Assembly (NCBI GenBank): GCA_947169115.1
Contig: CAMVOK010000016.1
Location: 1 to 64,000 of the forward strand
DNA length: 64,000 nt
Direction: 5' to 3'
DNA from: an uncultured Prevotellaceae bacterium
GTDB taxonomy: Bacteria; Bacteroidota; Bacteroidia; Bacteroidales; Bacteroidaceae
In this document: positions 1 through 64,000 of the stretch, piece after piece
Position numbering within the stretch: the stretch's first letter is position 1
Layout of the letters: every line of letters starts with the position of its first letter
The notes under the pieces: generated by a model
Seen by the model: the letters and a program-made list of their open reading frames with translations, nothing else
The model's database searches: none
Told to the model about the DNA's origin: nothing
Translations under genes and position numbers: made by a program

Positions 1-20
1 TGGTCATTCCAATTATTTGT

Positions 21-59
<39 letters not shown>

Positions 60-180
60 ATCAGTATATTAGCATAGAATCTGGGGCTTTCCCCGAGTGT
101 GTCCCCGTGTGGCTGTCTGGCCGTGCGGGGGCTGTTGTGTGTAGGTACAAATATTATTAACCTTTAATTATATTACAGCA

Positions 181-978
181 ATGAAAAAGAATCTTTGGAT
201 GGTGGCTGCCCTTGTGATGGGTATGGCCATGAGTGTGACACTGACATCATGCGGCGATGATGAAGAACCGACACCGACGCAGCAGAATAATGGGAACGGC
301 GGCAATGAACAAGGCACAGACAAATCTGGTGAGATAAATGGCCACAAGTATGTGGATTTAGGTTTGCCCTCTGGTACGTTGTGGGCAGAGTGCAACGTGG
401 GTGCCTCGAAGCCCGAGGAGTACGGCCTATTTTTTGCCTGGGGCGAGACGACGGGCTATACACGGGACACCGGCGACGGCCGTAAATTCGACTGGCCATC
501 GTACAAGTACAACAACGGCAGTGAAAACAATCTGACCAAGTACTGCAACGACAGCAGTCGTGGCTATAATGGCTTCACGGACTACCTGTTCGAACTCCTC
601 CCCGAGGACGATGCCGCCACGGCCAACTGGGGCACAAATTGGTGTATGCCGAGTTCAGTGCAGATTTCTGAACTCTTCAACCCCGAATACACCACCGTTA
701 CATGGACTACGCGTAACTGGAAATCTGGAAGATTGATAACGAGCAAGATGCCAGGTTACACAGACAAGAGCATTTTCCTGCCAGCCGCAGGGTATCGCAA
801 CGGTTCGTCGCTCGACGACTTTGCGGCTACGTGGGGCACGTACGGCAGGTACTGGTCGCGTACGCTTAACAAAGAATACTCGTGCGGTGCCAGGGCTTAT
901 TACTTCAGTTCGAGCCAAAAAGGTTGGGACGAATACAATCGTCACTATGGGAAATCTGTCCGCCCCGTGCGTAAATAG
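181..978 (+). CDS. Lipoprotein with a C-terminal 'YVDLGLPSGTLWAECNVGA' domain (Fibrobacter-paralogous/DUF1566-like)
   Basis: Signal peptide with lipobox-like LTSCGDD; domain resembles the N-terminal part of CDS 14882-17545. Confidence 0.8.
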   Translation: MKKNLWMVAALVMGMAMSVTLTSCGDDEEPTPTQQNNGNGGNEQGTDKSGEINGHKYVDLGLPSGTLWAECNVGASKPEEYGLFFAWGETTGYTRDTGDGRKFDWPSYKYNNGSENNLTKYCNDSSRGYNGFTDYLFELLPEDDAATANWGTNWCMPSSVQISELFNPEYTTVTWTTRNWKSGRLITSKMPGYTDKSIFLPAAGYRNGSSLDDFAATWGTYGRYWSRTLNKEYSCGARAYYFSSSQKGWDEYNRHYGKSVRPVRK

Positions 979-1024
979 CATTTTTTAACTAACCTTATCA
1001 TTAACCTTTTAAATTTTTATTACT

Positions 1025-1513
1025 ATGCCGATATTTTATAACAAAGTTCGCAAGGTGGTGAATCCGAATGCCCGGGCTGGGCAAGAGATTGAGTACAAGT
1101 GGTTTCCGGTGGCGAAGGCTATCAGGAAGGCTACGCAGAAGGACATTGCGAAGTACATCTCGCGTGAGACTACACTGAACCCGAAGGAGGCAGAGATGGC
1201 CATTGCCATGCTGGCGGAGGCCACGGACTTCTACCTGAAGCAGGGCTACACAGTGAGTCTGGGTGACTGGGCTTCGTTCAACGTGACGCTGACGGCCAAG
1301 GGTTCGGCCTCGGAGAAGGACTGCGGTCCGGAGGATGTGACGAGGGTGGTGCCCCACTGCCGTTTCTCGAAGTCGTTTGTGAGCGAATTGCAGAATGACG
1401 TGACGTACCAGATTGGCACGTCGCTGGAGAGCGTGGGCAAGAGCAGCAGCTACTCGGAGGAGAACGAGGGCGGCGGCAGCGGCTCTGGCTCTGGCGGTGA
1501 GATTACGGAGTAG
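1025..1513 (+). CDS. HU/IHF-like DNA-binding protein (Bacteroidales HU-HIG type) with Gly/Ser-rich tail
   Basis: MPIFYNKVRKVVNP...KATQKDIAKYISRETTLNPKEAEMAIAML...; tail GGGSGSGSGGEITE. Confidence 0.8.
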   Translation: MPIFYNKVRKVVNPNARAGQEIEYKWFPVAKAIRKATQKDIAKYISRETTLNPKEAEMAIAMLAEATDFYLKQGYTVSLGDWASFNVTLTAKGSASEKDCGPEDVTRVVPHCRFSKSFVSELQNDVTYQIGTSLESVGKSSSYSEENEGGGSGSGSGGEITE

Positions 1514-1671
1514 GGAGGGAGGTTCCCTTTTTATGGTGGTGGGCAGTCCAAGCCGGGCTGCCCACCATTGTTGTCCGGTGGTTACCATCATCGGAGGCCG
1601 ATGGTCGGGAGCATCGCGCGAGGGTGGTGGGTAGGAAAATTCGGGATGATGGGAAACCGCCGTCGGGGTGT

Positions 1672-1803
1672 TTATAAGCACTCCGAAAACTCCTTATAAG
1701 GAGTTGTTGATTTCCTTATAAGGAGTTTGCAACTTCCTTATAAGCATTTGATGAAGTCCTTATAAGGAGTTTTTGTGTTCCTTATAAGGAGCTTTTGCGG
1801 TGC
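1672..1803. repeat. Array A: six 22-bp units, core CCTTATAAGGAG
   Basis: TTATAAG at 1672, 1694, 1716, 1738, 1760 and 1782 (exactly 22 bp apart); AACTCCTTATAAGGAGTT at 1688-1705 is a perfect palindrome. Confidence 0.95.
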
Positions 1804-1828
1804 TCGGGAGCATGCTTTCGGGGGCTGC

Positions 1829-3058
1829 TCAGGAGCGTTTGCGAGTGAGGCGGAAAGAGGGGCAGACGCGCAGGTAGAGGCCGAAGCCGAAGGTGAGGGC
1901 TGACATGCCCTTGGAGTTGCAGTCGTAGAGGTCGAACTGGGCGCCCAGCCGGTATTGTGGGGTAAAGAGATAGCTGTAGCCGAGGGTGGCGTAGGCCGTG
2001 TGCATGCCGCGGAAGGTGAGGCCGGGGTTCTTCAGGCTGATGGTGCCGAAGAAGGGGGAGCCGAAGAGGTTGGCATACTGACGGGGGACGGCCACGTAGC
2101 CCAGTTCGGCATGGAGTCCGCGCAGCAGGGTGGCCGAGAGGGCGGTGTGGAGGGCGAAGCCCGTGGTGAAGGGCCAGAGGTTTCCCGACTGCTGCCAAGA
2201 GCCGAGGGCGTTGGCCTCGGCCCGCAGTTGGTTGAGCCGCGAGGTCGCACGGGGGCGATACGTCATGCGCAGACCCACGGAGCCGTTGCACAGCGTCTGC
2301 ACGCCCAGATTGGTTACGTCCTGCTCTCCGCCCCGGTGCTGGATGAGCATTCCGACGGGGGTCTCCCACTGAAGGGGACGCGATTTGTCGCGATTCCACA
2401 GGAGGGTGGCGTTCGTGCCCACGGTGAAGGCCTCCTGATGCGTGTCGAGGTCGAAGATGTAGCTCTGCCAGTTGAGCCAGAGGTCGAGGTGGATGCGCGG
2501 TCGGTCGAGCAGGAGCTGGAAACCCATTTCGGGGTCGGCAGAGAGGTTCTGCTCGGGGTTGTAGAGGGGCAGGACGAGCTGGTGGTTCTGTGCCCCGTAG
2601 ATGTCGCCCAGCACGATGGAGAGGTGACGGAAATCGGCCTGCGCACGCAGGTAGGGCAGGGCATGGATGCCGTGCTGGTATTGGTTGCCCTTCCACGTCG
2701 CGATGTCGTGGTAGGCATAGTTGGGGTAGCGGTTTGCCCCGTCGAAGAGCATGAGATGGGCACCCACTTCGAGGCGAATCTTCGATATCGGGTTGCAGGT
2801 GAGTTTCGGTTGCAGCCACGCCCCCGGCAGGGTGTAGCCCTTCATCACCTTCGAACTGTACTCGTTGTTCTGGAAGAAGGCCAAGGCGTTCACCTCAGCC
2901 CGCAGTGTGCCCACGTCGGTGGTGCCGATGCGGTAACGGTCGATGCAGAGCGAGTCCCACACCTGGGCGTGGAGCGATGAGGCCAGAAGAAGCAACCCCA
3001 TGCCCAAACTCCTCCAGAGGGAGAGGAGTATATCGTTTTGCCGTTTGCGCATATCCAT
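1829..3058 (-). CDS. Putative exported/outer-membrane protein, Bacteroidales-type, function unknown
   Basis: 409 aa, signal peptide LLLLASSLHAQ, beta-rich pattern; consistent with the strand of its neighbours. Confidence 0.65.
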   Translation of the reverse strand: MDMRKRQNDILLSLWRSLGMGLLLLASSLHAQVWDSLCIDRYRIGTTDVGTLRAEVNALAFFQNNEYSSKVMKGYTLPGAWLQPKLTCNPISKIRLEVGAHLMLFDGANRYPNYAYHDIATWKGNQYQHGIHALPYLRAQADFRHLSIVLGDIYGAQNHQLVLPLYNPEQNLSADPEMGFQLLLDRPRIHLDLWLNWQSYIFDLDTHQEAFTVGTNATLLWNRDKSRPLQWETPVGMLIQHRGGEQDVTNLGVQTLCNGSVGLRMTYRPRATSRLNQLRAEANALGSWQQSGNLWPFTTGFALHTALSATLLRGLHAELGYVAVPRQYANLFGSPFFGTISLKNPGLTFRGMHTAYATLGYSYLFTPQYRLGAQFDLYDCNSKGMSALTFGFGLYLRVCPSFRLTRKRS

Positions 3059-3087
3059 GTTCGTAAGAAGTACCGTGCTTGTGGTGA

Positions 3088-3744
3088 CTACAGCTCTCCC
3101 TCGGGAGAGGTTTGGGAGTGGGGTCGCATACCTTTATATATAAGGTAGATGACCACGGCAGCACCGAGGGCGAGCATGGCGACCTTCAGATAGACGGCAT
3201 ACTCGGCCACCTTCGTGTCGAGTTCCTCGTAGGGGACAACGCTGGCCAGGTAGTAGCCGATGGCAGCCAGAATGCTGTTCCACAGGCCGGCACCCAGCGA
3301 GGTGTATAGGACGAAGCGCCCCAGTCCCATGCGCGACAGACCAGCCGGAATGCTGATGAGCTGACGCACGGCGGGCACCAGGCGACCCACGAACGTGCCG
3401 ATGGCTCCGTGGCGGTCGAAGTATTCCTCGGCCACCCTCACCTTCGCCTCGTCGATGAGGCACAGGTGCCCCCAACGGCTATTGGCAAACCGATAGACGA
3501 TGGGGCGGCCCAGATAGAGGGCCAGAAAGTAGTTGACCAAGGCCCCCACGATGGCTCCCACCGTGGCACACACCACAACCAGGAAAACATTCAGCCCGTT
3601 GCCGCTCGCCGCCAGATAGGCAGCCGGAGGCACCACCACCTCGCTGGGAAACGGGATGAAACTGCTCTCGATGGCCATCAGCAACGTGATGACCCAGTAA
3701 TTAAGGTGCTCAAGGCACCAAGCTATAAATGGTAAATTTTGCAT
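3088..3744 (-). CDS. DedA family (VTT/SNARE-associated domain) membrane protein
   Basis: FIPFPSEVVVPPAAYLA...GRLVPAVRQLISIPAGLSRM motifs. Confidence 0.9.
   Translation of the reverse strand: MQNLPFIAWCLEHLNYWVITLLMAIESSFIPFPSEVVVPPAAYLAASGNGLNVFLVVVCATVGAIVGALVNYFLALYLGRPIVYRFANSRWGHLCLIDEAKVRVAEEYFDRHGAIGTFVGRLVPAVRQLISIPAGLSRMGLGRFVLYTSLGAGLWNSILAAIGYYLASVVPYEELDTKVAEYAVYLKVAMLALGAAVVIYLIYKGMRPHSQTSPEGEL
3095..3124. repeat. GC-rich hairpin/G-run element (copy 1), overlaps the DedA C-terminus
   Basis: CTCTCCCTCGGGAGAGGTTTGGGAGTGGGG. Confidence 0.8.
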
Positions 3745-3767
3745 ATCAAATCTTTATTCCTAAATGA

Positions 3768-3800
3768 GCCCACCCCGGCCCTCCCTGGGGAGGGAGAAAA
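3768..3800. repeat. GC-rich hairpin/G-run element (copy 2, reverse orientation)
   Basis: CCCACCCCGGCCCTCCCTGGGGAGGGAG. Confidence 0.75.
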
Positions 3801-3805
3801 GCCTT

Positions 3806-3847
3806 AAACCCTTAAACTTTTAAACCCTTAAACTTTTAAACCCTTAT
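3806..3847. repeat. Tandem TTAAACCCTTAAACTT (16-bp period) low-complexity repeat
   Basis: ttaaacccttaaacttttaaacccttaaacttttaaaccctta. Confidence 0.85.
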
Positions 3848-3849
3848 TT

Positions 3850-4899
3850 TCAGAACGCTTTCTTTCTAAACGTTTGTTGCTTCGTAAACAACCATTGCAG
3901 CCAAGCCGTGCCGTCCCACCAGGGAACAAGATGGAGCAGGGGGATGTAGGCAAACGGGAAATGCTCTCCCGTGGCCTTCAGTCGTTTGTTGAAACTATAG
4001 GTTAATGTCAGGTTATAAAGAATCCACAACACGGCAACAGCAATTGCAATGGCATCGTGATGACGATAAACGGCCCAGCCAATGCCCATAGCAGCTCCCA
4101 ATGTCGGCAACCACACCGAAAGCACCCTGCCCAGATACCCCATGCGATAGAGCAGGCTGCGCTTGAAGTGGCGGCGAGTCTCCATGAAGAACAGCCTTTC
4201 CTCATTCCACCAACTGCGGTAGCGCGGTGTCTCCTGCAACATGCGTGCCTCGGGATGGAGGCAGACAACCGTGTTCCGACGACGGCTGTGGCGGTTGACC
4301 ATAATGTCCGTTGCCCCCATCATGAGGTTGGCATCGTCGGCAAATCCCCGATGCTCCAGGAACAGGGAACGCCGATAGCAGAGGTTGGTTCCGTCACAGC
4401 GGTATGCCCCATGTTTCTGGGCAAAAGACAGGTTGAGCTGCTGCTGCCAGGCATGGAAGAAACGGCACCGCAGGCCGTGCCATCCCTTTCCGCCCACCCA
4501 GAGCGTGCTGCCCAGGACGATTTCCGTCGCCTCCCGTTCCATGCAACATTCACCCATACGGCTCAGCCAGTTGACCGAAGCCGGTTGGCTGTTGGCATCC
4601 GTAAGCACGACCCAGTCGTAGCTGGCCGCGCGGATGCCCAGCGTCAGAGCCAGACGCACGGGACTGATGTCGCGAGCCGTGGGCGGAATCTGTATGGTAT
4701 GGAGACAAGGGTATCTCTTCGCCATCTGTTCCAGCAGGGACAGGGTTTCGTCGGTGCTGTTCATGTCCACGACGATGACCTCAAAGTCTGCCGGATAGTC
4801 CTGTTGCAGAACCATGGGCAGATGCTCTTGCAGGGCATCGTGCTGCTCGTGAGTCGTGATGACGACACTCAGCGATGGAAGAACCTTGGCGTCAGACAT
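3850..4899 (-). CDS. Glycosyltransferase family 2
   Basis: PSLSVVITTHEQHDALQEHLPMVLQQDYPADFEVIVVDMNSTDETLSLL. Confidence 0.9.
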   Translation of the reverse strand: MSDAKVLPSLSVVITTHEQHDALQEHLPMVLQQDYPADFEVIVVDMNSTDETLSLLEQMAKRYPCLHTIQIPPTARDISPVRLALTLGIRAASYDWVVLTDANSQPASVNWLSRMGECCMEREATEIVLGSTLWVGGKGWHGLRCRFFHAWQQQLNLSFAQKHGAYRCDGTNLCYRRSLFLEHRGFADDANLMMGATDIMVNRHSRRRNTVVCLHPEARMLQETPRYRSWWNEERLFFMETRRHFKRSLLYRMGYLGRVLSVWLPTLGAAMGIGWAVYRHHDAIAIAVAVLWILYNLTLTYSFNKRLKATGEHFPFAYIPLLHLVPWWDGTAWLQWLFTKQQTFRKKAF

Positions 4900-6044
4900 C
4901 AGAAATCCTCGTTTGTGTATCCTTTTGGTAATGGACGGCAGTTGTAGCCCGAAGCCATAATCTCACCGTAGGCTCCTGCACTGCGCAGGGCTACGAGGTC
5001 GCCTCGGTGGGTGACGGGCAGCGTATAGTTCTTCACAAATACGTCGCTGCTCTCGCATATCGGACCCACCACGTCGTAGCATTCCTTGCCTTCCTGCGAA
5101 GTCAGGTTCTCCACCTTGTGGTAGGCATCGTAGAGCGCAGGGCGTATGAGGTCGGTCATGCCGGCATCGATGATGACAAACTTCTTCACGGCTCCCTGCT
5201 TGATGTACAGCACACGGCTGATGAGACTACCGCACTGTCCGACAATGGAACGGCCAAGCTCGAAGTGGAGCTGCTGACCCTTGCGCAACTGAAGGTATTG
5301 GTTGAAGGTGCTGAAGTAAGCCTTGAAGTCGGGAATCGGATGCTCATCGGGTTGCTTGTAGTCGATGCCAAGACCGCCGCCCACATTGATGTGCGGGAGC
5401 ACAATGCCATAGCTCTCCAGCGTCTCCTGCAGTTCGTTGATGCGGAGGCTGAGGGTGGCAAAGTCGTCCATCTCCAGTATCTGGCTGCCAATGTGGAAAT
5501 GCAGACCAATGCACTCCACGTTGGTCATCTCACGGGTCTTCATCACCACGTCAACCATATCCTCCATGGCAATGCCAAACTTGTTTTCGGCCAGACCCGT
5601 CGTGATGTTGTCGTGAGTATGGGCACCCACGTTGGGATTGATGCGGAAGGCAACCTGAGCCGTTTTCCCCAGTTTCCGAGCCAGTTCGTTGATGACCTCC
5701 AACTCGGGAATGCTCTCTACGTTGAAACAGAAGATTCCGGCCTTCAGTCCCAGTTCAATCTCCCAGTCGCTCTTGCCCACACCGGCATACACAATCCGAT
5801 GGGCCGGGAAACCAGCATCCAGACAGGCTTGAATCTCGCCGCCACTGACACAGTCGGCACCAAGACCAGCCTGCGTGATGTGGTGGAGCACTTTGGGGGT
5901 TGTACAAGCCTTCACGGCATAATGGACATGCTGGTTGGGACGAAGCTCGCGCTTGATGGCTTCCAGTGTCTCGTCCAGCAGGACTGTGTCGTAGTAGTAG
6001 AAGGGGGTTCGCAGGGAACGGAACTTCTCTATAGGAAAACTCAT
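4899..6044 (-). CDS. lysA: Diaminopimelate decarboxylase
   Basis: PLP decarboxylase fold III motifs (HYAVKACTTPKVL, GLHFHIGSQI, INVGGGLGIDY, GPICESSDVF); next to aspartokinase. Confidence 0.95.
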   Translation of the reverse strand: MSFPIEKFRSLRTPFYYYDTVLLDETLEAIKRELRPNQHVHYAVKACTTPKVLHHITQAGLGADCVSGGEIQACLDAGFPAHRIVYAGVGKSDWEIELGLKAGIFCFNVESIPELEVINELARKLGKTAQVAFRINPNVGAHTHDNITTGLAENKFGIAMEDMVDVVMKTREMTNVECIGLHFHIGSQILEMDDFATLSLRINELQETLESYGIVLPHINVGGGLGIDYKQPDEHPIPDFKAYFSTFNQYLQLRKGQQLHFELGRSIVGQCGSLISRVLYIKQGAVKKFVIIDAGMTDLIRPALYDAYHKVENLTSQEGKECYDVVGPICESSDVFVKNYTLPVTHRGDLVALRSAGAYGEIMASGYNCRPLPKGYTNEDF

Positions 6045-6054
6045 AATGTCAAAT

Positions 6055-6133
6055 ATTCATTTTTCACTTCTCACTCTTCACTTCTCACTCTTCACTTCTC
6101 ACTTCTCTTCTCTCTTCTCTCTTCTCTCTCTCT
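6055..6133. repeat. Polypyrimidine low-complexity tract (CACTTCTCACTCTT / TTCTCTC)
   Basis: ttcacttctcactcttcacttctcactcttcacttctcacttctcttctctcttctctc. Confidence 0.9.
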
Positions 6134-7460
6134 ACCCCTTAAACAGCGTTTCGCTAAGGGCCTGTAACGTGCGCTTCTTGTCTTCGGCTTTCACCAGGAA
6201 CGAAATGTTGTAGTTGCTGCCACCGTAGCTAATCATGCGTACGGGAATCTTCTTCACGGCCATGCAGGCACGAGTCTCGAAGCCCACGTTGCCGCTGGCC
6301 AGGTCGCCTACCACGCATACGATGCACATGCCGTCGTCAACCTCCACCGTGCCGTACTTCTTCAACTCGTTCACGATGTCGCTCAAGTGGGCACGGTTGT
6401 CGATGGTAACGCTAACACCCACCTCGCTGGTGCAAATCATGTCGATGCTGGTCTTGTACTGCTCGAATATCTCGAACACCTTGCGCAGGAAACCGTATGC
6501 CAGCAACATGCGTGACGACTGGATTTGTATGCAGGTGATGTTATCCTTGGCAGCTACGGCCTTGATGGTTCCACGTTGGATTTCGTTGTTGATGATGGTG
6601 CCTGGAGCTGTCGGGTCCATGGTATTCAGCAGACGCACGGGTACGCCGGCAAACTTGGCAGGTTGTATGCAGGTGGGGTGGAGTATCTTGGCACCGAAGT
6701 AGGCCAATTCGGCAGCCTCTTCAAAATAGAGTTGGCGCACGGGCTCAGTGTGGTCCACGATGCGCGGGTCGTTGTTGTGCATGCCGTCGATATCGGTCCA
6801 TATCTGAATCTCGTCCGTCTGCAAGGCAGCACCAATGAGGCAGGCCGTGTAGTCGCTTCCGCCACGTTGCAGGTTATCTACTTCGCCTTGTGAATTGCGG
6901 CAGATGAAACCCTGCGTGATATAGATGTCGTAGTCGGCGTGCTCTCTGAGTTTCTTGACGGTGGCTTCACGTATGTAGTTGAAGTCGGGCTCTCCGTTCT
7001 CGTCGGTACGCACGATGTCAAGGGCAGACAACAACAGCACTTTTCTGCCTTGCTCCAGCAGGTAGTTGGTAACCATAGTTGTGCTGAGGATTTCGCCCTG
7101 TGCCAGAATTATCTTTTCTTCAGCGGAACTGAAGGTGGGGGCATACTTGGTGAACGAACGGATGTACTGGAATTTCTCGTGCAGGAACTCTATCGTCTTG
7201 TCACGGTAGGCTTGTGTGCTATACAATTCGTCAACATGGGCGAGGTATTTTTGTTCCAGTTGGTTGATGACTGTGCTTGCCCCTTCGGGATTATTCTTAT
7301 AGAGATAGTCGGAGATTTCCACCAAGGTGTTGGTGGTTCCGCTCATAGCAGACAGTACCACGAAAGATTGTTCGCCCTCGGCGGGGTTGAAAATCTGGGT
7401 AACCTCTTTCATTCGTTGTGGCGAACCGACACTGGTACCGCCGAATTTCATAACTTTCAT
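6132..7460 (-). CDS. lysC: Aspartate kinase
   Basis: MKVMKFGGTSVGSPQRM...; C-terminal ACT domains. Confidence 0.95.
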   Translation of the reverse strand: MKVMKFGGTSVGSPQRMKEVTQIFNPAEGEQSFVVLSAMSGTTNTLVEISDYLYKNNPEGASTVINQLEQKYLAHVDELYSTQAYRDKTIEFLHEKFQYIRSFTKYAPTFSSAEEKIILAQGEILSTTMVTNYLLEQGRKVLLLSALDIVRTDENGEPDFNYIREATVKKLREHADYDIYITQGFICRNSQGEVDNLQRGGSDYTACLIGAALQTDEIQIWTDIDGMHNNDPRIVDHTEPVRQLYFEEAAELAYFGAKILHPTCIQPAKFAGVPVRLLNTMDPTAPGTIINNEIQRGTIKAVAAKDNITCIQIQSSRMLLAYGFLRKVFEIFEQYKTSIDMICTSEVGVSVTIDNRAHLSDIVNELKKYGTVEVDDGMCIVCVVGDLASGNVGFETRACMAVKKIPVRMISYGGSNYNISFLVKAEDKKRTLQALSETLFKG

Positions 7461-7481
7461 TGTATTGGAGTATTTATGGGG

Positions 7482-8141
7482 TTATTCAATATTGATTTTT
7501 CCTTCGCGGCATCGCCATACGATGCCAGGGAACTGGGTCGGCCATTTCTCGTTGTGGGTGGTCATCACCACAGCTGTGCCTTGGTGACGAATCTCGTTGA
7601 GCAGTTCCATCACACGTGTACCGTTTTCGGCATCGAGGTTGGCCGTCGGCTCGTCGGCTAACAGCAGTTTGGGGTTGTTCAGCAGGGCACGGGCAATACA
7701 TACTCGTTGTTGCTCGCCTCCCGAGAGTTCGTAAGGCATGTGACGGGTTTTGTCGGGCAGTCCCACCTGTTCCAGCACTTCTATGATGCGTTGCTCGCGT
7801 TCTATCTTCTTCTTCCATCCTGTGGCACGAAGCACGAAATCGAGATTCTCGTCAATGGTGCGGTCGCGCAGAAGCTGGAAGTCTTGGAATATGATACCCA
7901 GCTGGCGACGGAGTTTTGGCAGTTTGCTGGCCTTCATGCGAGTCATGTCGAAGTCAAGAACTTTGGCTTCGCCTGATGCGATGGGCAGCTCGCCATAGAT
8001 ACTTTTTAGCAGAGAAGTCTTGCCACAACCCACTTCACCGAGAATGTATATGAATTGTCCCTCTTCGATATTGAGGTTAAGCTCTGAAAGCACAGGTCTC
8101 TCGTCCTGGCAGAGCTGAACTTGTTCGTATTTTGCTAACAC
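7482..8141 (-). CDS. ftsE: ABC transporter ATP-binding protein, FtsE-like
   Basis: [54 protein letters not shown]. Confidence 0.85.
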
Positions 8142-8184
8142 GTTTATTGCTTTTAATTAAGAATTAAGAGAGATGAATTAAGAA

Positions 8185-8832
8185 TTATTTCATTGTACCG
8201 GCGGCTTTGGCCTGTCGGCGCTGTTTGTCCCACTCGGGGTCGTGACGGCGGTGCAGTTCCTCGGCCACGTCCTCAATACGTAGTCCTTTGTCGGTCAGCA
8301 TAACGATGAGGTGGTAGAGTAGGTCGCTAGCCTCATAAACAAGTTGTCCGTTGGTGCCATTGGTCGCCTCGATGACGGTTTCCAGAGCCTCTTCGCCTAC
8401 CTTTTGAGCAATCTTGTTGATGCCTTGGCTGAAGAGTTTGGTGGTATATGACCCCTCGGGCATCTCCTTGTGACGTCTTTCAATAAAGTCGCTCAGTTCC
8501 GACAGGAAGAGTAGGGGATTGGTGACATTCTCCTCGCCCCAACAGGTATCGGCCCCGGTGTGGCAGGTAGGTCCATCTGGACGAGCCTTGATGAGCAGTG
8601 TGTCCTGGTCGCAGTCGTTCAGAATCTCCACAACGTTCAGGAAGTTCCCACTGGTTTCCCCTTTCGTCCATAACGTATTACGGCTACGGCTCCAGAATGT
8701 TACTTTGCCTGTCTCGACAGTCTTCTGATAGGCTTCTTCATTCATGAATCCGAGCATCAGAACCTTCTGTGTCACGGCATCTTGTATGATGGCAGGAACC
8801 AGTCCGTCCATTTTCTTGAAATCTATGGTCAT
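8185..8832 (-). CDS. hisIE: Bifunctional phosphoribosyl-AMP cyclohydrolase / phosphoribosyl-ATP pyrophosphatase
   Basis: LMLGFMNEEAYQKTVETGKVTFWSRSRNTLWTKGE; EEALETVIEA; next to hisF, hisA and hisH. Start at MTIDFKK (8832) preferred. Confidence 0.95.
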   Translation of the reverse strand: MTIDFKKMDGLVPAIIQDAVTQKVLMLGFMNEEAYQKTVETGKVTFWSRSRNTLWTKGETSGNFLNVVEILNDCDQDTLLIKARPDGPTCHTGADTCWGEENVTNPLLFLSELSDFIERRHKEMPEGSYTTKLFSQGINKIAQKVGEEALETVIEATNGTNGQLVYEASDLLYHLIVMLTDKGLRIEDVAEELHRRHDPEWDKQRRQAKAAGTMK

Positions 8833-8890
8833 AATCTTACGTTTAAAGACCCTCTCCAAACCGCTCCCCTTATGGATAGGCTTTCTTTTT

Positions 8891-8918
8891 CCCCTTTGAG
8901 GGAGGGGGGTGAGGGGGC
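8891..8918. repeat. GC-rich hairpin/G-run element (copy 3), between hisIE and hisF
   Basis: CCCCTTTGAGGGAGGGGGGTGAGGGGGC. Confidence 0.75.
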
Positions 8919-9676
8919 TATGTTCTTACACTTATTCCTTCTTTTCTTAGATATTTCTTGAGTTCTGGGATGCCAATCTCACCGAAGTGGAATACGCTGG
9001 CAGCCAGCGCAGCATCGGCATGCCCCAGACGGAAAGCATCACGGAAATGTTCCATACGTCCAGCTCCTCCACTGGCAATGATTGGGATGCTGAGACGCTC
9101 GGCCAGTTGGCTCAGGGCTTCGTTGGCAAAGCCTGTCTTCACTCCATCGTGGTTCATGGAGGTGAAAAGAATCTCTCCGGCTCCGCGTTCTTGGGCTTCA
9201 TAGGCCCAGTCCGTCAGTTTCCGCCCTACGGGAATGCGACCTCCATTGATGTAGCATTGCCATTCTCCGTTTTCTTCTTGTCGGGCATCGATGGCTACTA
9301 CGCAGACCTGACTTCCATAATGTCGGGTGATTTCGTCAATAAGTTCAGGTCGTCGCAGGGCAGCACTGTTTATGCTTACCTTGTCGGCTCCAGCCGAGAG
9401 CATGCGGTCAACGTCGCTTAATTCGTTAATACCACCTCCTACGGTAAAGGGAATGCTGAGTGTGGCTGCAACCCGTTCTACCATATCGGAAAACGTCTTT
9501 CGCCCTTCGTGGCTGGCGGTGATGTCGAGGAACACCAATTCGTCGGCTCCCTGCAAGCTATATGCCCGTCCCAGTTCAACTGGGTCTCCAGCTTGTCTTA
9601 GGTTAACGAAGTTTGTCCCCTTGACGGTCTGCCCGTCTTTTACATCGAGGCAAGGTATGATGCGTTTAGCTAACAT
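8918..9676 (-). CDS. hisF: Imidazole glycerol phosphate synthase subunit HisF
   Basis: [23 protein letters not shown]...[11 protein letters not shown]. Confidence 0.97.
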
Positions 9677-9689
9677 TAATCCTTCTTTC

Positions 9690-10406
9690 TTAATTCTTCA
9701 TTATTAATTGCTTCAGGTCGATGCGTCCTTCATAGATAGCCTTCCCGAAAACAACGGCAGGAATGCCGGCCTTTTCTAAAGCATCGATATCCTCAATACA
9801 ACTCACTCCTCCACTTGCAATAAGGTGACATTCCGGGTGGGCTTGCATGATGGATTTGTATAGTTCTATGGCAGGACCTTGTAACATGCCGTCTCTGCTG
9901 ATTTCCGTACAGAGTACATATTTATTCCCTGCATCCATGTATTGGGCAAGGAAATCTGTCAGCAAGACTTCGCTATCTTCCTTCCAGCCGTTGATGCTTA
10001 TCTTGCCGTTTCTGACATCGGCTCCCAATATCATGTGGTCGGCACCATAGCGTTCCAGCCATAGCAAGTAGAGGTCGGGGTGGGTGATGGCAATGCTGCC
10101 TACGGTTACAAGGGTAGCACCTGCGTCGAAGACCCGTTTCAGGTCATCCTCTGTTTTTACGCCTCCCCCAAAATCTACGGTGAGTTTCGTTTTCTGACAT
10201 ATCTCGCTAAGTACCTTGTCGTTGACCACATGGCGGCTCTTGGCTCCGTCGAGGTCAACCACATGCAGACGCTGAAATCCCATGTCCTCATATTGCAGAG
10301 CCATATCAATGGGCTTCCCATACACTTTCTTGGTGTTGTAGTCACCTTTGCTCAGCCTCACGCACTGACCTTCAATAATGTCTATGGCAGGAATCAACTG
10401 TATCAT
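9690..10406 (-). CDS. hisA: Phosphoribosylformimino-5-aminoimidazole carboxamide ribotide isomerase
   Basis: [23 protein letters not shown]...[12 protein letters not shown]. Confidence 0.97.
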
Positions 10407-10454
10407 TCTAATTACGAATTAGGAATTACGAGTTACGAATTACGGAGTTACGAT

Positions 10455-11123
10455 TTACAATTCAAGGAAGTTGCGGAGTATGCGTTCTCCCACGCTTCCA
10501 CTCTTTTCGGGGTGGAATTGTGTGGCGTAGAAGTTGTCGCGGTGGAGGGCTGCACTGTAGGGCTGAATGTAGTCGGTCGTGGCGATTGTCCAAGAGCATG
10601 TCGGTACGTAGTAGCTATGAACAAAATAGACATACTCGCCTCCCTTGAAGCCTTGGAACAGCCCTTCAGGAATTAACTCTTCTTGCACAGCAAGCGTAGC
10701 CCCTTCGGATCGTCCGATTACACCCTTCATCCTTAACCCGTCACTATGCGTGAAACGCAGCTCATTCCATCCCATGTGGGGAACTTTGTCTTCGTGACGC
10801 TGAGGCTGAAAACGTAGAACTGGCACGTCGAAAATACCCAAGCAGTCAACATCTCCCTCTTCGGAATGTCGGCACATCAGTTGCTGACCGATGCAGATGC
10901 CAAGGATGGGCTGTTTGAGGTTTCGGATTACGTTATCCAAGCCATGGGCACACAGGTACTTCATGGCATTGCTGGCCTCGCCTTGCCCAGGGAAGATGAC
11001 TTTGTCGGCTTTGGCTATACGCTCGGCATTGTTTGTCAGCATGGGTTTGATGCCCAATCGCTGAAGGGCATGGATGACGGAGTAAATGTTTCCGGCGTTA
11101 TAGTCTATGATAGCAACCTCCAT
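10455..11123 (-). CDS. hisH: Imidazole glycerol phosphate synthase subunit HisH
   Basis: VAIIDYNAGNIYSV...ILGICIGQQLM...FYATQFHPEKSG. Confidence 0.96.
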   Translation of the reverse strand: MEVAIIDYNAGNIYSVIHALQRLGIKPMLTNNAERIAKADKVIFPGQGEASNAMKYLCAHGLDNVIRNLKQPILGICIGQQLMCRHSEEGDVDCLGIFDVPVLRFQPQRHEDKVPHMGWNELRFTHSDGLRMKGVIGRSEGATLAVQEELIPEGLFQGFKGGEYVYFVHSYYVPTCSWTIATTDYIQPYSAALHRDNFYATQFHPEKSGSVGERILRNFLEL

Positions 11124-11130
11124 GTGTGGC

Positions 11131-11610
11131 TTATTTTTTCGCGGTGATGGCTTTATCTGCCTTTTCCCAGTCGGTGTTTATGCTGAATGGGGTGATGCAG
11201 CCTGGATCGTTGATGAACGATTCGGTAATCTCGGCATCTTGATTCTCAAACATAGGATTCTCGGCTGTTGCCTTCCAGTACCTCTTCATGATGTCTTTCT
11301 TGGTCGAATCGCTGGCTTTCTGTGCCTTGGCCAGTTCCGAGAAATAAGAGGTGATGAAATGGTTTAGGGAATAAGCCTGACGGTCGAGCATATCGGCTGC
11401 TACGGAACCTCCGTTTTGCTTGATAGCCGTTGTGCAGAGATACTGCAATGCGGTGAACTTGAATTGTGAGATGTTAATCAGGAAAGGGTCTGACTTAGGA
11501 TCTTCCAGAACAAGCTTGGCATTCGATACCACTTGGTTGAACACGTCTTGGGCTTTCGTCTGACCAATGGCCAGTGTGCTGAGCATAATTACAAAGAATA
11601 GTTTTTTCAT
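11131..11610 (-). CDS. Exported hypothetical protein
   Basis: MKKLFFVIMLSTLAIGQTKAQ signal peptide; ATG at 11608-11610 chosen over the longer ORF start. Confidence 0.75.
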   Translation of the reverse strand: MKKLFFVIMLSTLAIGQTKAQDVFNQVVSNAKLVLEDPKSDPFLINISQFKFTALQYLCTTAIKQNGGSVAADMLDRQAYSLNHFITSYFSELAKAQKASDSTKKDIMKRYWKATAENPMFENQDAEITESFINDPGCITPFSINTDWEKADKAITAKK

Positions 11611-11813
11611 AATCGTTATATGGTTTAGGTATGTTCTAAAGTTCTCAATTATATTATTTGGGTAAGTTCCATTTCGGATGTTTTCACTTCTCTCACTTGC
11701 ATCTTTTCCGTCAATCCTTTGTGCCATAGACCACTATGCCACTTCAGCATTGATTTCAAATCTGCTGCGTGATAAAAAGTAAAACCATTCCGAGATAATT
11801 TATAGAACATACC

Positions 11814-13184
11814 TTAAATGTTTTTCTTTAAGAATAATCGTTGATTGATACATGGAGGCAATTCTTCCTCGTAGTGAGTCACCATGACAAGTGTCTTGTG
11901 CTTTCGTTGGCAGAAGGTCTCTATAATCTCCTTCACACGGGCACGATTCTTGTTGTCCAGACCATGTAATGGTTCGTCAAGGATGAGTAGTTCGGGATCT
12001 TTGATAAAGGCGCGTGCCAGCAGGCACAGCCGTTGTTCTCCACTTGAGAGTTGCAAGAAAGTGCGGTCGGCCAGTTCGCGGATGCCAAAGACTTGCATCC
12101 AGCGCAGGCATATATCGCGCTGGTTGGGCTTGGGTCGGGCATATAGGCCGATAGAGTCGTTAAGACCACTGGCTACGATGTCTATGGCAGGTATGTCTTT
12201 CTGATAAGCACGGTGCATTTCCGGACTTACATAGCCGATGTGTTTCTTAATCTCCCAAATGCTTTCTCCCGAACCCCGCCGATGGCCAAACAGGCGAATG
12301 TCGCAGGCATAGCCTTGTGGATTGTCGGCACAGACGAGACTTAACAATGTGCTCTTTCCAGCCCCATTCTCACCGCTTAGTGCCCATCGCTCGCTTTCGT
12401 TTACCGTCCAGTTGAGGTGGGAGAGTATGGTGCGTTCCCCATAACGGATATTAACCTCGGTGAATTTCAGTATCTCTCCTCCTTCTTGTGGATAGAATGG
12501 GGTAGTCTGTATGTCTTTCGATTCGAGTTGCAATATCCAGTCACGTTCTTCTTGTGGAAGGGCAGGAGAGGAGGGACTTATTGGGGCGTTCACGTATTCT
12601 TCACGTGTTATCTTATCTCCGACATGTAAATCTTCTACAGGAATGACGTGGGTGATGAATGGGGGTAGGTCATCGGTTTTTGATAACACAAGAATGAGCG
12701 TTAACGAGGTCTCGTGGATGAGATTCTGAAGCAGCTCGGATAAGATTTTGCGGTTTTGAACGTCCAACCCAATGAAGGGATTATCGATGATGAGCACATC
12801 GGGACATGAACGTAACACTTTCCCCAGTTGGTATTTGCGCATCTCGCCGCTCGAAAGAGCTATGATGGGTTTACCGTCCACGCGGGGCATGTCATCGGAA
12901 ATGTCATGCTGGTTCCAACGCTGCTGATAGTAGTATGTGCCATCCTGTTCTCCATACGAATCTCGGAAAGTGATGTTCCGCACAAGTCCATGCTCACCGC
13001 CAACCTCATTTTGTAACAATGGGTATCGGCCTGTGATGATGTCAACCAAACGGCTCTTGCCTGATGCATTTGCTCCCACGATAGCGATTTGTTCACCTTC
13101 GTAGATGCACAGGTTGACAGGCTCTGCCATCCGTTTCCCCGGATGGCGGGTCACTCCGTTCCGTATGGTTATTATCTCTTTCAC
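11814..13184 (-). CDS. Double ABC-ATPase protein (ModF/PhrA-like)
   Basis: Two Walker A motifs ([26 protein letters not shown]) and two signature/Walker B regions. Confidence 0.85.
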
Positions 13185-13801
13185 CCTTGCACTCTATCTT
13201 TGTTCTTGTTAGCGAAGTCCTTCCACGAACGGTACGAGACCGTGTTCTGAGGACGGTTCGACTGCATGAAATGGCAATAGGCTGCGGCCAGTGCATCGGT
13301 CGCATCGAAGTGCTGTCTCATCTGTTCTTCGTCCAGATGGAGTATGCGTTGTAGCATTCCGGCTACCTGCTCTTTCGAGGCACCGCCTGTACCCGTAAGT
13401 GCCATCTTTATTTTCATTGGGGCATATTCGTGGATGGGAACATCGTGTTGTATGGCTGCTGCAATAGCAACGCCCTGTGCGCGTCCCAGTTTCAGCATCG
13501 ATTGTACGTTCTTCCCGAAAAATGGTGCCTCAATAGCCAGTTCGTCGGGCAGATACGACTGGATGATGCCGGAGACCCGTTCATAGATATGCCCCAGTTT
13601 CAGATAACCGTCATCAATCTTGTGCATGTCAATGACCCCAAGAGCCACGGCTTCGGCCTTGTTGCCTAAAACCTTCAGTACTCCGTAACCCATGAGGTTC
13701 GTGCCAGGGTCAATCCCCAATATGATTTTCTCAAACCTCCTCCTGCCCCCTCCGAGAGAGGGGGTGTTGGTGGTCAGAGATTCGTTGTGCTGCTTTATCA
13801 T
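13181..13801 (-). CDS. ruvC: Holliday junction resolvase RuvC, with repeat-derived N-terminal extension
   Basis: [20 protein letters not shown]...[23 protein letters not shown]...[12 protein letters not shown]. Confidence 0.95.
13736..13772. repeat. GC-rich hairpin/G-run element (copy 4), inside the ruvC 5' coding region
   Basis: CTGCCCCCTCCGAGAGAGGGGGTGTTGGTGG. Confidence 0.75.
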
Positions 13802-14157
13802 TACCGTTTTCGGTTGGCATTAATTCTCCCCCTTTCCTTTGGAGATGGGTTGGGGATGATGCTTTCCATGATTGTACTAAAACCTACGATGCGTCCGTCG
13901 AATACTTGCAACAATTCCTTGTTCAAGGCATCCCCAAGTTCTGTGTACCATTTATGGAGAATGGCGGTCGAATCCACGTCAAACTGTACGCTGAAACATT
14001 CCGTGTCTTGGTCATGATGCGACAGAATGCGTAACATCCGGGAACCGCTTAGGCGACCATCGTCTTCCACCCGTGGCATCATGCACTCGTTCACCCAGAT
14101 TACAAAGTCACGTGCATCACCCACGGGCATTGTATAGGTCGTGTTATAGACAATCAT
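13801..14157 (-). CDS. DUF4286-like protein
   Basis: [31 protein letters not shown]...[18 protein letters not shown]. Confidence 0.75.
13825..13858. repeat. GC-rich hairpin/G-run element (copy 5), inside the DUF4286 3' coding region (NPSPKERG)
   Basis: CTCCCCCTTTCCTTTGGAGATGGGTTGGGGATG. Confidence 0.65.
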
Positions 14158-14184
14158 TCTTACCTTATTATATATATTAGGTTA

Positions 14185-14192
14185 CAAAGTTA
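14185..14192 (-). promoter_or_regulatory. Putative Bacteroidetes -7 box TAACTTTG upstream of the DUF4286 gene
   Basis: CAAAGTTA on + strand; matches TAnnTTTG. Confidence 0.45.
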
Positions 14193-14199
14193 CGAAAAA

Positions 14200-14375
14200 A
14201 CGAGAGAAATGAGAAAGGAAAGCTTGCTTTTCTTTTCATTCCCGAGTGCAAAGTATCTTCGGCGTAGCCAAAGTTACGAAAAGTCGAGCGCAAAAAAAAG
14301 GATTTCAATCTTTTTTGTGCCGAGACGGAGTAACTTCGCCAATTTATTGGCAGAGTTACTAATAAGCGAGCGAAA
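14200..14375. repeat. Hairpin-rich intergenic repeat ('CGAG...AAAGCTTGCTTTTC...CCGAGTGCAAAGTATCTTCGGCG')
   Basis: Imperfect inverted repeat ATGAGAAAGGAAAGC/GCTTTTCTTTTCAT and a second GCGCAAAAAAAAGGATT/AATCTTTTTTGTGC. Confidence 0.7.
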
Positions 14376-14396
14376 TGCCAAATTCATTTGAACAAG

Positions 14397-14463
14397 AATG
14401 TTCAACGAACCATCATTCGTTGATTGCTACAACCAACATAACTTGATTGCACGGATATATAAC
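14397..14463. repeat. Array B1: three 23-bp units (TTGATTGCTACAACCAACATAAC)
   Basis: TTGATTG at 14420 and 14443, preceded by a degenerate unit at 14397. Confidence 0.8.
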
Positions 14464-14523
14464 ATCTAAAAACGCAAAAACGCACGAAAAACTACTTTCG
14501 TTTTTTTCGTGCGTTTAGATGTT
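14461..14523 (-). terminator. Terminator-like hairpin downstream of the small-peptide operon
   Basis: CGCACGAAAAA/TTTTTCGTGCG (11 bp) inside AACATCTAAA/TTTAGATGTT (10 bp); T-rich on the minus strand. Confidence 0.7.
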
Positions 14524-14532
14524 CAAATAAAT

Positions 14533-14673
14533 TTAGAACAAGTTCTTATCTGCCTTCACGTCGAAGGGACCCGGCTTGCCATTGATATCAATTGTACTGG
14601 TAGCCACGAGCAGGTGATCACCACTCTCTATGGCAATAACCTTGGTTCTCATCTTGATATATGGTTGTTTCAT
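14533..14673 (-). CDS. Small peptide 2 (46 aa), homologous to small peptide 1
   Basis: MKQPYIKMRTKVIAIESGDHLLVATSTIDINGKPGPFDVKADKNLF* translated by hand; missing from the ORF track because of the length cutoff. Confidence 0.65.
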   Translation of the reverse strand: MKQPYIKMRTKVIAIESGDHLLVATSTIDINGKPGPFDVKADKNLF

Positions 14674-14698
14674 ATCTTGTCTTGTTCACATTACTGAT

Positions 14699-14875
14699 TT
14701 ACCAGATATCTTCGGTCTTGTCATCATCCCAATCCTCTTCCCATCCCCGGTCTTCCTTCGCATCGAAGTTGCCGCCGCTACCGCCTATGGTAATCTGGCT
14801 CACCTCCAATATCCAGTGGCGGACAGACACGCTGATGGTGTCTGCCGCCGGTTCTATATATGCTTTCTTCATCAT
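14699..14875 (-). CDS. Small peptide 1 (58 aa)
   Basis: MMKKAYIEPAADTISVSVRHWILEVSQITIGGSGGNFDAKEDRGWEEDWDDDKTEDIW* translated by hand; starts 6 bp after the stop of the 887-aa CDS. Confidence 0.7.
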   Translation of the reverse strand: MMKKAYIEPAADTISVSVRHWILEVSQITIGGSGGNFDAKEDRGWEEDWDDDKTEDIW

Positions 14876-14881
14876 CAGTTT

Positions 14882-17545
14882 TTACTTTACCACGAACTTC
14901 TTGCCGTTCTTGATGTAGAGTCCCTTTCTGGGATTCGTCACGCGACGGCCATTCAGGTCAAAGACAGGCTGTTCGTTTGTCGAGATTGCATCTCGACCTA
15001 CTTCCTCAAGGCCAGTTTCTATTAATTCGTCCTCATCCATGCCGAAGACCACCACCTTCACCTCGCCAATGTTCTTCGGGTTGCCGTCGCGGTCGGTCAC
15101 GGCCATGTACCAACGCATGGGGCTTAGGGCATTGGTAGCATCTGCTGCCTGATGCAGGCTTCCGCTGCCAAGGGCATAATACCCCTCGCCGAACATCGTG
15201 GCTCCGCTCACTCCCGTGTAGGTACCCGTAAAGGTATAGAGCGTGTTCCACGAAGATACGTCGTAACTCTTTTCCTCTGCCCTGTACAGCGTGGCGTTGG
15301 TCAGAGAGATGGTCTTCTCACCCATCGTCTTGGCCTTGATGAGGTAAGGCGTATGTGCCTCTGTATGTCCGCTCTTCACCTTGAACATCTCCAGCACCGT
15401 CCTATCGACATTGCCGTCTTCATCATCGTCGTACTGGTTCACATTGTTGATGCGAGCCACTTCGAAGTCGTCCTTCCAATCTTCGTATTGCATCTCGAAG
15501 GGAACATACAGGGCTTGCCAGTCAGTGTTAGTAAAGTTACGGGTGTAGGAAAGCGTATTTACCTCATATCCGACATCGTTTGAAAAGGATTTTCCGTCTG
15601 CAAGGTTTACTATATCATTAGGCATACCATAATACATTAAAGAGAATTTATCCCAAGCACACCAAAGCTTGGTATTCTCCTCCAATCGAGTGCCAACACA
15701 CAAAGTGCCGTCTGTAACCTCAACCACTATAGGTTCTATCACATACTCTCCATTCCTAAAAGAATTCGATGCATCGTCTACACTGCTTTCGGAATTTTTC
15801 TTCATGGGGAAAACACGAGTCTTTCCGTTGGCAAAGAAAACTGGCAGATGTTCATAATCTTCGCCTTCCTGACCATAGAATCCCTGTGCCGACAAAGCAT
15901 ATATTCCATTGGGGATTCCCGTGAGAGTCTGGCTGAAAGTAAAAGCCACACGCCATGATTCCACACAGAAGTTCACATCTTCGCCAGTATTACGCCGGTG
16001 TATTTCTCCAGGGAACGTCCAATTCCAGGAATCGTAGTACATATTATTGCGTCCGAAATCGGCATCCTGTATGAGGAAGGTGGCATCTATAGGATTTGTC
16101 TCGGTAGCAGTGGACAAACGTTCCATCATCTCCTCCTCGGATATAATCTTCCATTGCACACTGGCAGCATTAGGATTCGTCTCTGTTTTTCCAAGTACAG
16201 AACTTGTACCATCATAACCATAATATACTGTGCCATCTCCGATGGTGTAAGAATCGTCGGACGTGGCAGTTATATAAAGGGGTTGGGGAGTAGGCTTATC
16301 CATGTAGTCCCCATCGAAATAGTATGATTGTTCACCATAGTAAGTATCGATAACCTGCGATTTCAAGCAGTATCTTCCATCTGAAAGTTTTTGGAGTTCA
16401 ACGAATTCAGGGTGTATAACTAAAGAGGCTCGTGTACCCCAGTCATTTCCTGCGCCCCAGTATTTTCCTGTGGATATGTTTTGAAGATAGAATTTACCAT
16501 ATCCAATAGACTCGCTGCCATCATTGAAAACCGTTACCTCACATGTAGCCGAAACGTTGCTGCTGCCCCTGGTCTTACAAGTGATGGTGCAAGTACCGGG
16601 GGCAACGGCCACGACCACCCCGTCCGAGCCTACCACGGCTACCCCCGTGTCGCTGGAGCTCCACGTGAGAGCCGTGGCTGCTGCATCGTCCGGGCTGACC
16701 GTAGCCACGAGCTTCGTGGAACCGCCCGCTGCAAGCGACAGGGACGAGGGCGACAAGGCAATGTCCGCCGCTGTTGGAACAACGCGTACAGGGCGAACAG
16801 ATAGGCCGTTGCTACGGCGGCCGTGCGCGTCGACGATGGACGAAACGAAGCCCAGGCCACGGGCGTGGTCCGGGTCGCTCGCGAAGAGCGTACGCGACCA
16901 GAAGTAGCCGGATGAACCTGCATTGTAGAGCGAAGGATCTGTGGGCGACGAACCTCCGTAGGAGGAGGGCCACATATAGCGAAACCCTGCGGCCGGCAGG
17001 AAAATGAAGTTCCCGACATAGCCAGACACCTTGCTCGTTATCTTACGGCCATATACACCGTTCACGGTCGTCGACTCCGAGGTGGTGTAATCGCTGTTGG
17101 TGAGTTCATCTAACTGTTCTATTGTCGGCATACGCCACCCACTGCCCCAGTTGGTCGTGGCGGCATCGTCCTCGGAAACGAGTTCGGTCAGGTTATCGGT
17201 AAAGCCGTTGTAACCGTGGCTGCTGTCACTGCAGTACTTGGTCAGGGTGTTGTAACTGCCTTTGCAGTACTTATAGGTTCTCCAGACATAATCGGTCTTC
17301 GTGTAGGTGCCAGCGTTGGAGTAATTCATGGCATTGCTCTCGTCCGTTCCGCCGTAGGGAACTGTCTCGCCCCAAGCGAAGTAGTCGCCGTAGTCCTCGG
17401 GGTTGTTGGCACCCACATTGCAGGTGGCCCACAAGGTTCCACTGGGAAGACCGAGGTCAACATACTCGCGTGTGTCGGCCGAAGCCACACAGGCTGCCAT
17501 ACTCATGAGCATAGCGAGCAGAAAAGTTAAATGTTTGTGTTTCAT
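14882..17545 (-). CDS. Multidomain surface protein: DLGLPSGTLWA domain, BIG2-like Ig domain, C-terminal sorting-like tail
   Basis: Signal peptide; IALSPSSLSLAAGGSTKLVATVSPDDA...VAPGTCTITC; tail PVFDLNGRRVTNPRKGLYIKNGKKFVVK. Confidence 0.85.
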   Translation of the reverse strand: MKHKHLTFLLAMLMSMAACVASADTREYVDLGLPSGTLWATCNVGANNPEDYGDYFAWGETVPYGGTDESNAMNYSNAGTYTKTDYVWRTYKYCKGSYNTLTKYCSDSSHGYNGFTDNLTELVSEDDAATTNWGSGWRMPTIEQLDELTNSDYTTSESTTVNGVYGRKITSKVSGYVGNFIFLPAAGFRYMWPSSYGGSSPTDPSLYNAGSSGYFWSRTLFASDPDHARGLGFVSSIVDAHGRRSNGLSVRPVRVVPTAADIALSPSSLSLAAGGSTKLVATVSPDDAAATALTWSSSDTGVAVVGSDGVVVAVAPGTCTITCKTRGSSNVSATCEVTVFNDGSESIGYGKFYLQNISTGKYWGAGNDWGTRASLVIHPEFVELQKLSDGRYCLKSQVIDTYYGEQSYYFDGDYMDKPTPQPLYITATSDDSYTIGDGTVYYGYDGTSSVLGKTETNPNAASVQWKIISEEEMMERLSTATETNPIDATFLIQDADFGRNNMYYDSWNWTFPGEIHRRNTGEDVNFCVESWRVAFTFSQTLTGIPNGIYALSAQGFYGQEGEDYEHLPVFFANGKTRVFPMKKNSESSVDDASNSFRNGEYVIEPIVVEVTDGTLCVGTRLEENTKLWCAWDKFSLMYYGMPNDIVNLADGKSFSNDVGYEVNTLSYTRNFTNTDWQALYVPFEMQYEDWKDDFEVARINNVNQYDDDEDGNVDRTVLEMFKVKSGHTEAHTPYLIKAKTMGEKTISLTNATLYRAEEKSYDVSSWNTLYTFTGTYTGVSGATMFGEGYYALGSGSLHQAADATNALSPMRWYMAVTDRDGNPKNIGEVKVVVFGMDEDELIETGLEEVGRDAISTNEQPVFDLNGRRVTNPRKGLYIKNGKKFVVK

Positions 17546-17610
17546 AGTTTTTATTATTTTGTTATTAAAAATTGTTTTCTATGCTTGGTTTAAATAGGGA
17601 CACAAAAAGA

Positions 17611-17752
17611 AAACGTGGACTAAACTTCGTCTACGTTTCGGAGGTATCGCCAAACACCTTACAACCTTTAACGAGTAAAAGCCCACGCCATCAGCGTGAG
17701 CATCCGTGCTTTTACTCTTGGTTGTTTCTTTAATTTGGCGAATTTCCGAAAC
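17611..17752. other. Multi-stem inverted-repeat element / candidate structured RNA
   Basis: Nested complementary arms GTTTCGGA/TCCGAAAC, CGCCAAA/TTTGGCG, ACAACC/GGTTGT, GAGTAAAAGC/GCTTTTACTC, CACGC/GCGTG, plus a 5' hairpin AAACGTGGAC/GTCTACGTTT. Confidence 0.75.
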
Positions 17753-17925
17753 AAGAATTTAAGCGGACGCTTCTTCTATATGTCTAATTCGTTTATGTCA
17801 TCATATCACGGTTTAAAAGTTTAATAGTTGAACTTCGTTCGAGACTGCTTTTGCTTGGCATAGTCCAAACAAGTTTTTGCTCTGCTCTCGCTTAATCGCA
17901 GCCTTTAAGGGTTTACAGATTGAAT

Positions 17926-18255
17926 CTATTTATATTCTGGTGCTTCATCTTCCGCAACACCTGGGATTAGGCGGTTTGAGACGGGGTATGAGGCAACCTT
18001 TTTCTCAACCAATGATCCTGTGTGAAGTTTTTCAACGGGAAATATCAAGTCCCAGTTCTTGCCCCAAACGATGTTGCCATTCTCAAGTTTGAACCGACGG
18101 AAGTTCTTCTCGTCAAGATACTTGTTGTACTGGGGATGGGGATGACTTCGGATGAAATCACCGATATTCACTGTCTGGGAAGTGTTGTCACTAAACTGCA
18201 GGTTTACGGACAGGTTCCCAGCATTCGTGGCTCCTATGATATACAAGCGTCCCAT
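17926..18255 (-). CDS. DUF2442-like protein
   Basis: LSVNLQFSDNTSQTVNIGDFIRSHPHPQYNKYLDEKNFRRFKLENGNIVWGKNWDLIFPVEKLHTG; start at MGRLYI (18255). Confidence 0.8.
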   Translation of the reverse strand: MGRLYIIGATNAGNLSVNLQFSDNTSQTVNIGDFIRSHPHPQYNKYLDEKNFRRFKLENGNIVWGKNWDLIFPVEKLHTGSLVEKKVASYPVSNRLIPGVAEDEAPEYK

Positions 18256-18257
18256 AT

Positions 18258-18560
18258 TTACAGCCGTTTTCGTATGTTTGTACTCCTGACTGCCTGTCTC
18301 ATCACAAAGAAACGCACCCACTTCGAAATAATGTTCTTCTGGTACTTCCTGATGAAAGCCTCTGCTGTCTTTTTGTCTTTGCCAGAAAGAGGTTCCTCGC
18401 CATCTTTTTCTCTTACCCTTATCTCAACAAGCTCGCCATCGTGCATGATTAGTTCGAAGATGCTCTGACATCCTCCGTGTGTCACATGCACATGGATGGG
18501 TTCATGCTCATTAGAGTAGAAGAAGAAAATGAAACCAAAGTATTCGAATATCTTGGGCAT
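18258..18560 (-). CDS. DUF4160-like protein
   Basis: MPKIFEYFGFIFFFYSNEHEPIHVHVTHGG...; partner of the DUF2442-like gene. Confidence 0.85.
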   Translation of the reverse strand: MPKIFEYFGFIFFFYSNEHEPIHVHVTHGGCQSIFELIMHDGELVEIRVREKDGEEPLSGKDKKTAEAFIRKYQKNIISKWVRFFVMRQAVRSTNIRKRL

Positions 18561-18580
18561 CGTTATATACGATTTTGTGA

Positions 18581-18588
18581 CAAAGTTA
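18581..18588 (-). promoter_or_regulatory. Putative -7 box TAACTTTG for the DUF4160-DUF2442 pair
   Basis: CAAAGTTA on + strand 20 bp upstream of ATG 18560. Confidence 0.45.
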
Positions 18589-18815
18589 CAAAATAATGTA
18601 TAATGTACCGCTCGAAATTATGAAAAAATTTCGCTTGCGTAGTAAAACGGAGCAAGAATGTATAATGTATAATTTCTTTGAATGAGTGTTCGAATAGCTG
18701 CGCACTAATCCCCACTTTTCCACTGGACGCTACCACCCCTGCCTTTGCCACCGTCGCGATGCTCCCCAATTGCTCAAACACATAACTCGCAATTGCCTCT
18801 CCGGAGGAGGGGAGT

Positions 18816-18920
18816 TTGATTGCTACAATCAACACCTTTTGATTGGGCAACCATCATGCTTTGATTGCTGCAACCATCATATCTTGGTTGTACGAACTGA
18901 GGGAAATTAGTGGGCAACGC
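18816..18920. repeat. Array B2: four or five 22-23-bp units (TTGATTGCTGCAACCATCATATC)
   Basis: TTGATTG at 18816, 18839, 18861; TTGGTTG at 18884; degenerate unit at 18907. TTGATTGCTACAATCAA (18816-18832) is a perfect 7+3+7 dyad. Confidence 0.9.
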
Positions 18921-18992
18921 CTCCGAGCGTTGCTTGCAGGAAATGAGGTCAAAAGACTGTCGTCCTGCAACGCTCGGAGGCGTTGCCCACTA
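18908..18992. repeat. Perfect 26-bp inverted repeat, 33-bp spacer
   Basis: TAGTGGGCAACGCCTCCGAGCGTTGC (18908-18933) / GCAACGCTCGGAGGCGTTGCCCACTA (18967-18992). Confidence 0.97.
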
Positions 18993-19035
18993 TCTTTAAC
19001 TATGATAACACACACTCGGGCAGACACGAGACGTT

Positions 19036-19182
19036 GCCCGTGCGGGCAGTAGCCTTTGCGCCCGCGGACAATGTCCGTTGTCCGTATCGGACAGTGGCCT
19101 TTATTCCCTCAGACAATGCTCGTCGTCCGTATCGGACATGCAACGGCGTCCGTATCGGATAAGCATCATCGTCCCTACGGGC
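19036..19182. repeat. Array C: seven units at 22-23-bp spacing, core GTCCGTATCGGAC
   Basis: Core 3' ends at 19047, 19069, 19092, 19114, 19137, 19160 and 19182; GTCCG-TAT-CGGAC dyad. Confidence 0.85.
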
Positions 19183-19216
19183 TAACGACACGGCTCTCTT
19201 TGTCTGCACCTATCGC

Positions 19217-19415
19217 AAGAAGGGTGAAGGGTGAAGGGTTAAGGGTGAAGAGTGAAGGGTGAAGAGTGAAGGGTGAAGAATGAAGGGTTAAGGATGTAAT
19301 CGGACGGCGCAGCCTACGCTTGCAGAGCGAAGCGGGGCAAGAAGTGAGAGGTGAAGGGTGAAATGATAAATGATAAATAATAAGTGAGAAGTGAAATGAT
19401 AAATAATAAATGATA
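19217..19415. repeat. GTGAAGGGTGAAGAGTGAAG / AATGATAAATAATAAGTGAG low-complexity repeats
   Basis: Read directly. Confidence 0.9.
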
Positions 19416-19612
19416 AATTCTCTAACCAGACGGCCAAAGGCCTACGCTTGGCTCGTCCAAGAATGTTCAATGCTCAATGTTCCGCTCGGCTTTGCCGCTT
19501 GCGTAGAGAAACGGAGCAAGAATGTTCAATTCTCAATGCATTAAATCTTCCCCTCATGCCTTTGTTGTTTCAACAATATTTCGTAACTTTACGGCTGAAA
19601 ACGATAGAAACT

Positions 19613-20044
19613 ATGAAAAAGAAGACATTTATTATTATGGCCTTGTCGTTGTTGGCATTTGGGGGCACACCCCTTGCACAGGCTGAAACGTCTGCTACGC
19701 TGACAAGTGTAGCACAGGCTGAGAAACAGGCAGAAATCAAGTTTGAGGTTACAAAAATAGACCTTGGGACTTTTGCAGAAAAGGATGGCGAGCAACGTTG
19801 CTCATTTGAGTTCACCAACGAAGGGGATGCTCCGTTGGTAATCAATCAGGCTTTTGCCTCCTGCGGTTGCACGGTGCCTACATATACCAAAGACCCTGTG
19901 AAACCCGGGGAAAAAGGAAAGATAGATGTTACTTATAACGGAAAGGGTAAGTTTCCCGGGCATTTCTCGAAGACTATCACCATCCGCTCGAATGCAAAGA
20001 CTGAGATTGTGCGTCTGACCATCGAGGGAACAATGACCAAATAA
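19613..20044 (+). CDS. DUF1573 domain exported protein
   Basis: MKKKTFIIMALSLLAFGG; KIDLGTFAEKDGEQRCSFEFTNEGDAPLVINQAFASCGCTVPTYTKDPVKPGEKGKIDVTYNGKGKFPGHFSKTITIRSNAK. Confidence 0.9.
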   Translation: MKKKTFIIMALSLLAFGGTPLAQAETSATLTSVAQAEKQAEIKFEVTKIDLGTFAEKDGEQRCSFEFTNEGDAPLVINQAFASCGCTVPTYTKDPVKPGEKGKIDVTYNGKGKFPGHFSKTITIRSNAKTEIVRLTIEGTMTK

Positions 20045-20045
20045 C

Positions 20046-21365
20046 ATGAAAAAGACATTTCTTTTGCTGGCACTCGTTGTAGTGCCAGTTTTCGGTTTTG
20101 CTAAATCGAAAAAGCAAGTAGTAGAGACGAATCCGCTTGGTACTGGCGTGGAAGACCGTGCTTACTGGGCGCAGTTGGCTTACCAGATGGCTGCTCCTGT
20201 CTTGGAGAACATGGCCAATGGCACGTTACAACAGAACATGAAGTTGGAACTGTCGCCGACATGGGACAATCGCGACAAAAAGGTGGCTTATATGGAGTGT
20301 TTCGGCCGATTGATGGCAGGTATTGCTCCATGGCTTACGTTGCCCGATGATGATACCGAGGAGGGTAAGATGAGAAAGCAACTTCGGGAGTGGGCTTTGA
20401 AAGCCTATGCCAATGCGGTTGACCCAGAGAGTCCTGACTATCTCGGATGGCAGAGCGGTGGTCAAACGTTAGTGGATGCTGCTTATGTGGTAGAGAGCTT
20501 GTTCCGTGGCTACAAAGCCTTATGGGAGCCCCTTGACGATGTTACGAAACAGCGTTACATTAAGGAACTGCAAGGACTCCGTCGCTATGACCCCCCTTAT
20601 ACCAACTGGCTCCTTTTTGTGGGCATGGAGGAGGCTTTCCTCATGTATGTCAATGGGCAACCCGATGCCTTCCGCATAAAGATGGCTATGTCGAAGGCTG
20701 AGGAATGGTATATTGGTGATGGCTTGTACAGCGATGGTCCCTCGTTTGCTTTTGATTACTACAATGCTTTCGTTATCCAGCCCATGTACACCGAGTGCTT
20801 GCAGATGGTGTCGGCCCGTCAGGGGAACAACTCGTATCTCATCCGTTCCAAGGGTGACAACCGCAATGGAGCCACGAATCGCCTGAAGGAGGTTGTGAAA
20901 CGTATGCAGAAATATAGTGTCATTCTCGAACGCTTTATCTCGCCGGAGGGAACCTTCCCTGTTGTCGGTCGTTCAATACCATACCGTTTGGCCGTACTCC
21001 AGCCTCTGGCACAGTTGGCGTGGATGAAGCAGTTGCCCCAAGAACTCCATAATGGTCAGGTACGTGCAGGTATTACTGCTGTTATGAAGCGCATGTTTGA
21101 GGGTAAGGGCAAGTCGAACTTCACTGAAGATGGTTACCTCACAATTGGTTTCGTGGGCAGTCATCCCAATGTTGCTGATTGGTACACTAACAATGGTAGT
21201 CTTTATATGACTTCGTTGGCTTTCATGCCACTCGGTCTGCCTGCTGACGATCCTTTCTGGACAGATGCACCCGAGAAGTGGACATCGAAGAAGGCTTGGG
21301 AGGGCGACGACTTCCCCAAAGATCATAAGTGGGACATAAACCGTCAGATTCTTTATTGGGAATAG
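20046..21365 (+). CDS. DUF2264 domain exported protein
   Basis: YWAQLAYQMAAPVLENMANGTLQQ...RYDPPYTNWLLFVGMEEAFL...YSDGPSFAFDYYNAFVIQPMY. Confidence 0.88.
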   Translation: MKKTFLLLALVVVPVFGFAKSKKQVVETNPLGTGVEDRAYWAQLAYQMAAPVLENMANGTLQQNMKLELSPTWDNRDKKVAYMECFGRLMAGIAPWLTLPDDDTEEGKMRKQLREWALKAYANAVDPESPDYLGWQSGGQTLVDAAYVVESLFRGYKALWEPLDDVTKQRYIKELQGLRRYDPPYTNWLLFVGMEEAFLMYVNGQPDAFRIKMAMSKAEEWYIGDGLYSDGPSFAFDYYNAFVIQPMYTECLQMVSARQGNNSYLIRSKGDNRNGATNRLKEVVKRMQKYSVILERFISPEGTFPVVGRSIPYRLAVLQPLAQLAWMKQLPQELHNGQVRAGITAVMKRMFEGKGKSNFTEDGYLTIGFVGSHPNVADWYTNNGSLYMTSLAFMPLGLPADDPFWTDAPEKWTSKKAWEGDDFPKDHKWDINRQILYWE

Positions 21366-21381
21366 AACATTGCAATAAACT

Positions 21382-21441
21382 ACTCCATACAAAAATAGAG
21401 ACAGCGGATATTTTTCCGCTGTCTCTATTTTTGTATGGAGT
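21382..21441. terminator. Bidirectional terminator: perfect 27-bp stem, 6-nt loop
   Basis: ACTCCATACAAAAATAGAGACAGCGGA-TATTTT-TCCGCTGTCTCTATTTTTGTATGGAGT between convergent genes. Confidence 0.9.
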
Positions 21442-21451
21442 TATATATTTC

Positions 21452-22306
21452 TTATCTTCTTCTCCTGCTACGGCTCCTGCTGCTCTGTTTCTTGGCTTTC
21501 GTTGTGGTTTTGGATGCCTTGGCATTATTCACAGTCTGTTCCTTCGTGGCATTTTCTGCCTTGACGATATCCTTTGCCTTTTCTGCAGTAGCACTGAGGG
21601 CAGACATCGTGGCCATGTCAAATTCGCTGGTAGAGATAAACTTTTTCCAGTATGCTTCATTCTGATACTTGCTACGGCATCCCATAGGAACATATACGTC
21701 AGTCCAAGTGTAATGAGGAGAGTCGAACGAACTGCTTCCGCTGATGGTGGGAGGAATGGTGGGGAGGCAGTTCAGGACGGCCAGTGAATTGCAGGCTGCA
21801 AACACATAGTCACCGATGGATGTAACGCTGGGACCAATGGTGATGGCCGTAAGTGCCGTACAGTCGCAGAAAGCATAGTTTCCAATCCAGGTAACGTTGT
21901 TGCCGATGCTTACGGTCGTCAGACCAGTGCATCCACGGAATGCGGCATCCTCGATAGATTTTACGTTGTTGGGAATGGAGATGATGGAAAGTGCCGTGCA
22001 ACCATAGAATGCACCACTTTCAATGGTGGCTACGTTGTCGGGAATGATAACGCTTGTCAGTCCCGTGCAGCCATAGAATGCATAGTTCCCAATTGTTGTG
22101 ACTTTAAATGTACGTCCGTTATACGTAACATTCTCAGGGATAACAATATCACCAGTGTACTTCTTATCACCGGAGGTTACCTCAAAATCAGTAACGGAGG
22201 TGCGGTTGTAATATATGCCGTTAACCTCGCAGTCATAAGCCCAGGATGAGGTGCAAAAAAGGCACAAAAGGGCGGTGAAAAGGGATTTAAGTTTTAGGTA
22301 TTTCAT
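21452..22306 (-). CDS. BspA-like leucine-rich repeat protein (LRR_5) with basic C-terminal tail
   Basis: Repeats 'IGNYAFYGCTGLTSVIIPDNVATIESGAFYGCTALSIISIPNNV'; tail KAKKQSSRSRSRRRR. Confidence 0.9.
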   Translation of the reverse strand: MKYLKLKSLFTALLCLFCTSSWAYDCEVNGIYYNRTSVTDFEVTSGDKKYTGDIVIPENVTYNGRTFKVTTIGNYAFYGCTGLTSVIIPDNVATIESGAFYGCTALSIISIPNNVKSIEDAAFRGCTGLTTVSIGNNVTWIGNYAFCDCTALTAITIGPSVTSIGDYVFAACNSLAVLNCLPTIPPTISGSSSFDSPHYTWTDVYVPMGCRSKYQNEAYWKKFISTSEFDMATMSALSATAEKAKDIVKAENATKEQTVNNAKASKTTTKAKKQSSRSRSRRRR

Positions 22307-22326
22307 TGTTTTTTCTTTTCGCGCTG

Positions 22327-22334
22327 CAAATGTA
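22327..22334 (-). promoter_or_regulatory. Putative -7 box TACATTTG for the BspA-like gene
   Basis: CAAATGTA on + strand. Confidence 0.4.
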
Positions 22335-22375
22335 CGAAATAAATCTGAGATTAGTGCAAAAATTGACCTTATTTT

Positions 22376-23356
22376 TTATGCTTTTCCCAAAATGCGATCC
22401 ATTACCCAATTGACCGTCGTGGCCGATATGCTGTCGCATGTACATGGTTTCTGGCCTTGCAAGTGTTGTACTATACTCTGAATGAGTGGCATTTGTACGT
22501 GTAAGGGGTTCTCTATGTGAAATTCCTGGCAGCCATCTTCGTTTTGTAAGATAATGGGTTCATAGGTAAATACGGAGAAGGAAATACTACCTCGGTCACC
22601 GATGATTTCTATGCGGTCGGTCTTGGCTGAGTTGTGTGCGACAAAACACCATGAACCAGAACCTGGAAGACCATCGGAGAACTGGAAGGAGGCACTTACT
22701 GTATCTTCTGTTTGATAGAGTCTGCCACGGTTCGTACAATAGCCATGAGCACGGAGTATGGGGCCAAACATTTCCTGCAAGAGGTCAATCTGATGAGGGG
22801 CAAGATCGTAGAAGTACCCACCACCGGCAATGTCGCGTTGTACACGCCAAGGCAGGTTTTCCCGATTGTAGTCGAGGTCGCGGGGAGGAACAGCAAAACG
22901 TATCTGTACGTTGATGGCCTTGCCAATGGTTCCATCTTCTACCAATTGCTTGATTTTCTGAAAGTAGGGAAGGTATCGTCTGTAATAGGCAACGAAGCAT
23001 GGCACGCCTGTCTGTTCTGAGATTCGATTGATTCGCTGACAGTCAGGATATGAGGCCGCCAAAGGCTTTTCCACGTAAACGGGTTTTCCTGAACGCATGG
23101 CCATGATGGCATAGGTGGCATGAGAAGAAGGTGGGGTGGCGATATATACAGCATTAACATCGGGGTCGTCCACAAGTGTCTGTGCATCGGTGTACCACTT
23201 GGGAATGCCATGACGTTCGGCATAAGATCTTGCCTTGTCGGCATTACGACTCATTACGGCCACCACTTTTGAACCTTCAACTTGATTGAAAGCTGGGCCA
23301 GATTTCTTTTCTGTTACTTCGCCACAACCGATGAAGCCCCACTGGATTTGTTTCAT
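22376..23356 (-). CDS. Gfo/Idh/MocA family oxidoreductase
   Basis: WGFIGCGEVTEKKSGPAFNQVEGSKVVAVMSRN...VYIATPPSSHATYAI...KPVYVEKPLA. Confidence 0.95.
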   Translation of the reverse strand: MKQIQWGFIGCGEVTEKKSGPAFNQVEGSKVVAVMSRNADKARSYAERHGIPKWYTDAQTLVDDPDVNAVYIATPPSSHATYAIMAMRSGKPVYVEKPLAASYPDCQRINRISEQTGVPCFVAYYRRYLPYFQKIKQLVEDGTIGKAINVQIRFAVPPRDLDYNRENLPWRVQRDIAGGGYFYDLAPHQIDLLQEMFGPILRAHGYCTNRGRLYQTEDTVSASFQFSDGLPGSGSWCFVAHNSAKTDRIEIIGDRGSISFSVFTYEPIILQNEDGCQEFHIENPLHVQMPLIQSIVQHLQGQKPCTCDSISATTVNWVMDRILGKA

Positions 23357-23368
23357 AGTTATTAAAAG

Positions 23369-23547
23369 GTGAAAGGGTGAGAAGTGAAAGGGTGAGAAGT
23401 GAAAAGTGAGAAGTGAAAGGGTGAAATGGTAAATGGTTAAATGGTAAATAGTAAATGGTAAATAGTAAATGGTAAATAGTAAATGGTAAATAGTAAATGG
23501 TTAAATAGTAAATGGCTAAATGGTAAATGGTAAATGATTAAATGGTG
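23369..23547. repeat. GTGAAAGGGTGAGAA repeats followed by 14-bp TAAATAGTAAATGG tandem repeats
   Basis: aaatggtaaatagtaaatggtaaatagtaaatggtaaatag... Confidence 0.95.
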
Positions 23548-23554
23548 AATGGGG

Positions 23555-25780
23555 TTAATTGAAGAAGTTCCAACTGACTCCAAAGTGTATGTTCATGGGA
23601 TCCATGGGATAGTGGGGAGCCCAGAACATGCGACCTGTACCTGCATTCAAGTGTTTGCCCATGATATATATGCGACAATGCTTGATGTGTAGGTTAACGT
23701 ATGCGTTGATAATGGGGTAGTTACCAATCTTAGTACGTGTTGCATTCGTGTCTTGTACGGCAAATTGACCTATGCTTGTGGAATAGTCTGGGGCATAGTA
23801 GGATGTGAAGTATCGTACGTCACCTCCCACTTCTATATTCAGAACCTTGGCTATCCGGAAAGTCAGGTATAGATTGCTGTAAAGTGAAAGTTTGGGTAGG
23901 GGAAGAGCATCCTTATTTGAGGTAGTCTGATAGGTGGCCTCATTGTCCCAGTGGAAGGGGCCGAATTTTAAGTCCTGTTTTATGCCTAACGAGAACACTT
24001 GTATGTTGCTGGATGTTTGACGAACAGCTACGTCATGGCTATAGTCGGCAGAGAGCGTAGATGATGGGTCTGTGTCAATGAGCGTATTGGTCATGGCATA
24101 GTGGGTATAGTTCTTGATGTTCTCAAAACCTGCGTGCAGGGTCGTTTGGGTGCGCTGTATGCTTAAAGAGCCTTCAATACGCGATTTGAACTCCTTGGAT
24201 AGGTTGGTGTTATCCCACCAGGTGAATTGGTTATGGTAATGCTGATAGTAGAAATCAGGTGTTTCTGCACCAACGAATCCATGGGCTTCCACACTGACAG
24301 TGTCTTTACGTCCGAGTCGGAATTGAAGTTCTGCTGTACCATCGACTTCGAAATCTCCAGCATCTTCACCAGCAAATACGAAAAATCCGTTGGCGTTGTA
24401 ATGAATGAGTGAACCTTGTGTGCGACTCAGTTCACCTCCAACGGCCATATTGTGCTCCGAATAATGACGGGCAAAAATGTTTCCTACATCGTTAAAGTCG
24501 GGTAGGGTATATGCCTTGAATTCGTGGAAGGCAAACAGGGCAATTCCCATCTGTGCCCATTTGTTGAATCCCTCTCTAAGCGAAAGGGCTATCGTGTTCT
24601 TTATAACCAGTCCATTGGTGCGGTCTTTTACATTTGTCTTGTCGCCATAATAAAGATTGGTGTAGTAGTTTTCGGGCGTATTATGGGAATAGTAAGTATG
24701 CTTAAGGTTATTGATACTTAGGGTATGTATGATGCTTGAAACGGGAACAAATTCTTTGGGGATAATCTGACGGGCGCTCCATGCTTTTTGTAGAGAGTCC
24801 ACCATGGCTATTCGTAACAAAGAGTCCTTTTCTGCAACACTGCGTAAACTATCACTCATCTGTAGTAACAGCTCGTTGTCAGATGGCATTACGGGTTTCA
24901 GACTATCTGGGATTTCTATGTCTCGATGGAAACCTAAATTGTAGCGATGGGTGAGGAAATAGTCTTGATGCTTGTTGCGGTTCCATGTTGCAGATAAAGC
25001 TGTGGGGATGTCCTTCGATGTGAACTTTCTGGGGAAACTTTGGGGATCCCTGATATAAGCATCGTCTTCTATACCTCCATTCTCTGCCATCCTCAGATGA
25101 TTGAGGTTGGCGTAGGCATGGATGTTGTATCGTTCGCCTAAATAATAGCCAAAGAGTGTTCCCCCGAATTGACTGTTTGCCTGACTGTTGTAATAACCAC
25201 GTCCGTACAGATAGTCAAACTTCATACCGATACCCGCCTCTTTGTTTATGTTTGAAGCAAAATAGGCGTGCAGACGTTCCTGTCCGTTGGTCTTGGAACC
25301 GGCTTTGTGAAAGGCCAAATTTGTGAGGGGTGACAGGGTGTTGGAGAAACGAAAATCGCGCAGGCCACCGATGAGGTAGTCGTAGGGCCGCAAGAATACA
25401 AATGGGTTGGTTGCTTTCCGATGTAGGTATATGCGGCTTAGGCGTGGTGAGCCAAGATTGCCTAAGATATTATATTCACCATTGTAACCATTGGTTTCGT
25501 TGAAGTAATGGAACATGTGTACCACAGTGTCAGTACTTTCCTCTGGTATAATGGTCCCTAACCGTCCATCTACCGTCCATTGGTTTACTCCGATAGGAAC
25601 ATCCTCAAGACGATTCTCGGTGGTATCTCGTCCCCATGTACTATGGTTTGATTTAGGGCGAATGTATTCGTCCTCTTCATCAGAGTAGTTTCCTCCTGTG
25701 GGATTCTGAGGATACTCCTGTGCCTTTGTGGTAAGGCACAGGAGTAAGAACAGGATAACAAATGTTACTCTTTGCTTCAT
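23555..25780 (-). CDS. Putative beta-barrel porin (Porin_10-like)
   Basis: Signal peptide; FHYFNETNGYNGEYNILGNLGSPRLSRIYLHR...; C-terminal FGVSWNFFN. Confidence 0.8.
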   Translation of the reverse strand: MKQRVTFVILFLLLCLTTKAQEYPQNPTGGNYSDEEDEYIRPKSNHSTWGRDTTENRLEDVPIGVNQWTVDGRLGTIIPEESTDTVVHMFHYFNETNGYNGEYNILGNLGSPRLSRIYLHRKATNPFVFLRPYDYLIGGLRDFRFSNTLSPLTNLAFHKAGSKTNGQERLHAYFASNINKEAGIGMKFDYLYGRGYYNSQANSQFGGTLFGYYLGERYNIHAYANLNHLRMAENGGIEDDAYIRDPQSFPRKFTSKDIPTALSATWNRNKHQDYFLTHRYNLGFHRDIEIPDSLKPVMPSDNELLLQMSDSLRSVAEKDSLLRIAMVDSLQKAWSARQIIPKEFVPVSSIIHTLSINNLKHTYYSHNTPENYYTNLYYGDKTNVKDRTNGLVIKNTIALSLREGFNKWAQMGIALFAFHEFKAYTLPDFNDVGNIFARHYSEHNMAVGGELSRTQGSLIHYNANGFFVFAGEDAGDFEVDGTAELQFRLGRKDTVSVEAHGFVGAETPDFYYQHYHNQFTWWDNTNLSKEFKSRIEGSLSIQRTQTTLHAGFENIKNYTHYAMTNTLIDTDPSSTLSADYSHDVAVRQTSSNIQVFSLGIKQDLKFGPFHWDNEATYQTTSNKDALPLPKLSLYSNLYLTFRIAKVLNIEVGGDVRYFTSYYAPDYSTSIGQFAVQDTNATRTKIGNYPIINAYVNLHIKHCRIYIMGKHLNAGTGRMFWAPHYPMDPMNIHFGVSWNFFN

Positions 25781-26337
25781 TAGGCTTGCGAAACGGGGCT
25801 TATGGCTTCGTTTCCGCGTTTGAGTGCTTCTTCGTTAAGCGGAATGAGGTTATGGTGACGTTGGGGAAGAGTCTTATGAAGTGCCTTCAACACATTAGTA
25901 ATAGATACGACTGGACATACGTTAAGGAAACCACCCAGTACGAGCATATTGAATGCTTTCACGTTTGCCATCTCTGCTGCAACATCCATGGCATTGATGC
26001 GATACACGTTGATGTCGGTGCGCTGGGGTGGGGTGCTGATGCCATACGGGTCGTAAATGAGATTTCCACCTGGTTTAATCTTGCTCTCAAACTTATCCAA
26101 TGAAGGTTGGTTCAGAATGATGGCCGTATCATATTCACTAAGAATAGGTGAAGAAATCTTCTCGTCACTTACAATCACGGTGACATTGGCCGTGCCTCCA
26201 CGTTGTTCTGGTCCGTAAGAGGGCATCCACGTCACTTCTTTCCCTTCAAACAAGGCGGCATAAGCCAATATCTTTCCCATGGAGAGTACCCCCTGACCGC
26301 CGAATCCGGCTATGATTATCTCGCTTTTCATTGTCAA
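25780..26337 (-). CDS. 2-oxoacid:ferredoxin oxidoreductase, gamma subunit
   Basis: EIIIAGFGGQGVLSMGKILAYAALFEGKEVTWMPSYGPEQRGGTANVTVIVSDE. Confidence 0.92.
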   Translation of the reverse strand: MTMKSEIIIAGFGGQGVLSMGKILAYAALFEGKEVTWMPSYGPEQRGGTANVTVIVSDEKISSPILSEYDTAIILNQPSLDKFESKIKPGGNLIYDPYGISTPPQRTDINVYRINAMDVAAEMANVKAFNMLVLGGFLNVCPVVSITNVLKALHKTLPQRHHNLIPLNEEALKRGNEAISPVSQA

Positions 26338-26358
26338 ATATCCGTTATCAATTATCCA

Positions 26359-27123
26359 TTAAGCTTTGTCCTTCAAATCTCCGAGTTTGTAATAAGGGAA
26401 CATGTGGTCTTCCATCCACTGGTTCGCTTCTTCTGGTGTTTTCTTCCAACCAGAACTACAGGTGCTGACAATTTCGACAAGCGAACTACCTTTTCCTTGC
26501 ATGGAGTATTCGAAAGCCTTGCGTATGGCGGCTTTGGCTCGACGTATGTAAGCTACCTTGTTCACAGCTTGGCGCGTTACGTAACATGTTCCTTCCAATG
26601 TTGCTGCAATCTCGGTTATTTTCAGGGGGAATCCGTGGAGGGAGGCCTCGCGACCATAGGGACAGGTGGCAGTTTTCATGCCCATCAATGTGGTTGGGGC
26701 CATCTGGCCTCCGGTCATACCATAAATGGCATTGTTGACGAAGATAATGGCTATGTTGTCACCACGGTTTAGGGCATGGATGGTTTCGGCAGTGCCGATG
26801 CAAGCCAAATCGCCATCTCCCTGATAAGTGAATACCAAATTCTCCGGCCACAGGCGCTTGGTTGCACAGGCAATGGCTGGTGCACGTCCGTGGGCAGCTT
26901 CTATCCAGTCAATGTCCAGATAGTTATAGGCGAAAACAGCACATCCTACGGGAGAAACGCCGACGGAACGGTTTTCCATGCCCATTTCCTCAATAACTTC
27001 AGCTATCAGTTTATGCACTACGCTGTGGCTACATCCAGGACAATAGTGCATGGGGTTGTCGTTGAGAAGCGTAGGCTTCTTATAGACTAAATTTTCGGGT
27101 TGTATGATATCTTGGTTTGTCAT
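26359..27123 (-). CDS. 2-oxoacid:ferredoxin oxidoreductase, beta (TPP) subunit
   Basis: HYCPGCSHSVVHKLI...YQGDGDLACIGTAETIHALNRGDNIAIIFVNNAIYGMTGGQMAPTT. Confidence 0.94.
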   Translation of the reverse strand: MTNQDIIQPENLVYKKPTLLNDNPMHYCPGCSHSVVHKLIAEVIEEMGMENRSVGVSPVGCAVFAYNYLDIDWIEAAHGRAPAIACATKRLWPENLVFTYQGDGDLACIGTAETIHALNRGDNIAIIFVNNAIYGMTGGQMAPTTLMGMKTATCPYGREASLHGFPLKITEIAATLEGTCYVTRQAVNKVAYIRRAKAAIRKAFEYSMQGKGSSLVEIVSTCSSGWKKTPEEANQWMEDHMFPYYKLGDLKDKA

Positions 27124-27129
27124 ATCTGC

Positions 27130-27375
27130 TTATAGCATAAATCGAACAAAAAGTTCTATGGTTTTAAATAACATTCCTATTGCTATGGTCCCTAATCCAT
27201 AGATATGTTTCTCTGGAAGGTAGAAGTATAAGACCAGTCCAACGGCGGCTGTTGCCAAGAACAGAAAATTTAGAATGTTGCGTATGCGGCCTGTGTCGGA
27301 ACTATGGCCTCTTTTACGGCGTATGCGTTCTAATTCTCTCTGTTGTTCAGCGAGCATCTCGTTTACGTCTTCCAT
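27130..27375 (-). CDS. Small two-TM membrane protein inside the oxidoreductase operon
   Basis: 81 aa; ILNFLFLATAAVGLVLYFYLP and IYGLGTIAIGMLFKTIELFVRFML hydrophobic stretches; same strand and tightly spaced. Confidence 0.75.
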   Translation of the reverse strand: MEDVNEMLAEQQRELERIRRKRGHSSDTGRIRNILNFLFLATAAVGLVLYFYLPEKHIYGLGTIAIGMLFKTIELFVRFML

Positions 27376-27381
27376 AGCAGT

Positions 27382-28461
27382 TTATTGCTTCATCTTCTCT
27401 ACTTCGTTTACAATCTCCTCTGGAGTGGGGACTATGCCACCCATGCGCCCATAGTGGAATACCGGAACACAACCTTGCACGGCCAGTTGTATGTCTTCTA
27501 CCATCTGACCAGCGTTGATTTCCATGCTTAATATTCCTTTGGCTTTCTGTGCCAGTGTCTTGATGGCCTGACTTGGGAAGGGCCACAGGGTGATGGGGCG
27601 AAGCATACCGACGCGAATGCCCTTAGCACGACATAACTCAATGGCTTTTTGGGCAATTCGAGCAGCAGAACCAAATGCAACAATAAGGTATTCCGCGTCT
27701 TCGGTCATATATTCCTCATAGCGTACTTCCTTTTCCTTGATTTCCTTGTATTTCTCTTGAAGATGTATGTTATGTAACTCCATGGCATGAGGATCCAGTT
27801 CAAGGGAAGTTACAATATTCTTCTTGCGGTTTTTGCATCCATTGGCAGCCCAAGGACATTCTTGGCGAAGTTCCTCCTCTGTTCGACGAGGTTTGAAGGG
27901 AGGCAAGACCACTTTCTCCATCATCTGTCCGATTACACCGTCGCTAAGCATGATGACGGGAATGCGGTAACGGAATGCCAGTGTGAATGACAAATCCACG
28001 AAGTCTGCCATTTCCTGCACACTTGCGGGAGCCAATACAATTACGTTGTAGTCACCGTTGCCACCGCCTCTTGTACTTTGGAAATAGTCTCCCTGACTGG
28101 GCTGTATGGTACCCAGACCTGGACCACCACGCTGCACATTGACGATAAGACCAGGAATTTCGGCACCAGCCATATAGGTTATGCCCTCTTGCATAAGGGC
28201 GACACCAGGACTTGACGATGATGTCATGACGCGCTTGCCTGTTGCACCTCCACCATAAACCATGTTGATGGATGCCAACTCACTTTCAGCCTGTACGACT
28301 ACCATTCCTGTTGTTTCCCATGGCTTCTCTACGGCCAGGGTCTCAAGAATCTCACTTTGGGGGGTAATGGGGTAGCCGAAATATCCATCGCAGCCACAAC
28401 GGATTGCTGCATGGGCAATGGCTTCGTTCCCCTTCATTAACAAAATTTCGTTTTCCTCCAT
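27382..28461 (-). CDS. 2-oxoacid:ferredoxin oxidoreductase, alpha subunit
   Basis: LLMKGNEAIAHAAIRCGCDGYFGYPITPQSEILETLA...ELASINMVYGGGATGKRVMTSSSSPG. Confidence 0.94.
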   Translation of the reverse strand: MEENEILLMKGNEAIAHAAIRCGCDGYFGYPITPQSEILETLAVEKPWETTGMVVVQAESELASINMVYGGGATGKRVMTSSSSPGVALMQEGITYMAGAEIPGLIVNVQRGGPGLGTIQPSQGDYFQSTRGGGNGDYNVIVLAPASVQEMADFVDLSFTLAFRYRIPVIMLSDGVIGQMMEKVVLPPFKPRRTEEELRQECPWAANGCKNRKKNIVTSLELDPHAMELHNIHLQEKYKEIKEKEVRYEEYMTEDAEYLIVAFGSAARIAQKAIELCRAKGIRVGMLRPITLWPFPSQAIKTLAQKAKGILSMEINAGQMVEDIQLAVQGCVPVFHYGRMGGIVPTPEEIVNEVEKMKQ

Positions 28462-28467
28462 ATTAAT

Positions 28468-28683
28468 TTATCTTTTACGATACACTGTAATACAACCGTC
28501 GGGGCATACAATAGCACAGGATGTACAGCCTGTGCACATACCTTCTGCTACTTGTTCTGCATAGGGGTAGCCCTTCTTGTTTACGGTTTTCTTTGTCAGT
28601 CTAATGATGTTCAGAGGACATGCTACGGCGCACAAATTGCAGCCCTTGCACCTTTCTGTGTCTACGATTATTGCTCCTCTCAT
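28468..28683 (-). CDS. 4Fe-4S ferredoxin subunit of 2-oxoacid:ferredoxin oxidoreductase
   Basis: Two clusters CKGCNLCAVACP and CTGCTSCAIVCP. Confidence 0.93.
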   Translation of the reverse strand: MRGAIIVDTERCKGCNLCAVACPLNIIRLTKKTVNKKGYPYAEQVAEGMCTGCTSCAIVCPDGCITVYRKR

Positions 28684-28721
28684 ATATTTAATCTTTTAAT
28701 CTTAAAAACTAATTTATTCGT

Positions 28722-28922
28722 TTAGGGGTTGTACATTTGTTTGCAATAGAAGTTCAGGATATTGTCAAGCATTTCCTTGGCTTTGACTGCAGGTGATGAG
28801 GGATTTAGCTCGATGGCTTGGTTATAGCATTCCAAGGCATGCTGCCAGTCACTTTGTTGCCTGAACTGGTTCCCCATGGCATATAACCTTTCGGCCTCGG
28901 CTATCTTTTCTCCTTCGTTCAT
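28722..28922 (-). CDS. Small TPR protein
   Basis: ALECYNQAIELNPSSPAVKAKEMLDNIL. Confidence 0.8.
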   Translation of the reverse strand: MNEGEKIAEAERLYAMGNQFRQQSDWQHALECYNQAIELNPSSPAVKAKEMLDNILNFYCKQMYNP

Positions 28923-29554
28923 TATTCTACGACCACGTTTTTCTTGCGTGGCATAACGGGTTTTACTTCCTCCTTTTCCTCGAAGGACTCCATTGCCGCA
29001 TTGAATATGGCTTCTGCACGGTCAACTGTTTTACGACGGAATTTGCCGCTCTTGGGATAAAGTTTGGTCTGGGCTTTGTTCAATGCCTCTTCGTCGCTTA
29101 TCCACTCTTCGGCCTTGAATATAATGCCATTCTGGGTTTCCATATCTTCGTTGTAATAATACGAGATATTTGTAATCTTCATGGTTATACGATGGCCACT
29201 CGTGGCAACCTCTATTTGGTAGCGGAAACGCGTGCGGTCGAGGTTGAAAGCTTTTTTCTTGAATACCATCCATTCGCAGACGCGAGCCGTTATGTTCGCG
29301 GGTGTGTCCTCTATCACGCGGGCGTAGTTGCCTGGGGCTGGAATGGAGGTTTCTACTAATTGCTTGACAAACTGATTCATTGCGGCTTGAATCTCAGCCT
29401 CAGTTTTGCTGGGTACAGAGAAAGACTTCGTGAAAGTTACCATGCCGTTTTCTTCAGGTACAGCCCCTTTCAGATATTTAGAGTCGTCTCTTTTCTCTTT
29501 TGCCGTTGCGCCTACAGCAACAAACAGCATCATACAAAATAGTAACTTTTTCAT
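28922..29554 (-). CDS. DUF4468-like exported protein
   Basis: Signal peptide; FTKSFSVPSKTEAEIQAAMNQFVKQLV...NISYYYNED. Confidence 0.7.
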   Translation of the reverse strand: MKKLLFCMMLFVAVGATAKEKRDDSKYLKGAVPEENGMVTFTKSFSVPSKTEAEIQAAMNQFVKQLVETSIPAPGNYARVIEDTPANITARVCEWMVFKKKAFNLDRTRFRYQIEVATSGHRITMKITNISYYYNEDMETQNGIIFKAEEWISDEEALNKAQTKLYPKSGKFRRKTVDRAEAIFNAAMESFEEKEEVKPVMPRKKNVVVE

Positions 29555-29571
29555 ATCTATTTTATTCTTAA

Positions 29572-30792
29572 TTACTCATATCTTAGTGCCTCAATGGGAT
29601 CCATGTGGGCTGCTTTCAGCGAAGGCCCAATTCCAAATGCAATACCAATAAATGCACACACACCAAAACTTACCAGCACACTCCACAAGGGAACCGTGGC
29701 TGGAAATCCTATTAGGTTTGCCAATCCACTTAATAGATAACCTAATCCCACGCCAATGACACCTCCTGATAGACTTATCATAATGCTCTCAAGGAGAAAC
29801 TGGCGACTGATGTCGATGCCTCTTGCTCCTACTGACATGCGTAGGCCAATCTCTTTCGTGCGTTCCGTCACAGACACAAGCATGATGTTCATAATGCCAA
29901 TGCCTGCCACCAGCAGGGAGAATGCTGCTGCAACCACGAGCACGGTTTGCAAGGTAGTCATGGTGCTGGACATCGTTTCCATGATTTCTTGTTGTGAACG
30001 GATGGTGAAGTCGTCTTCTTCACCCTCCTTTATCTTGTGATTGCGTCGCAGTATGCCCGATAGTTCTTCTATGGCATCGTCGCTTAGCTCTTCTTTCAGG
30101 GCACTGACATTGATACTACTGAAAAACGTCTGTGCTGCAATGCGCTTCATCACCGTTGTGTAGGGAGCTATCATCACGTTATCCTGATCCATTCCCCATG
30201 AGTTATAACCTTTCGATTTCAGTATGCCGACAATGCGGAAAGGAATACTCTTGAAGCGGATAGTTTTTCCTACTGCATCGAAATTTTTGTCTCCGAATAG
30301 CTCTTCCACGATAGTAGTACCCACCACACATACTTTAGTACTCTTTAATACGTCTTCTTCGGTGAAGCAGTCTCCGTCTTTTATTTCCCATAGTTTTATG
30401 GTCAGGTATTCAGGGCTTTCGCCATAGACCGTAGTATTGGTGTTGTTTGCTCCATAGATAACTTGCCCACTGGCATTTACTTCGGGGCTGACATGAGTAA
30501 TTAGTTTTGCTTCGTTTTGTATGGCTTCGTAATCGGCCATTTTCAGGGTTTGCATGGCAGAAGGGTCAAGTCGTACGCCACCACGCATGTCGCCGCCGGG
30601 GCGGATGGTCAGCAGGTTGGTTCCCATCTTCGAGAGTTCCTTGCGGATACTATCCTTAGAACCCTGTCCGATAGCCATCATAGTAATAACAGCTGCTACA
30701 CCGATGATGATGCCCAACGTGGAAAGCAGGGTGCGAGATTTATTGTTCATGATGGCCGTGATGGCCACTTTCAACAGATTAGCAAAATTCAT
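29572..30792 (-). CDS. MacB-type ABC transporter permease
   Basis: MNNKSRTLLSTLGIIIGVAAVITMMAIGQGSK...TERTKEIGLRMSVGARGIDISRQFLLESIMIS. Confidence 0.95.
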   Translation of the reverse strand: MNFANLLKVAITAIMNNKSRTLLSTLGIIIGVAAVITMMAIGQGSKDSIRKELSKMGTNLLTIRPGGDMRGGVRLDPSAMQTLKMADYEAIQNEAKLITHVSPEVNASGQVIYGANNTNTTVYGESPEYLTIKLWEIKDGDCFTEEDVLKSTKVCVVGTTIVEELFGDKNFDAVGKTIRFKSIPFRIVGILKSKGYNSWGMDQDNVMIAPYTTVMKRIAAQTFFSSINVSALKEELSDDAIEELSGILRRNHKIKEGEEDDFTIRSQQEIMETMSSTMTTLQTVLVVAAAFSLLVAGIGIMNIMLVSVTERTKEIGLRMSVGARGIDISRQFLLESIMISLSGGVIGVGLGYLLSGLANLIGFPATVPLWSVLVSFGVCAFIGIAFGIGPSLKAAHMDPIEALRYE

Positions 30793-30828
30793 TAATTCTC
30801 AACTTTCAATTTTCAACTTTCAACTTCC

Positions 30829-31584
30829 TTAGTCATCTTGATTCTTAGGCAGAGCAGCCAAAGCTTCTGCGGCAGAGAGTATGTTCTTATTTTCCACGTC
30901 TTCGCGAATCTTGCCGTCGCGCAGCATGATGTTGCGGCTGCTATACTGGGCAATTTCGGGATTGTGGGTGACGAAGACAATGGTACGTCCCTGTCTGTGT
31001 AGTTCCTGGAAAAGAACAAGGATTTCAAAGCTTGTTCTCGTATCCAAGTTACCTGTAGCCTCGTCGGCAAGAATGACGGCAGGATTGTTTACCAAGGCAC
31101 GGGCAATGGCTACACGCTGCATCTGTCCGCCTGACATCTGGTTTGACCTATGCTCCAGACGGTCGCCCAATCCTACTGCTTTTAGTGCCTCAATGGCAGC
31201 CTCACGACGTTTCTTGGCCGAGTATGCGCTGTTGTACATCAAAGGCAGTTCTACGTTCTCTACGGCTGTCGTCTTCGCCAGTAGGTTATAGTTCTGGAAG
31301 ATAAAGCCAATCTTTCGATTACGGAGTACAGCACGGTCGCGGCGACGCATTTTGCGCACAGGCACACCGTCAAGGATGTATTCGCCACTTGTGGGAGTAT
31401 CGAGGCATCCCAGTTGATTCAGCAGCGTTGACTTGCCAGAGCCCGAGGTGCCCATGATGGTGACAAACTCACCCTCATGAATCTTGAAACTCACGCCGCG
31501 CAGAGCCTTGACGACCTCGCTGCCCACGTGGAACTCGCGACGTACGTTTTGCAATTCAATGACAACCTTTTTATTCTCATTCAT
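30829..31584 (-). CDS. ABC transporter ATP-binding protein (MacB/LolD type)
   Basis: GTSGSGKSTLLNQLGCLDTPTSGEYILDG...MSGGQMQRVAIARALVNNPAVILADEATGNLDTRTS. Confidence 0.96.
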   Translation of the reverse strand: MNENKKVVIELQNVRREFHVGSEVVKALRGVSFKIHEGEFVTIMGTSGSGKSTLLNQLGCLDTPTSGEYILDGVPVRKMRRRDRAVLRNRKIGFIFQNYNLLAKTTAVENVELPLMYNSAYSAKKRREAAIEALKAVGLGDRLEHRSNQMSGGQMQRVAIARALVNNPAVILADEATGNLDTRTSFEILVLFQELHRQGRTIVFVTHNPEIAQYSSRNIMLRDGKIREDVENKNILSAAEALAALPKNQDD

Positions 31585-31605
31585 AGCCTCTAATCCCTAA
31601 TCTTT

Positions 31606-32766
31606 TTATCCCTTTTTCTTTTCGTTGCGGTTTTTGGGGCGAGGCATGAAGGGATTGCCACCACTTTCTTCTTGTTCTTCGTCCATTTGTCCGTTCTGTA
31701 CATCGGTCAGCACTTCGGTTCCCGCATTCACGCCATTTACAATTTGAGTCAATGTACCGTTAGTCATGCCCGTTTCTACGGCTAATGCCTTAATGTTAGG
31801 TCCTTCTTTTACCCATAGCTTTTGCTTGGCATTAGTATCGGTGATGGTCTCACCTTCGTTTAACATGGCTTCGTTGGGTGTGAATCGTAATGCCTTTGCC
31901 GGAACCGCTAAAACATCTTTTACTTCCATCGTATAGATGTTTACGTTGGCTGTGAGGCCGGGTTTCAGTTTCAGGTCTTGGTTGGGGGCGCTGATTACAA
32001 CTTCGTAGGTAACGACGTTACTTTCTGTGGTTGCCTGTTGGCGTACTTGTGTGACTTTTCCTTCAAAGGTGTCGTTGGGGAAGGCGTCAACGGTGAATGT
32101 TACACGTTGACCTTCTTTAACTTCGCCTATGTCAGCCTCGTCAACGTCTGCAATGACACGCATGTCGGTTAAGTCTTGGGCAATCTTGAAGAGGGTAGGT
32201 GTGTTGAAGCTTGATGCAACGGTCTGTCCTTCCTCTACTTCCTTTGATAGAACTATTCCGTCTATCGGACTTGTAATGGTGGCATAGCCTAAATCCGTTT
32301 GCGCACGTTTTACACTCTCCTGTTGCTGAGCTACGGTCTGTTGGGCACGGACGTAACTCAAACGAGCTTGGTCATAATCGTTGGCCGAGATAAGTCCTTG
32401 ATCATACAGGTTCTTGTAACGTTCGTAGTTTGTTTTTTGGTAATCGAGGTCACATTGTGCACTCTTGAGGTTGGCCTGAGCCGCAGCCAGTGTTGAGAGC
32501 AGATTGGTACGATCAAGTTCAGCTATCACCTGCCCGGCTTTTACTACGCTGTTGTAGTCAACATATAGCTTGCTTACGATACCACTGACCTGAGTACCCA
32601 CATCCACACTTGTTACTGGCTCAATAGTGCCTGTGGCTGTTACACTGGTGGTAATATCTTGTTTTTCCACCGTTGCTGTAGAGTAGGTGAACTCCACTTT
32701 CTTCTTGCAGCTCACACAAAGCAAGCCTGTCATGCTTAACGCGCAAATGATTTTTATGAACTTCAT
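31606..32766 (-). CDS. Efflux periplasmic adaptor (MacA/HlyD-like)
   Basis: Lipoprotein signal; TGTIEPVTSVDVGTQVSGIVSKLYVDYNSVVKAGQVIAELD. Confidence 0.95.
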   Translation of the reverse strand: MKFIKIICALSMTGLLCVSCKKKVEFTYSTATVEKQDITTSVTATGTIEPVTSVDVGTQVSGIVSKLYVDYNSVVKAGQVIAELDRTNLLSTLAAAQANLKSAQCDLDYQKTNYERYKNLYDQGLISANDYDQARLSYVRAQQTVAQQQESVKRAQTDLGYATITSPIDGIVLSKEVEEGQTVASSFNTPTLFKIAQDLTDMRVIADVDEADIGEVKEGQRVTFTVDAFPNDTFEGKVTQVRQQATTESNVVTYEVVISAPNQDLKLKPGLTANVNIYTMEVKDVLAVPAKALRFTPNEAMLNEGETITDTNAKQKLWVKEGPNIKALAVETGMTNGTLTQIVNGVNAGTEVLTDVQNGQMDEEQEESGGNPFMPRPKNRNEKKKG

Positions 32767-32802
32767 ATATTCAATTCTTCACTCTTAATTCTTAATTCTT
32801 CA

Positions 32803-34140
32803 CTAAAGATGTATCTCCTCCCCACTGTAGAACTTTAACAGTTGCATGTTTAGTAGGGTCGTATATTTGCTTTGCAGTTCATCCTGCTTTGCACGAATCA
32901 GATTGTCGTGCTCTTGGCGGAGTTCCACAATGTTCTTCAGTCCGTTCTTGAACTGAGCGTTGAGCAACTCGTAAGTTGTTTCCGCACTCTGTAACTTGAT
33001 CTTTGCCGCGATAAAGCGTTGCTGGTTACTGTTGGCGTTAAGCCAGTAGCTCTCGATGGTGCTGGCCAAAGCGTTTTTTTTGTCCTGTAGGTCAAGCTTG
33101 CTGTTAACTTTCTGCAGCTTGGCCTTATTTACGGCACTCTTGTTCCGACGGTTGTCAAAGATGGGAACACTTAGGTTTATACCAGCACTCAAGTTTAGAT
33201 TGGTTTTCATCTGCTTGCCGAGGTCGTCATTGCTGGCGGTATAATGGCTATCGCCGGCACTTGCACTCATGCCGATGGTTGGGTAAAAACCGCGACGAGC
33301 AATGTCAATACTCATGTCGGCAGCGTCTATACTGAGTTCTGCGCTACGTATTTCTGGACGTGATTTCAGCGCCTGCTCATAGATGCTCTGAGCCGATGGT
33401 ATGGGGGCGAGCACTTGTTCTTCGTTAGGCTCAGTGCCCGTCACATCGAATGGGGTGTCAATGGATAATTCAAGCAGGCTTTTCAGCTGTCGCTTAAAGT
33501 TGAGCACCTGAGTCTCGCTGTTCACGATGTCGTATTGCGTGTCTTGCCATTGAGCTTCCAACTGGGATAAATCGGCTTTTGAAATAAGTCCCTGATTAAA
33601 CATCTGCTGTCCGCGTTCGTATTGACTTTTGGCTGTCTCGGACAGTTGCTCGTTCACCTTTTTTGCCTCAATACTGTATAGGATTTGCACGTAAAGTTGG
33701 GCAATTTGCTCTTGAATGGAGAGTTCACTTTGTTGTGTGCCCAGTTCTGTGATTTGGTTTTGTAGCTTCTGGGCCTTGATGTTCTTGTGGTTGATACCAC
33801 CGTTCCAGATGGTCCAATTGGCATTCAGACCATAAGAACCCTGCTCTGTGAACTTGTTCGAGGTCATCGTCACCTGTCCGTTCTGAACGAGAGCCGTATT
33901 TTCCTCAAATGGGCGAAATCCGACGCTTTGATTCATCGAAAAACTCAGGCTTGGGAACAATGCTCCTCTATTTTGCCATAGAGTAACTTTCCCCTCTTCT
34001 TCACTTATTCGGTTTTTCTGAATTTGCAGGTTGTTCTCTTTGGCGTAGTCAAGACATCGCCTAAGTGTCCACTGCTCTTGTCCCAACATCGGGATGGAAA
34101 GTAGGCACATCAGTGCCAATATGCTTATTATCTTGTTCAT
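32803..34140 (-). CDS. TolC-family outer membrane efflux protein
   Basis: QWTLRRCLDYAKENNLQIQKNRI...; start at MNKIISILA (34140). Confidence 0.93.
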   Translation of the reverse strand: MNKIISILALMCLLSIPMLGQEQWTLRRCLDYAKENNLQIQKNRISEEEGKVTLWQNRGALFPSLSFSMNQSVGFRPFEENTALVQNGQVTMTSNKFTEQGSYGLNANWTIWNGGINHKNIKAQKLQNQITELGTQQSELSIQEQIAQLYVQILYSIEAKKVNEQLSETAKSQYERGQQMFNQGLISKADLSQLEAQWQDTQYDIVNSETQVLNFKRQLKSLLELSIDTPFDVTGTEPNEEQVLAPIPSAQSIYEQALKSRPEIRSAELSIDAADMSIDIARRGFYPTIGMSASAGDSHYTASNDDLGKQMKTNLNLSAGINLSVPIFDNRRNKSAVNKAKLQKVNSKLDLQDKKNALASTIESYWLNANSNQQRFIAAKIKLQSAETTYELLNAQFKNGLKNIVELRQEHDNLIRAKQDELQSKYTTLLNMQLLKFYSGEEIHL

Positions 34141-34185
34141 TATCCGTAGCTCTCGCTTGACCGCGTTCGGTTTGTTAAAGGTGCG

Positions 34186-34193
34186 CAAAGATA
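34186..34193 (-). promoter_or_regulatory. Putative -7 box TATCTTTG upstream of the tolC-like operon
   Basis: CAAAGATA on + strand. Confidence 0.5.
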
Positions 34194-34254
34194 CGAATTT
34201 ATTGCGACTTGACAAAATAACTAAGGCGATTTAACATTGTTTTACCCCTTATGC

Positions 34255-37116
34255 TTATTGGGAAGGAGGCAAAGATGAGATGTATTCTATCAGTTCTCGA
34301 TAATCGGGGCTTTGTTTTAATAAACTCAACTGACCTATAAGGAAGAATTGTTTTCGGGCACGGGTGATGGCAACATTCAATTTTCTGTCAATCGTGATGC
34401 CGCCAACTTCGGCAGGAACCGAGAGCACCTCCAACAGACGTGCGTCACGGACTACGGTGGAAAAAATGATGATGTCTCGTTGGCTGCCTTGATAACGTTC
34501 CACGGTATCGATGGTTATCTGTTGGCAGTTGGAGATGCCTGTTTTTTCCAGTTTTTTCCGAATCAGAGATATCTGTCCTCGGAAGGGCACAATGATTCCA
34601 ATCTGTGTAGTGGGATGCCACTCTTCTCCGTTGAGTTGTGAAAGTTGGTGCAGTTCAGTTACAAGTTCTGCTACCTCCTTGGCTTCATTCTCATTCGTTT
34701 TCTCTCCTTTCCTTATGGCCAAGTCTTGGACGTCGAACATGCCCATACGATGAGTGGCAATATATTGTTGACGGCAGTTCCGGGGATTGTACTTGGGCCA
34801 TGGAGTTCCTGCTGTCTGATGGGGCAGGGGGATAGTGCCCAGACGTCCCTCGTAATATTGAAGGTTAACGAAATGGCTTATGGACTCGTGCATTCGTCCT
34901 TGACAAGTGAGCATGCCGTCAATCTCTTGATATTTGTGCTGTTCCGCTTGCCGATATAGGCGTTCAAAGAGTGAATCCCGGCAGTTTTGTAGCCCTATAT
35001 CGATGAGGGATGAGCTGGAGACTTTACTTTCTTGGCTGGGTTGTACGACTACGGCTGGCAGCTGTTTGTGGTCACCAATCATGATGAGTTTTCCGATACC
35101 CATTTTTCCATCAGCCGAAGTGATACACAACAAGGGCATAAGCTGTGGCTCTAAAACTTGCGATGCTTCATCCAATATGGACGTATGGAATTGTTTGAGC
35201 TTGAATAATTCTGGCGTGGAACAAAGGCTGCTGACCGTACCGCATACAATGCGGATGGAAAGTATGGTTTGGAGCAGTTCTCTTCTGTTTTGACATGGAG
35301 ATATGATGTTGGGCAGAAGCCTTGTCCGGTATCTATGGTCACACGATGCTTCTTGCCCGATTCGTAGGTAGGTAGGTGTGGGGCTGATTCTTTCCAATGC
35401 CTGGCAAATCTCGTCAACGGCCCGATTCGTATAGGCCATGAGCAATATGCTTTGGTCTGGTCGCTCGTTGAGAAATTTTTCCACCATGCCACGAAGGGTG
35501 ATACTGGTCTTTCCACTTCCAGGTGGTCCCACCAAGAGGTAAAGGTCGTTGGGGGTCGGGGGGCGTAGTCCTAATATTAGCTCACGCCGGTGGCGAGGGC
35601 AGGAGAGCAGGGCGTATAAACCACGATACTGGGAGGCAAAAAGACTGTCGCTATATGATGGTTCTATAGCGTATTGTTTGTCGTCATGTATAAATGTTTT
35701 TCCATGTTGTGGGTGGTCGAGTTTGAGCAAAAAGGCATCTGGTCTAATCTCCTCAATATGGCAACGAATGGATTGATGGAAAATGACTTTGTCATCAATC
35801 CATTCGTGCTCGTAAAGGATTATGCCGTCTCCTTCCCTGAAATTCGACTGATTTCCTTCGTTTTCCGGCAGCTGGGCTACAATGTGGGTAAGTAAATCTT
35901 GATTGTTTGTAAGAGGGGTGAGCGTGAGGCCTGCTACCATGTTGCCATCGAGTATCTTGGTATTATCGTCGCACAGCCATGCCCGTGCAAAGGCGCGATT
36001 GCTGGCGGGTCTTTCGTCGCCCACCTTGGCGTAGTATTGTTCGCGTTGTACAAACGAAAGCATTGTGCAGAAATAATCGATCTCGATGGGCGAAGCATTA
36101 TGTAAGGTGTTTAAGAAGGACATAATGCGTGGACGCATGTAGTTCTGATACAGCTTCCCTGTTGCGTGCAGTGGGTTGAAGTCATCCTCAGTCAGACTTA
36201 ACAGAAAATCTTTGCTGTTCTCACGCAAAATACGGTCAATGTGTACTATGCCATTTCGAATGGCCAAAGCCGCGGAAATGCTGTCCTGACCTAAATTTAT
36301 GTCATAGATTTGAGGATAGTGGGAGTATAGTAATAACGTGCTTATTTCCTCGCGTGGTAATCCGAGGCTGTAGTGCAAGATTTCCTTGTATAAGGCCATC
36401 TGCCAGGCATGCTCGGTTTTGAATGTATTGTGAAACTCGTCGCGTTTGCCGCTTTTCAACTCCACGATTTTGTGTAAGTCGTTCGTCAGCAGGTCGAGAC
36501 GGCCTTGCAGACCCAATGCTTCGCAGATAAAGGCAGGTTCCAGTTGTGCACCCTTGTTTGTAATGTCAATTCCATGTCGAGGAAATTCCTCTTTTACAGT
36601 CCGCTGTAGATTCTGAAACTGTGTTTTGCAGCGTTGAAAGAATACTTCATTAATACCTTCTAATGTGCAGTATTTTAATGCGTAATCATTGAAGCTCTTA
36701 TGCATGCTATGCTGGAAAGAGTCTTCTCTGTTTATGGCATCATCCAGAAATTGGTTAGCTACATTTCCGAGTTGTATGGCCAAGGTGTCTTCCCGTGGCA
36801 TGAATTTGGCCATTAAATAGTGCAGGGGTGTGGTTCCACTGGGTTTTACACATTGGCAGATGGTTGTTATGTCCACCAGATAGTCAGGTTCCAGAATGAA
36901 GAGTCGGGGGCATAGAGTGCCATCTTCTTCTTTCTCTATGTCCAATAAGTTAAGTTGTGCGCCGGGATATAGCTGTTCGGTCAGGTGCCATATTGGCGTG
37001 TGATGCACCGTCAATGGGGCCTTCGACATGTCAGATTTCTCGTAACCGATAATCTGACGTTCGTCCCATGTCTTTACTATCAGTCTCAACTCTTTCACTT
37101 TTTGCTTGTCACCCAC
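34255..37116 (-). CDS. Dna2-like protein: PD-(D/E)XK nuclease-like region plus superfamily 1 helicase
   Basis: QGRLDLLTNDLHKIVELKSGKRDEF (nuclease-like), LLVGPPGSGKTSITLRGM (Walker A), SILDEASQVLEPQLMPLL, VERYQGSQRDIIIFSTVV, LNVAITRARKQFFLIG. GTG start at 37116. Confidence 0.88.
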   Translation of the reverse strand: MGDKQKVKELRLIVKTWDERQIIGYEKSDMSKAPLTVHHTPIWHLTEQLYPGAQLNLLDIEKEEDGTLCPRLFILEPDYLVDITTICQCVKPSGTTPLHYLMAKFMPREDTLAIQLGNVANQFLDDAINREDSFQHSMHKSFNDYALKYCTLEGINEVFFQRCKTQFQNLQRTVKEEFPRHGIDITNKGAQLEPAFICEALGLQGRLDLLTNDLHKIVELKSGKRDEFHNTFKTEHAWQMALYKEILHYSLGLPREEISTLLLYSHYPQIYDINLGQDSISAALAIRNGIVHIDRILRENSKDFLLSLTEDDFNPLHATGKLYQNYMRPRIMSFLNTLHNASPIEIDYFCTMLSFVQREQYYAKVGDERPASNRAFARAWLCDDNTKILDGNMVAGLTLTPLTNNQDLLTHIVAQLPENEGNQSNFREGDGIILYEHEWIDDKVIFHQSIRCHIEEIRPDAFLLKLDHPQHGKTFIHDDKQYAIEPSYSDSLFASQYRGLYALLSCPRHRRELILGLRPPTPNDLYLLVGPPGSGKTSITLRGMVEKFLNERPDQSILLMAYTNRAVDEICQALERISPTPTYLRIGQEASCDHRYRTRLLPNIISPCQNRRELLQTILSIRIVCGTVSSLCSTPELFKLKQFHTSILDEASQVLEPQLMPLLCITSADGKMGIGKLIMIGDHKQLPAVVVQPSQESKVSSSSLIDIGLQNCRDSLFERLYRQAEQHKYQEIDGMLTCQGRMHESISHFVNLQYYEGRLGTIPLPHQTAGTPWPKYNPRNCRQQYIATHRMGMFDVQDLAIRKGEKTNENEAKEVAELVTELHQLSQLNGEEWHPTTQIGIIVPFRGQISLIRKKLEKTGISNCQQITIDTVERYQGSQRDIIIFSTVVRDARLLEVLSVPAEVGGITIDRKLNVAITRARKQFFLIGQLSLLKQSPDYRELIEYISSLPPSQ

Positions 37117-37151
37117 TAACTACTCTCACCTTTTTACCCACCAAATTCACC
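37114..37151. repeat. 38-bp direct repeat, copy 1
   Basis: CACTAACTACTCTCACCTTTTTACCCACCAAATTCACC. Confidence 0.95.
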
Positions 37152-37178
37152 ACATTTTCGAGGTGACCGCTGGGACGA

Positions 37179-37216
37179 CACTAACTACTCTCACCTTTTT
37201 ATCCACCAAATTCACC
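37179..37216. repeat. 38-bp direct repeat, copy 2 (one mismatch)
   Basis: CACTAACTACTCTCACCTTTTTATCCACCAAATTCACC. Confidence 0.95.
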
Positions 37217-38326
37217 CTCTGGTTTACGTACCTGGGTTGGATGCTTTGAATGTTTGGCCGGTGTAGGGATGCTTGCCTTGCTATGGTTCCTGGCTTGCCC
37301 TCGGTATTGTGCCCATCGGTCAATGATGTTGCGCACATAGTCGTACGTTTCGTTGCCTCTCAGATACCCTGAAGTTACAACAGGGTCGTTGTAGTATTGT
37401 GGACTGCTGAGGTTTAGAATATAGGGCTCCACTTCTCGCCACACTTTGTCGTTTTTCCCGTTTTTGCGGGCCAGTGCCATCGCATCTCGCACATGGTTGG
37501 CACCTCCGTTGTATGCAGCAAGAATAAAAGGTATTCGGTTGCTTTGTCCTGGTATGTCTGTGAATGTTTGGCTCAGCTCCCGTAGGTATCGCACACCAGC
37601 TTCTATGTTCTTTTCGGGGTCAAATATGTCATTCTGCTCAAGATTCAGGTGTTCTGCCGTACCTGGCATGATTTGCATGAGTCCCTGTGCTCCAGCCCAT
37701 GATACGGCTTGTGGGTCGAAGGCCGATTCTTGATAACACTGGGCGGCCAATAGTCTCCAGTCCCAACCGATTTCTCCGGCATGTTTCTGAAACTGGGCAT
37801 CGTATTGGCATATTTGTCCAGTGGCAGCATTTATCATCATGGGACGTGCCTTGCGTCGTACCTGTTGGGGAGCAGTCTGTTTTTCTTTTTGTTTCTCCAG
37901 TCTGTTGGGGGTGTACCAATCGTCAATGGCTTGGGCCAGTAATGTAGCGTTGGTGTTAACCAGCCAGTTATTCTTGCAATGAATGGCTCCTGGTATGGCT
38001 GGTAAGACCATGGCAACAAGGTCAACTTCCTTCTCGCGTAAGCGTTGTAGTACCTCTGCCGTATCGTGTGCCACCTCCATGCGAAGCCGCACACCTATAC
38101 TGTTGGCAAACTCCTCGGCAAGGTCGTGTTGCAAGCCAAATCCCTTTCCTTTATACTCAAAATAAGTGTCTGGCCCCGAAATAGTAATGGCAATCAGTTC
38201 TCCTGATTCTTCAATTTCATATAGGTCATATCCAAGTCCAATCGTATCAATATCCTCAGACGGGGAGAACATTGATGATGTCTTGTGCTCGTTTCGTGCT
38301 TGGCAAGCAGCGAACAAAAGGCACAA
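37199..38326 (-). CDS. MltF-like lytic transglycosylase lipoprotein (solute-binding domain plus SLT domain)
   Basis: LLAAQCYQESAFDPQAVSWAGAQGLMQIMPGTAEHL; N-terminal SBP_bac_3-like region. Confidence 0.9.
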   Translation of the reverse strand: MCLLFAACQARNEHKTSSMFSPSEDIDTIGLGYDLYEIEESGELIAITISGPDTYFEYKGKGFGLQHDLAEEFANSIGVRLRMEVAHDTAEVLQRLREKEVDLVAMVLPAIPGAIHCKNNWLVNTNATLLAQAIDDWYTPNRLEKQKEKQTAPQQVRRKARPMMINAATGQICQYDAQFQKHAGEIGWDWRLLAAQCYQESAFDPQAVSWAGAQGLMQIMPGTAEHLNLEQNDIFDPEKNIEAGVRYLRELSQTFTDIPGQSNRIPFILAAYNGGANHVRDAMALARKNGKNDKVWREVEPYILNLSSPQYYNDPVVTSGYLRGNETYDYVRNIIDRWAQYRGQARNHSKASIPTPAKHSKHPTQVRKPEGEFGG

Positions 38327-38331
38327 AAGAA

Positions 38332-38955
38332 CTATTGATTTTGTCCAGGACGTAGGCGATGTATGATGTAAGTGCGCATGATTTCTATTGCCTTGCTGTT
38401 GCTCCCACCTTGTGGGACAATCAGGTCGGCATATCGTTTGGTGGGTTCTATGAACTCTTCATGCATAGGTTTCAGTACATCCAGATAGCGATCTATGACC
38501 ATTTGTGTGGTTCGTCCGCGTTCAACTGTGTCTCGCTGGATGACGCGAATCAGCCTTTCGTCGGGGTCGGCATCTACGAAGATTTTCAAGTCCATCAGGT
38601 CACGCAACTCTTTCTTGAACAAGGCCATAATACCTTCGATGATAATGACCTCGCATGGCTCCACATGTACAGTTTCGGCCTGTCGATTACTTTCTATGTA
38701 AGAGTAGGTCGGTTGTTCAATGGCGCGTCCGTTTCGAAGTTCCTCAATCTGGCGAGTTAGTAAATCCCAGTCAAAGGCATTGGGGTGGTCGAAGTTAATG
38801 CGCCGACGCTCCTCCATGGTCAACTCTGTGGTGTCGTTGTAATAGGAGTCTTGGGGAATGAGGGCAATTTTGTCGCCAGGTAATGTTTCCACAATTTTAC
38901 GTACTACGGTGGTTTTTCCGCTACCAGTTCCACCTGCAATGCCAATGATGTACAT
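38332..38955 (-). CDS. udk: Uridine kinase
   Basis: [21 protein letters not shown]...[36 protein letters not shown]-like motifs. Confidence 0.93.
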   Translation of the reverse strand: [207 protein letters not shown]

Positions 38956-39009
38956 ATTTTTAAGGTTAAATGTCAAATGTCAAATGTGAGATGTCAAATA
39001 TATGGTGGT

Positions 39010-40059
39010 TTAGTCGATTCTCAGTTTCCTTAGTAGCTCTGTGTTGATGCGCTTGATGCGCTCGTTCGTCTGCCGGAAGTCTTGTTGGATGTCTTCTTTC
39101 AACCTGTCCATTTCTATCTGCATGTTGTTGTAGATGTCGGTGAAGGCACTGAATAGGGGCAGAGTAAAACGTTGCTCCTCTGTGTTCACCACCACATTGA
39201 TGCCATGACTTATGAGTTCTACATCGATTTCTGTTCCACATTCCATTGGGTCGCCGTCAAAGTGTACAACTCCAGGATTTTCCCGATGTATATGTACCCG
39301 TTTGCATCGGAATGTTCGTGTGTGGCTGTTTTTGTCGATGGTTTTGTTCATCAGTTGTACAATCACCTGAGCCGCCTCCAGTAGATTGAAGGGCTCCAAT
39401 ATCGTTACGTCCATCAGTCCGTCGTTCATCGATGCTGCTGGTGCTATATACACATTGTTGCCATACTGCGATGCATTGGCACAGGCGATAAGGAAGGCTT
39501 CGTATTCTTTCTCTTCTCCGTCGATGCTTATCTTGTAGGTTTCGGGTTTGTAGCTAAGTCCTTCTTTTAGGGTGTTGTCCACGTAGGTGAGCAGTCCGCG
39601 TTTGCCAGCTTCGGCAAACTTCTGGCTGATGATGGCATCGAAGCCTATGCCACAGGTACAGAAAAAGGGTTGCCCGTTTATCTTACCGTAGTCCAGCGAT
39701 TCTATATTGCATTCGGCCAGTATCCTCAGGGCTCCGATAGGATTGATGGGGATGAAGAGGTGGCGTGCCAATCCGTTCCCGCTACCGCAGGGGATGATGG
39801 CCAGTGCCGTTGGGGTATGTACCAGCGAGCGTGCCACTTCGTTTACAGTGCCGTCGCCGCCTACGGCAACCACGACATCGATGCCTTCCGCTGTTGCCTG
39901 ACAAGCCAGTTGTGCAGCATGACCCGATTTCTGGGTGTACACGACATCGTAGTCGAACCTTTCAGCATCGAGGTATTCGGGAATCAACTTCACAATGGAT
40001 TCCTTGCCACGTGTTCCCGATATGGGGTTAATGATAAACCGAACTCGTTTCTTGCTCAT
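39010..40059 (-). CDS. Diacylglycerol/lipid kinase family protein (YegS/BmrU-like)
   Basis: RFIINPISGTRGKESIVKLI...VVAVGGDGTVNEVARSLVHTPTALAIIPCGSGNGLARHL. Confidence 0.93.
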   Translation of the reverse strand: MSKKRVRFIINPISGTRGKESIVKLIPEYLDAERFDYDVVYTQKSGHAAQLACQATAEGIDVVVAVGGDGTVNEVARSLVHTPTALAIIPCGSGNGLARHLFIPINPIGALRILAECNIESLDYGKINGQPFFCTCGIGFDAIISQKFAEAGKRGLLTYVDNTLKEGLSYKPETYKISIDGEEKEYEAFLIACANASQYGNNVYIAPAASMNDGLMDVTILEPFNLLEAAQVIVQLMNKTIDKNSHTRTFRCKRVHIHRENPGVVHFDGDPMECGTEIDVELISHGINVVVNTEEQRFTLPLFSAFTDIYNNMQIEMDRLKEDIQQDFRQTNERIKRINTELLRKLRID

Positions 40060-40068
40060 AAATCAGGA

Positions 40069-40100
40069 CAAAGATAGATACTTTCCCCGACTTATCCAAA
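40069..40100 (-). promoter_or_regulatory. Putative Bacteroidetes promoter: -33 TTTG (40097-40100), 20-bp spacer, -7 TATCTTTG (40069-40076)
   Basis: CAAAGATA ... CAAA on + strand; -7 box is 9 nt from the ATG at 40059. Confidence 0.65.
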
Positions 40101-40122
40101 TAAATTTTGAAAAAGGAATTTG

Positions 40123-40232
40123 GTCAACCTTACGTCGGGGCTTCGTCAACCTTATGTCGAAGCTTGGTCAACCTTATGACGGAGCTCGGTCAACCTTATG
40201 ACGAGGCATGGTCAACCTTATGACGGAGGAGG
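40123..40232. repeat. Array D: five exact 22-bp units (GTCAACCTTATGACGGAGCTCG)
   Basis: GTCAACCTTA at 40123, 40145, 40167, 40189 and 40211. Confidence 0.97.
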
Positions 40233-40243
40233 GGTATAAAAAG

Positions 40244-40276
40244 CAACGGGGATGCGCTGTCGGCGCACCCCCGTTG
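40244..40276 (-). terminator. Rho-independent-like terminator of the 1289-aa surface protein gene
   Basis: CAACGGGGATGCGC-TGTCG-GCGCACCCCCGTTG, T-run on the minus strand. Confidence 0.8.
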
Positions 40277-40298
40277 GATGTAAAAAAAGTTTAAAGTC

Positions 40299-43200
40299 TT
40301 ACTTGCGGATAACCTTTACGGTCTTGACGGTACCGTCGGCCTGGGAAACCTGCTTGATAAGCAGACCCTTGGTCTGGGCATTAGCTATGCGGCCTTGCAG
40401 GTCGTAGTAAACAGCTTTGCCCTGAGCGGCACTCATATCATTGATACCGGTGTTGAGTTCCTCGCTCCATACAATGTTCGACTTGTTGCACTCGCCGCCA
40501 CCGTAATAGATGCTTTGTACACCAATCTTCTTCCAGGAAGCAATTTCTTCTGCAGGCTGGTTCAGATACACACGTTCGCCATAAGCGTAGATGTCATAGC
40601 TGTCATCGTAAGTGTAGGGAATCTCAGTCATATCCTCGTCCATGTATGTATAGAGGTCGGCTGCAAGCGTCAGAGGTTCCTGTACATTGCTACCTTCGAC
40701 TACTTTCTCAACCCATATCTGGTAGAACAGTTTGCTTCCGATTATGGCATTTCCCTCAGTGTCGGTAGCGGGGATGATGAAATCAACATTGGGATACTTT
40801 GTACCCTCGAGTGTCAACTTGTCGATAGCGGGATCGGCAGGTGTGGCAGCCACCTCAATCATCTTGGTGATTTCAACAGCTGTGAATGTCTGATAGGGAT
40901 ACATTGAACGCTTGGCTCCATTTATAACCACGAACTGGTCGGTGCTGAAGGTGTTGGTTTCGGCATCGTAGTTGAGCACGATGTCTTCCATCGTTTCGAG
41001 GTCATCGGCAACGGCCGTGAGGTAGTAGTTGAAGCTGTACCAGAGAATGGTCAAGTTACCCATGAATTGGTTGGCAGGAATGGTCACAGTCTTACCGTCT
41101 TCGCTCAAGGTTCCCTTAGCCCACATCTCGGCTGTGTTGTCGGAGAATCCCTTGAAGTAAACGTCGTTGCCGTCGAAGCCAACCTCAATCTGGTGGCTAT
41201 ACTCTTGGAAGGATACTTCGATTTCGTCCTCTTCCTCGTCGTTGCCTCCGTCATTGTCAGCTACAACCTTCTTGCGAACCTCGTACGATTCCTCTTCTTC
41301 ATCTACGATTTCCATAGCCGTGAAGAGGTAGGTTTCAGTTTCCAGTCCTTCGGGAGCCACAACAGGTTCAACCACGATGGCCTCACCTTCATAGTAGATG
41401 GCATTGGTCCAGTAACCATGGGGATCAACTTCTTCTGCGCTCTGGTTCTCCAGGATGTACTCCGTCTTTTGGGTCAGAGTCTTAGCATCGGCATCGTAAT
41501 AGAATTCGATGTCTTCAATGCCCTGTTCTCCATAACCTACCATGAACTCCATTCCATATTCGTCCTTACCTACAAACTGGCCGGTGGGGAAGGCTGCAAC
41601 ACCTTCCTCGGTATTGAGGGTACCCTTCAGCCAAGCATCCTCGAAGTAGTAAGACAGACCCTTGATGTATATGTCAGTTCCATCGAAGGCGACCTCGGTC
41701 TGCCGCTGGACGTCTTTAACGTCATCACCGTCGCTGAAGGATGCTTCCAGGGTCCATACCTGAGTCTCTACGCCTTCGGGCAGTACTACAAGGTCGGGAA
41801 TAACAAGAGCACCAGGAGTGTAAACGGCAGTCTCAAAATAGTCGTAGATAGATACCTCGTCCTTCGCTTCAGACTCTCCATAGTAGGTGTCTTCAGTGAG
41901 TGAAATCACACCGCTTTCAGCATCGAAGTCGAATACGATTTCCTCTTCATATACAAAATTGTTTCCTTCGTCAACACTAATACCAATGAGATATTCTTTA
42001 CCATATTCGTCCTCACCCACGAACTGGCCACTTTTGAAGGTAATCTTTCCATTTTCATTCAACTCACCCTTGATGAATGCCTCGGGGAAGTAGTAAGCCA
42101 GACCCTGTACGTAAACGTCAGTTCCGTCGAAAGCAACGAGTTTGGTATCCTCGATGGTGATAGTGTTCTGACTGTCTGCGCCACTGGCCTTCAGTGTGTA
42201 TTCCTGTGCCTCAACACCTTCGGGAAGAACAACGAGTTTGTCTTCCTCTTCTTCTTCACCGCCACCTTCTTCTTCGCCATTCAGAATAACCTTGATGCTC
42301 TGAATGCGAGTCTGCTGGCCGCTTGTGTTGGGAACAGAGAAGACGATTTCGTTTGCCTCACCTGTCCATACTCCTGTTGTGCCGTCCTCGGCAATTGTCA
42401 TTTTGCCAACCTCCACGTTGAATGCGGGCATTTTTGCACCGTCGTTGGTGTCGAATGCGAACTCAACCTTTACGATGGCTTCGCCTTCAGAGGTCAGTGT
42501 GAGTGTGTTTCCTGCGTATGCACGCACGGATGTACCTGCATCATAATAGCGTGGGGAATTCTGACCATCGTTCTGTGCAAAAAGACCAGTAATTCCTTCG
42601 TCGATAGTAATGTTTGTAATAGCTTGCTTATTGTTGTACTCCTGGTCTTCTGCAATCCATAGATGTCCTGCGGCAGGTTCGTCACCCCCATAGGGCTTAA
42701 TCTCGTACCACTGGATTTCTGTCTCGTTGGTCTCGCCACCACCGTAGTAGATTGACTTGATGCCCAGTTTATTCCAGTCGTCAGAATAGAGGTCGTTCAA
42801 ATAAATTGTATTATTGACGAAGTCGTAGTTATCCGTAAATCCGTATGGAATCACGGTCATGTCTTCGGTCAGTTTACTGTGCGTCTGAGGGGTAAATGTC
42901 AGTGCACTTACCTCACCTTCAATGTCGGTGTAGATTTGGTAGAACAGTTTTGACGAAACAAGGCCATTGCCTTCGGTATCCACAGCTGGAACATTGAAAG
43001 TGATGATATAGCCGTAGTTGCTATTCTTCAAATCCGTAATCTCGGGGTTAGCGGGCATGGCAGCAACTTCTACAACCTTTGAGATTACGAGGTCACTATA
43101 TATACTGTACCAGTAGGGCTCTTCTTTCTCACCGTTAATGGCAACATACTGTCCTTCGAGAAGAGTTAGGGTCTTGGAGTCTGCATCGAAGTCGAAAACC

Positions 43201-44168
43201 ACGTCTTGCAATTCTGCCTCATCTTCTAAGCTGTTAAGACCTACGAACCACATTACATATCTGCTTGCGTAAGTTCCGAACAGTTGTCCAGTGGGGAATG
43301 TAACCTTGATTCCACCTTCTGTGACTTCGCCAGTTCCCTTTACCCATGCCTCGGGCAGATAGGAACAAAGTCCCTGTACATAGATGTCAATGGTGGTGGG
43401 TGAGGTTGTTACGAAACCAGCCTGTACATTGAACGCAATTGAAGAGGTAATCAGCTGCTCTTGCTCGTTATAATCGTAACTCAAACCTTTGACGGTGAAT
43501 TCCTCCGTTTCTAAACCTTCTGGTGCCTCAACGGGCAAGTCAACTTCACCTTCGATTTTGGTCAGCGTTACACCTGCTGACCAATAGGCATAGTATCCTA
43601 ATCCCGCGGCAACGTCTTGATTGTCCAGGATATAGGTGGTGAACTCGAAACTTCCAGTCTCAGCATCATAGTTGGCAATGACATCAGTAAGTGTGCTACC
43701 GTCAAAACCGGCCAGATATACTTCAGCCCCAGGGTTGCCCATGTATTGCCCCATTGCAAATGTGGCAACACCGTCTTCTATGGTGCCTTTTGCCCAAGCA
43801 TCTTCAACATACCAGCAAAGTCCAGTTACATAAACATCGTTCCCGTCAAAGATAACTTTTACGGTTCTGGTAATTGTACCTGAACCTCCGCTGTTTGTGC
43901 CCTGTAGGGTGTAGTAGATAACTTCTCCTGTGGGAGGAGTTACTGGCTCTGCAACTCGGCGTGGTGCCTGAGAGCGAACAGAGTTTGCCATGTAGGGCAT
44001 GGCAAGTTGCTTATTTGCCAGTTTGCCAGCATTCAGTGGCGTTGTGCTTTGAGTTGCTATGGCCTTATGGATAGGCAATTCAAGAGCGCGAGAACCACTC
44101 ATGGGCTTCTGTGCATAAGCCATCACGGCCATGAAGGCCGCGAGAATCATGAAAGTAAATTTTCTCAT
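40299..44168 (-). CDS. Large modular surface protein, C-terminal sorting-like tail
   Basis: 1289 aa; about five copies of a 'LPEGVE...FDGTDVYVQGL.YYF.EAW.KG...GQFVG..' module; tail YYDLQGRIANAQTKGLLIKQ. Confidence 0.85.
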   Translation of the reverse strand: MRKFTFMILAAFMAVMAYAQKPMSGSRALELPIHKAIATQSTTPLNAGKLANKQLAMPYMANSVRSQAPRRVAEPVTPPTGEVIYYTLQGTNSGGSGTITRTVKVIFDGNDVYVTGLCWYVEDAWAKGTIEDGVATFAMGQYMGNPGAEVYLAGFDGSTLTDVIANYDAETGSFEFTTYILDNQDVAAGLGYYAYWSAGVTLTKIEGEVDLPVEAPEGLETEEFTVKGLSYDYNEQEQLITSSIAFNVQAGFVTTSPTTIDIYVQGLCSYLPEAWVKGTGEVTEGGIKVTFPTGQLFGTYASRYVMWFVGLNSLEDEAELQDVVFDFDADSKTLTLLEGQYVAINGEKEEPYWYSIYSDLVISKVVEVAAMPANPEITDLKNSNYGYIITFNVPAVDTEGNGLVSSKLFYQIYTDIEGEVSALTFTPQTHSKLTEDMTVIPYGFTDNYDFVNNTIYLNDLYSDDWNKLGIKSIYYGGGETNETEIQWYEIKPYGGDEPAAGHLWIAEDQEYNNKQAITNITIDEGITGLFAQNDGQNSPRYYDAGTSVRAYAGNTLTLTSEGEAIVKVEFAFDTNDGAKMPAFNVEVGKMTIAEDGTTGVWTGEANEIVFSVPNTSGQQTRIQSIKVILNGEEEGGGEEEEEDKLVVLPEGVEAQEYTLKASGADSQNTITIEDTKLVAFDGTDVYVQGLAYYFPEAFIKGELNENGKITFKSGQFVGEDEYGKEYLIGISVDEGNNFVYEEEIVFDFDAESGVISLTEDTYYGESEAKDEVSIYDYFETAVYTPGALVIPDLVVLPEGVETQVWTLEASFSDGDDVKDVQRQTEVAFDGTDIYIKGLSYYFEDAWLKGTLNTEEGVAAFPTGQFVGKDEYGMEFMVGYGEQGIEDIEFYYDADAKTLTQKTEYILENQSAEEVDPHGYWTNAIYYEGEAIVVEPVVAPEGLETETYLFTAMEIVDEEEESYEVRKKVVADNDGGNDEEEDEIEVSFQEYSHQIEVGFDGNDVYFKGFSDNTAEMWAKGTLSEDGKTVTIPANQFMGNLTILWYSFNYYLTAVADDLETMEDIVLNYDAETNTFSTDQFVVINGAKRSMYPYQTFTAVEITKMIEVAATPADPAIDKLTLEGTKYPNVDFIIPATDTEGNAIIGSKLFYQIWVEKVVEGSNVQEPLTLAADLYTYMDEDMTEIPYTYDDSYDIYAYGERVYLNQPAEEIASWKKIGVQSIYYGGGECNKSNIVWSEELNTGINDMSAAQGKAVYYDLQGRIANAQTKGLLIKQVSQADGTVKTVKVIRK

Positions 44169-44232
44169 GCTTTTTTGTGTTTGTTAATAATTAGAATAAT
44201 AGAAAATGTAATAATTTCGTTCAAAACGGGTG

Positions 44233-44240
44233 CAAAATTA
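44233..44240 (-). promoter_or_regulatory. Putative -7 box TAATTTTG for the 1289-aa surface protein
   Basis: CAAAATTA on + strand. Confidence 0.4.
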
Positions 44241-44294
44241 GTTAAAATATCATAAAAAGACAAGTATTCGAACGTTTTTGTAAGGAAAACTGCC

Positions 44295-45113
44295 CTATTT
44301 CTTAATATTCATCAAATCCAAGCCTGTGACATTGAGGTACTTCGTAAGTTTGTCGTAGGGGATGGTAAAGGAGGGCATCCCATAGGCGTAGGCAGCTATC
44401 TCGTACTGCTGATAAGTGAAAGTAAGTCCTTCTTCGGTGAAGCAGGGCTCCGTATGGGGCAGGGTGAGTTCGAAGAGGTCGGAATTGAACAGGCATTCGC
44501 CTAAGGCTTCCTCGGTTTCTACCTCGAAGTATTCCATCAGCCCTTTACGCATAAGTTGATCCCATTCTTCGTCGGCCACATGGTTGTTCAGTACGTTTTT
44601 GCCCATCAGGCGACCGTCGCTCTTACGGAAAGTCATGCCCCAGCTGATGGTAAGTCCGTGGGCACCGCCATTGTAGTCGTAGGTCTGGAGGTCAATAGTA
44701 ACCAGTCGGTCGGTCTCGTAACCTTTGGAAATGTGTAGGTCGCGCTCGTAACGCATCATGAAGTCCATGTCCTCGTCGTAGAGTTCTTCGTCGTCGGTGT
44801 GCATCTCAGCCATTTCGGCCATTCGCTCCCGGGCATACTGGCGTGCAAAAGAATCGACATCGGCATAATCGCCCTTATAGGTTCCTCCCAGTGCTTCGTT
44901 GAGTTGCTCCATGAGAGCGGCTTGGGCTCTGGAGTCGGGAAGGATGGGGAGTGTGATATCGATGTGGGTGCTGTCCTTCTCAGTTCCGACGCTGAAAGCA
45001 ATGACTTTTGTGGTTCCCTTTGTCTGAGAATCCTGTTTGTTACAAGCCGAGAAAGTGAGCAACAGGACTGCCAGCCCCATTGCCAGAAAATGTGTTGTGT
45101 AGGTTCGTTTCAT
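44295..45113 (-). CDS. DUF3298/RsiV-like lipoprotein
   Basis: Lipobox LTFSACNKQ; YDYNGGAHGLTISWGMTFRKSDGRLM; C-terminal DUF3298-like region. Confidence 0.8.
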   Translation of the reverse strand: MKRTYTTHFLAMGLAVLLLTFSACNKQDSQTKGTTKVIAFSVGTEKDSTHIDITLPILPDSRAQAALMEQLNEALGGTYKGDYADVDSFARQYARERMAEMAEMHTDDEELYDEDMDFMMRYERDLHISKGYETDRLVTIDLQTYDYNGGAHGLTISWGMTFRKSDGRLMGKNVLNNHVADEEWDQLMRKGLMEYFEVETEEALGECLFNSDLFELTLPHTEPCFTEEGLTFTYQQYEIAAYAYGMPSFTIPYDKLTKYLNVTGLDLMNIKK

Positions 45114-45136
45114 GACGTTAGTTTTATTTCGAACTG

Positions 45137-45144
45137 CAAAGATA
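45137..45144 (-). promoter_or_regulatory. Putative -7 box TATCTTTG for the DUF3298 gene
   Basis: CAAAGATA on + strand. Confidence 0.5.
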
Positions 45145-45167
45145 AGCATATTTTTTCACATACGTAT

Positions 45168-45259
45168 GCCTGTCGTGGAAGATTATTATTGCGATGCCCG
45201 TAAGAATAGTATTGCGATGGCCGTAAGATTATTATTGCGATGGCCGTAAGAATGGTATC
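45168..45259. repeat. Array E: four 23-bp units (GCGATGGCCGTAAGAATAGTATT)
   Basis: GCGATG at 45191, 45214 and 45237, preceded by a degenerate unit at 45168. Confidence 0.9.
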
Positions 45260-45317
45260 TTTCGTGCCTTGGACAAGTATGTTGCGATTCATGCTTGTTC
45301 GAGTGGGATTTATTTCG

Positions 45318-45325
45318 TACCTTTG
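45318..45325 (+). promoter_or_regulatory. Putative -7 box TACCTTTG for mfd
   Basis: Matches TAnnTTTG; 9 nt before ATG 45335. Confidence 0.55.
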
Positions 45326-45334
45326 CGACGGCTT

Positions 45335-48300
45335 ATGGAACTTGGAGAACTATTGAAACTCTATCGGAAACACCCCACAGTAAAGGCTTTGGGGCGCATG
45401 CTCGTTGACCGTGACAAGCAAAGAATGTATGCTACGGGATTGCAGGCATCGAGTTTGCCGATGGCTTTTGCTTCGTTGCAAGAAGCGGCTCCCGAGTCAC
45501 TTTACCAACCTTTCCTGTTTGTACTGGACGACCAAGAGGAGGCAGGATACCTCTATCACGACCTTGTACAGATAATGGGTGATGAGCAGGTGCTATATTT
45601 TCCCGGTTCGTTTCGCCGTGCCGTGAAGTATGGGCAGCGCGATGCCGCCAACGAGATACTTCGTACGGAAGTGCTGACGATGGTAAACTCAAAATTTAAA
45701 GTTCAAAAGTCAAAATCATCTTCTCGTCTTTTCATTGTTTCCTATCCAGATGCCTTGGCAGAGCAGGTGGTGTCGCACGACACGCTGAAGGAGAAGACGC
45801 TCGTTGTGGCACGAGGACAGAAGATAGACATCTCGGAGGTTGAATCGACGTTGGTGGACTTCGGGTTCCGTCGTGTTGATTATGTATATGAACCAGGGCA
45901 GTTTGCCATTCGTGGCAGCATTGTCGATGTGTATAGCTTTTCCAACGAGAATCCCTATCGTATCGATTTCTTCGACGATGAGGTTGACTCCATTCGCACT
46001 TTCGAGGTACAGACACAGCTCTCGGTGGAAAAGCAGGAGGAGGTGCGCATCGTGCCCGAACTTACCACTCAAGTACGCGAAAGCATGTTGTCCTTCATGC
46101 CACAGGAGACCGTTGTGGTGGTGAAGAACATTTCGTATCTGTGCGATACGATAGGAAACATCTATGAAACGGGATTCTCCCAGCAGGCAGTCTTGGCGGA
46201 AGATGCTTCTAACCTGGACGATGAAACATCGCAGACTTCCTCTTTGGGAGGGGGGAAGGAGAAGCTGTTGGTTGACGGAGCCTCATTCCAACGGCAGTTG
46301 TTGCAGTACCGTACGGTGGAGTTTGGACATCGCCCCACGTTCGTGCCTGAAGCACGGGTAGAGTTTGACGTGACAGTACAGCCCATATTCCACAAAAACT
46401 TTGATATGGTATTTGATGCCTTCCAAGATTATCTCTTGCGCGCATATACCATATATATATTGGCGGACTCACCTAAGCAGAACGAACGCCTGAAAGCTAT
46501 CTTTGAGGAGAAGGGGGTAGGCACATCTTTCACTCCCGTAAATAAAACCCTTCATGCGGGTTATGCAGACAACACTCTGAAGGTTTGCATATTTACGGAT
46601 CATCAGATATTTGACCGCTTCCACAAATACAACCTAAAAAGTGATAAGGCAAGGCGAGGAAAGGTGGCTCTGACACTGAAGGAACTGCAACAATTCGAGA
46701 TTGGCGACTATGTGGTACACATTGACCATGGAGTGGGGCGGTTCGGTGGATTGATAAGCATTCCGGAGAACGGGCAGATGGTGGAGAAGATAAAGATTAT
46801 CTACCAGCACGATGATGTCATATACGTTTCGATACATGCCCTGCACAAAGTTTCGAAATACAAAGGCAAGGAGGGTGAGCCTCCCCGGCTGAACCGTCTG
46901 GGTGGCGGTGCCTGGGAACGCCTGAAGGAACGTACGAAGGAGAAAATAAAGGACATTGCACGTGACCTCATAAAACTCTATTCTACCCGACAAAAGCAAC
47001 GCGGATTCCAGTTCTCGCCCGATTCTTTCTTACAACATGAACTGGAGGCATCGTTCCTTTACGAAGATACGCCCGATCAAATGAAAGCCACCCAGCAGGT
47101 GAAGCAGGATATGGAACGTGCCAAGCCCATGGATCGACTGGTGTGTGGCGATGTGGGATTCGGAAAGACGGAGGTGGCCATCAGGGCAGCCTTCAAGGCC
47201 GCGTGTGACGGAAAACAAGTGGCCGTAATGGTGCCCACTACGGTGTTGGCTTATCAGCACTATCGCACGTTCTCCGAGCGGTTGCGCGATTTCCCTGTCA
47301 AGATAGAGTATTTGAGCCGTGCCCGAAGCGCTAAACAAACCAGTGAAATCCTGAGAGAACTGAAAGAGGGCAAGGTGGACATTGTCATAGGTACACACAA
47401 ACTCATTGGCAAGACTGTTGTCTTCAAGGATTTGGGATTGCTTATTATAGATGAGGAACAGAAGTTCGGTGTTGCCACTAAGGAGAAACTGCGCCAGATG
47501 AAAACCAATGTGGACACGCTGACGCTTACGGCTACACCCATACCGCGTACCCTTCAGTTTAGCCTGATGGGGGCGCGTGACCTGAGTGTCATTCAAACTC
47601 CGCCCCCTAACCGTTACCCCATTCAGACCGAGCTGCACGTTCCCAGTACGGAGGTTGTGGCCGATGCCGTGAACTTCGAGATGAGCCGCAATGGTCAGGT
47701 GTTCATCGTGTGTAACCGTATCAGTCGTCTGCCAGAAATAGAGGAGATGGTACGCAAGGCGGTTCCCGATGCCCGTATAGCCGTGGGACACGGACAGATG
47801 CCTACGGAACAATTGGAACACATAATCTTGGATTTTGCCAACTATGACTATGATGTGCTCGTATCCACCACCATCATAGAGTCGGGTATCGACATCCCGA
47901 ATGCCAATACCATCATTATCTATAATGCGCACAACTTTGGACTTTCCGACCTTCACCAAATGCGTGGGCGTGTGGGGCGATCGAACAAGAAGGCATTCTG
48001 TTACCTGTTGGCTCCGCCATTGGCTGCCCTGTCGGCTGATGCACGTCGAAGGTTACAGGCTCTGGAGAACTTCTCCGACTTGGGCAGTGGCATACACATA
48101 GCCATGCAGGATCTCGACATTCGTGGTGCAGGTAACCTCTTGGGTGCAGAGCAAAGTGGATTCATTGCCGACTTGGGTTACGAGACGTATCAGAAGATAC
48201 TGGCTGAGGCGGTGAGCGAGCTGAAGACCGATGAGTTCAGTGAACTCTACGCTGATGAGATACGACGAGGAGAGGACGTGGATGGTTCGCAATTTGTAAA

Positions 48301-48763
48301 TGAATGCCAGCTTGACAGCGACTTACAGATGTGTTTCCCGGAGGATTATGTACCAGGGAGCAGCGAACGCATGTTGCTCTACCGTGAACTCGACGGATTG
48401 GAAAACGACGAACAGGTGGAACTGTTCCGTAAGCGTATGCAGGATCGTTTCGGACCCATACCCGAAGAGGGAGAGGAACTGATTCGCGTGGTAGCCTTAC
48501 GCCGTCTGGGTCGCCAGTTCGGTTCCGAACGTATTGTACTCAAAGGGGGACGCATGCGCCTCTATTTCATCTCCAATCCCGATAGCGCATTCTACCAGAG
48601 TCGGGCTTTCGGTCAGTTGATTACTTATGCTACAGCCAGTGTGGCACGTTGCCGGTTGGCCGAGAAAGACGGTCGCCGAACGATGCTCTTCAGCGATGTG
48701 CATAGCGTGGCCGAGGCTGTCGCTCTTTTACAAAATATCCAGAAGATAGTTCATAAAATATAA
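45335..48763 (+). CDS. mfd: Transcription-repair coupling factor
   Basis: RLVCGDVGFGKTEVAIRAAFKAACDGKQVAVMVPTTVLAYQHY; LLIIDEEQKFGV; LSVIQTPPPNRYPIQTEL. Start MELGELLKLY. Confidence 0.96.
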   Translation: MELGELLKLYRKHPTVKALGRMLVDRDKQRMYATGLQASSLPMAFASLQEAAPESLYQPFLFVLDDQEEAGYLYHDLVQIMGDEQVLYFPGSFRRAVKYGQRDAANEILRTEVLTMVNSKFKVQKSKSSSRLFIVSYPDALAEQVVSHDTLKEKTLVVARGQKIDISEVESTLVDFGFRRVDYVYEPGQFAIRGSIVDVYSFSNENPYRIDFFDDEVDSIRTFEVQTQLSVEKQEEVRIVPELTTQVRESMLSFMPQETVVVVKNISYLCDTIGNIYETGFSQQAVLAEDASNLDDETSQTSSLGGGKEKLLVDGASFQRQLLQYRTVEFGHRPTFVPEARVEFDVTVQPIFHKNFDMVFDAFQDYLLRAYTIYILADSPKQNERLKAIFEEKGVGTSFTPVNKTLHAGYADNTLKVCIFTDHQIFDRFHKYNLKSDKARRGKVALTLKELQQFEIGDYVVHIDHGVGRFGGLISIPENGQMVEKIKIIYQHDDVIYVSIHALHKVSKYKGKEGEPPRLNRLGGGAWERLKERTKEKIKDIARDLIKLYSTRQKQRGFQFSPDSFLQHELEASFLYEDTPDQMKATQQVKQDMERAKPMDRLVCGDVGFGKTEVAIRAAFKAACDGKQVAVMVPTTVLAYQHYRTFSERLRDFPVKIEYLSRARSAKQTSEILRELKEGKVDIVIGTHKLIGKTVVFKDLGLLIIDEEQKFGVATKEKLRQMKTNVDTLTLTATPIPRTLQFSLMGARDLSVIQTPPPNRYPIQTELHVPSTEVVADAVNFEMSRNGQVFIVCNRISRLPEIEEMVRKAVPDARIAVGHGQMPTEQLEHIILDFANYDYDVLVSTTIIESGIDIPNANTIIIYNAHNFGLSDLHQMRGRVGRSNKKAFCYLLAPPLAALSADARRRLQALENFSDLGSGIHIAMQDLDIRGAGNLLGAEQSGFIADLGYETYQKILAEAVSELKTDEFSELYADEIRRGEDVDGSQFVNECQLDSDLQMCFPEDYVPGSSERMLLYRELDGLENDEQVELFRKRMQDRFGPIPEEGEELIRVVALRRLGRQFGSERIVLKGGRMRLYFISNPDSAFYQSRAFGQLITYATASVARCRLAEKDGRRTMLFSDVHSVAEAVALLQNIQKIVHKI
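46236..46262. repeat. GC-rich hairpin/G-run element (copy 6), inside mfd
   Basis: CTTCCTCTTTGGGAGGGGGGAAGGA encoding TSSLGGGKE. Confidence 0.6.
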
Positions 48764-48780
48764 TTATAAGACGTAATATC

Positions 48781-49494
48781 ATGAACAAAAGAAATATACT
48801 ATATCGTGGCCTATTGTGCATGATGTATTTGGCATTATGCCTTGTGTTATTGGCTTCGTGCGACGACAATGGCCATTATGAGGTGACGGAAGATACTGTG
48901 TGTTACCGCTATTGGACATTCAGCTATGGGTATATCAACGATACGTTGCCAGAGGCTGACCCCAAGACCTTCATTGACTTGAAGGATTGGCTAGGAAAGG
49001 ATGCGCACCGCGTCTATTTCAAGGAGAAGCAGATAAAAGGGGCAGACCCGAATACCGTCGAGGCCAAAAAGTACCCGTTGTGCTGCGATAAGAAGGATTA
49101 TTATTTTATGGGCGTGGCCATGAATGTGGCAGACAAGGAACACTTCAAGGTGCTACACTATGACTGGAACCTATGGGCGAAGGATAGCCGATATGCTTAC
49201 TACGACAGTACACGCGTGGAAGTTAGGAACGTCAAGGATTTCCACGTTGTCGATTACTGCTGGGCCACGGACAATCTGGATGTTTATGTTTTCGGCGAAC
49301 TCCTGCCTGATGCTGACCCCAAGACGTTCAAACATCTCGAAAACGGATATATGCGCGACAAATCGCACGTGTGGTACATTGACAGCCTTATACCCGATGC
49401 CGACCCGAAGACCTTCAAGGTGGACAAGGAGGGGAATGCTTCGGACAAGTACGGTCCGTTTAACTATGGCAAACGTGAGAATGCAGAAGAATAG
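48781..49494 (+). CDS. DKNYY-family lipoprotein
   Basis: Lipobox LLASCDD; repeated 'DADPKTFK...DKSHVWY' units. Confidence 0.8.
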   Translation: MNKRNILYRGLLCMMYLALCLVLLASCDDNGHYEVTEDTVCYRYWTFSYGYINDTLPEADPKTFIDLKDWLGKDAHRVYFKEKQIKGADPNTVEAKKYPLCCDKKDYYFMGVAMNVADKEHFKVLHYDWNLWAKDSRYAYYDSTRVEVRNVKDFHVVDYCWATDNLDVYVFGELLPDADPKTFKHLENGYMRDKSHVWYIDSLIPDADPKTFKVDKEGNASDKYGPFNYGKRENAEE

Positions 49495-49540
49495 GGGTGC
49501 GATTTTTAATTTTTAATTTTTAATTTTTAATTAATTATTG

Positions 49541-49548
49541 TATCTTTG
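49541..49548 (+). promoter_or_regulatory. Putative -7 box TATCTTTG for the sigma-54 activator operon
   Basis: 9 nt before ATG 49558. Confidence 0.55.
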
Positions 49549-49557
49549 CATCCGCTT

Positions 49558-50790
49558 ATGGCAGGATATGATTTGACACAGATAAAAGCCCGATACGGCA
49601 TCATTGGTCGCGACGCACGTCTCGATCAGGTTCTTGACACGGCATTGCAGGTGGCCAAGACTAATCTGGCTGTCTTCATACAGGGCGAAAGCGGCACGGG
49701 CAAGGAAATTGTTCCGCGCATTATACATGACCATTCGCTACGAAAGACAAAACGCTATATTGCAATCAACTGTGGTTCTATTCCCGAGGGTACGATAGAC
49801 AGTGAATTGTTTGGCCATGTGAAGGGCTCGTTCACGGGTGCTATCAGTGACCATGATGGCTACTTTGGGGCGGCCAATGGAGGGACACTCTTCCTCGACG
49901 AGGTGGGAGAACTGCCCCTTAGCACTCAGGTTCGTTTGTTGCGTGTTCTGGAAACGGGAGAGTATATACCCGTAGGTGGTAGCGAGCCGAAGAAGACGGA
50001 CGTACGCATTGTGGCGGCTACCAATGTCCAGATAGAAAAGGCCATACGTGAGGGCAAGTTCCGCGAGGATTTGTACTATCGTCTCTGTACCATCCGTGTG
50101 AAAATGCCACCTTTGCGCGAGCGTGGCGAGGATGTGTTGCTGCTTTTCAAGAAGTTTGCAATGGATACGGCCCAGCAGTATAGCATTCCCGAGCCTTTGC
50201 GCCTTACACCAGAGGCGGGTAGGGTGATGATGTCATACAAGTGGCCAGGCAACATACGTCAGTTCAAGAATGTAGTAGAACAGATGAGCATCCTTTGCGA
50301 GGAACGTGTCATCACCCCAGAAATACTGGCTCAATATGAGATTACTCCCTCACAGGAAACTACAGACTTGGCTCTGCGAGATGGCAGTCTTTCAACTCAG
50401 CCGAGCGACGGAACGGTGGAGCATACGCTGAAGATGATGCAGTTGATGATTCACTCCCTGAAGATGGATGTGGAGATGTTGAAGCAAAGGGTTGATGCTG
50501 CCGAACAGTCTGGACACATCGTACATCAGCTTTCAGCACCGACCCCACAACCTCGTTCGGAATATTCTGAATATTCAGAGTATTCGGAGCCTTCAGAGTA
50601 TGCTGAAAGTTCGGATACCTCGGATTTTGCCGATGATGAGGAAGATTTAAATTTAGAGAAGATGGAGCGCCGCATGATTGAAAAGGCACTGCGTCGTAGC
50701 CGCAATCGTCGAAAGGTGGCTGCCGACGACTTGGGAATTAGCGAGCGAACTCTTTATCGTAAAATTAAAGACTATGGAATTGAGGAATAA
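49558..50790 (+). CDS. Sigma-54-interacting transcriptional regulator (AAA+, Fis-type HTH, no receiver domain)
   Basis: FIQGESGTGKEIVPRIIH, ELFGHVKGSFTGAISDHDGYFGAANGGTLFLDEVGELPLSTQVRLLRVLETGEYIPVG; HTH KVAADDLGISERTLYRKIKDYGI. Confidence 0.93.
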   Translation: MAGYDLTQIKARYGIIGRDARLDQVLDTALQVAKTNLAVFIQGESGTGKEIVPRIIHDHSLRKTKRYIAINCGSIPEGTIDSELFGHVKGSFTGAISDHDGYFGAANGGTLFLDEVGELPLSTQVRLLRVLETGEYIPVGGSEPKKTDVRIVAATNVQIEKAIREGKFREDLYYRLCTIRVKMPPLRERGEDVLLLFKKFAMDTAQQYSIPEPLRLTPEAGRVMMSYKWPGNIRQFKNVVEQMSILCEERVITPEILAQYEITPSQETTDLALRDGSLSTQPSDGTVEHTLKMMQLMIHSLKMDVEMLKQRVDAAEQSGHIVHQLSAPTPQPRSEYSEYSEYSEPSEYAESSDTSDFADDEEDLNLEKMERRMIEKALRRSRNRRKVAADDLGISERTLYRKIKDYGIEE

Positions 50791-51322
50791 AAGACCCTCT
50801 CCCGACCTCTCCCATAAAGGGCGAGGAGTAGGCTGGGTTCTTGTGTTTCTGTTGGCTTTAGCTTCGTGTACGGTGAGCTACAAGTTCAATGGTGCCAGCA
50901 TTGACTACACCAAGACCAAGACGATACAAATAGATAACTTCCCCATTCGTTCGGCTTATGTATGGGCACCCATGCAATCTATCTTCCAAAATAAACTGAC
51001 TGACCTCTATGCATCCCAGACGAAATTGCGTCAGGTGAAGAAGGGCGGCGATTTGCAACTGGCTGGTGAGATTACGGGCTTTGACCAGTATAATAAGGCT
51101 ATCTCGGCAGAAGGTTATTCGAGTCAGGTGCAATTGAAGATGACGGTGAACGTGCGCTTTGTTAATAATGCCAACCATACGGAGGACTTTGAACGACAGT
51201 TCTCGGCAACAACAGAATATGACTCCAGTCAGCAACTCATCAATGTCCAGGAGGAACTGGTTACGCAAATGGTGAAGGACATTACAGAACAAATCTTTAA
51301 CGCAACGGTGGCAAACTGGTAA
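50774..51322 (+). CDS. lptE: LptE-like LPS assembly lipoprotein
   Basis: LLALASCTVSYKFNGASIDYTKTKTIQIDNFPIRS...; overlaps the end of the upstream CDS. Confidence 0.8.
   Translation: MELRNKRPSPDLSHKGRGVGWVLVFLLALASCTVSYKFNGASIDYTKTKTIQIDNFPIRSAYVWAPMQSIFQNKLTDLYASQTKLRQVKKGGDLQLAGEITGFDQYNKAISAEGYSSQVQLKMTVNVRFVNNANHTEDFERQFSATTEYDSSQQLINVQEELVTQMVKDITEQIFNATVANW
50793..50828. repeat. GC-rich hairpin/G-run element (copy 7, reverse orientation), encodes the LptE-like N-terminus
   Basis: GACCCTCTCCCGACCTCTCCCATAAAGGGCGAGGAG encoding RPSPDLSHKGRGV. Confidence 0.75.
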
Positions 51323-51334
51323 TTTTCCTATCTT

Positions 51335-52072
51335 ATGAAAAGAATCACAGAATACATAGGAACCCAAAAGTCAGGAGGACAGACCGCACAGAAACAACTG
51401 TGCCAGATTGTCGAGCGTTATCCTTTTTACCAGGCGGCACGATTGTTGCTTTTGCGTTCGTTATACGAAAGCCACGATTCTTCGTTCGGTCAGGAACTGC
51501 GCCGCGCAGCCGTGTATGTACCTTCTCGTCGGGTTCTTTACAATCTTATTGAGGCCGATCGATTGAAGCCCGTTCCTGAGTCGAAGGTACACAAGAGAAC
51601 CGAGGAGGTAGAGGATGGTATGGATCGCACCTATTCGCTTATCGACAACTTCCTCAGTACGACATCGGAACCACAACCTGTGAAGAAAAGCAGATCTGTG
51701 CGTCCGACTGCTGATGCTTCTACCGATTATATGACTTATATGCTGCAAATCGAAGAGGATACGGCTACATCGGATGTTACTCCTACATCGGAAACGGTTA
51801 CCTACAACCAGTCTCTGCTTGATACCTTCCTCGAACAGGGTAAGATAACTATTCAGGAACATCCTGACGAGGAACTACAAAAGCCTGAAGATACAACCAA
51901 TAATGAAGTTTTGACCGAAACTTTGGCCCGGATTTACATCAAACAAGGCAAATATGACAAGGCTCTTGAAATAATTCGGCGAATTTCCTTGAAATATCCA
52001 AAAAAAAATCGTTACTTTGCAGACCAAATACGCTATTTAGAGAAATTAATCGTTAATAATAATAATAAATAA
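51335..52072 (+). CDS. TPR-like hypothetical protein
   Basis: C-terminal TLARIYIKQGKYDKALEIIRRISLKYPKKNRYFADQIRYLEKLI. Confidence 0.75.
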   Translation: MKRITEYIGTQKSGGQTAQKQLCQIVERYPFYQAARLLLLRSLYESHDSSFGQELRRAAVYVPSRRVLYNLIEADRLKPVPESKVHKRTEEVEDGMDRTYSLIDNFLSTTSEPQPVKKSRSVRPTADASTDYMTYMLQIEEDTATSDVTPTSETVTYNQSLLDTFLEQGKITIQEHPDEELQKPEDTTNNEVLTETLARIYIKQGKYDKALEIIRRISLKYPKKNRYFADQIRYLEKLIVNNNNK

Positions 52073-52082
52073 ACCTACATCA

Positions 52083-52433
52083 ATGTACAATTTAATCGTG
52101 ATTTTGATAGTGGCCGCATCTGTTCTGATGTGTCTCATCGTACTGATTCAGGAATCGAAGGGCGGTGGCCTGGCCAGTGCCTTTGCTGAAAACAATGCCA
52201 TGCTCGGTGTACGTAAGACTACCGATGTAATTGAGAAGATTACTTGGGGGTTGGCTATTGTTATGGCAGTTCTGAGCATCATAAGTGTGGCTTTCCTCGG
52301 GAACCCTAAAACCGCAGGTACGACCATTATGGAGCAGGCTGTTGAACAGCAGGCAACAAACCCCAACAACTTGCCTGCAATTCCTCAGGGAGAAACTCCT
52401 GCTGAGGCTCCTGCAGAGACTCCTGCCCAGTAA
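52083..52433 (+). CDS. secG: Preprotein translocase subunit SecG
   Basis: VASVLMCLIVLIQESKGGGLASAFAENNAMLGVRKTTDVIEKITWGLA. Confidence 0.93.
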   Translation: MYNLIVILIVAASVLMCLIVLIQESKGGGLASAFAENNAMLGVRKTTDVIEKITWGLAIVMAVLSIISVAFLGNPKTAGTTIMEQAVEQQATNPNNLPAIPQGETPAEAPAETPAQ

Positions 52434-52452
52434 ACCTATGTGGCAAAAAAAA

Positions 52453-52484
52453 GCCGCTTCCCAAATCGGGAAGCGGCATTTTTT
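52453..52484 (+). terminator. Rho-independent terminator after secG
   Basis: GCCGCTTCCC-AAATC-GGGAAGCGGC then ATTTTTT. Confidence 0.92.
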
Positions 52485-52498
52485 GTCTGAATTACTTG

Positions 52499-53902
52499 TT
52501 AACGCGTTTGTTTCAGTTTTGCTTCTATTTCCGTGATGTGTTGAGAGAATGCTTTGTCCGTAGTTATTCGGTCTTTCACCTGACTGATGGCATGGAGCAC
52601 CGTGGCATGGTTGCGACCACCAATGAGCTGGCCTATACGGCTGGTGGTGAGTTTGGTAAGTCGTTGGGCCATATACATGGCCGTTTGGCGGACTGTGACG
52701 ATGTTGGCCTTACGTGACTTGGAAAAAAGGTCGTCTTGCGTAATGCCCCAGTGCTCGCAGCATTGGTCAATGATAGTCTCTATGGTCAGTGTACGTGGCT
52801 GGAATTTAATGATACGACGTACTATTTGTTCAGCCATAGCCAAGTCAATGTCGCGGTTATACACTACGGAGTAGGCCATCAGTGAGTTGACGATGCCTTC
52901 CAGGTCCCGGACGTTGTCACCGGCATTGGCTGCCACGTAGTCAACAACATCGTCAGAGATACTCAGTCCATCGCGGCGTATCTTACTCAAGAGAATGCGG
53001 CGACAGAGGTCAAAGTTGGGCTTTTCCAGTTCAGCAATCAGTCCCCACTTGAAACGTGTGAGCAGACGGTCTTCCATGCCTTGCATGGTGGCGGGGGCAC
53101 GGTCACTGGTGAGAATAATCTGCTTGCCGTTCATCTTCAGGTGGTTGAAGACGTGGAAAAATGCCTCCTGGGTTTTCTCTTGTCCCGAGAGTTCCTGTAT
53201 GTCGTCAATGATGAGTGTGTCGATGGTCTGGTAAAAATTAATGAAGGAGTTGAACGTGTTCATACGACGGCTTTCGGTAAACTGCACCATGAATTGGTGA
53301 GCTGTGACATAAAGCACGCGACGCTTAGGGAAACGTTCCTTCAAGGCCAGTCCGATGGCATTTACCAAATGTGTTTTGCCTACTCCCGATGCTCCGTGGA
53401 TGAAGAAGGGGTTGAAAGTAGTTTGTTTAGGATTCTCGGCCAGACTACGTCCGATGCTGTAGGGAAAACGATTGCTTTCCCCCTCGATAAAGTTCTCAAA
53501 GCGATAGTCGGGATTGAGCTGAGAATCGAGGTCGTCGGCTGGAGCCTTGCTCATGGGACGCATGGAGTCGTCCTTCATTTTTCGCATTTTCTCTGAGGTC
53601 GGTAGTCCCTCTACCTCGGTGGGTATGTCGTTCGTGCTGTCCGTCTGAATCCGGTACACGATACGAGCCTCCTTGTCGAATACCCGCCAAACCACGTTGT
53701 ACATCAGACGTTTGAACTGCCCATCGAGAATCTCGAAGAAATAGTTTGAGGGAACGGAGAGTAATAGCTCTTTCTGCTCTGTGTCGTATGACACGAGTTC
53801 AGTAGGCTGGAACCATGTGATGTATTCCTGCTCTTTTACGTTACACTTGACAATCTCAAGGCAACGTTGCCATTGTTCTCTATGTCCCTGCTCTGAAGCC
53901 AA
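52499..53902 (-). CDS. dnaA: Chromosomal replication initiator DnaA
   Basis: NPFFIHGASGVGKTHLVNAIG...LIIDDIQELSGQEKTQEAFFHVFNHL...; C-terminal GRNHATVLHAI. Confidence 0.97.
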   Translation of the reverse strand: MASEQGHREQWQRCLEIVKCNVKEQEYITWFQPTELVSYDTEQKELLLSVPSNYFFEILDGQFKRLMYNVVWRVFDKEARIVYRIQTDSTNDIPTEVEGLPTSEKMRKMKDDSMRPMSKAPADDLDSQLNPDYRFENFIEGESNRFPYSIGRSLAENPKQTTFNPFFIHGASGVGKTHLVNAIGLALKERFPKRRVLYVTAHQFMVQFTESRRMNTFNSFINFYQTIDTLIIDDIQELSGQEKTQEAFFHVFNHLKMNGKQIILTSDRAPATMQGMEDRLLTRFKWGLIAELEKPNFDLCRRILLSKIRRDGLSISDDVVDYVAANAGDNVRDLEGIVNSLMAYSVVYNRDIDLAMAEQIVRRIIKFQPRTLTIETIIDQCCEHWGITQDDLFSKSRKANIVTVRQTAMYMAQRLTKLTTSRIGQLIGGRNHATVLHAISQVKDRITTDKAFSQHITEIEAKLKQTR

Positions 53903-53941
53903 ATCCTTAATCTCTAATCCTTAATCCCTAATCCTCTTTTC

Positions 53942-54826
53942 TTACTTCGCCTTCTTTCCGATGAGCGAGAAGTGTACGTAGCGGTGTGGGTTCTCCTTCA
54001 AGTCCTCCAACAGGTTTGTGGCACTGTTGACGGTGGTGTTCAGATTGCCATACAGGCTTGTGTCGTTGAGTAACAACCCCAGGCTTCCCTCGCCACTGTT
54101 CAGTTTGTCGGTGGCCGCCTGTACGTTGTCCATCGTTGTATTTACCTTATTTACGGTGGTCTGCAAGTCAAGCTGTGCCAGATTGTCCGTCAGGGTTACG
54201 ACATTCTCGCCAGCCTTGTTGAAGGTTTTTGTCATTTGAGGGATGTCCTTGCCAAGCAGTTGGTTTAACTGTTGACTGCTTTGGTTGAGATTATCCGTTA
54301 TTTGCTCTGCATTTTCGAGAACCTTTGGCAAGTTTGGATCCTGAGCCAGTTTGTTCAATGTTAGGATAAGTGAATCCACGTGAGCCAATACTTGTTCTAC
54401 CTTTGGCATAACATCAGCCGCAGCGGTCATCAGTCCGTTGGCAGCAGATCCAATGATGGTATCGCCGGGCATGTAACGGTCGGCAGGATTGGGACCCATG
54501 GTCAGGTTCAGTGTGCAACCTCCCAGCATGGCCTCGTCAAGGGCAGCGATGGTGCCGTGTGGTATCTTTACGTTGTGGTTAACACTGATTTCCACCACTA
54601 CGTTGCCGGGGTGGTTGTAGTCGTAAGATACGTTAGAGACGATACCTATATTGAAACCATCGGCATACACGGTACTTGACTTGGACAATGCCTTGGCATC
54701 CTTGAAGGCTATGTAATAGTTTTCACTATTGTCAAAGAGTTTCACTCCTTTTAGGAACTTCATTCCGAAAAACAGTAAAACCAAGGCTACGATGCCTGTT
54801 AGTCCTATTTTTACTTCCCGTCTCAT
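53942..54826 (-). CDS. MCE/MlaD family protein
   Basis: REVKIGLTGIVALVLLFFGMKFLKGVKLF...YADGFNIGIVSNVSY. Confidence 0.92.
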   Translation of the reverse strand: MRREVKIGLTGIVALVLLFFGMKFLKGVKLFDNSENYYIAFKDAKALSKSSTVYADGFNIGIVSNVSYDYNHPGNVVVEISVNHNVKIPHGTIAALDEAMLGGCTLNLTMGPNPADRYMPGDTIIGSAANGLMTAAADVMPKVEQVLAHVDSLILTLNKLAQDPNLPKVLENAEQITDNLNQSSQQLNQLLGKDIPQMTKTFNKAGENVVTLTDNLAQLDLQTTVNKVNTTMDNVQAATDKLNSGEGSLGLLLNDTSLYGNLNTTVNSATNLLEDLKENPHRYVHFSLIGKKAK

Positions 54827-54835
54827 ATCTTTCTT

Positions 54836-55600
54836 TTATTTTTTATTTTCCTTGTATGTCTTAAACGCATTGTAGATGGAACGGCTCATTTTGGCAATGC
54901 CGTCTTGGGAGTTGAGGAATTGCTCCTCACTACGGTTGTTGATGTATCCCAATTCTATAAGGGCACTGGGCATGGATGTGTTTCTAAGTACCAGGAAGCC
55001 TGCTTGATATACGCCTTTGTTGACACGACCTGCGTGAGAGGCAAACTGCTGTTGGACCAATCCGGCAAACTTCACGCTTTGCTGCATGTACACATCTTGC
55101 ATCAGTTCGAATATGATGTAGCTCTCACTCGAACGAGGGTCAAAACCCTCGTATTTCTCCTCGTAATTTGCTTCCAGTGTGATGACGGAGTTCTCTCGTT
55201 TTGCCACAGCCAGATTGTCAGCAGCACGGTGCATGCCGAGGGTGTATGTCTCCGTACCATGTACCTGTGTGCCTTTTCGACCAGCAGCAGTGCTGTTGGT
55301 ATGTATAGAAACGAAAAGGTCGGCTTTATTCCTATTGGCAATGTTTGCCCGTTCGTTAAGTTCTATGAAGGTGTCTTTCTTGCGGGTATAAACAACTTTT
55401 ACGTCGGGAAAATTCTGTTCTACCAGTTTGCCGAAAGCTAGGGCAATGGCGAGGTTTATGTCTTTCTCCTTAGAGAAGAATCCGAGTGCCCCCGTGTCCT
55501 TACCTCCGTGTCCGGCATCTATGACGAGCGTATAGCTCCATGCTTTTGTGGTACATAAAAGTATGGTTATCAATAGGGCGATGATGTTTCTTTTTTTCAT
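54836..55600 (-). CDS. N-acetylmuramoyl-L-alanine amidase
   Basis: LVIDAGHGGKDTGALG...LFVSIHTNS...ALIELGYINNRSEEQFL. Confidence 0.95.
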   Translation of the reverse strand: MKKRNIIALLITILLCTTKAWSYTLVIDAGHGGKDTGALGFFSKEKDINLAIALAFGKLVEQNFPDVKVVYTRKKDTFIELNERANIANRNKADLFVSIHTNSTAAGRKGTQVHGTETYTLGMHRAADNLAVAKRENSVITLEANYEEKYEGFDPRSSESYIIFELMQDVYMQQSVKFAGLVQQQFASHAGRVNKGVYQAGFLVLRNTSMPSALIELGYINNRSEEQFLNSQDGIAKMSRSIYNAFKTYKENKK

Positions 55601-55618
55601 AGGTCAAATATGCAGGTG

Positions 55619-55626
55619 CAAAAGTA
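55619..55626 (-). promoter_or_regulatory. Putative -7 box TACTTTTG for the amidase operon
   Basis: CAAAAGTA on + strand. Confidence 0.4.
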
Positions 55627-55719
55627 GGAAAAAAAATTGATTGGTCAAAGAGGAAACTTGTTTTTATGCTTATAATTTCACCTATATTGGGTGATGTCCT
55701 CAGTCCTACCAAATTGTCT

Positions 55720-57978
55720 TTAATCCTGCTTTAGCCAGCGGTCGAGCCAGGCGAAATAGGTGCGTTGCCAAAGAATACCATTTTGGGGCTTCAGCACCCA
55801 GTGGTTTTCGTCGGGGAAGATGAGTAACTGTGCCTCTATGCCTCGCATACGGGCTGCGTTGAAGGCAGACATGCCTTGGGTGGCATTGATGCGATAGTCT
55901 TTTTCGCCGTGGATACAGAGGATGGGGGTGTCCCACTTGTCCACAAAGCGATGGGGGGAGTTGTCGTACGTTTTCTTGGCACGGGCAGTCATATCCTTCA
56001 CCCAGGGAGCATCGTCGTACTCCCAGTTTGAGAACCAGTTCTCCTCGGTTTCTGTGTACATGGCTTCAAGATTGAAGGCACCGTCGTGTGCAATGAAGCA
56101 TTTGAAGCGCTTGTCATGATGGCCAGCCAGATAATAAACAGAGAATCCTCCGAACGAAGCACCTACGGCACCGAGACGGTCTCTGTCCACATAAGGCAGA
56201 TTTTCGCAAGCATCGTCAATGGCTGCCAGGTAGTCCTGCATGCACTGGCCCGTCCAGTCGCCCGAGATTTCTTCCTGCCAGGCAAGTCCGAATCCGGGAA
56301 GACCATGGCGGTTAGGGGCAATGACCACGTAACCCTGAGCTGCCATTATCATGAAGTTCCAGCGGTACGACCAGAATTGAGATACTGGACTTTGCGGTCC
56401 CCCCTCGCAGAAGAGTAGGGTGGGGTACTTCTTGTTGGGGTCGAAGTGAGGTGGTTTCACTATCCAATAATGCATGTCCTCACCAGTAGTGGTTTTAATC
56501 CAGCGGGCCTCGCTGGAGCCTGCTGCAATTTGATTGAGGATGTGGTCGTTCTCGTGAGTGACTTGGGTTAACTCGACGATGGAATCGCCGAGCACGTCAG
56601 CCAGATAGAGGTCTGCAGGGTGCATGTAGTTGTGCTGCTCAACCAACAACTTGGATTTGCCTGGCACCAATTGCAAGCTGCCAAAGTCTGCCTGGAAGTC
56701 TGAGAGTTGCTTTACATTGCCCTCAAGGTCTGTACGATAGAGGTTCTCTGTGGCATGCCAGACACCGAGGAAGTAGATGGTCTCGCTATCGTCACCCCAA
56801 ACGAAGTCGTCGACGTTGGAGTCGAAGGATTCAGTGACATATTGCGAAGTACCCTGTCCGAGGAAATAGACACAGAGTCGCATGCGGTCGGCCTCATAGC
56901 CATCGCGCTCCATGCTTGTCCAAGCGATGTAGCGTCCGTCGGGCGAGAACTTGGGGTTCTGGTCGTAGCCCACCTTTTGTTCGATGTAGAATCCTCCGTC
57001 TTCGGCAATCTCCTGTTCTGTGAACATGCCGTTGCCTTTCTTGTTCACCGTCTGGTCGGCAAGCGTGTGCGTGGGGTTCACTTCGGGAGCCACGTAGTCG
57101 CCCGTCTTGCATAGGTTCATTTCTTCACCGCTCTCAATGTCATAGAGGAAGATGTCGGAGTCTGTGGAGATGCTCATCTGGAGTCCTGTCTTCTTGCGGC
57201 AGGTGTAGGCAATCTGCTTCGAATCGGGGCTCCATGCCAGTTGCTCGATGCCTCCGAATGGCTCCATTGGGCACTCGTAAGGCAGCCCCTCGAGGATGTC
57301 CTTTTCTTCTCCTGTCTCCAAGTTAAGGAGGAAGGGGTGTGGAATTGACTCCACATAGTGATCCCAATGGCGATACATGAGGTCGGTCACCAGTCGTCCC
57401 GTAGCCTTTGGCAGGTCGCTGGGGTTCTCCTTGATGATGTCGTGATAGGGTATGTACTTGATGAGGATGACCTTCTTCTGGTCAGGCGAGAAGAGGAATC
57501 CCTCCACTTTGCCATCCGTCTTGGTCAATTGCTTGCGAGCATAACCCTTCATCTTTAACCCTTCACCCTTCACCTTCATGGTCCAAACTTCGCCCTCTTT
57601 GGCAAATGCCAGCTTATCGTCACTAAGCCATACGGGGGAAGAACCAAGGCCGAGGAAAGTCCCTTCCTGACCTCCCCGAGGGGAGGAAATAACATCCCCC
57701 TCGGGGGATAAAAGGGGGGCTGTATAGATTACCGTATTGCTGCGGTTCTCTTCCACGCTGTAATAGCTGACTTGGTAGGCCACTTGCTTGCCATCGGGAG
57801 AAACAGCATAAGAGCCTATTCTGCCCATGGCCCACAGGGCTTCAGGTGTCATTACGTCACTCTCCAACTGGATGTCGCTTCGCGTGATGATATTCTCGTC
57901 TTGTTTAGAACAGGATGCCATGATAATCAATGCTAGAACACAAAACCATTTACCATTTAACCATTTACGATTTACCAT
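55720..57978 (-). CDS. S9 family peptidase (prolyl oligopeptidase type), lipoprotein
   Basis: LFCEGGPQSPVSQFWSYRWNFMIMAAQGYVVIAPNRHG...GAVGASFGGFSVYYLAGHH. Confidence 0.92.
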   Translation of the reverse strand: MVNRKWLNGKWFCVLALIIMASCSKQDENIITRSDIQLESDVMTPEALWAMGRIGSYAVSPDGKQVAYQVSYYSVEENRSNTVIYTAPLLSPEGDVISSPRGGQEGTFLGLGSSPVWLSDDKLAFAKEGEVWTMKVKGEGLKMKGYARKQLTKTDGKVEGFLFSPDQKKVILIKYIPYHDIIKENPSDLPKATGRLVTDLMYRHWDHYVESIPHPFLLNLETGEEKDILEGLPYECPMEPFGGIEQLAWSPDSKQIAYTCRKKTGLQMSISTDSDIFLYDIESGEEMNLCKTGDYVAPEVNPTHTLADQTVNKKGNGMFTEQEIAEDGGFYIEQKVGYDQNPKFSPDGRYIAWTSMERDGYEADRMRLCVYFLGQGTSQYVTESFDSNVDDFVWGDDSETIYFLGVWHATENLYRTDLEGNVKQLSDFQADFGSLQLVPGKSKLLVEQHNYMHPADLYLADVLGDSIVELTQVTHENDHILNQIAAGSSEARWIKTTTGEDMHYWIVKPPHFDPNKKYPTLLFCEGGPQSPVSQFWSYRWNFMIMAAQGYVVIAPNRHGLPGFGLAWQEEISGDWTGQCMQDYLAAIDDACENLPYVDRDRLGAVGASFGGFSVYYLAGHHDKRFKCFIAHDGAFNLEAMYTETEENWFSNWEYDDAPWVKDMTARAKKTYDNSPHRFVDKWDTPILCIHGEKDYRINATQGMSAFNAARMRGIEAQLLIFPDENHWVLKPQNGILWQRTYFAWLDRWLKQD
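57659..57720. repeat. GC-rich hairpin/G-run element (copies 8 and 9), inside the S9 peptidase CDS
   Basis: CCTCCCCGAGGGGAGG (57671-57686) and TCCCCCTCGGGGGA (57695-57708). Confidence 0.85.
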
Positions 57979-58009
57979 TTTTTTACCATTTAAACATTTA
58001 TCATTTACT

Positions 58010-58038
58010 CCTCCCCCTCGGGGGAGGTGGGGAGAGGG
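58010..58038. repeat. GC-rich hairpin/G-run element (copy 10), upstream of the S9 peptidase
   Basis: CCTCCCCCTCGGGGGAGGTGGGGAGAGGG. Confidence 0.85.
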
Positions 58039-58042
58039 GCTC

Positions 58043-59506
58043 TCATTTCTTCTTTACGGGGTCGCAGGTCAGTCCACAGCCAAGTTTCCTGAATATTTTA
58101 CGGTCAACCTCGCTTAACAGCACAGTAGAGTGGACTTGACAATCACGAAGTTTGGGCAGTTGCTCAAGTGCTTTGCGACAATTCTCGTCATGGGGGGATA
58201 GTACGGACAGGGCCACAAGTACCTCATCGGTATGCAGACGGGGATTCTTACCTCCCAGATATTCAGTCTTTGTCTTCTGTACGGGTTCTATCAGGCTCTG
58301 TGGAATGAGTCGAATCTCGTGATCAATGCCAGCCAGATGCTTTGTTGCATTGAGGAGTAGAGCTGCACTGCATCCCAACAGAGTGGATGACTTGGATGTG
58401 ATGATGGTGCCATCCTCCAACTCTATGGCAGCAGCTGTATGTCCCGTCTCCAATTTCCTTTCGTAGGCAGCGGTCGTTACAGGACGGAAAGCTGTAGTGA
58501 TTTTTGCCTGGTTGAAAAGCAGTCGTATCTTGCTCACTTCCTTTTCGTTGTCTGCCCCATCTGCCATTTTATTGGTAGCGGCATAGTAGCGGCGGATGAT
58601 TTCATCCTTTGATGCTTTGCTGCATACCTCGTCGTCGGATATACAGAAACCTACCATGTTTACGCCCATGTCCGTGGGTGACTTGTAGGGGTTTTCTCCA
58701 TAAATACCCTCGAACAGTGCATTGAGGACGGGGAAAATCTCGATGTCGCGATTGTAGTTGACTGCCGTTTTTCCGTATGCTTCCAGATGGAAGGGGTCAA
58801 TCATATTTACGTCGTTGAGGTCGGCAGTGGCCGCCTCGTAGGCGATGTTAACGGGATGCTTCAGTGGGAGATTCCATACGGGGAAGGTCTCAAACTTAGC
58901 ATAACCGGATCGAATGCCACGCTTGTTCTCGTTATAGAGTTGAGAGAGACAAGTTGCCATCTTGCCACTACCAGGGCCTGGGGCAGTGACTATGACTAAT
59001 GGATGTGTGGTCTCCACATAATCGTTCTTTCCAAAACCTTGGTCGCTGGCAATGATATCCACATTATGAGGATAGCCATCAATGAGATAATGAACATAGG
59101 ACTTGATGCCCATACGTTCCAGGCGGTGGCGGAATTGGTCGGCAGTGTGCTGACCATTGTAATGTGTGATGACCACACTGCCTACCGTGAACTGCCGTTG
59201 CATAAACTCTTCGCGAAGTCGGAGAACGTCTTCATCGTAGGTGATGCCCAAGTCGGCACGTATTTTATTCTTTTCAATATCTTCGGCACTGATGACGATG
59301 ACAATTTCCAGTTGATCCCTTAACTGGGCAAACATGCGGAGCTTGGAGTCGGGTTTGAAACCAGGCAATACACGCGATGCATGGTGGTCGTCGAAGAGTT
59401 TGCCACCCAGTTCCAGATATAGTTTTCCATCGAACTGTGCGATACGCTCACGTATGTGCTCACTTTGTATCTTGAGATACTTCTCGTTGTCGAAACCTAT
59501 CTTCAT
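58043..59506 (-). CDS. DUF1846 family protein
   Basis: [59 protein letters not shown]-like. Confidence 0.95.
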   Translation of the reverse strand: [487 protein letters not shown]

Positions 59507-59535
59507 CTTACATTTGGCATTTGGTCGTTTAGTAT

Positions 59536-61401
59536 TTAGTGCTTACGCATCTTTTGCTGCTCTTCAGCCATCTTCTGCATGGCCTCCAGTCTGGCAGCCA
59601 AGCCACCCATCTTCTTGGGGTCGTTAGCATGGCGAGCCTTATAGTCATCGAGTTGAGCACGCAATTTTTTGTCGTCAGTGAAACGACGGAGTGCCCACAT
59701 AATGAGGATGGTGGTCAGTCCACTGAGGAAATAGTAGTAGGAGAGACCTGATGAATAGTCGTTGAACATGAAGAAGAAGGCAACTGGCATGATGCCCATC
59801 ATCCACTGCATCATCTTCATCTGTTGTTGCTGTTCGGCCGACATCATGGCATTGCTCTGTTGTTGACGCATGGAGATGAACGTGTTTACAATGTTGGTTA
59901 CAGAGAACAGAAGGCAGAAGATGCTGATGTGATTGCCGATAAGCCAGAGGTCTTTGCTCCAACGGATGATATCGTCGTAGGCACTGAGGTCGTCGGCCCA
60001 AAGGAAACTCTGTCCGCGAAGTTCAATGGCGTTGGGGATGAAGTTGAAGAGGGCAATCCAGATGGGCATCTGTATGAGCATAGGCAGACAGCCACCCATG
60101 GGCGAGACTCCATATTGCGAGTAGAGTTGCATCATCTCTTGTTGCTTCTTCATGGCATCCTCCTGTTTCGGGTATTTGGCGTTGATTTTGTCCATTTCGG
60201 GTTTCAGAACACGCATACGGGCACTGGCCAAATAACTCTTCTTTGTTGCAGGATAAACCAAAGCCTTAACGATGAGGGTGAGCAACAACAGCACGATACC
60301 CATGTTCAGACCAAAGCCTGTGAGCCAGTCGAAGAGGTAAAGGATGAAGAAACGGTTAATCCATTTAACGATAGGCCAACCGAAATATACGAGATTCTGT
60401 AGCTCTAAATCCTTGTCTGAGAGACTGAGTTTGTTGGTCGCCTTCAGGGTATGGAAGTCGTTGGGACCTAAGTAAAACTGCATTTCGGTTGGTTGCTTGC
60501 CTGTGGGGTCAAACTGTGTCTGCATCTGTGCACGGTACAGTTTCAGGTAGCCGCTGTTTTTTTCTTGTGGCGTGCTAGTAAGACTAACATTCTTGAAGTC
60601 TTGATGAGCAATGATAAGGGCAGAGAAGAACTGGTCCTTGAAGTCAATCCAGTCCAATGACTTTTCAATGTCCTTGGAAACGTCTTTCATTTCATCAAGT
60701 TTCTTGGTTCCTTCGTCCTTTATTTTATAAGTCAGTGCAGCATAGCGGTTCTCGAACGAGCCACCCTTTTCCTGCTGCTGGGCTAGATTCTCCCAGTAGA
60801 TGTCGATTGTGTTCATCGATGGGGCAAACAGATTGGCAATTCCTTCGCTCTCGATGATGAAGTCGAGCATGTAAGAATCGGGCTGTAGATGATATTTCAG
60901 GTTAAGAGAACCACTGCCAATGGCTGCGGTTAGTGTTAGTGTGCTATCTGTTTGTTCTGTGGCTTGGAAGTAAATTTCGTCACTGGATATGTTCTCGTTT
61001 TTGGCTGCCATAGCATAGCGGAATTTGCTTTCTTCCTTCGAGAGCAACACCACATCCTGCTTCTCTTGATTCTTATATTCCTTCAGAGTGGCATTTTCCA
61101 ACACGCCACCCAGGGTGCTGATGCCTACAGAAAGATGTTCGTTCTGCAACGTGATGGTCTCTGCTGTCCCTTGTTTAACTGCAAAGAATGCCGACGTGCT
61201 GTCCACAATTTCCTGTTTTTCCGTATTGGCTTCCATGGCTTTCTTTTCCAGTTCTGCCTGCGCCTTTGCTTGTTCCACCTGTGCGATGCTGTCCTGACGT
61301 GCCATCTCTGCCAATTGTGCTTCGCTGGGACGGCTCCAGTAACTGAAGCCAATCATTACTAATATGATTAGAATGAATCCTGTGATAGTGTTTTTGTCCA
61401 T
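59536..61401 (-). CDS. yidC: Membrane protein insertase YidC
   Basis: MDKNTITGFILIILVMIGFSYW; QMPIWIALFNFIPNAIELRGQSFLWADDLSAYD. Confidence 0.97.
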   Translation of the reverse strand: MDKNTITGFILIILVMIGFSYWSRPSEAQLAEMARQDSIAQVEQAKAQAELEKKAMEANTEKQEIVDSTSAFFAVKQGTAETITLQNEHLSVGISTLGGVLENATLKEYKNQEKQDVVLLSKEESKFRYAMAAKNENISSDEIYFQATEQTDSTLTLTAAIGSGSLNLKYHLQPDSYMLDFIIESEGIANLFAPSMNTIDIYWENLAQQQEKGGSFENRYAALTYKIKDEGTKKLDEMKDVSKDIEKSLDWIDFKDQFFSALIIAHQDFKNVSLTSTPQEKNSGYLKLYRAQMQTQFDPTGKQPTEMQFYLGPNDFHTLKATNKLSLSDKDLELQNLVYFGWPIVKWINRFFILYLFDWLTGFGLNMGIVLLLLTLIVKALVYPATKKSYLASARMRVLKPEMDKINAKYPKQEDAMKKQQEMMQLYSQYGVSPMGGCLPMLIQMPIWIALFNFIPNAIELRGQSFLWADDLSAYDDIIRWSKDLWLIGNHISIFCLLFSVTNIVNTFISMRQQQSNAMMSAEQQQQMKMMQWMMGIMPVAFFFMFNDYSSGLSYYYFLSGLTTILIMWALRRFTDDKKLRAQLDDYKARHANDPKKMGGLAARLEAMQKMAEEQQKMRKH

Positions 61402-61450
61402 ATACTTTGTTTTCTTCTATTATAAATGTATTGTTCTTAATTTTAAGTCG

Positions 61451-61458
61451 CAAATATA
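61451..61458 (-). promoter_or_regulatory. Putative -7 box TATATTTG for yidC
   Basis: CAAATATA on + strand. Confidence 0.4.
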
Positions 61459-61501
61459 CAAAAAAAACTGGAAAGATGCCGTGGATTTACTATAAAATAA
61501 C

Positions 61502-61509
61502 TAACTTTG
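61502..61509 (+). promoter_or_regulatory. Putative -7 box TAACTTTG for the DUF3078 gene
   Basis: 20 nt upstream of ATG 61530. Confidence 0.5.
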
Positions 61510-61529
61510 GGCCATAAATTTGAATACAG

Positions 61530-62933
61530 ATGAAGAAAAAACTATTCGTGGCTGTGGCTATGGCCAGCAGTGTATGCTTTGCACAAGAGAGTTTAACCGA
61601 CAGTATCACTACTCTTTATGAGCAGAAAATGTCGGAATTAATTGAGGCGTATGAATTGGATGCCCAACAGGTGGCCAAGCGGGCGGAAACCGTATCGCTT
61701 AGTCCCTATTATTTTCGTTTGATGACTCCCGGCACGTATTATAGCAGTGCCGTTCAGCAGATGATGAACATCGATTGGCCAGAGGCCGGTACTCCGGGTA
61801 AAACTCTGGTTCCTGCTGTGGAAGCTGTGAAAATGTCAGATCAGGTGTTGACAAACCTCTATGTACATAATCCTTCCTTGGTAACTTATACCGAGGCTCC
61901 CAGTGATGAGACTCCCATCTTGCGTGAGGAACTTGAGACCCCGATAACGGTTGTGGAACCCAAGTTGTCGGAAATGGCCGTAGATGTTGATTTGGATACA
62001 GAGGTGGCTGATACCGTTGCTTTTGTGGCAAAGAAACCCAATTTCTGGAAAATTTCAGGTAATGGTTCGTTGCAGTTTACCCAGTCTTATTTCTCCGAGA
62101 ACTGGTACCAAGGCGGTGAGAACAACTATGCGGGTATTGGTATGCTCACTCTGGAGGCTAACTACGACAATAAACAGAAGATTCAGTGGGACAATAAACT
62201 GGAGGCTCAACTTGGTTTCCAGACCGTTACCAACGATGAGCATAAGGCTCGTGTTACCAGTAACCTTCTTCGCCTGACATCGAAGATTGGTTATAAGGCC
62301 ATTAAGAACTGGTTCTATACAGGACAGCTGATGACTTATACGCAGGTGGCTCCTTTCTACGAAAAGAATCCTTTGAAAGATGATGGTTCCTACGATTTGA
62401 AGCCATGGAAGGCCCGTTTCGGTACTCCTTGGTATCTGACCCTCTCTGTCGGTATGGACTATAAGTACAAGAGTAAAAATGGAAAGGTTGACCTTTCAGT
62501 TTACGTTTCTCCCGTTGCTTATTATATGACTTATGTTGAGCGTTTAGGTGCTCTCAGTGGTAATCCGACAGCTCCGGATTATAACCCTCGTTACTATGGT
62601 GATATGTATGGTATCAACGAGGATGCCGACGGAATCTACACCTCACACTCATTCCACAAGTTCGGTCCTAACTTTACGATAAACTCCAAGATTCAGGTCA
62701 TGAAGAACGTATTGTGGACAAGTCGTCTCTACTGGTTCTCCAACTTCCACAGCACGCTGGTGGAATGGGAAAACACCCTCGACTTCACCATCAATAAATA
62801 TCTCTCGGCCAAGTTCTATGCCTATCCTCGCTTTGACGATAGTAGTACAAAATACAGGAACCCGAAGAAGCACAGAGGTGACTATATGATGTTCAAGGAG
62901 TGGCTGAGTCTGGGAGTGAGCTACAAGTTCTGA
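61530..62933 (+). CDS. DUF3078-like exported protein
   Basis: Signal peptide; [60 protein letters not shown]. Confidence 0.82.
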
Positions 62934-63517
62934 TTGATAGATTCGATATAGTTTAGTACATCTTCGCGACCCAGACGGGTTTCGCTGCTTGTAATAAAAT
63001 GGGGGGGTAATTCCTCCCATTGTTCTTTTAGTGCATTCAGGTAAGCAGCCACATTGGTGTTTAGTTTGCTTTTGCTTAATTTGTCGGCTTTTGTGAAGAT
63101 GATGCTGAAGGGTATGGCGTTCTCGCCCAGCCATTCCATGAACTCAAGGTCAATCTTCTGGGGTTCGTGTCGGCTGTCGATGAGCAAGAAGAGGTTTACC
63201 ATTTGCTCGCGTTGCAGGATGTAGGAGTATATCATCTCTACCAGTTTGTCCTGATCCTTCTTGCTTCGTTTGGCAAATCCATAGCCAGGGAGGTCCACAA
63301 TGTACCATTCGTCGTTTATCCTGAAATGGTTAATGAGCATGGTCTTACCTGGGGTCGCGGAGGTCTTGGCCAGTCCGTTCTTTCCTGTAAGCATGTTTAT
63401 CAAACTCGACTTTCCTACATTGCTTCGTCCAATGAAGGCATATTCTGCCTCATGCGTTTGTGGGCATTGGCTTACCTGACTGTTGCTGACAATAAATTCG
63501 GCTTTCTTGATTATCAT
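62921..63517 (-). CDS. engB: Ribosome biogenesis GTPase YsxC/EngB
   Basis: [42 protein letters not shown]...[13 protein letters not shown]. Confidence 0.97.
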
Positions 63518-63521
63518 ATCT

Positions 63522-64000
63522 TTAGTCGGTGTTTACGGTTATCGTGTATTGGTGCACTTTACTTGTTGCCTTCTCAATGCTGTTCATGCAATATCGATTA
63601 CGGAATTCGCCATTGTACCCTTCGAGGTCACAGCTGCCCCACCAGGGTTCTATGCATACAAATGGGGCGCATCCGCCATTGGGAGCCCATAGGGCAAGAA
63701 CGGGAGAGTCGAAACTCAGTCTGACGATTTCTTTTTTGTCCTTATTATACAATACACACGTGTGTGCAATGCCTCTTGTGTCCAGAATGGTATCACAGTC
63801 GAAGGTGTGATGCCTTAGTGGAAGTAGTCCCTCTTCGTTCAGAGGTACATCGAAGGACCCTTCCGGCCATAAATAACCTCCAGGTCTCAGACCGTTACTT
63901 ACTAATTTGTCAGTAATGTCGAATCCCAAATAACCATGGGGATACTTGTCATTTTTGCTGTCAAAATCAGGTAGGTTAAAGGCTGGGTGCGCTCCTATCT
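63522..64000 (-). CDS. Aldose 1-epimerase family protein (5' part beyond the window edge)
   Basis: ...[20 protein letters not shown]...[24 protein letters not shown]; reading frame open to the window end. Confidence 0.8.

Follow-up and report, generated by a model that had tools for sequence, protein, structure and literature searches.

A family of small leaderless peptides encoded behind surface-protein genes with short T9SS-type tails in Prevotella-type bacteria

T9SS cargo proteins are regarded as self-sufficient, with a signal peptide, a CTD and, for type A, a shared PorV shuttle. As for type B cargo, PorP/SprF, the presumed cognate partner, is encoded directly behind some of the cargo genes, and SprF is an outer-membrane beta-barrel (PMC12618676, PMC10202324). 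In Prevotella intermedia a 'short CTD' was recently defined, with short and long signals alike undergoing cleavage and glycosylation according to the excerpts of PMC11969387 (2025) used for comparison here; no peptide gene behind the cargo is described in those excerpts. Our survey of the open-licence literature yielded no paper with the peptide motif presented below and no account of surface-gene/peptide pairs.

The locus of interest lies in a 64,000-nucleotide stretch of DNA, hereafter the window, from an uncultured Prevotellaceae bacterium. Two small ORFs are present on its minus strand, peptide 1 at 14699..14875 (57-58 aa) and peptide 2 at 14533..14673 (46 aa), with translations exactly as written by hand in an earlier note on this DNA, which had proposed that they are homologous and belong to one transcription unit with the preceding surface-protein gene. 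The peptide 1 ORF (14875-14699) begins 6 nt past the stop codon of an 887-aa ORF (17545-14882). The second ATG (14872), located 9 nt past that stop, is preferred in the family alignments and is the likely true start, which would give a peptide of 57 aa. A spacer of 25 nt separates peptide 1 from peptide 2. The unit appears to be closed by an intrinsic terminator read from the sequence on the minus strand (14476..14513), with an 11-bp stem (CGCACGAAAAA...TTTTTCGTGCG) followed by TTTTT; the 78-nt segment containing the hairpin (14532-14455) has a folding energy of -23.6 kcal/mol. Across the family, a strong hairpin was found behind 93% of 87 peptide genes, with a median of -23.6 vs -12.2 kcal/mol inside ORFs. 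The peptide is therefore typically the last gene of its unit, and this feature, together with the 6-nt gap, bears out the proposal of a single transcription unit.

The 887-aa protein (14882..17545, minus strand) comprises a Sec-type signal peptide (MKHKHLTFLLAMLMSMAACVASA, read from the sequence, with a signal-like hydrophobic core), a Big_2 domain, an Lcl_C-like region that scores under the Pfam cut-off, a beta-rich C-terminal region and a short T9SS-type signal. Like the short-CTD cargo of P. intermedia, it thus combines an N-terminal signal peptide with a C-terminal tail of ~43 aa (14885..15013, minus strand), which we compared with the motif definitions excerpted from PMC11969387 and with a tail alignment. 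The tail has a cleavage-like TGL, FDLNGRR as motif B, GLYI as motif D and GKKFVVK as motif E, in agreement with the layout given in those definitions (TGI/TGL, then Y/F-x-L-x-G-R/Q, then GxY or GxN followed by I, then a basic motif E). It has no match over the curated cut-off to the canonical type A CTD models (TIGR04183/PF18962); TIGR04183 is over cut-off at four other loci of the same genome, none of which (0/4) has a peptide behind it. The C-terminal 225 aa, comprising the beta-rich domain and the tail (14885..15559, minus strand), gave an all-beta predicted model of moderate confidence (pLDDT 75). A Foldseek search of the PDB returned no significant match for this region (best E 0.04, probability 0.16), and the identity of the tail is therefore not confirmed by fold.

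We take the tail as a short T9SS signal, with predicted cleavage and surface location, because it fits the P. intermedia short CTD, because the genome encodes SprA, the PorU sortase and a PorV-like gene downstream of porU, and because its distribution is linked to that of SprA. Indeed, the tail was found in 0/28 SprA-negative vs 12/16 SprA-positive genomes (Fisher p 9e-8), a comparison that leaves out genome G307, which has PorU and no SprA match. G307, the SprA-negative genome richest in peptides, was considered as a counter-example and then set aside, on account of its full PorU and its 59 short tails. On these grounds SprA is probably missing or broken in its assembly, which is listed as 100% complete and gave no match in two models. 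Four other genomes (G417, G431, G459 (g2) and G304) have SprA and no short tail at E 1e-5, and are thus T9SS-positive without this tail.

The peptides are not confined to the window. In the rest of the 2.7-Mb genome and in the window together, the DNA motif for MKKxYxxP has 11 occurrences, vs 0 for a reversed control pattern, and the peptides with this strict motif all (11/11) begin 3-56 nt 3' of a tail-bearing gene. The tail pattern is Y/F-D/N-L-x-G-R/Q-x-V...K-G-x-Y-I-x-N-G-K-K, the upstream gene on contig C11 having a less strict version. With four peptides as queries, 85,462 species genomes were scanned and gave 30 loci, mostly in rumen or gut assemblies of Bacteroidaceae/Prevotellaceae. 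As judged with a tail HMM at an analyst-set cut-off of 8 bits, a tail gene lies upstream of 25/25 named peptides with enough upstream DNA for an ORF, and of 52/62 evaluable peptides examined from the 201 genomes of a family-wide motif search. The median gap between the tail gene and the peptide is 36 nt in these other-genome sets. The peptide gene or genes thus come last in a unit that also encodes a single large surface protein, exported by Sec and bearing a short T9SS signal. The suggestion, made from the window, that they might be accessory peptides of a surface system gains considerable strength from this association, and the co-occurrence with surface proteins that the earlier note wished to see examined is found both in this genome and beyond it. 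Two further peptides (L185 and L232) lie behind genes whose C-terminus is ordered differently; in L231, L232 and L185 the order is DGxY(I/L)IxG(R/K)xVxV...GVKYSxNGQ, which may represent a surface-sorting tail of another type.

The converse does not hold. The tail search of the window's own genome, in which the 887-aa protein scores 81.5 bits, pointed to about 94 places, and a family peptide is present behind 21/90 tail genes whose downstream DNA was read and absent behind the other 69/90. These counts cover the DNA stretches around the tail matches in an assembly that is 87% complete. With some three in four short-tail genes devoid of a peptide, T9SS export does not depend on the peptide in general. 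The form of the tail that includes the preceding beta-rich segment is found in 11/12 peptide-positive vs 9/69 peptide-negative cases among tails outside the profile build, the start of the profile match serving as a proxy for the beta-rich domain.

Both small ORFs belong to the same family. Peptide 1 scored 34.7 bits against an HMM of 75 peptides from other genomes and peptide 2 only 8.5 bits, the best of 850 shuffles reaching 8.0. Against an HMM of own-genome members, from which both window peptides and their copies on contig C6 had been left out, peptide 2 scored 27.0 bits, whereas 2000 shuffles reached 6.8 at most. It follows that the two are homologues, as the earlier note had it, and peptide 2 belongs to a divergent subfamily. 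E-values are fragile for proteins of 50-60 residues, and we put weight on the shuffles and on synteny instead. Tandem pairs also occur on contig C26 of the same genome, in G378 (C1:1155054 and 1155230) and in G490 (C5:75587 and 75774). Strict-motif peptides were found in 79/154 SprA-positive vs 7/47 SprA-negative genomes. The homologues in other genomes bear out the recurrence of such short proteins in Prevotella-type genomes, to which the earlier note had pointed, and the absence of homologues that would have spoken against the pair is not what we found. In a phylum-wide motif scan, counts outside the window genome's own family were near those of the reversed control, and we therefore do not claim this peptide family for the whole phylum.

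A paralogous second unit is present in the same genome, at G000:C6:49019-49352. It shares with the window 1119 bp that are 94% identical and ungapped, spanning the final 242 surface-gene codons together with the two peptides. The N-terminal 265 residues of the two surface proteins are just 52% identical, and a middle segment of the window protein is missing in the C6 protein. In this comparison, the peptides move with the C-terminal region and without the N-terminal domain. The pattern between window 14533-15559 and G000:C6:49019-49352 is that of module exchange or gene conversion.

Such a pattern might mean that the peptide ORFs have little function themselves and are carried along by a C-terminal module that recombines. 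In favour of this, the two peptides and the C-terminal region have been homogenised together, as a single block shared by the two loci, and most tail genes do without peptides. We consider such hitch-hiking quite improbable, since the peptides persist across genera, are conserved at Ser, Lys and Trp positions outside the search pattern and show constraint in their codons. All 8 differences between peptide 2 and its C6 copy are synonymous (8/8, 0 nonsynonymous), and peptide 1 differs from its copy with a dN of 0.044 and a dS of 0.203, giving a dN/dS of about 0.22, far from the value near 1 that the earlier note had named as evidence against genuine genes. The family is under purifying selection in most pairs (dN/dS <1), and both ORFs seem, on sequence grounds, to behave as translated genes.

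The family has a recognisable layout, in which MKK-x-Y-[IL]-x-P is followed by a near-invariant Ser around position 25, then by a Gly/acidic segment that varies, and finally by a tail of the form [KR]E..(N)xWD..W. Its members are 42-75 aa long (~96 compared, one own-genome entry in shortened form), with a mean net charge of -4.9 distributed unevenly, the N-terminal 20 residues having +1.3 and the C-terminal 25 residues -4.8; a Trp is found within the last 25 residues of 89% of them. Conservation of the MKKxYxxP start is partly imposed by our search pattern, which is not the case for the Ser (88%), the K/R (82%), the Trp (92%) or the second Trp (68%). Peptide 1 is a clear member of this MKKxYxxP...S...KxxxWD..W family. 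As for peptide 2, it has a net charge of +2, and the acidic, Trp-containing tail is missing. The motif 'G..G..FD.K' given in the earlier note describes the local version, and the marks shared family-wide are rather MKKxYxxP, the Ser around position 25 and the C-terminal K/R-x-x-x-W-D..W.

No signal-peptide-like hydrophobic core was detected by hydropathy in the first 30 residues of the family peptides; the maximum 8-residue hydropathy is 1.1 for peptide 1 and 2.0 for peptide 2, vs at least 2.6 for local signal peptides. Among 34 members searched against Pfam and NCBIfam, none (0/34) scored above a curated cut-off. A possible kinship with eukaryotic DSS1/SEM1 (PF05160) was rejected, as it consists of 17 tail residues alike in 2/34 members, at an E of 0.0011 that is below cut-off, and is compositional only. 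AlphaFold gave no confident fold for the peptide family (pLDDT 63, pTM 0.19, no elements), and a folded mini-protein is therefore not supported. The two ORFs are members of a conserved small-protein family that is undescribed and has no Pfam or NCBIfam model. The family has been overlooked because of this lack of a model and because its members are too short for usual annotation.

An N-terminal block with a near-invariant Ser, followed by a stretch of variable length, brings to mind a precursor. The first ~26 residues might be a leader that a dedicated peptidase or exporter recognises, the acidic/aromatic remainder being released outside or displayed with the surface protein, possibly in modified form. 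In a genome lacking SprA, two proteins (L264 and L271) that join a similar N-terminal motif to a different C-terminal part would fit this reading. It nevertheless appears fairly unlikely. The N-terminal conservation is in part a product of the search pattern, and conservation extends to the C-terminal Trp/acidic motif, which is not what most precursor cores show. Furthermore, there is no transporter, peptidase or maturase gene beside the peptides in the few kb inspected per locus, no Gly-Gly-type (G-G/A/S) cleavage motif, and the residue preceding the Ser is variable. The idea of RiPP-like precursors, which had been raised on first sight of the window, thus loses ground.

The sparse homologues in SprA-negative genomes have a different neighbourhood, sitting directly before lipoprotein genes. 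Three of the six downstream genes tested (L247, L249 and L255; 3/6) match Mfa_like_1 (PF13149), and family members are thus found directly before genes of the fimbrillin-like clusters of Bacteroidales in these T9SS-negative relatives. In contrast with the window, the peptide there precedes the surface-protein gene, and no T9SS tail is present. Given these contexts, we dropped recognition of the T9SS tail as a family-wide role; the common denominator is therefore an exported surface protein rather than a T9SS signal. In one genome (G350), L264 (plus strand, ~1496) and L271 (minus strand) are proteins of ~140-150 aa that begin with MVMKNTYVKPEMQVEEFLANQYVAACGDTEYG, have a longer C-terminal part and end in GHATSN(M/I)..(D/E)SW..VKS.

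The association with lipoprotein genes in T9SS-negative genomes, the transcript shared with one cargo, the last position ahead of a terminator and the multiplicity of diverged copies (20-25 per genome in two genomes of the same genus) could also be those of a regulator. Peptide abundance would then report the level of the surface-protein mRNA and feed back on expression, for instance by acting on an anti-sigma factor, a kinase or the ribosome. We regard such a role as unlikely, for no regulator gene lies nearby and binding to DNA or to a sigma factor would be unusual for disordered acidic peptides.

We tentatively propose instead that the peptide is a cytosolic accessory partner for the export or expression of the surface protein. 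Leaderless and mostly disordered, it would remain in the cytoplasm, be made beside its cargo and act before or during export of the latter. Its acidic, Trp-rich tail would most likely bind the nascent cargo transiently, or else an export or expression factor, the natural binding candidate being the beta-rich C-terminal region of the cargo with its basic signal. The cargo might thereby be held competent, or its synthesis matched to export. Our confidence in this model is low because peptide 2 has no acidic Trp tail and because most short-CTD genes have no peptide.

In this way the peptide would be to its cargo what PorP/SprF is to type B T9SS cargo, a cognate partner, and in both cases only some cargo genes have a partner gene directly behind them. 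The two are unrelated, however. SprF is a beta-barrel of the outer membrane, whereas the putative partner here is leaderless, disordered and ~57 aa long, and an identity with PorP/SprF is at odds with peptides of 57 and 46 aa that have no signal-like core or confident fold. The cargo also differs from type B in having a type-A-like short CTD, and is expected to use PorV. Unlike that cargo, the family peptides have neither a CTD nor a signal peptide. DSS1/SEM1, as acidic, Trp-rich disordered partners, offer an analogy for a disordered binding peptide, with no homology claimed.

The presence of these peptides behind a subset of short-CTD cargo genes suggests an overlooked cargo-specific factor. 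A broader reading, which we find rather doubtful, is that disordered, acidic, Trp-tailed leaderless proteins make up a new class of proteins that, throughout Bacteroidales, act as cognate partners for large surface proteins, serving short-CTD T9SS cargo in Prevotella-type bacteria and fimbrillin-like or other lipoproteins in T9SS-negative ones. If true, this would add a pre-export, cargo-specific layer to surface-protein biogenesis that is new to both T9SS and fimbrial export. The 57-codon ORF offers a simple handle on surface building in abundant gut and rumen bacteria of the Prevotella type.

Other features of the window's own genome were recorded along the way. On contig C9, three units of a surface gene and a peptide lie ~5-6 kb apart (G000:C9:86703, 92627 and 97367), with runs of AACGTTAACG-like short repeats behind the peptides. 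At L015 (G000:C11:43371), the peptide has a tail gene on one side and, 29 nt downstream, a lipoprotein gene that matches PI-PLC-X, and this locus thus joins both types of neighbourhood. Finally, a non-coding repeat unit whose frames read 'LGKHHALIATTII' / 'GCSNQ' is common to at least two loci of this genome, at ~18774-18917 of the window and at ~999-1448 of L003.
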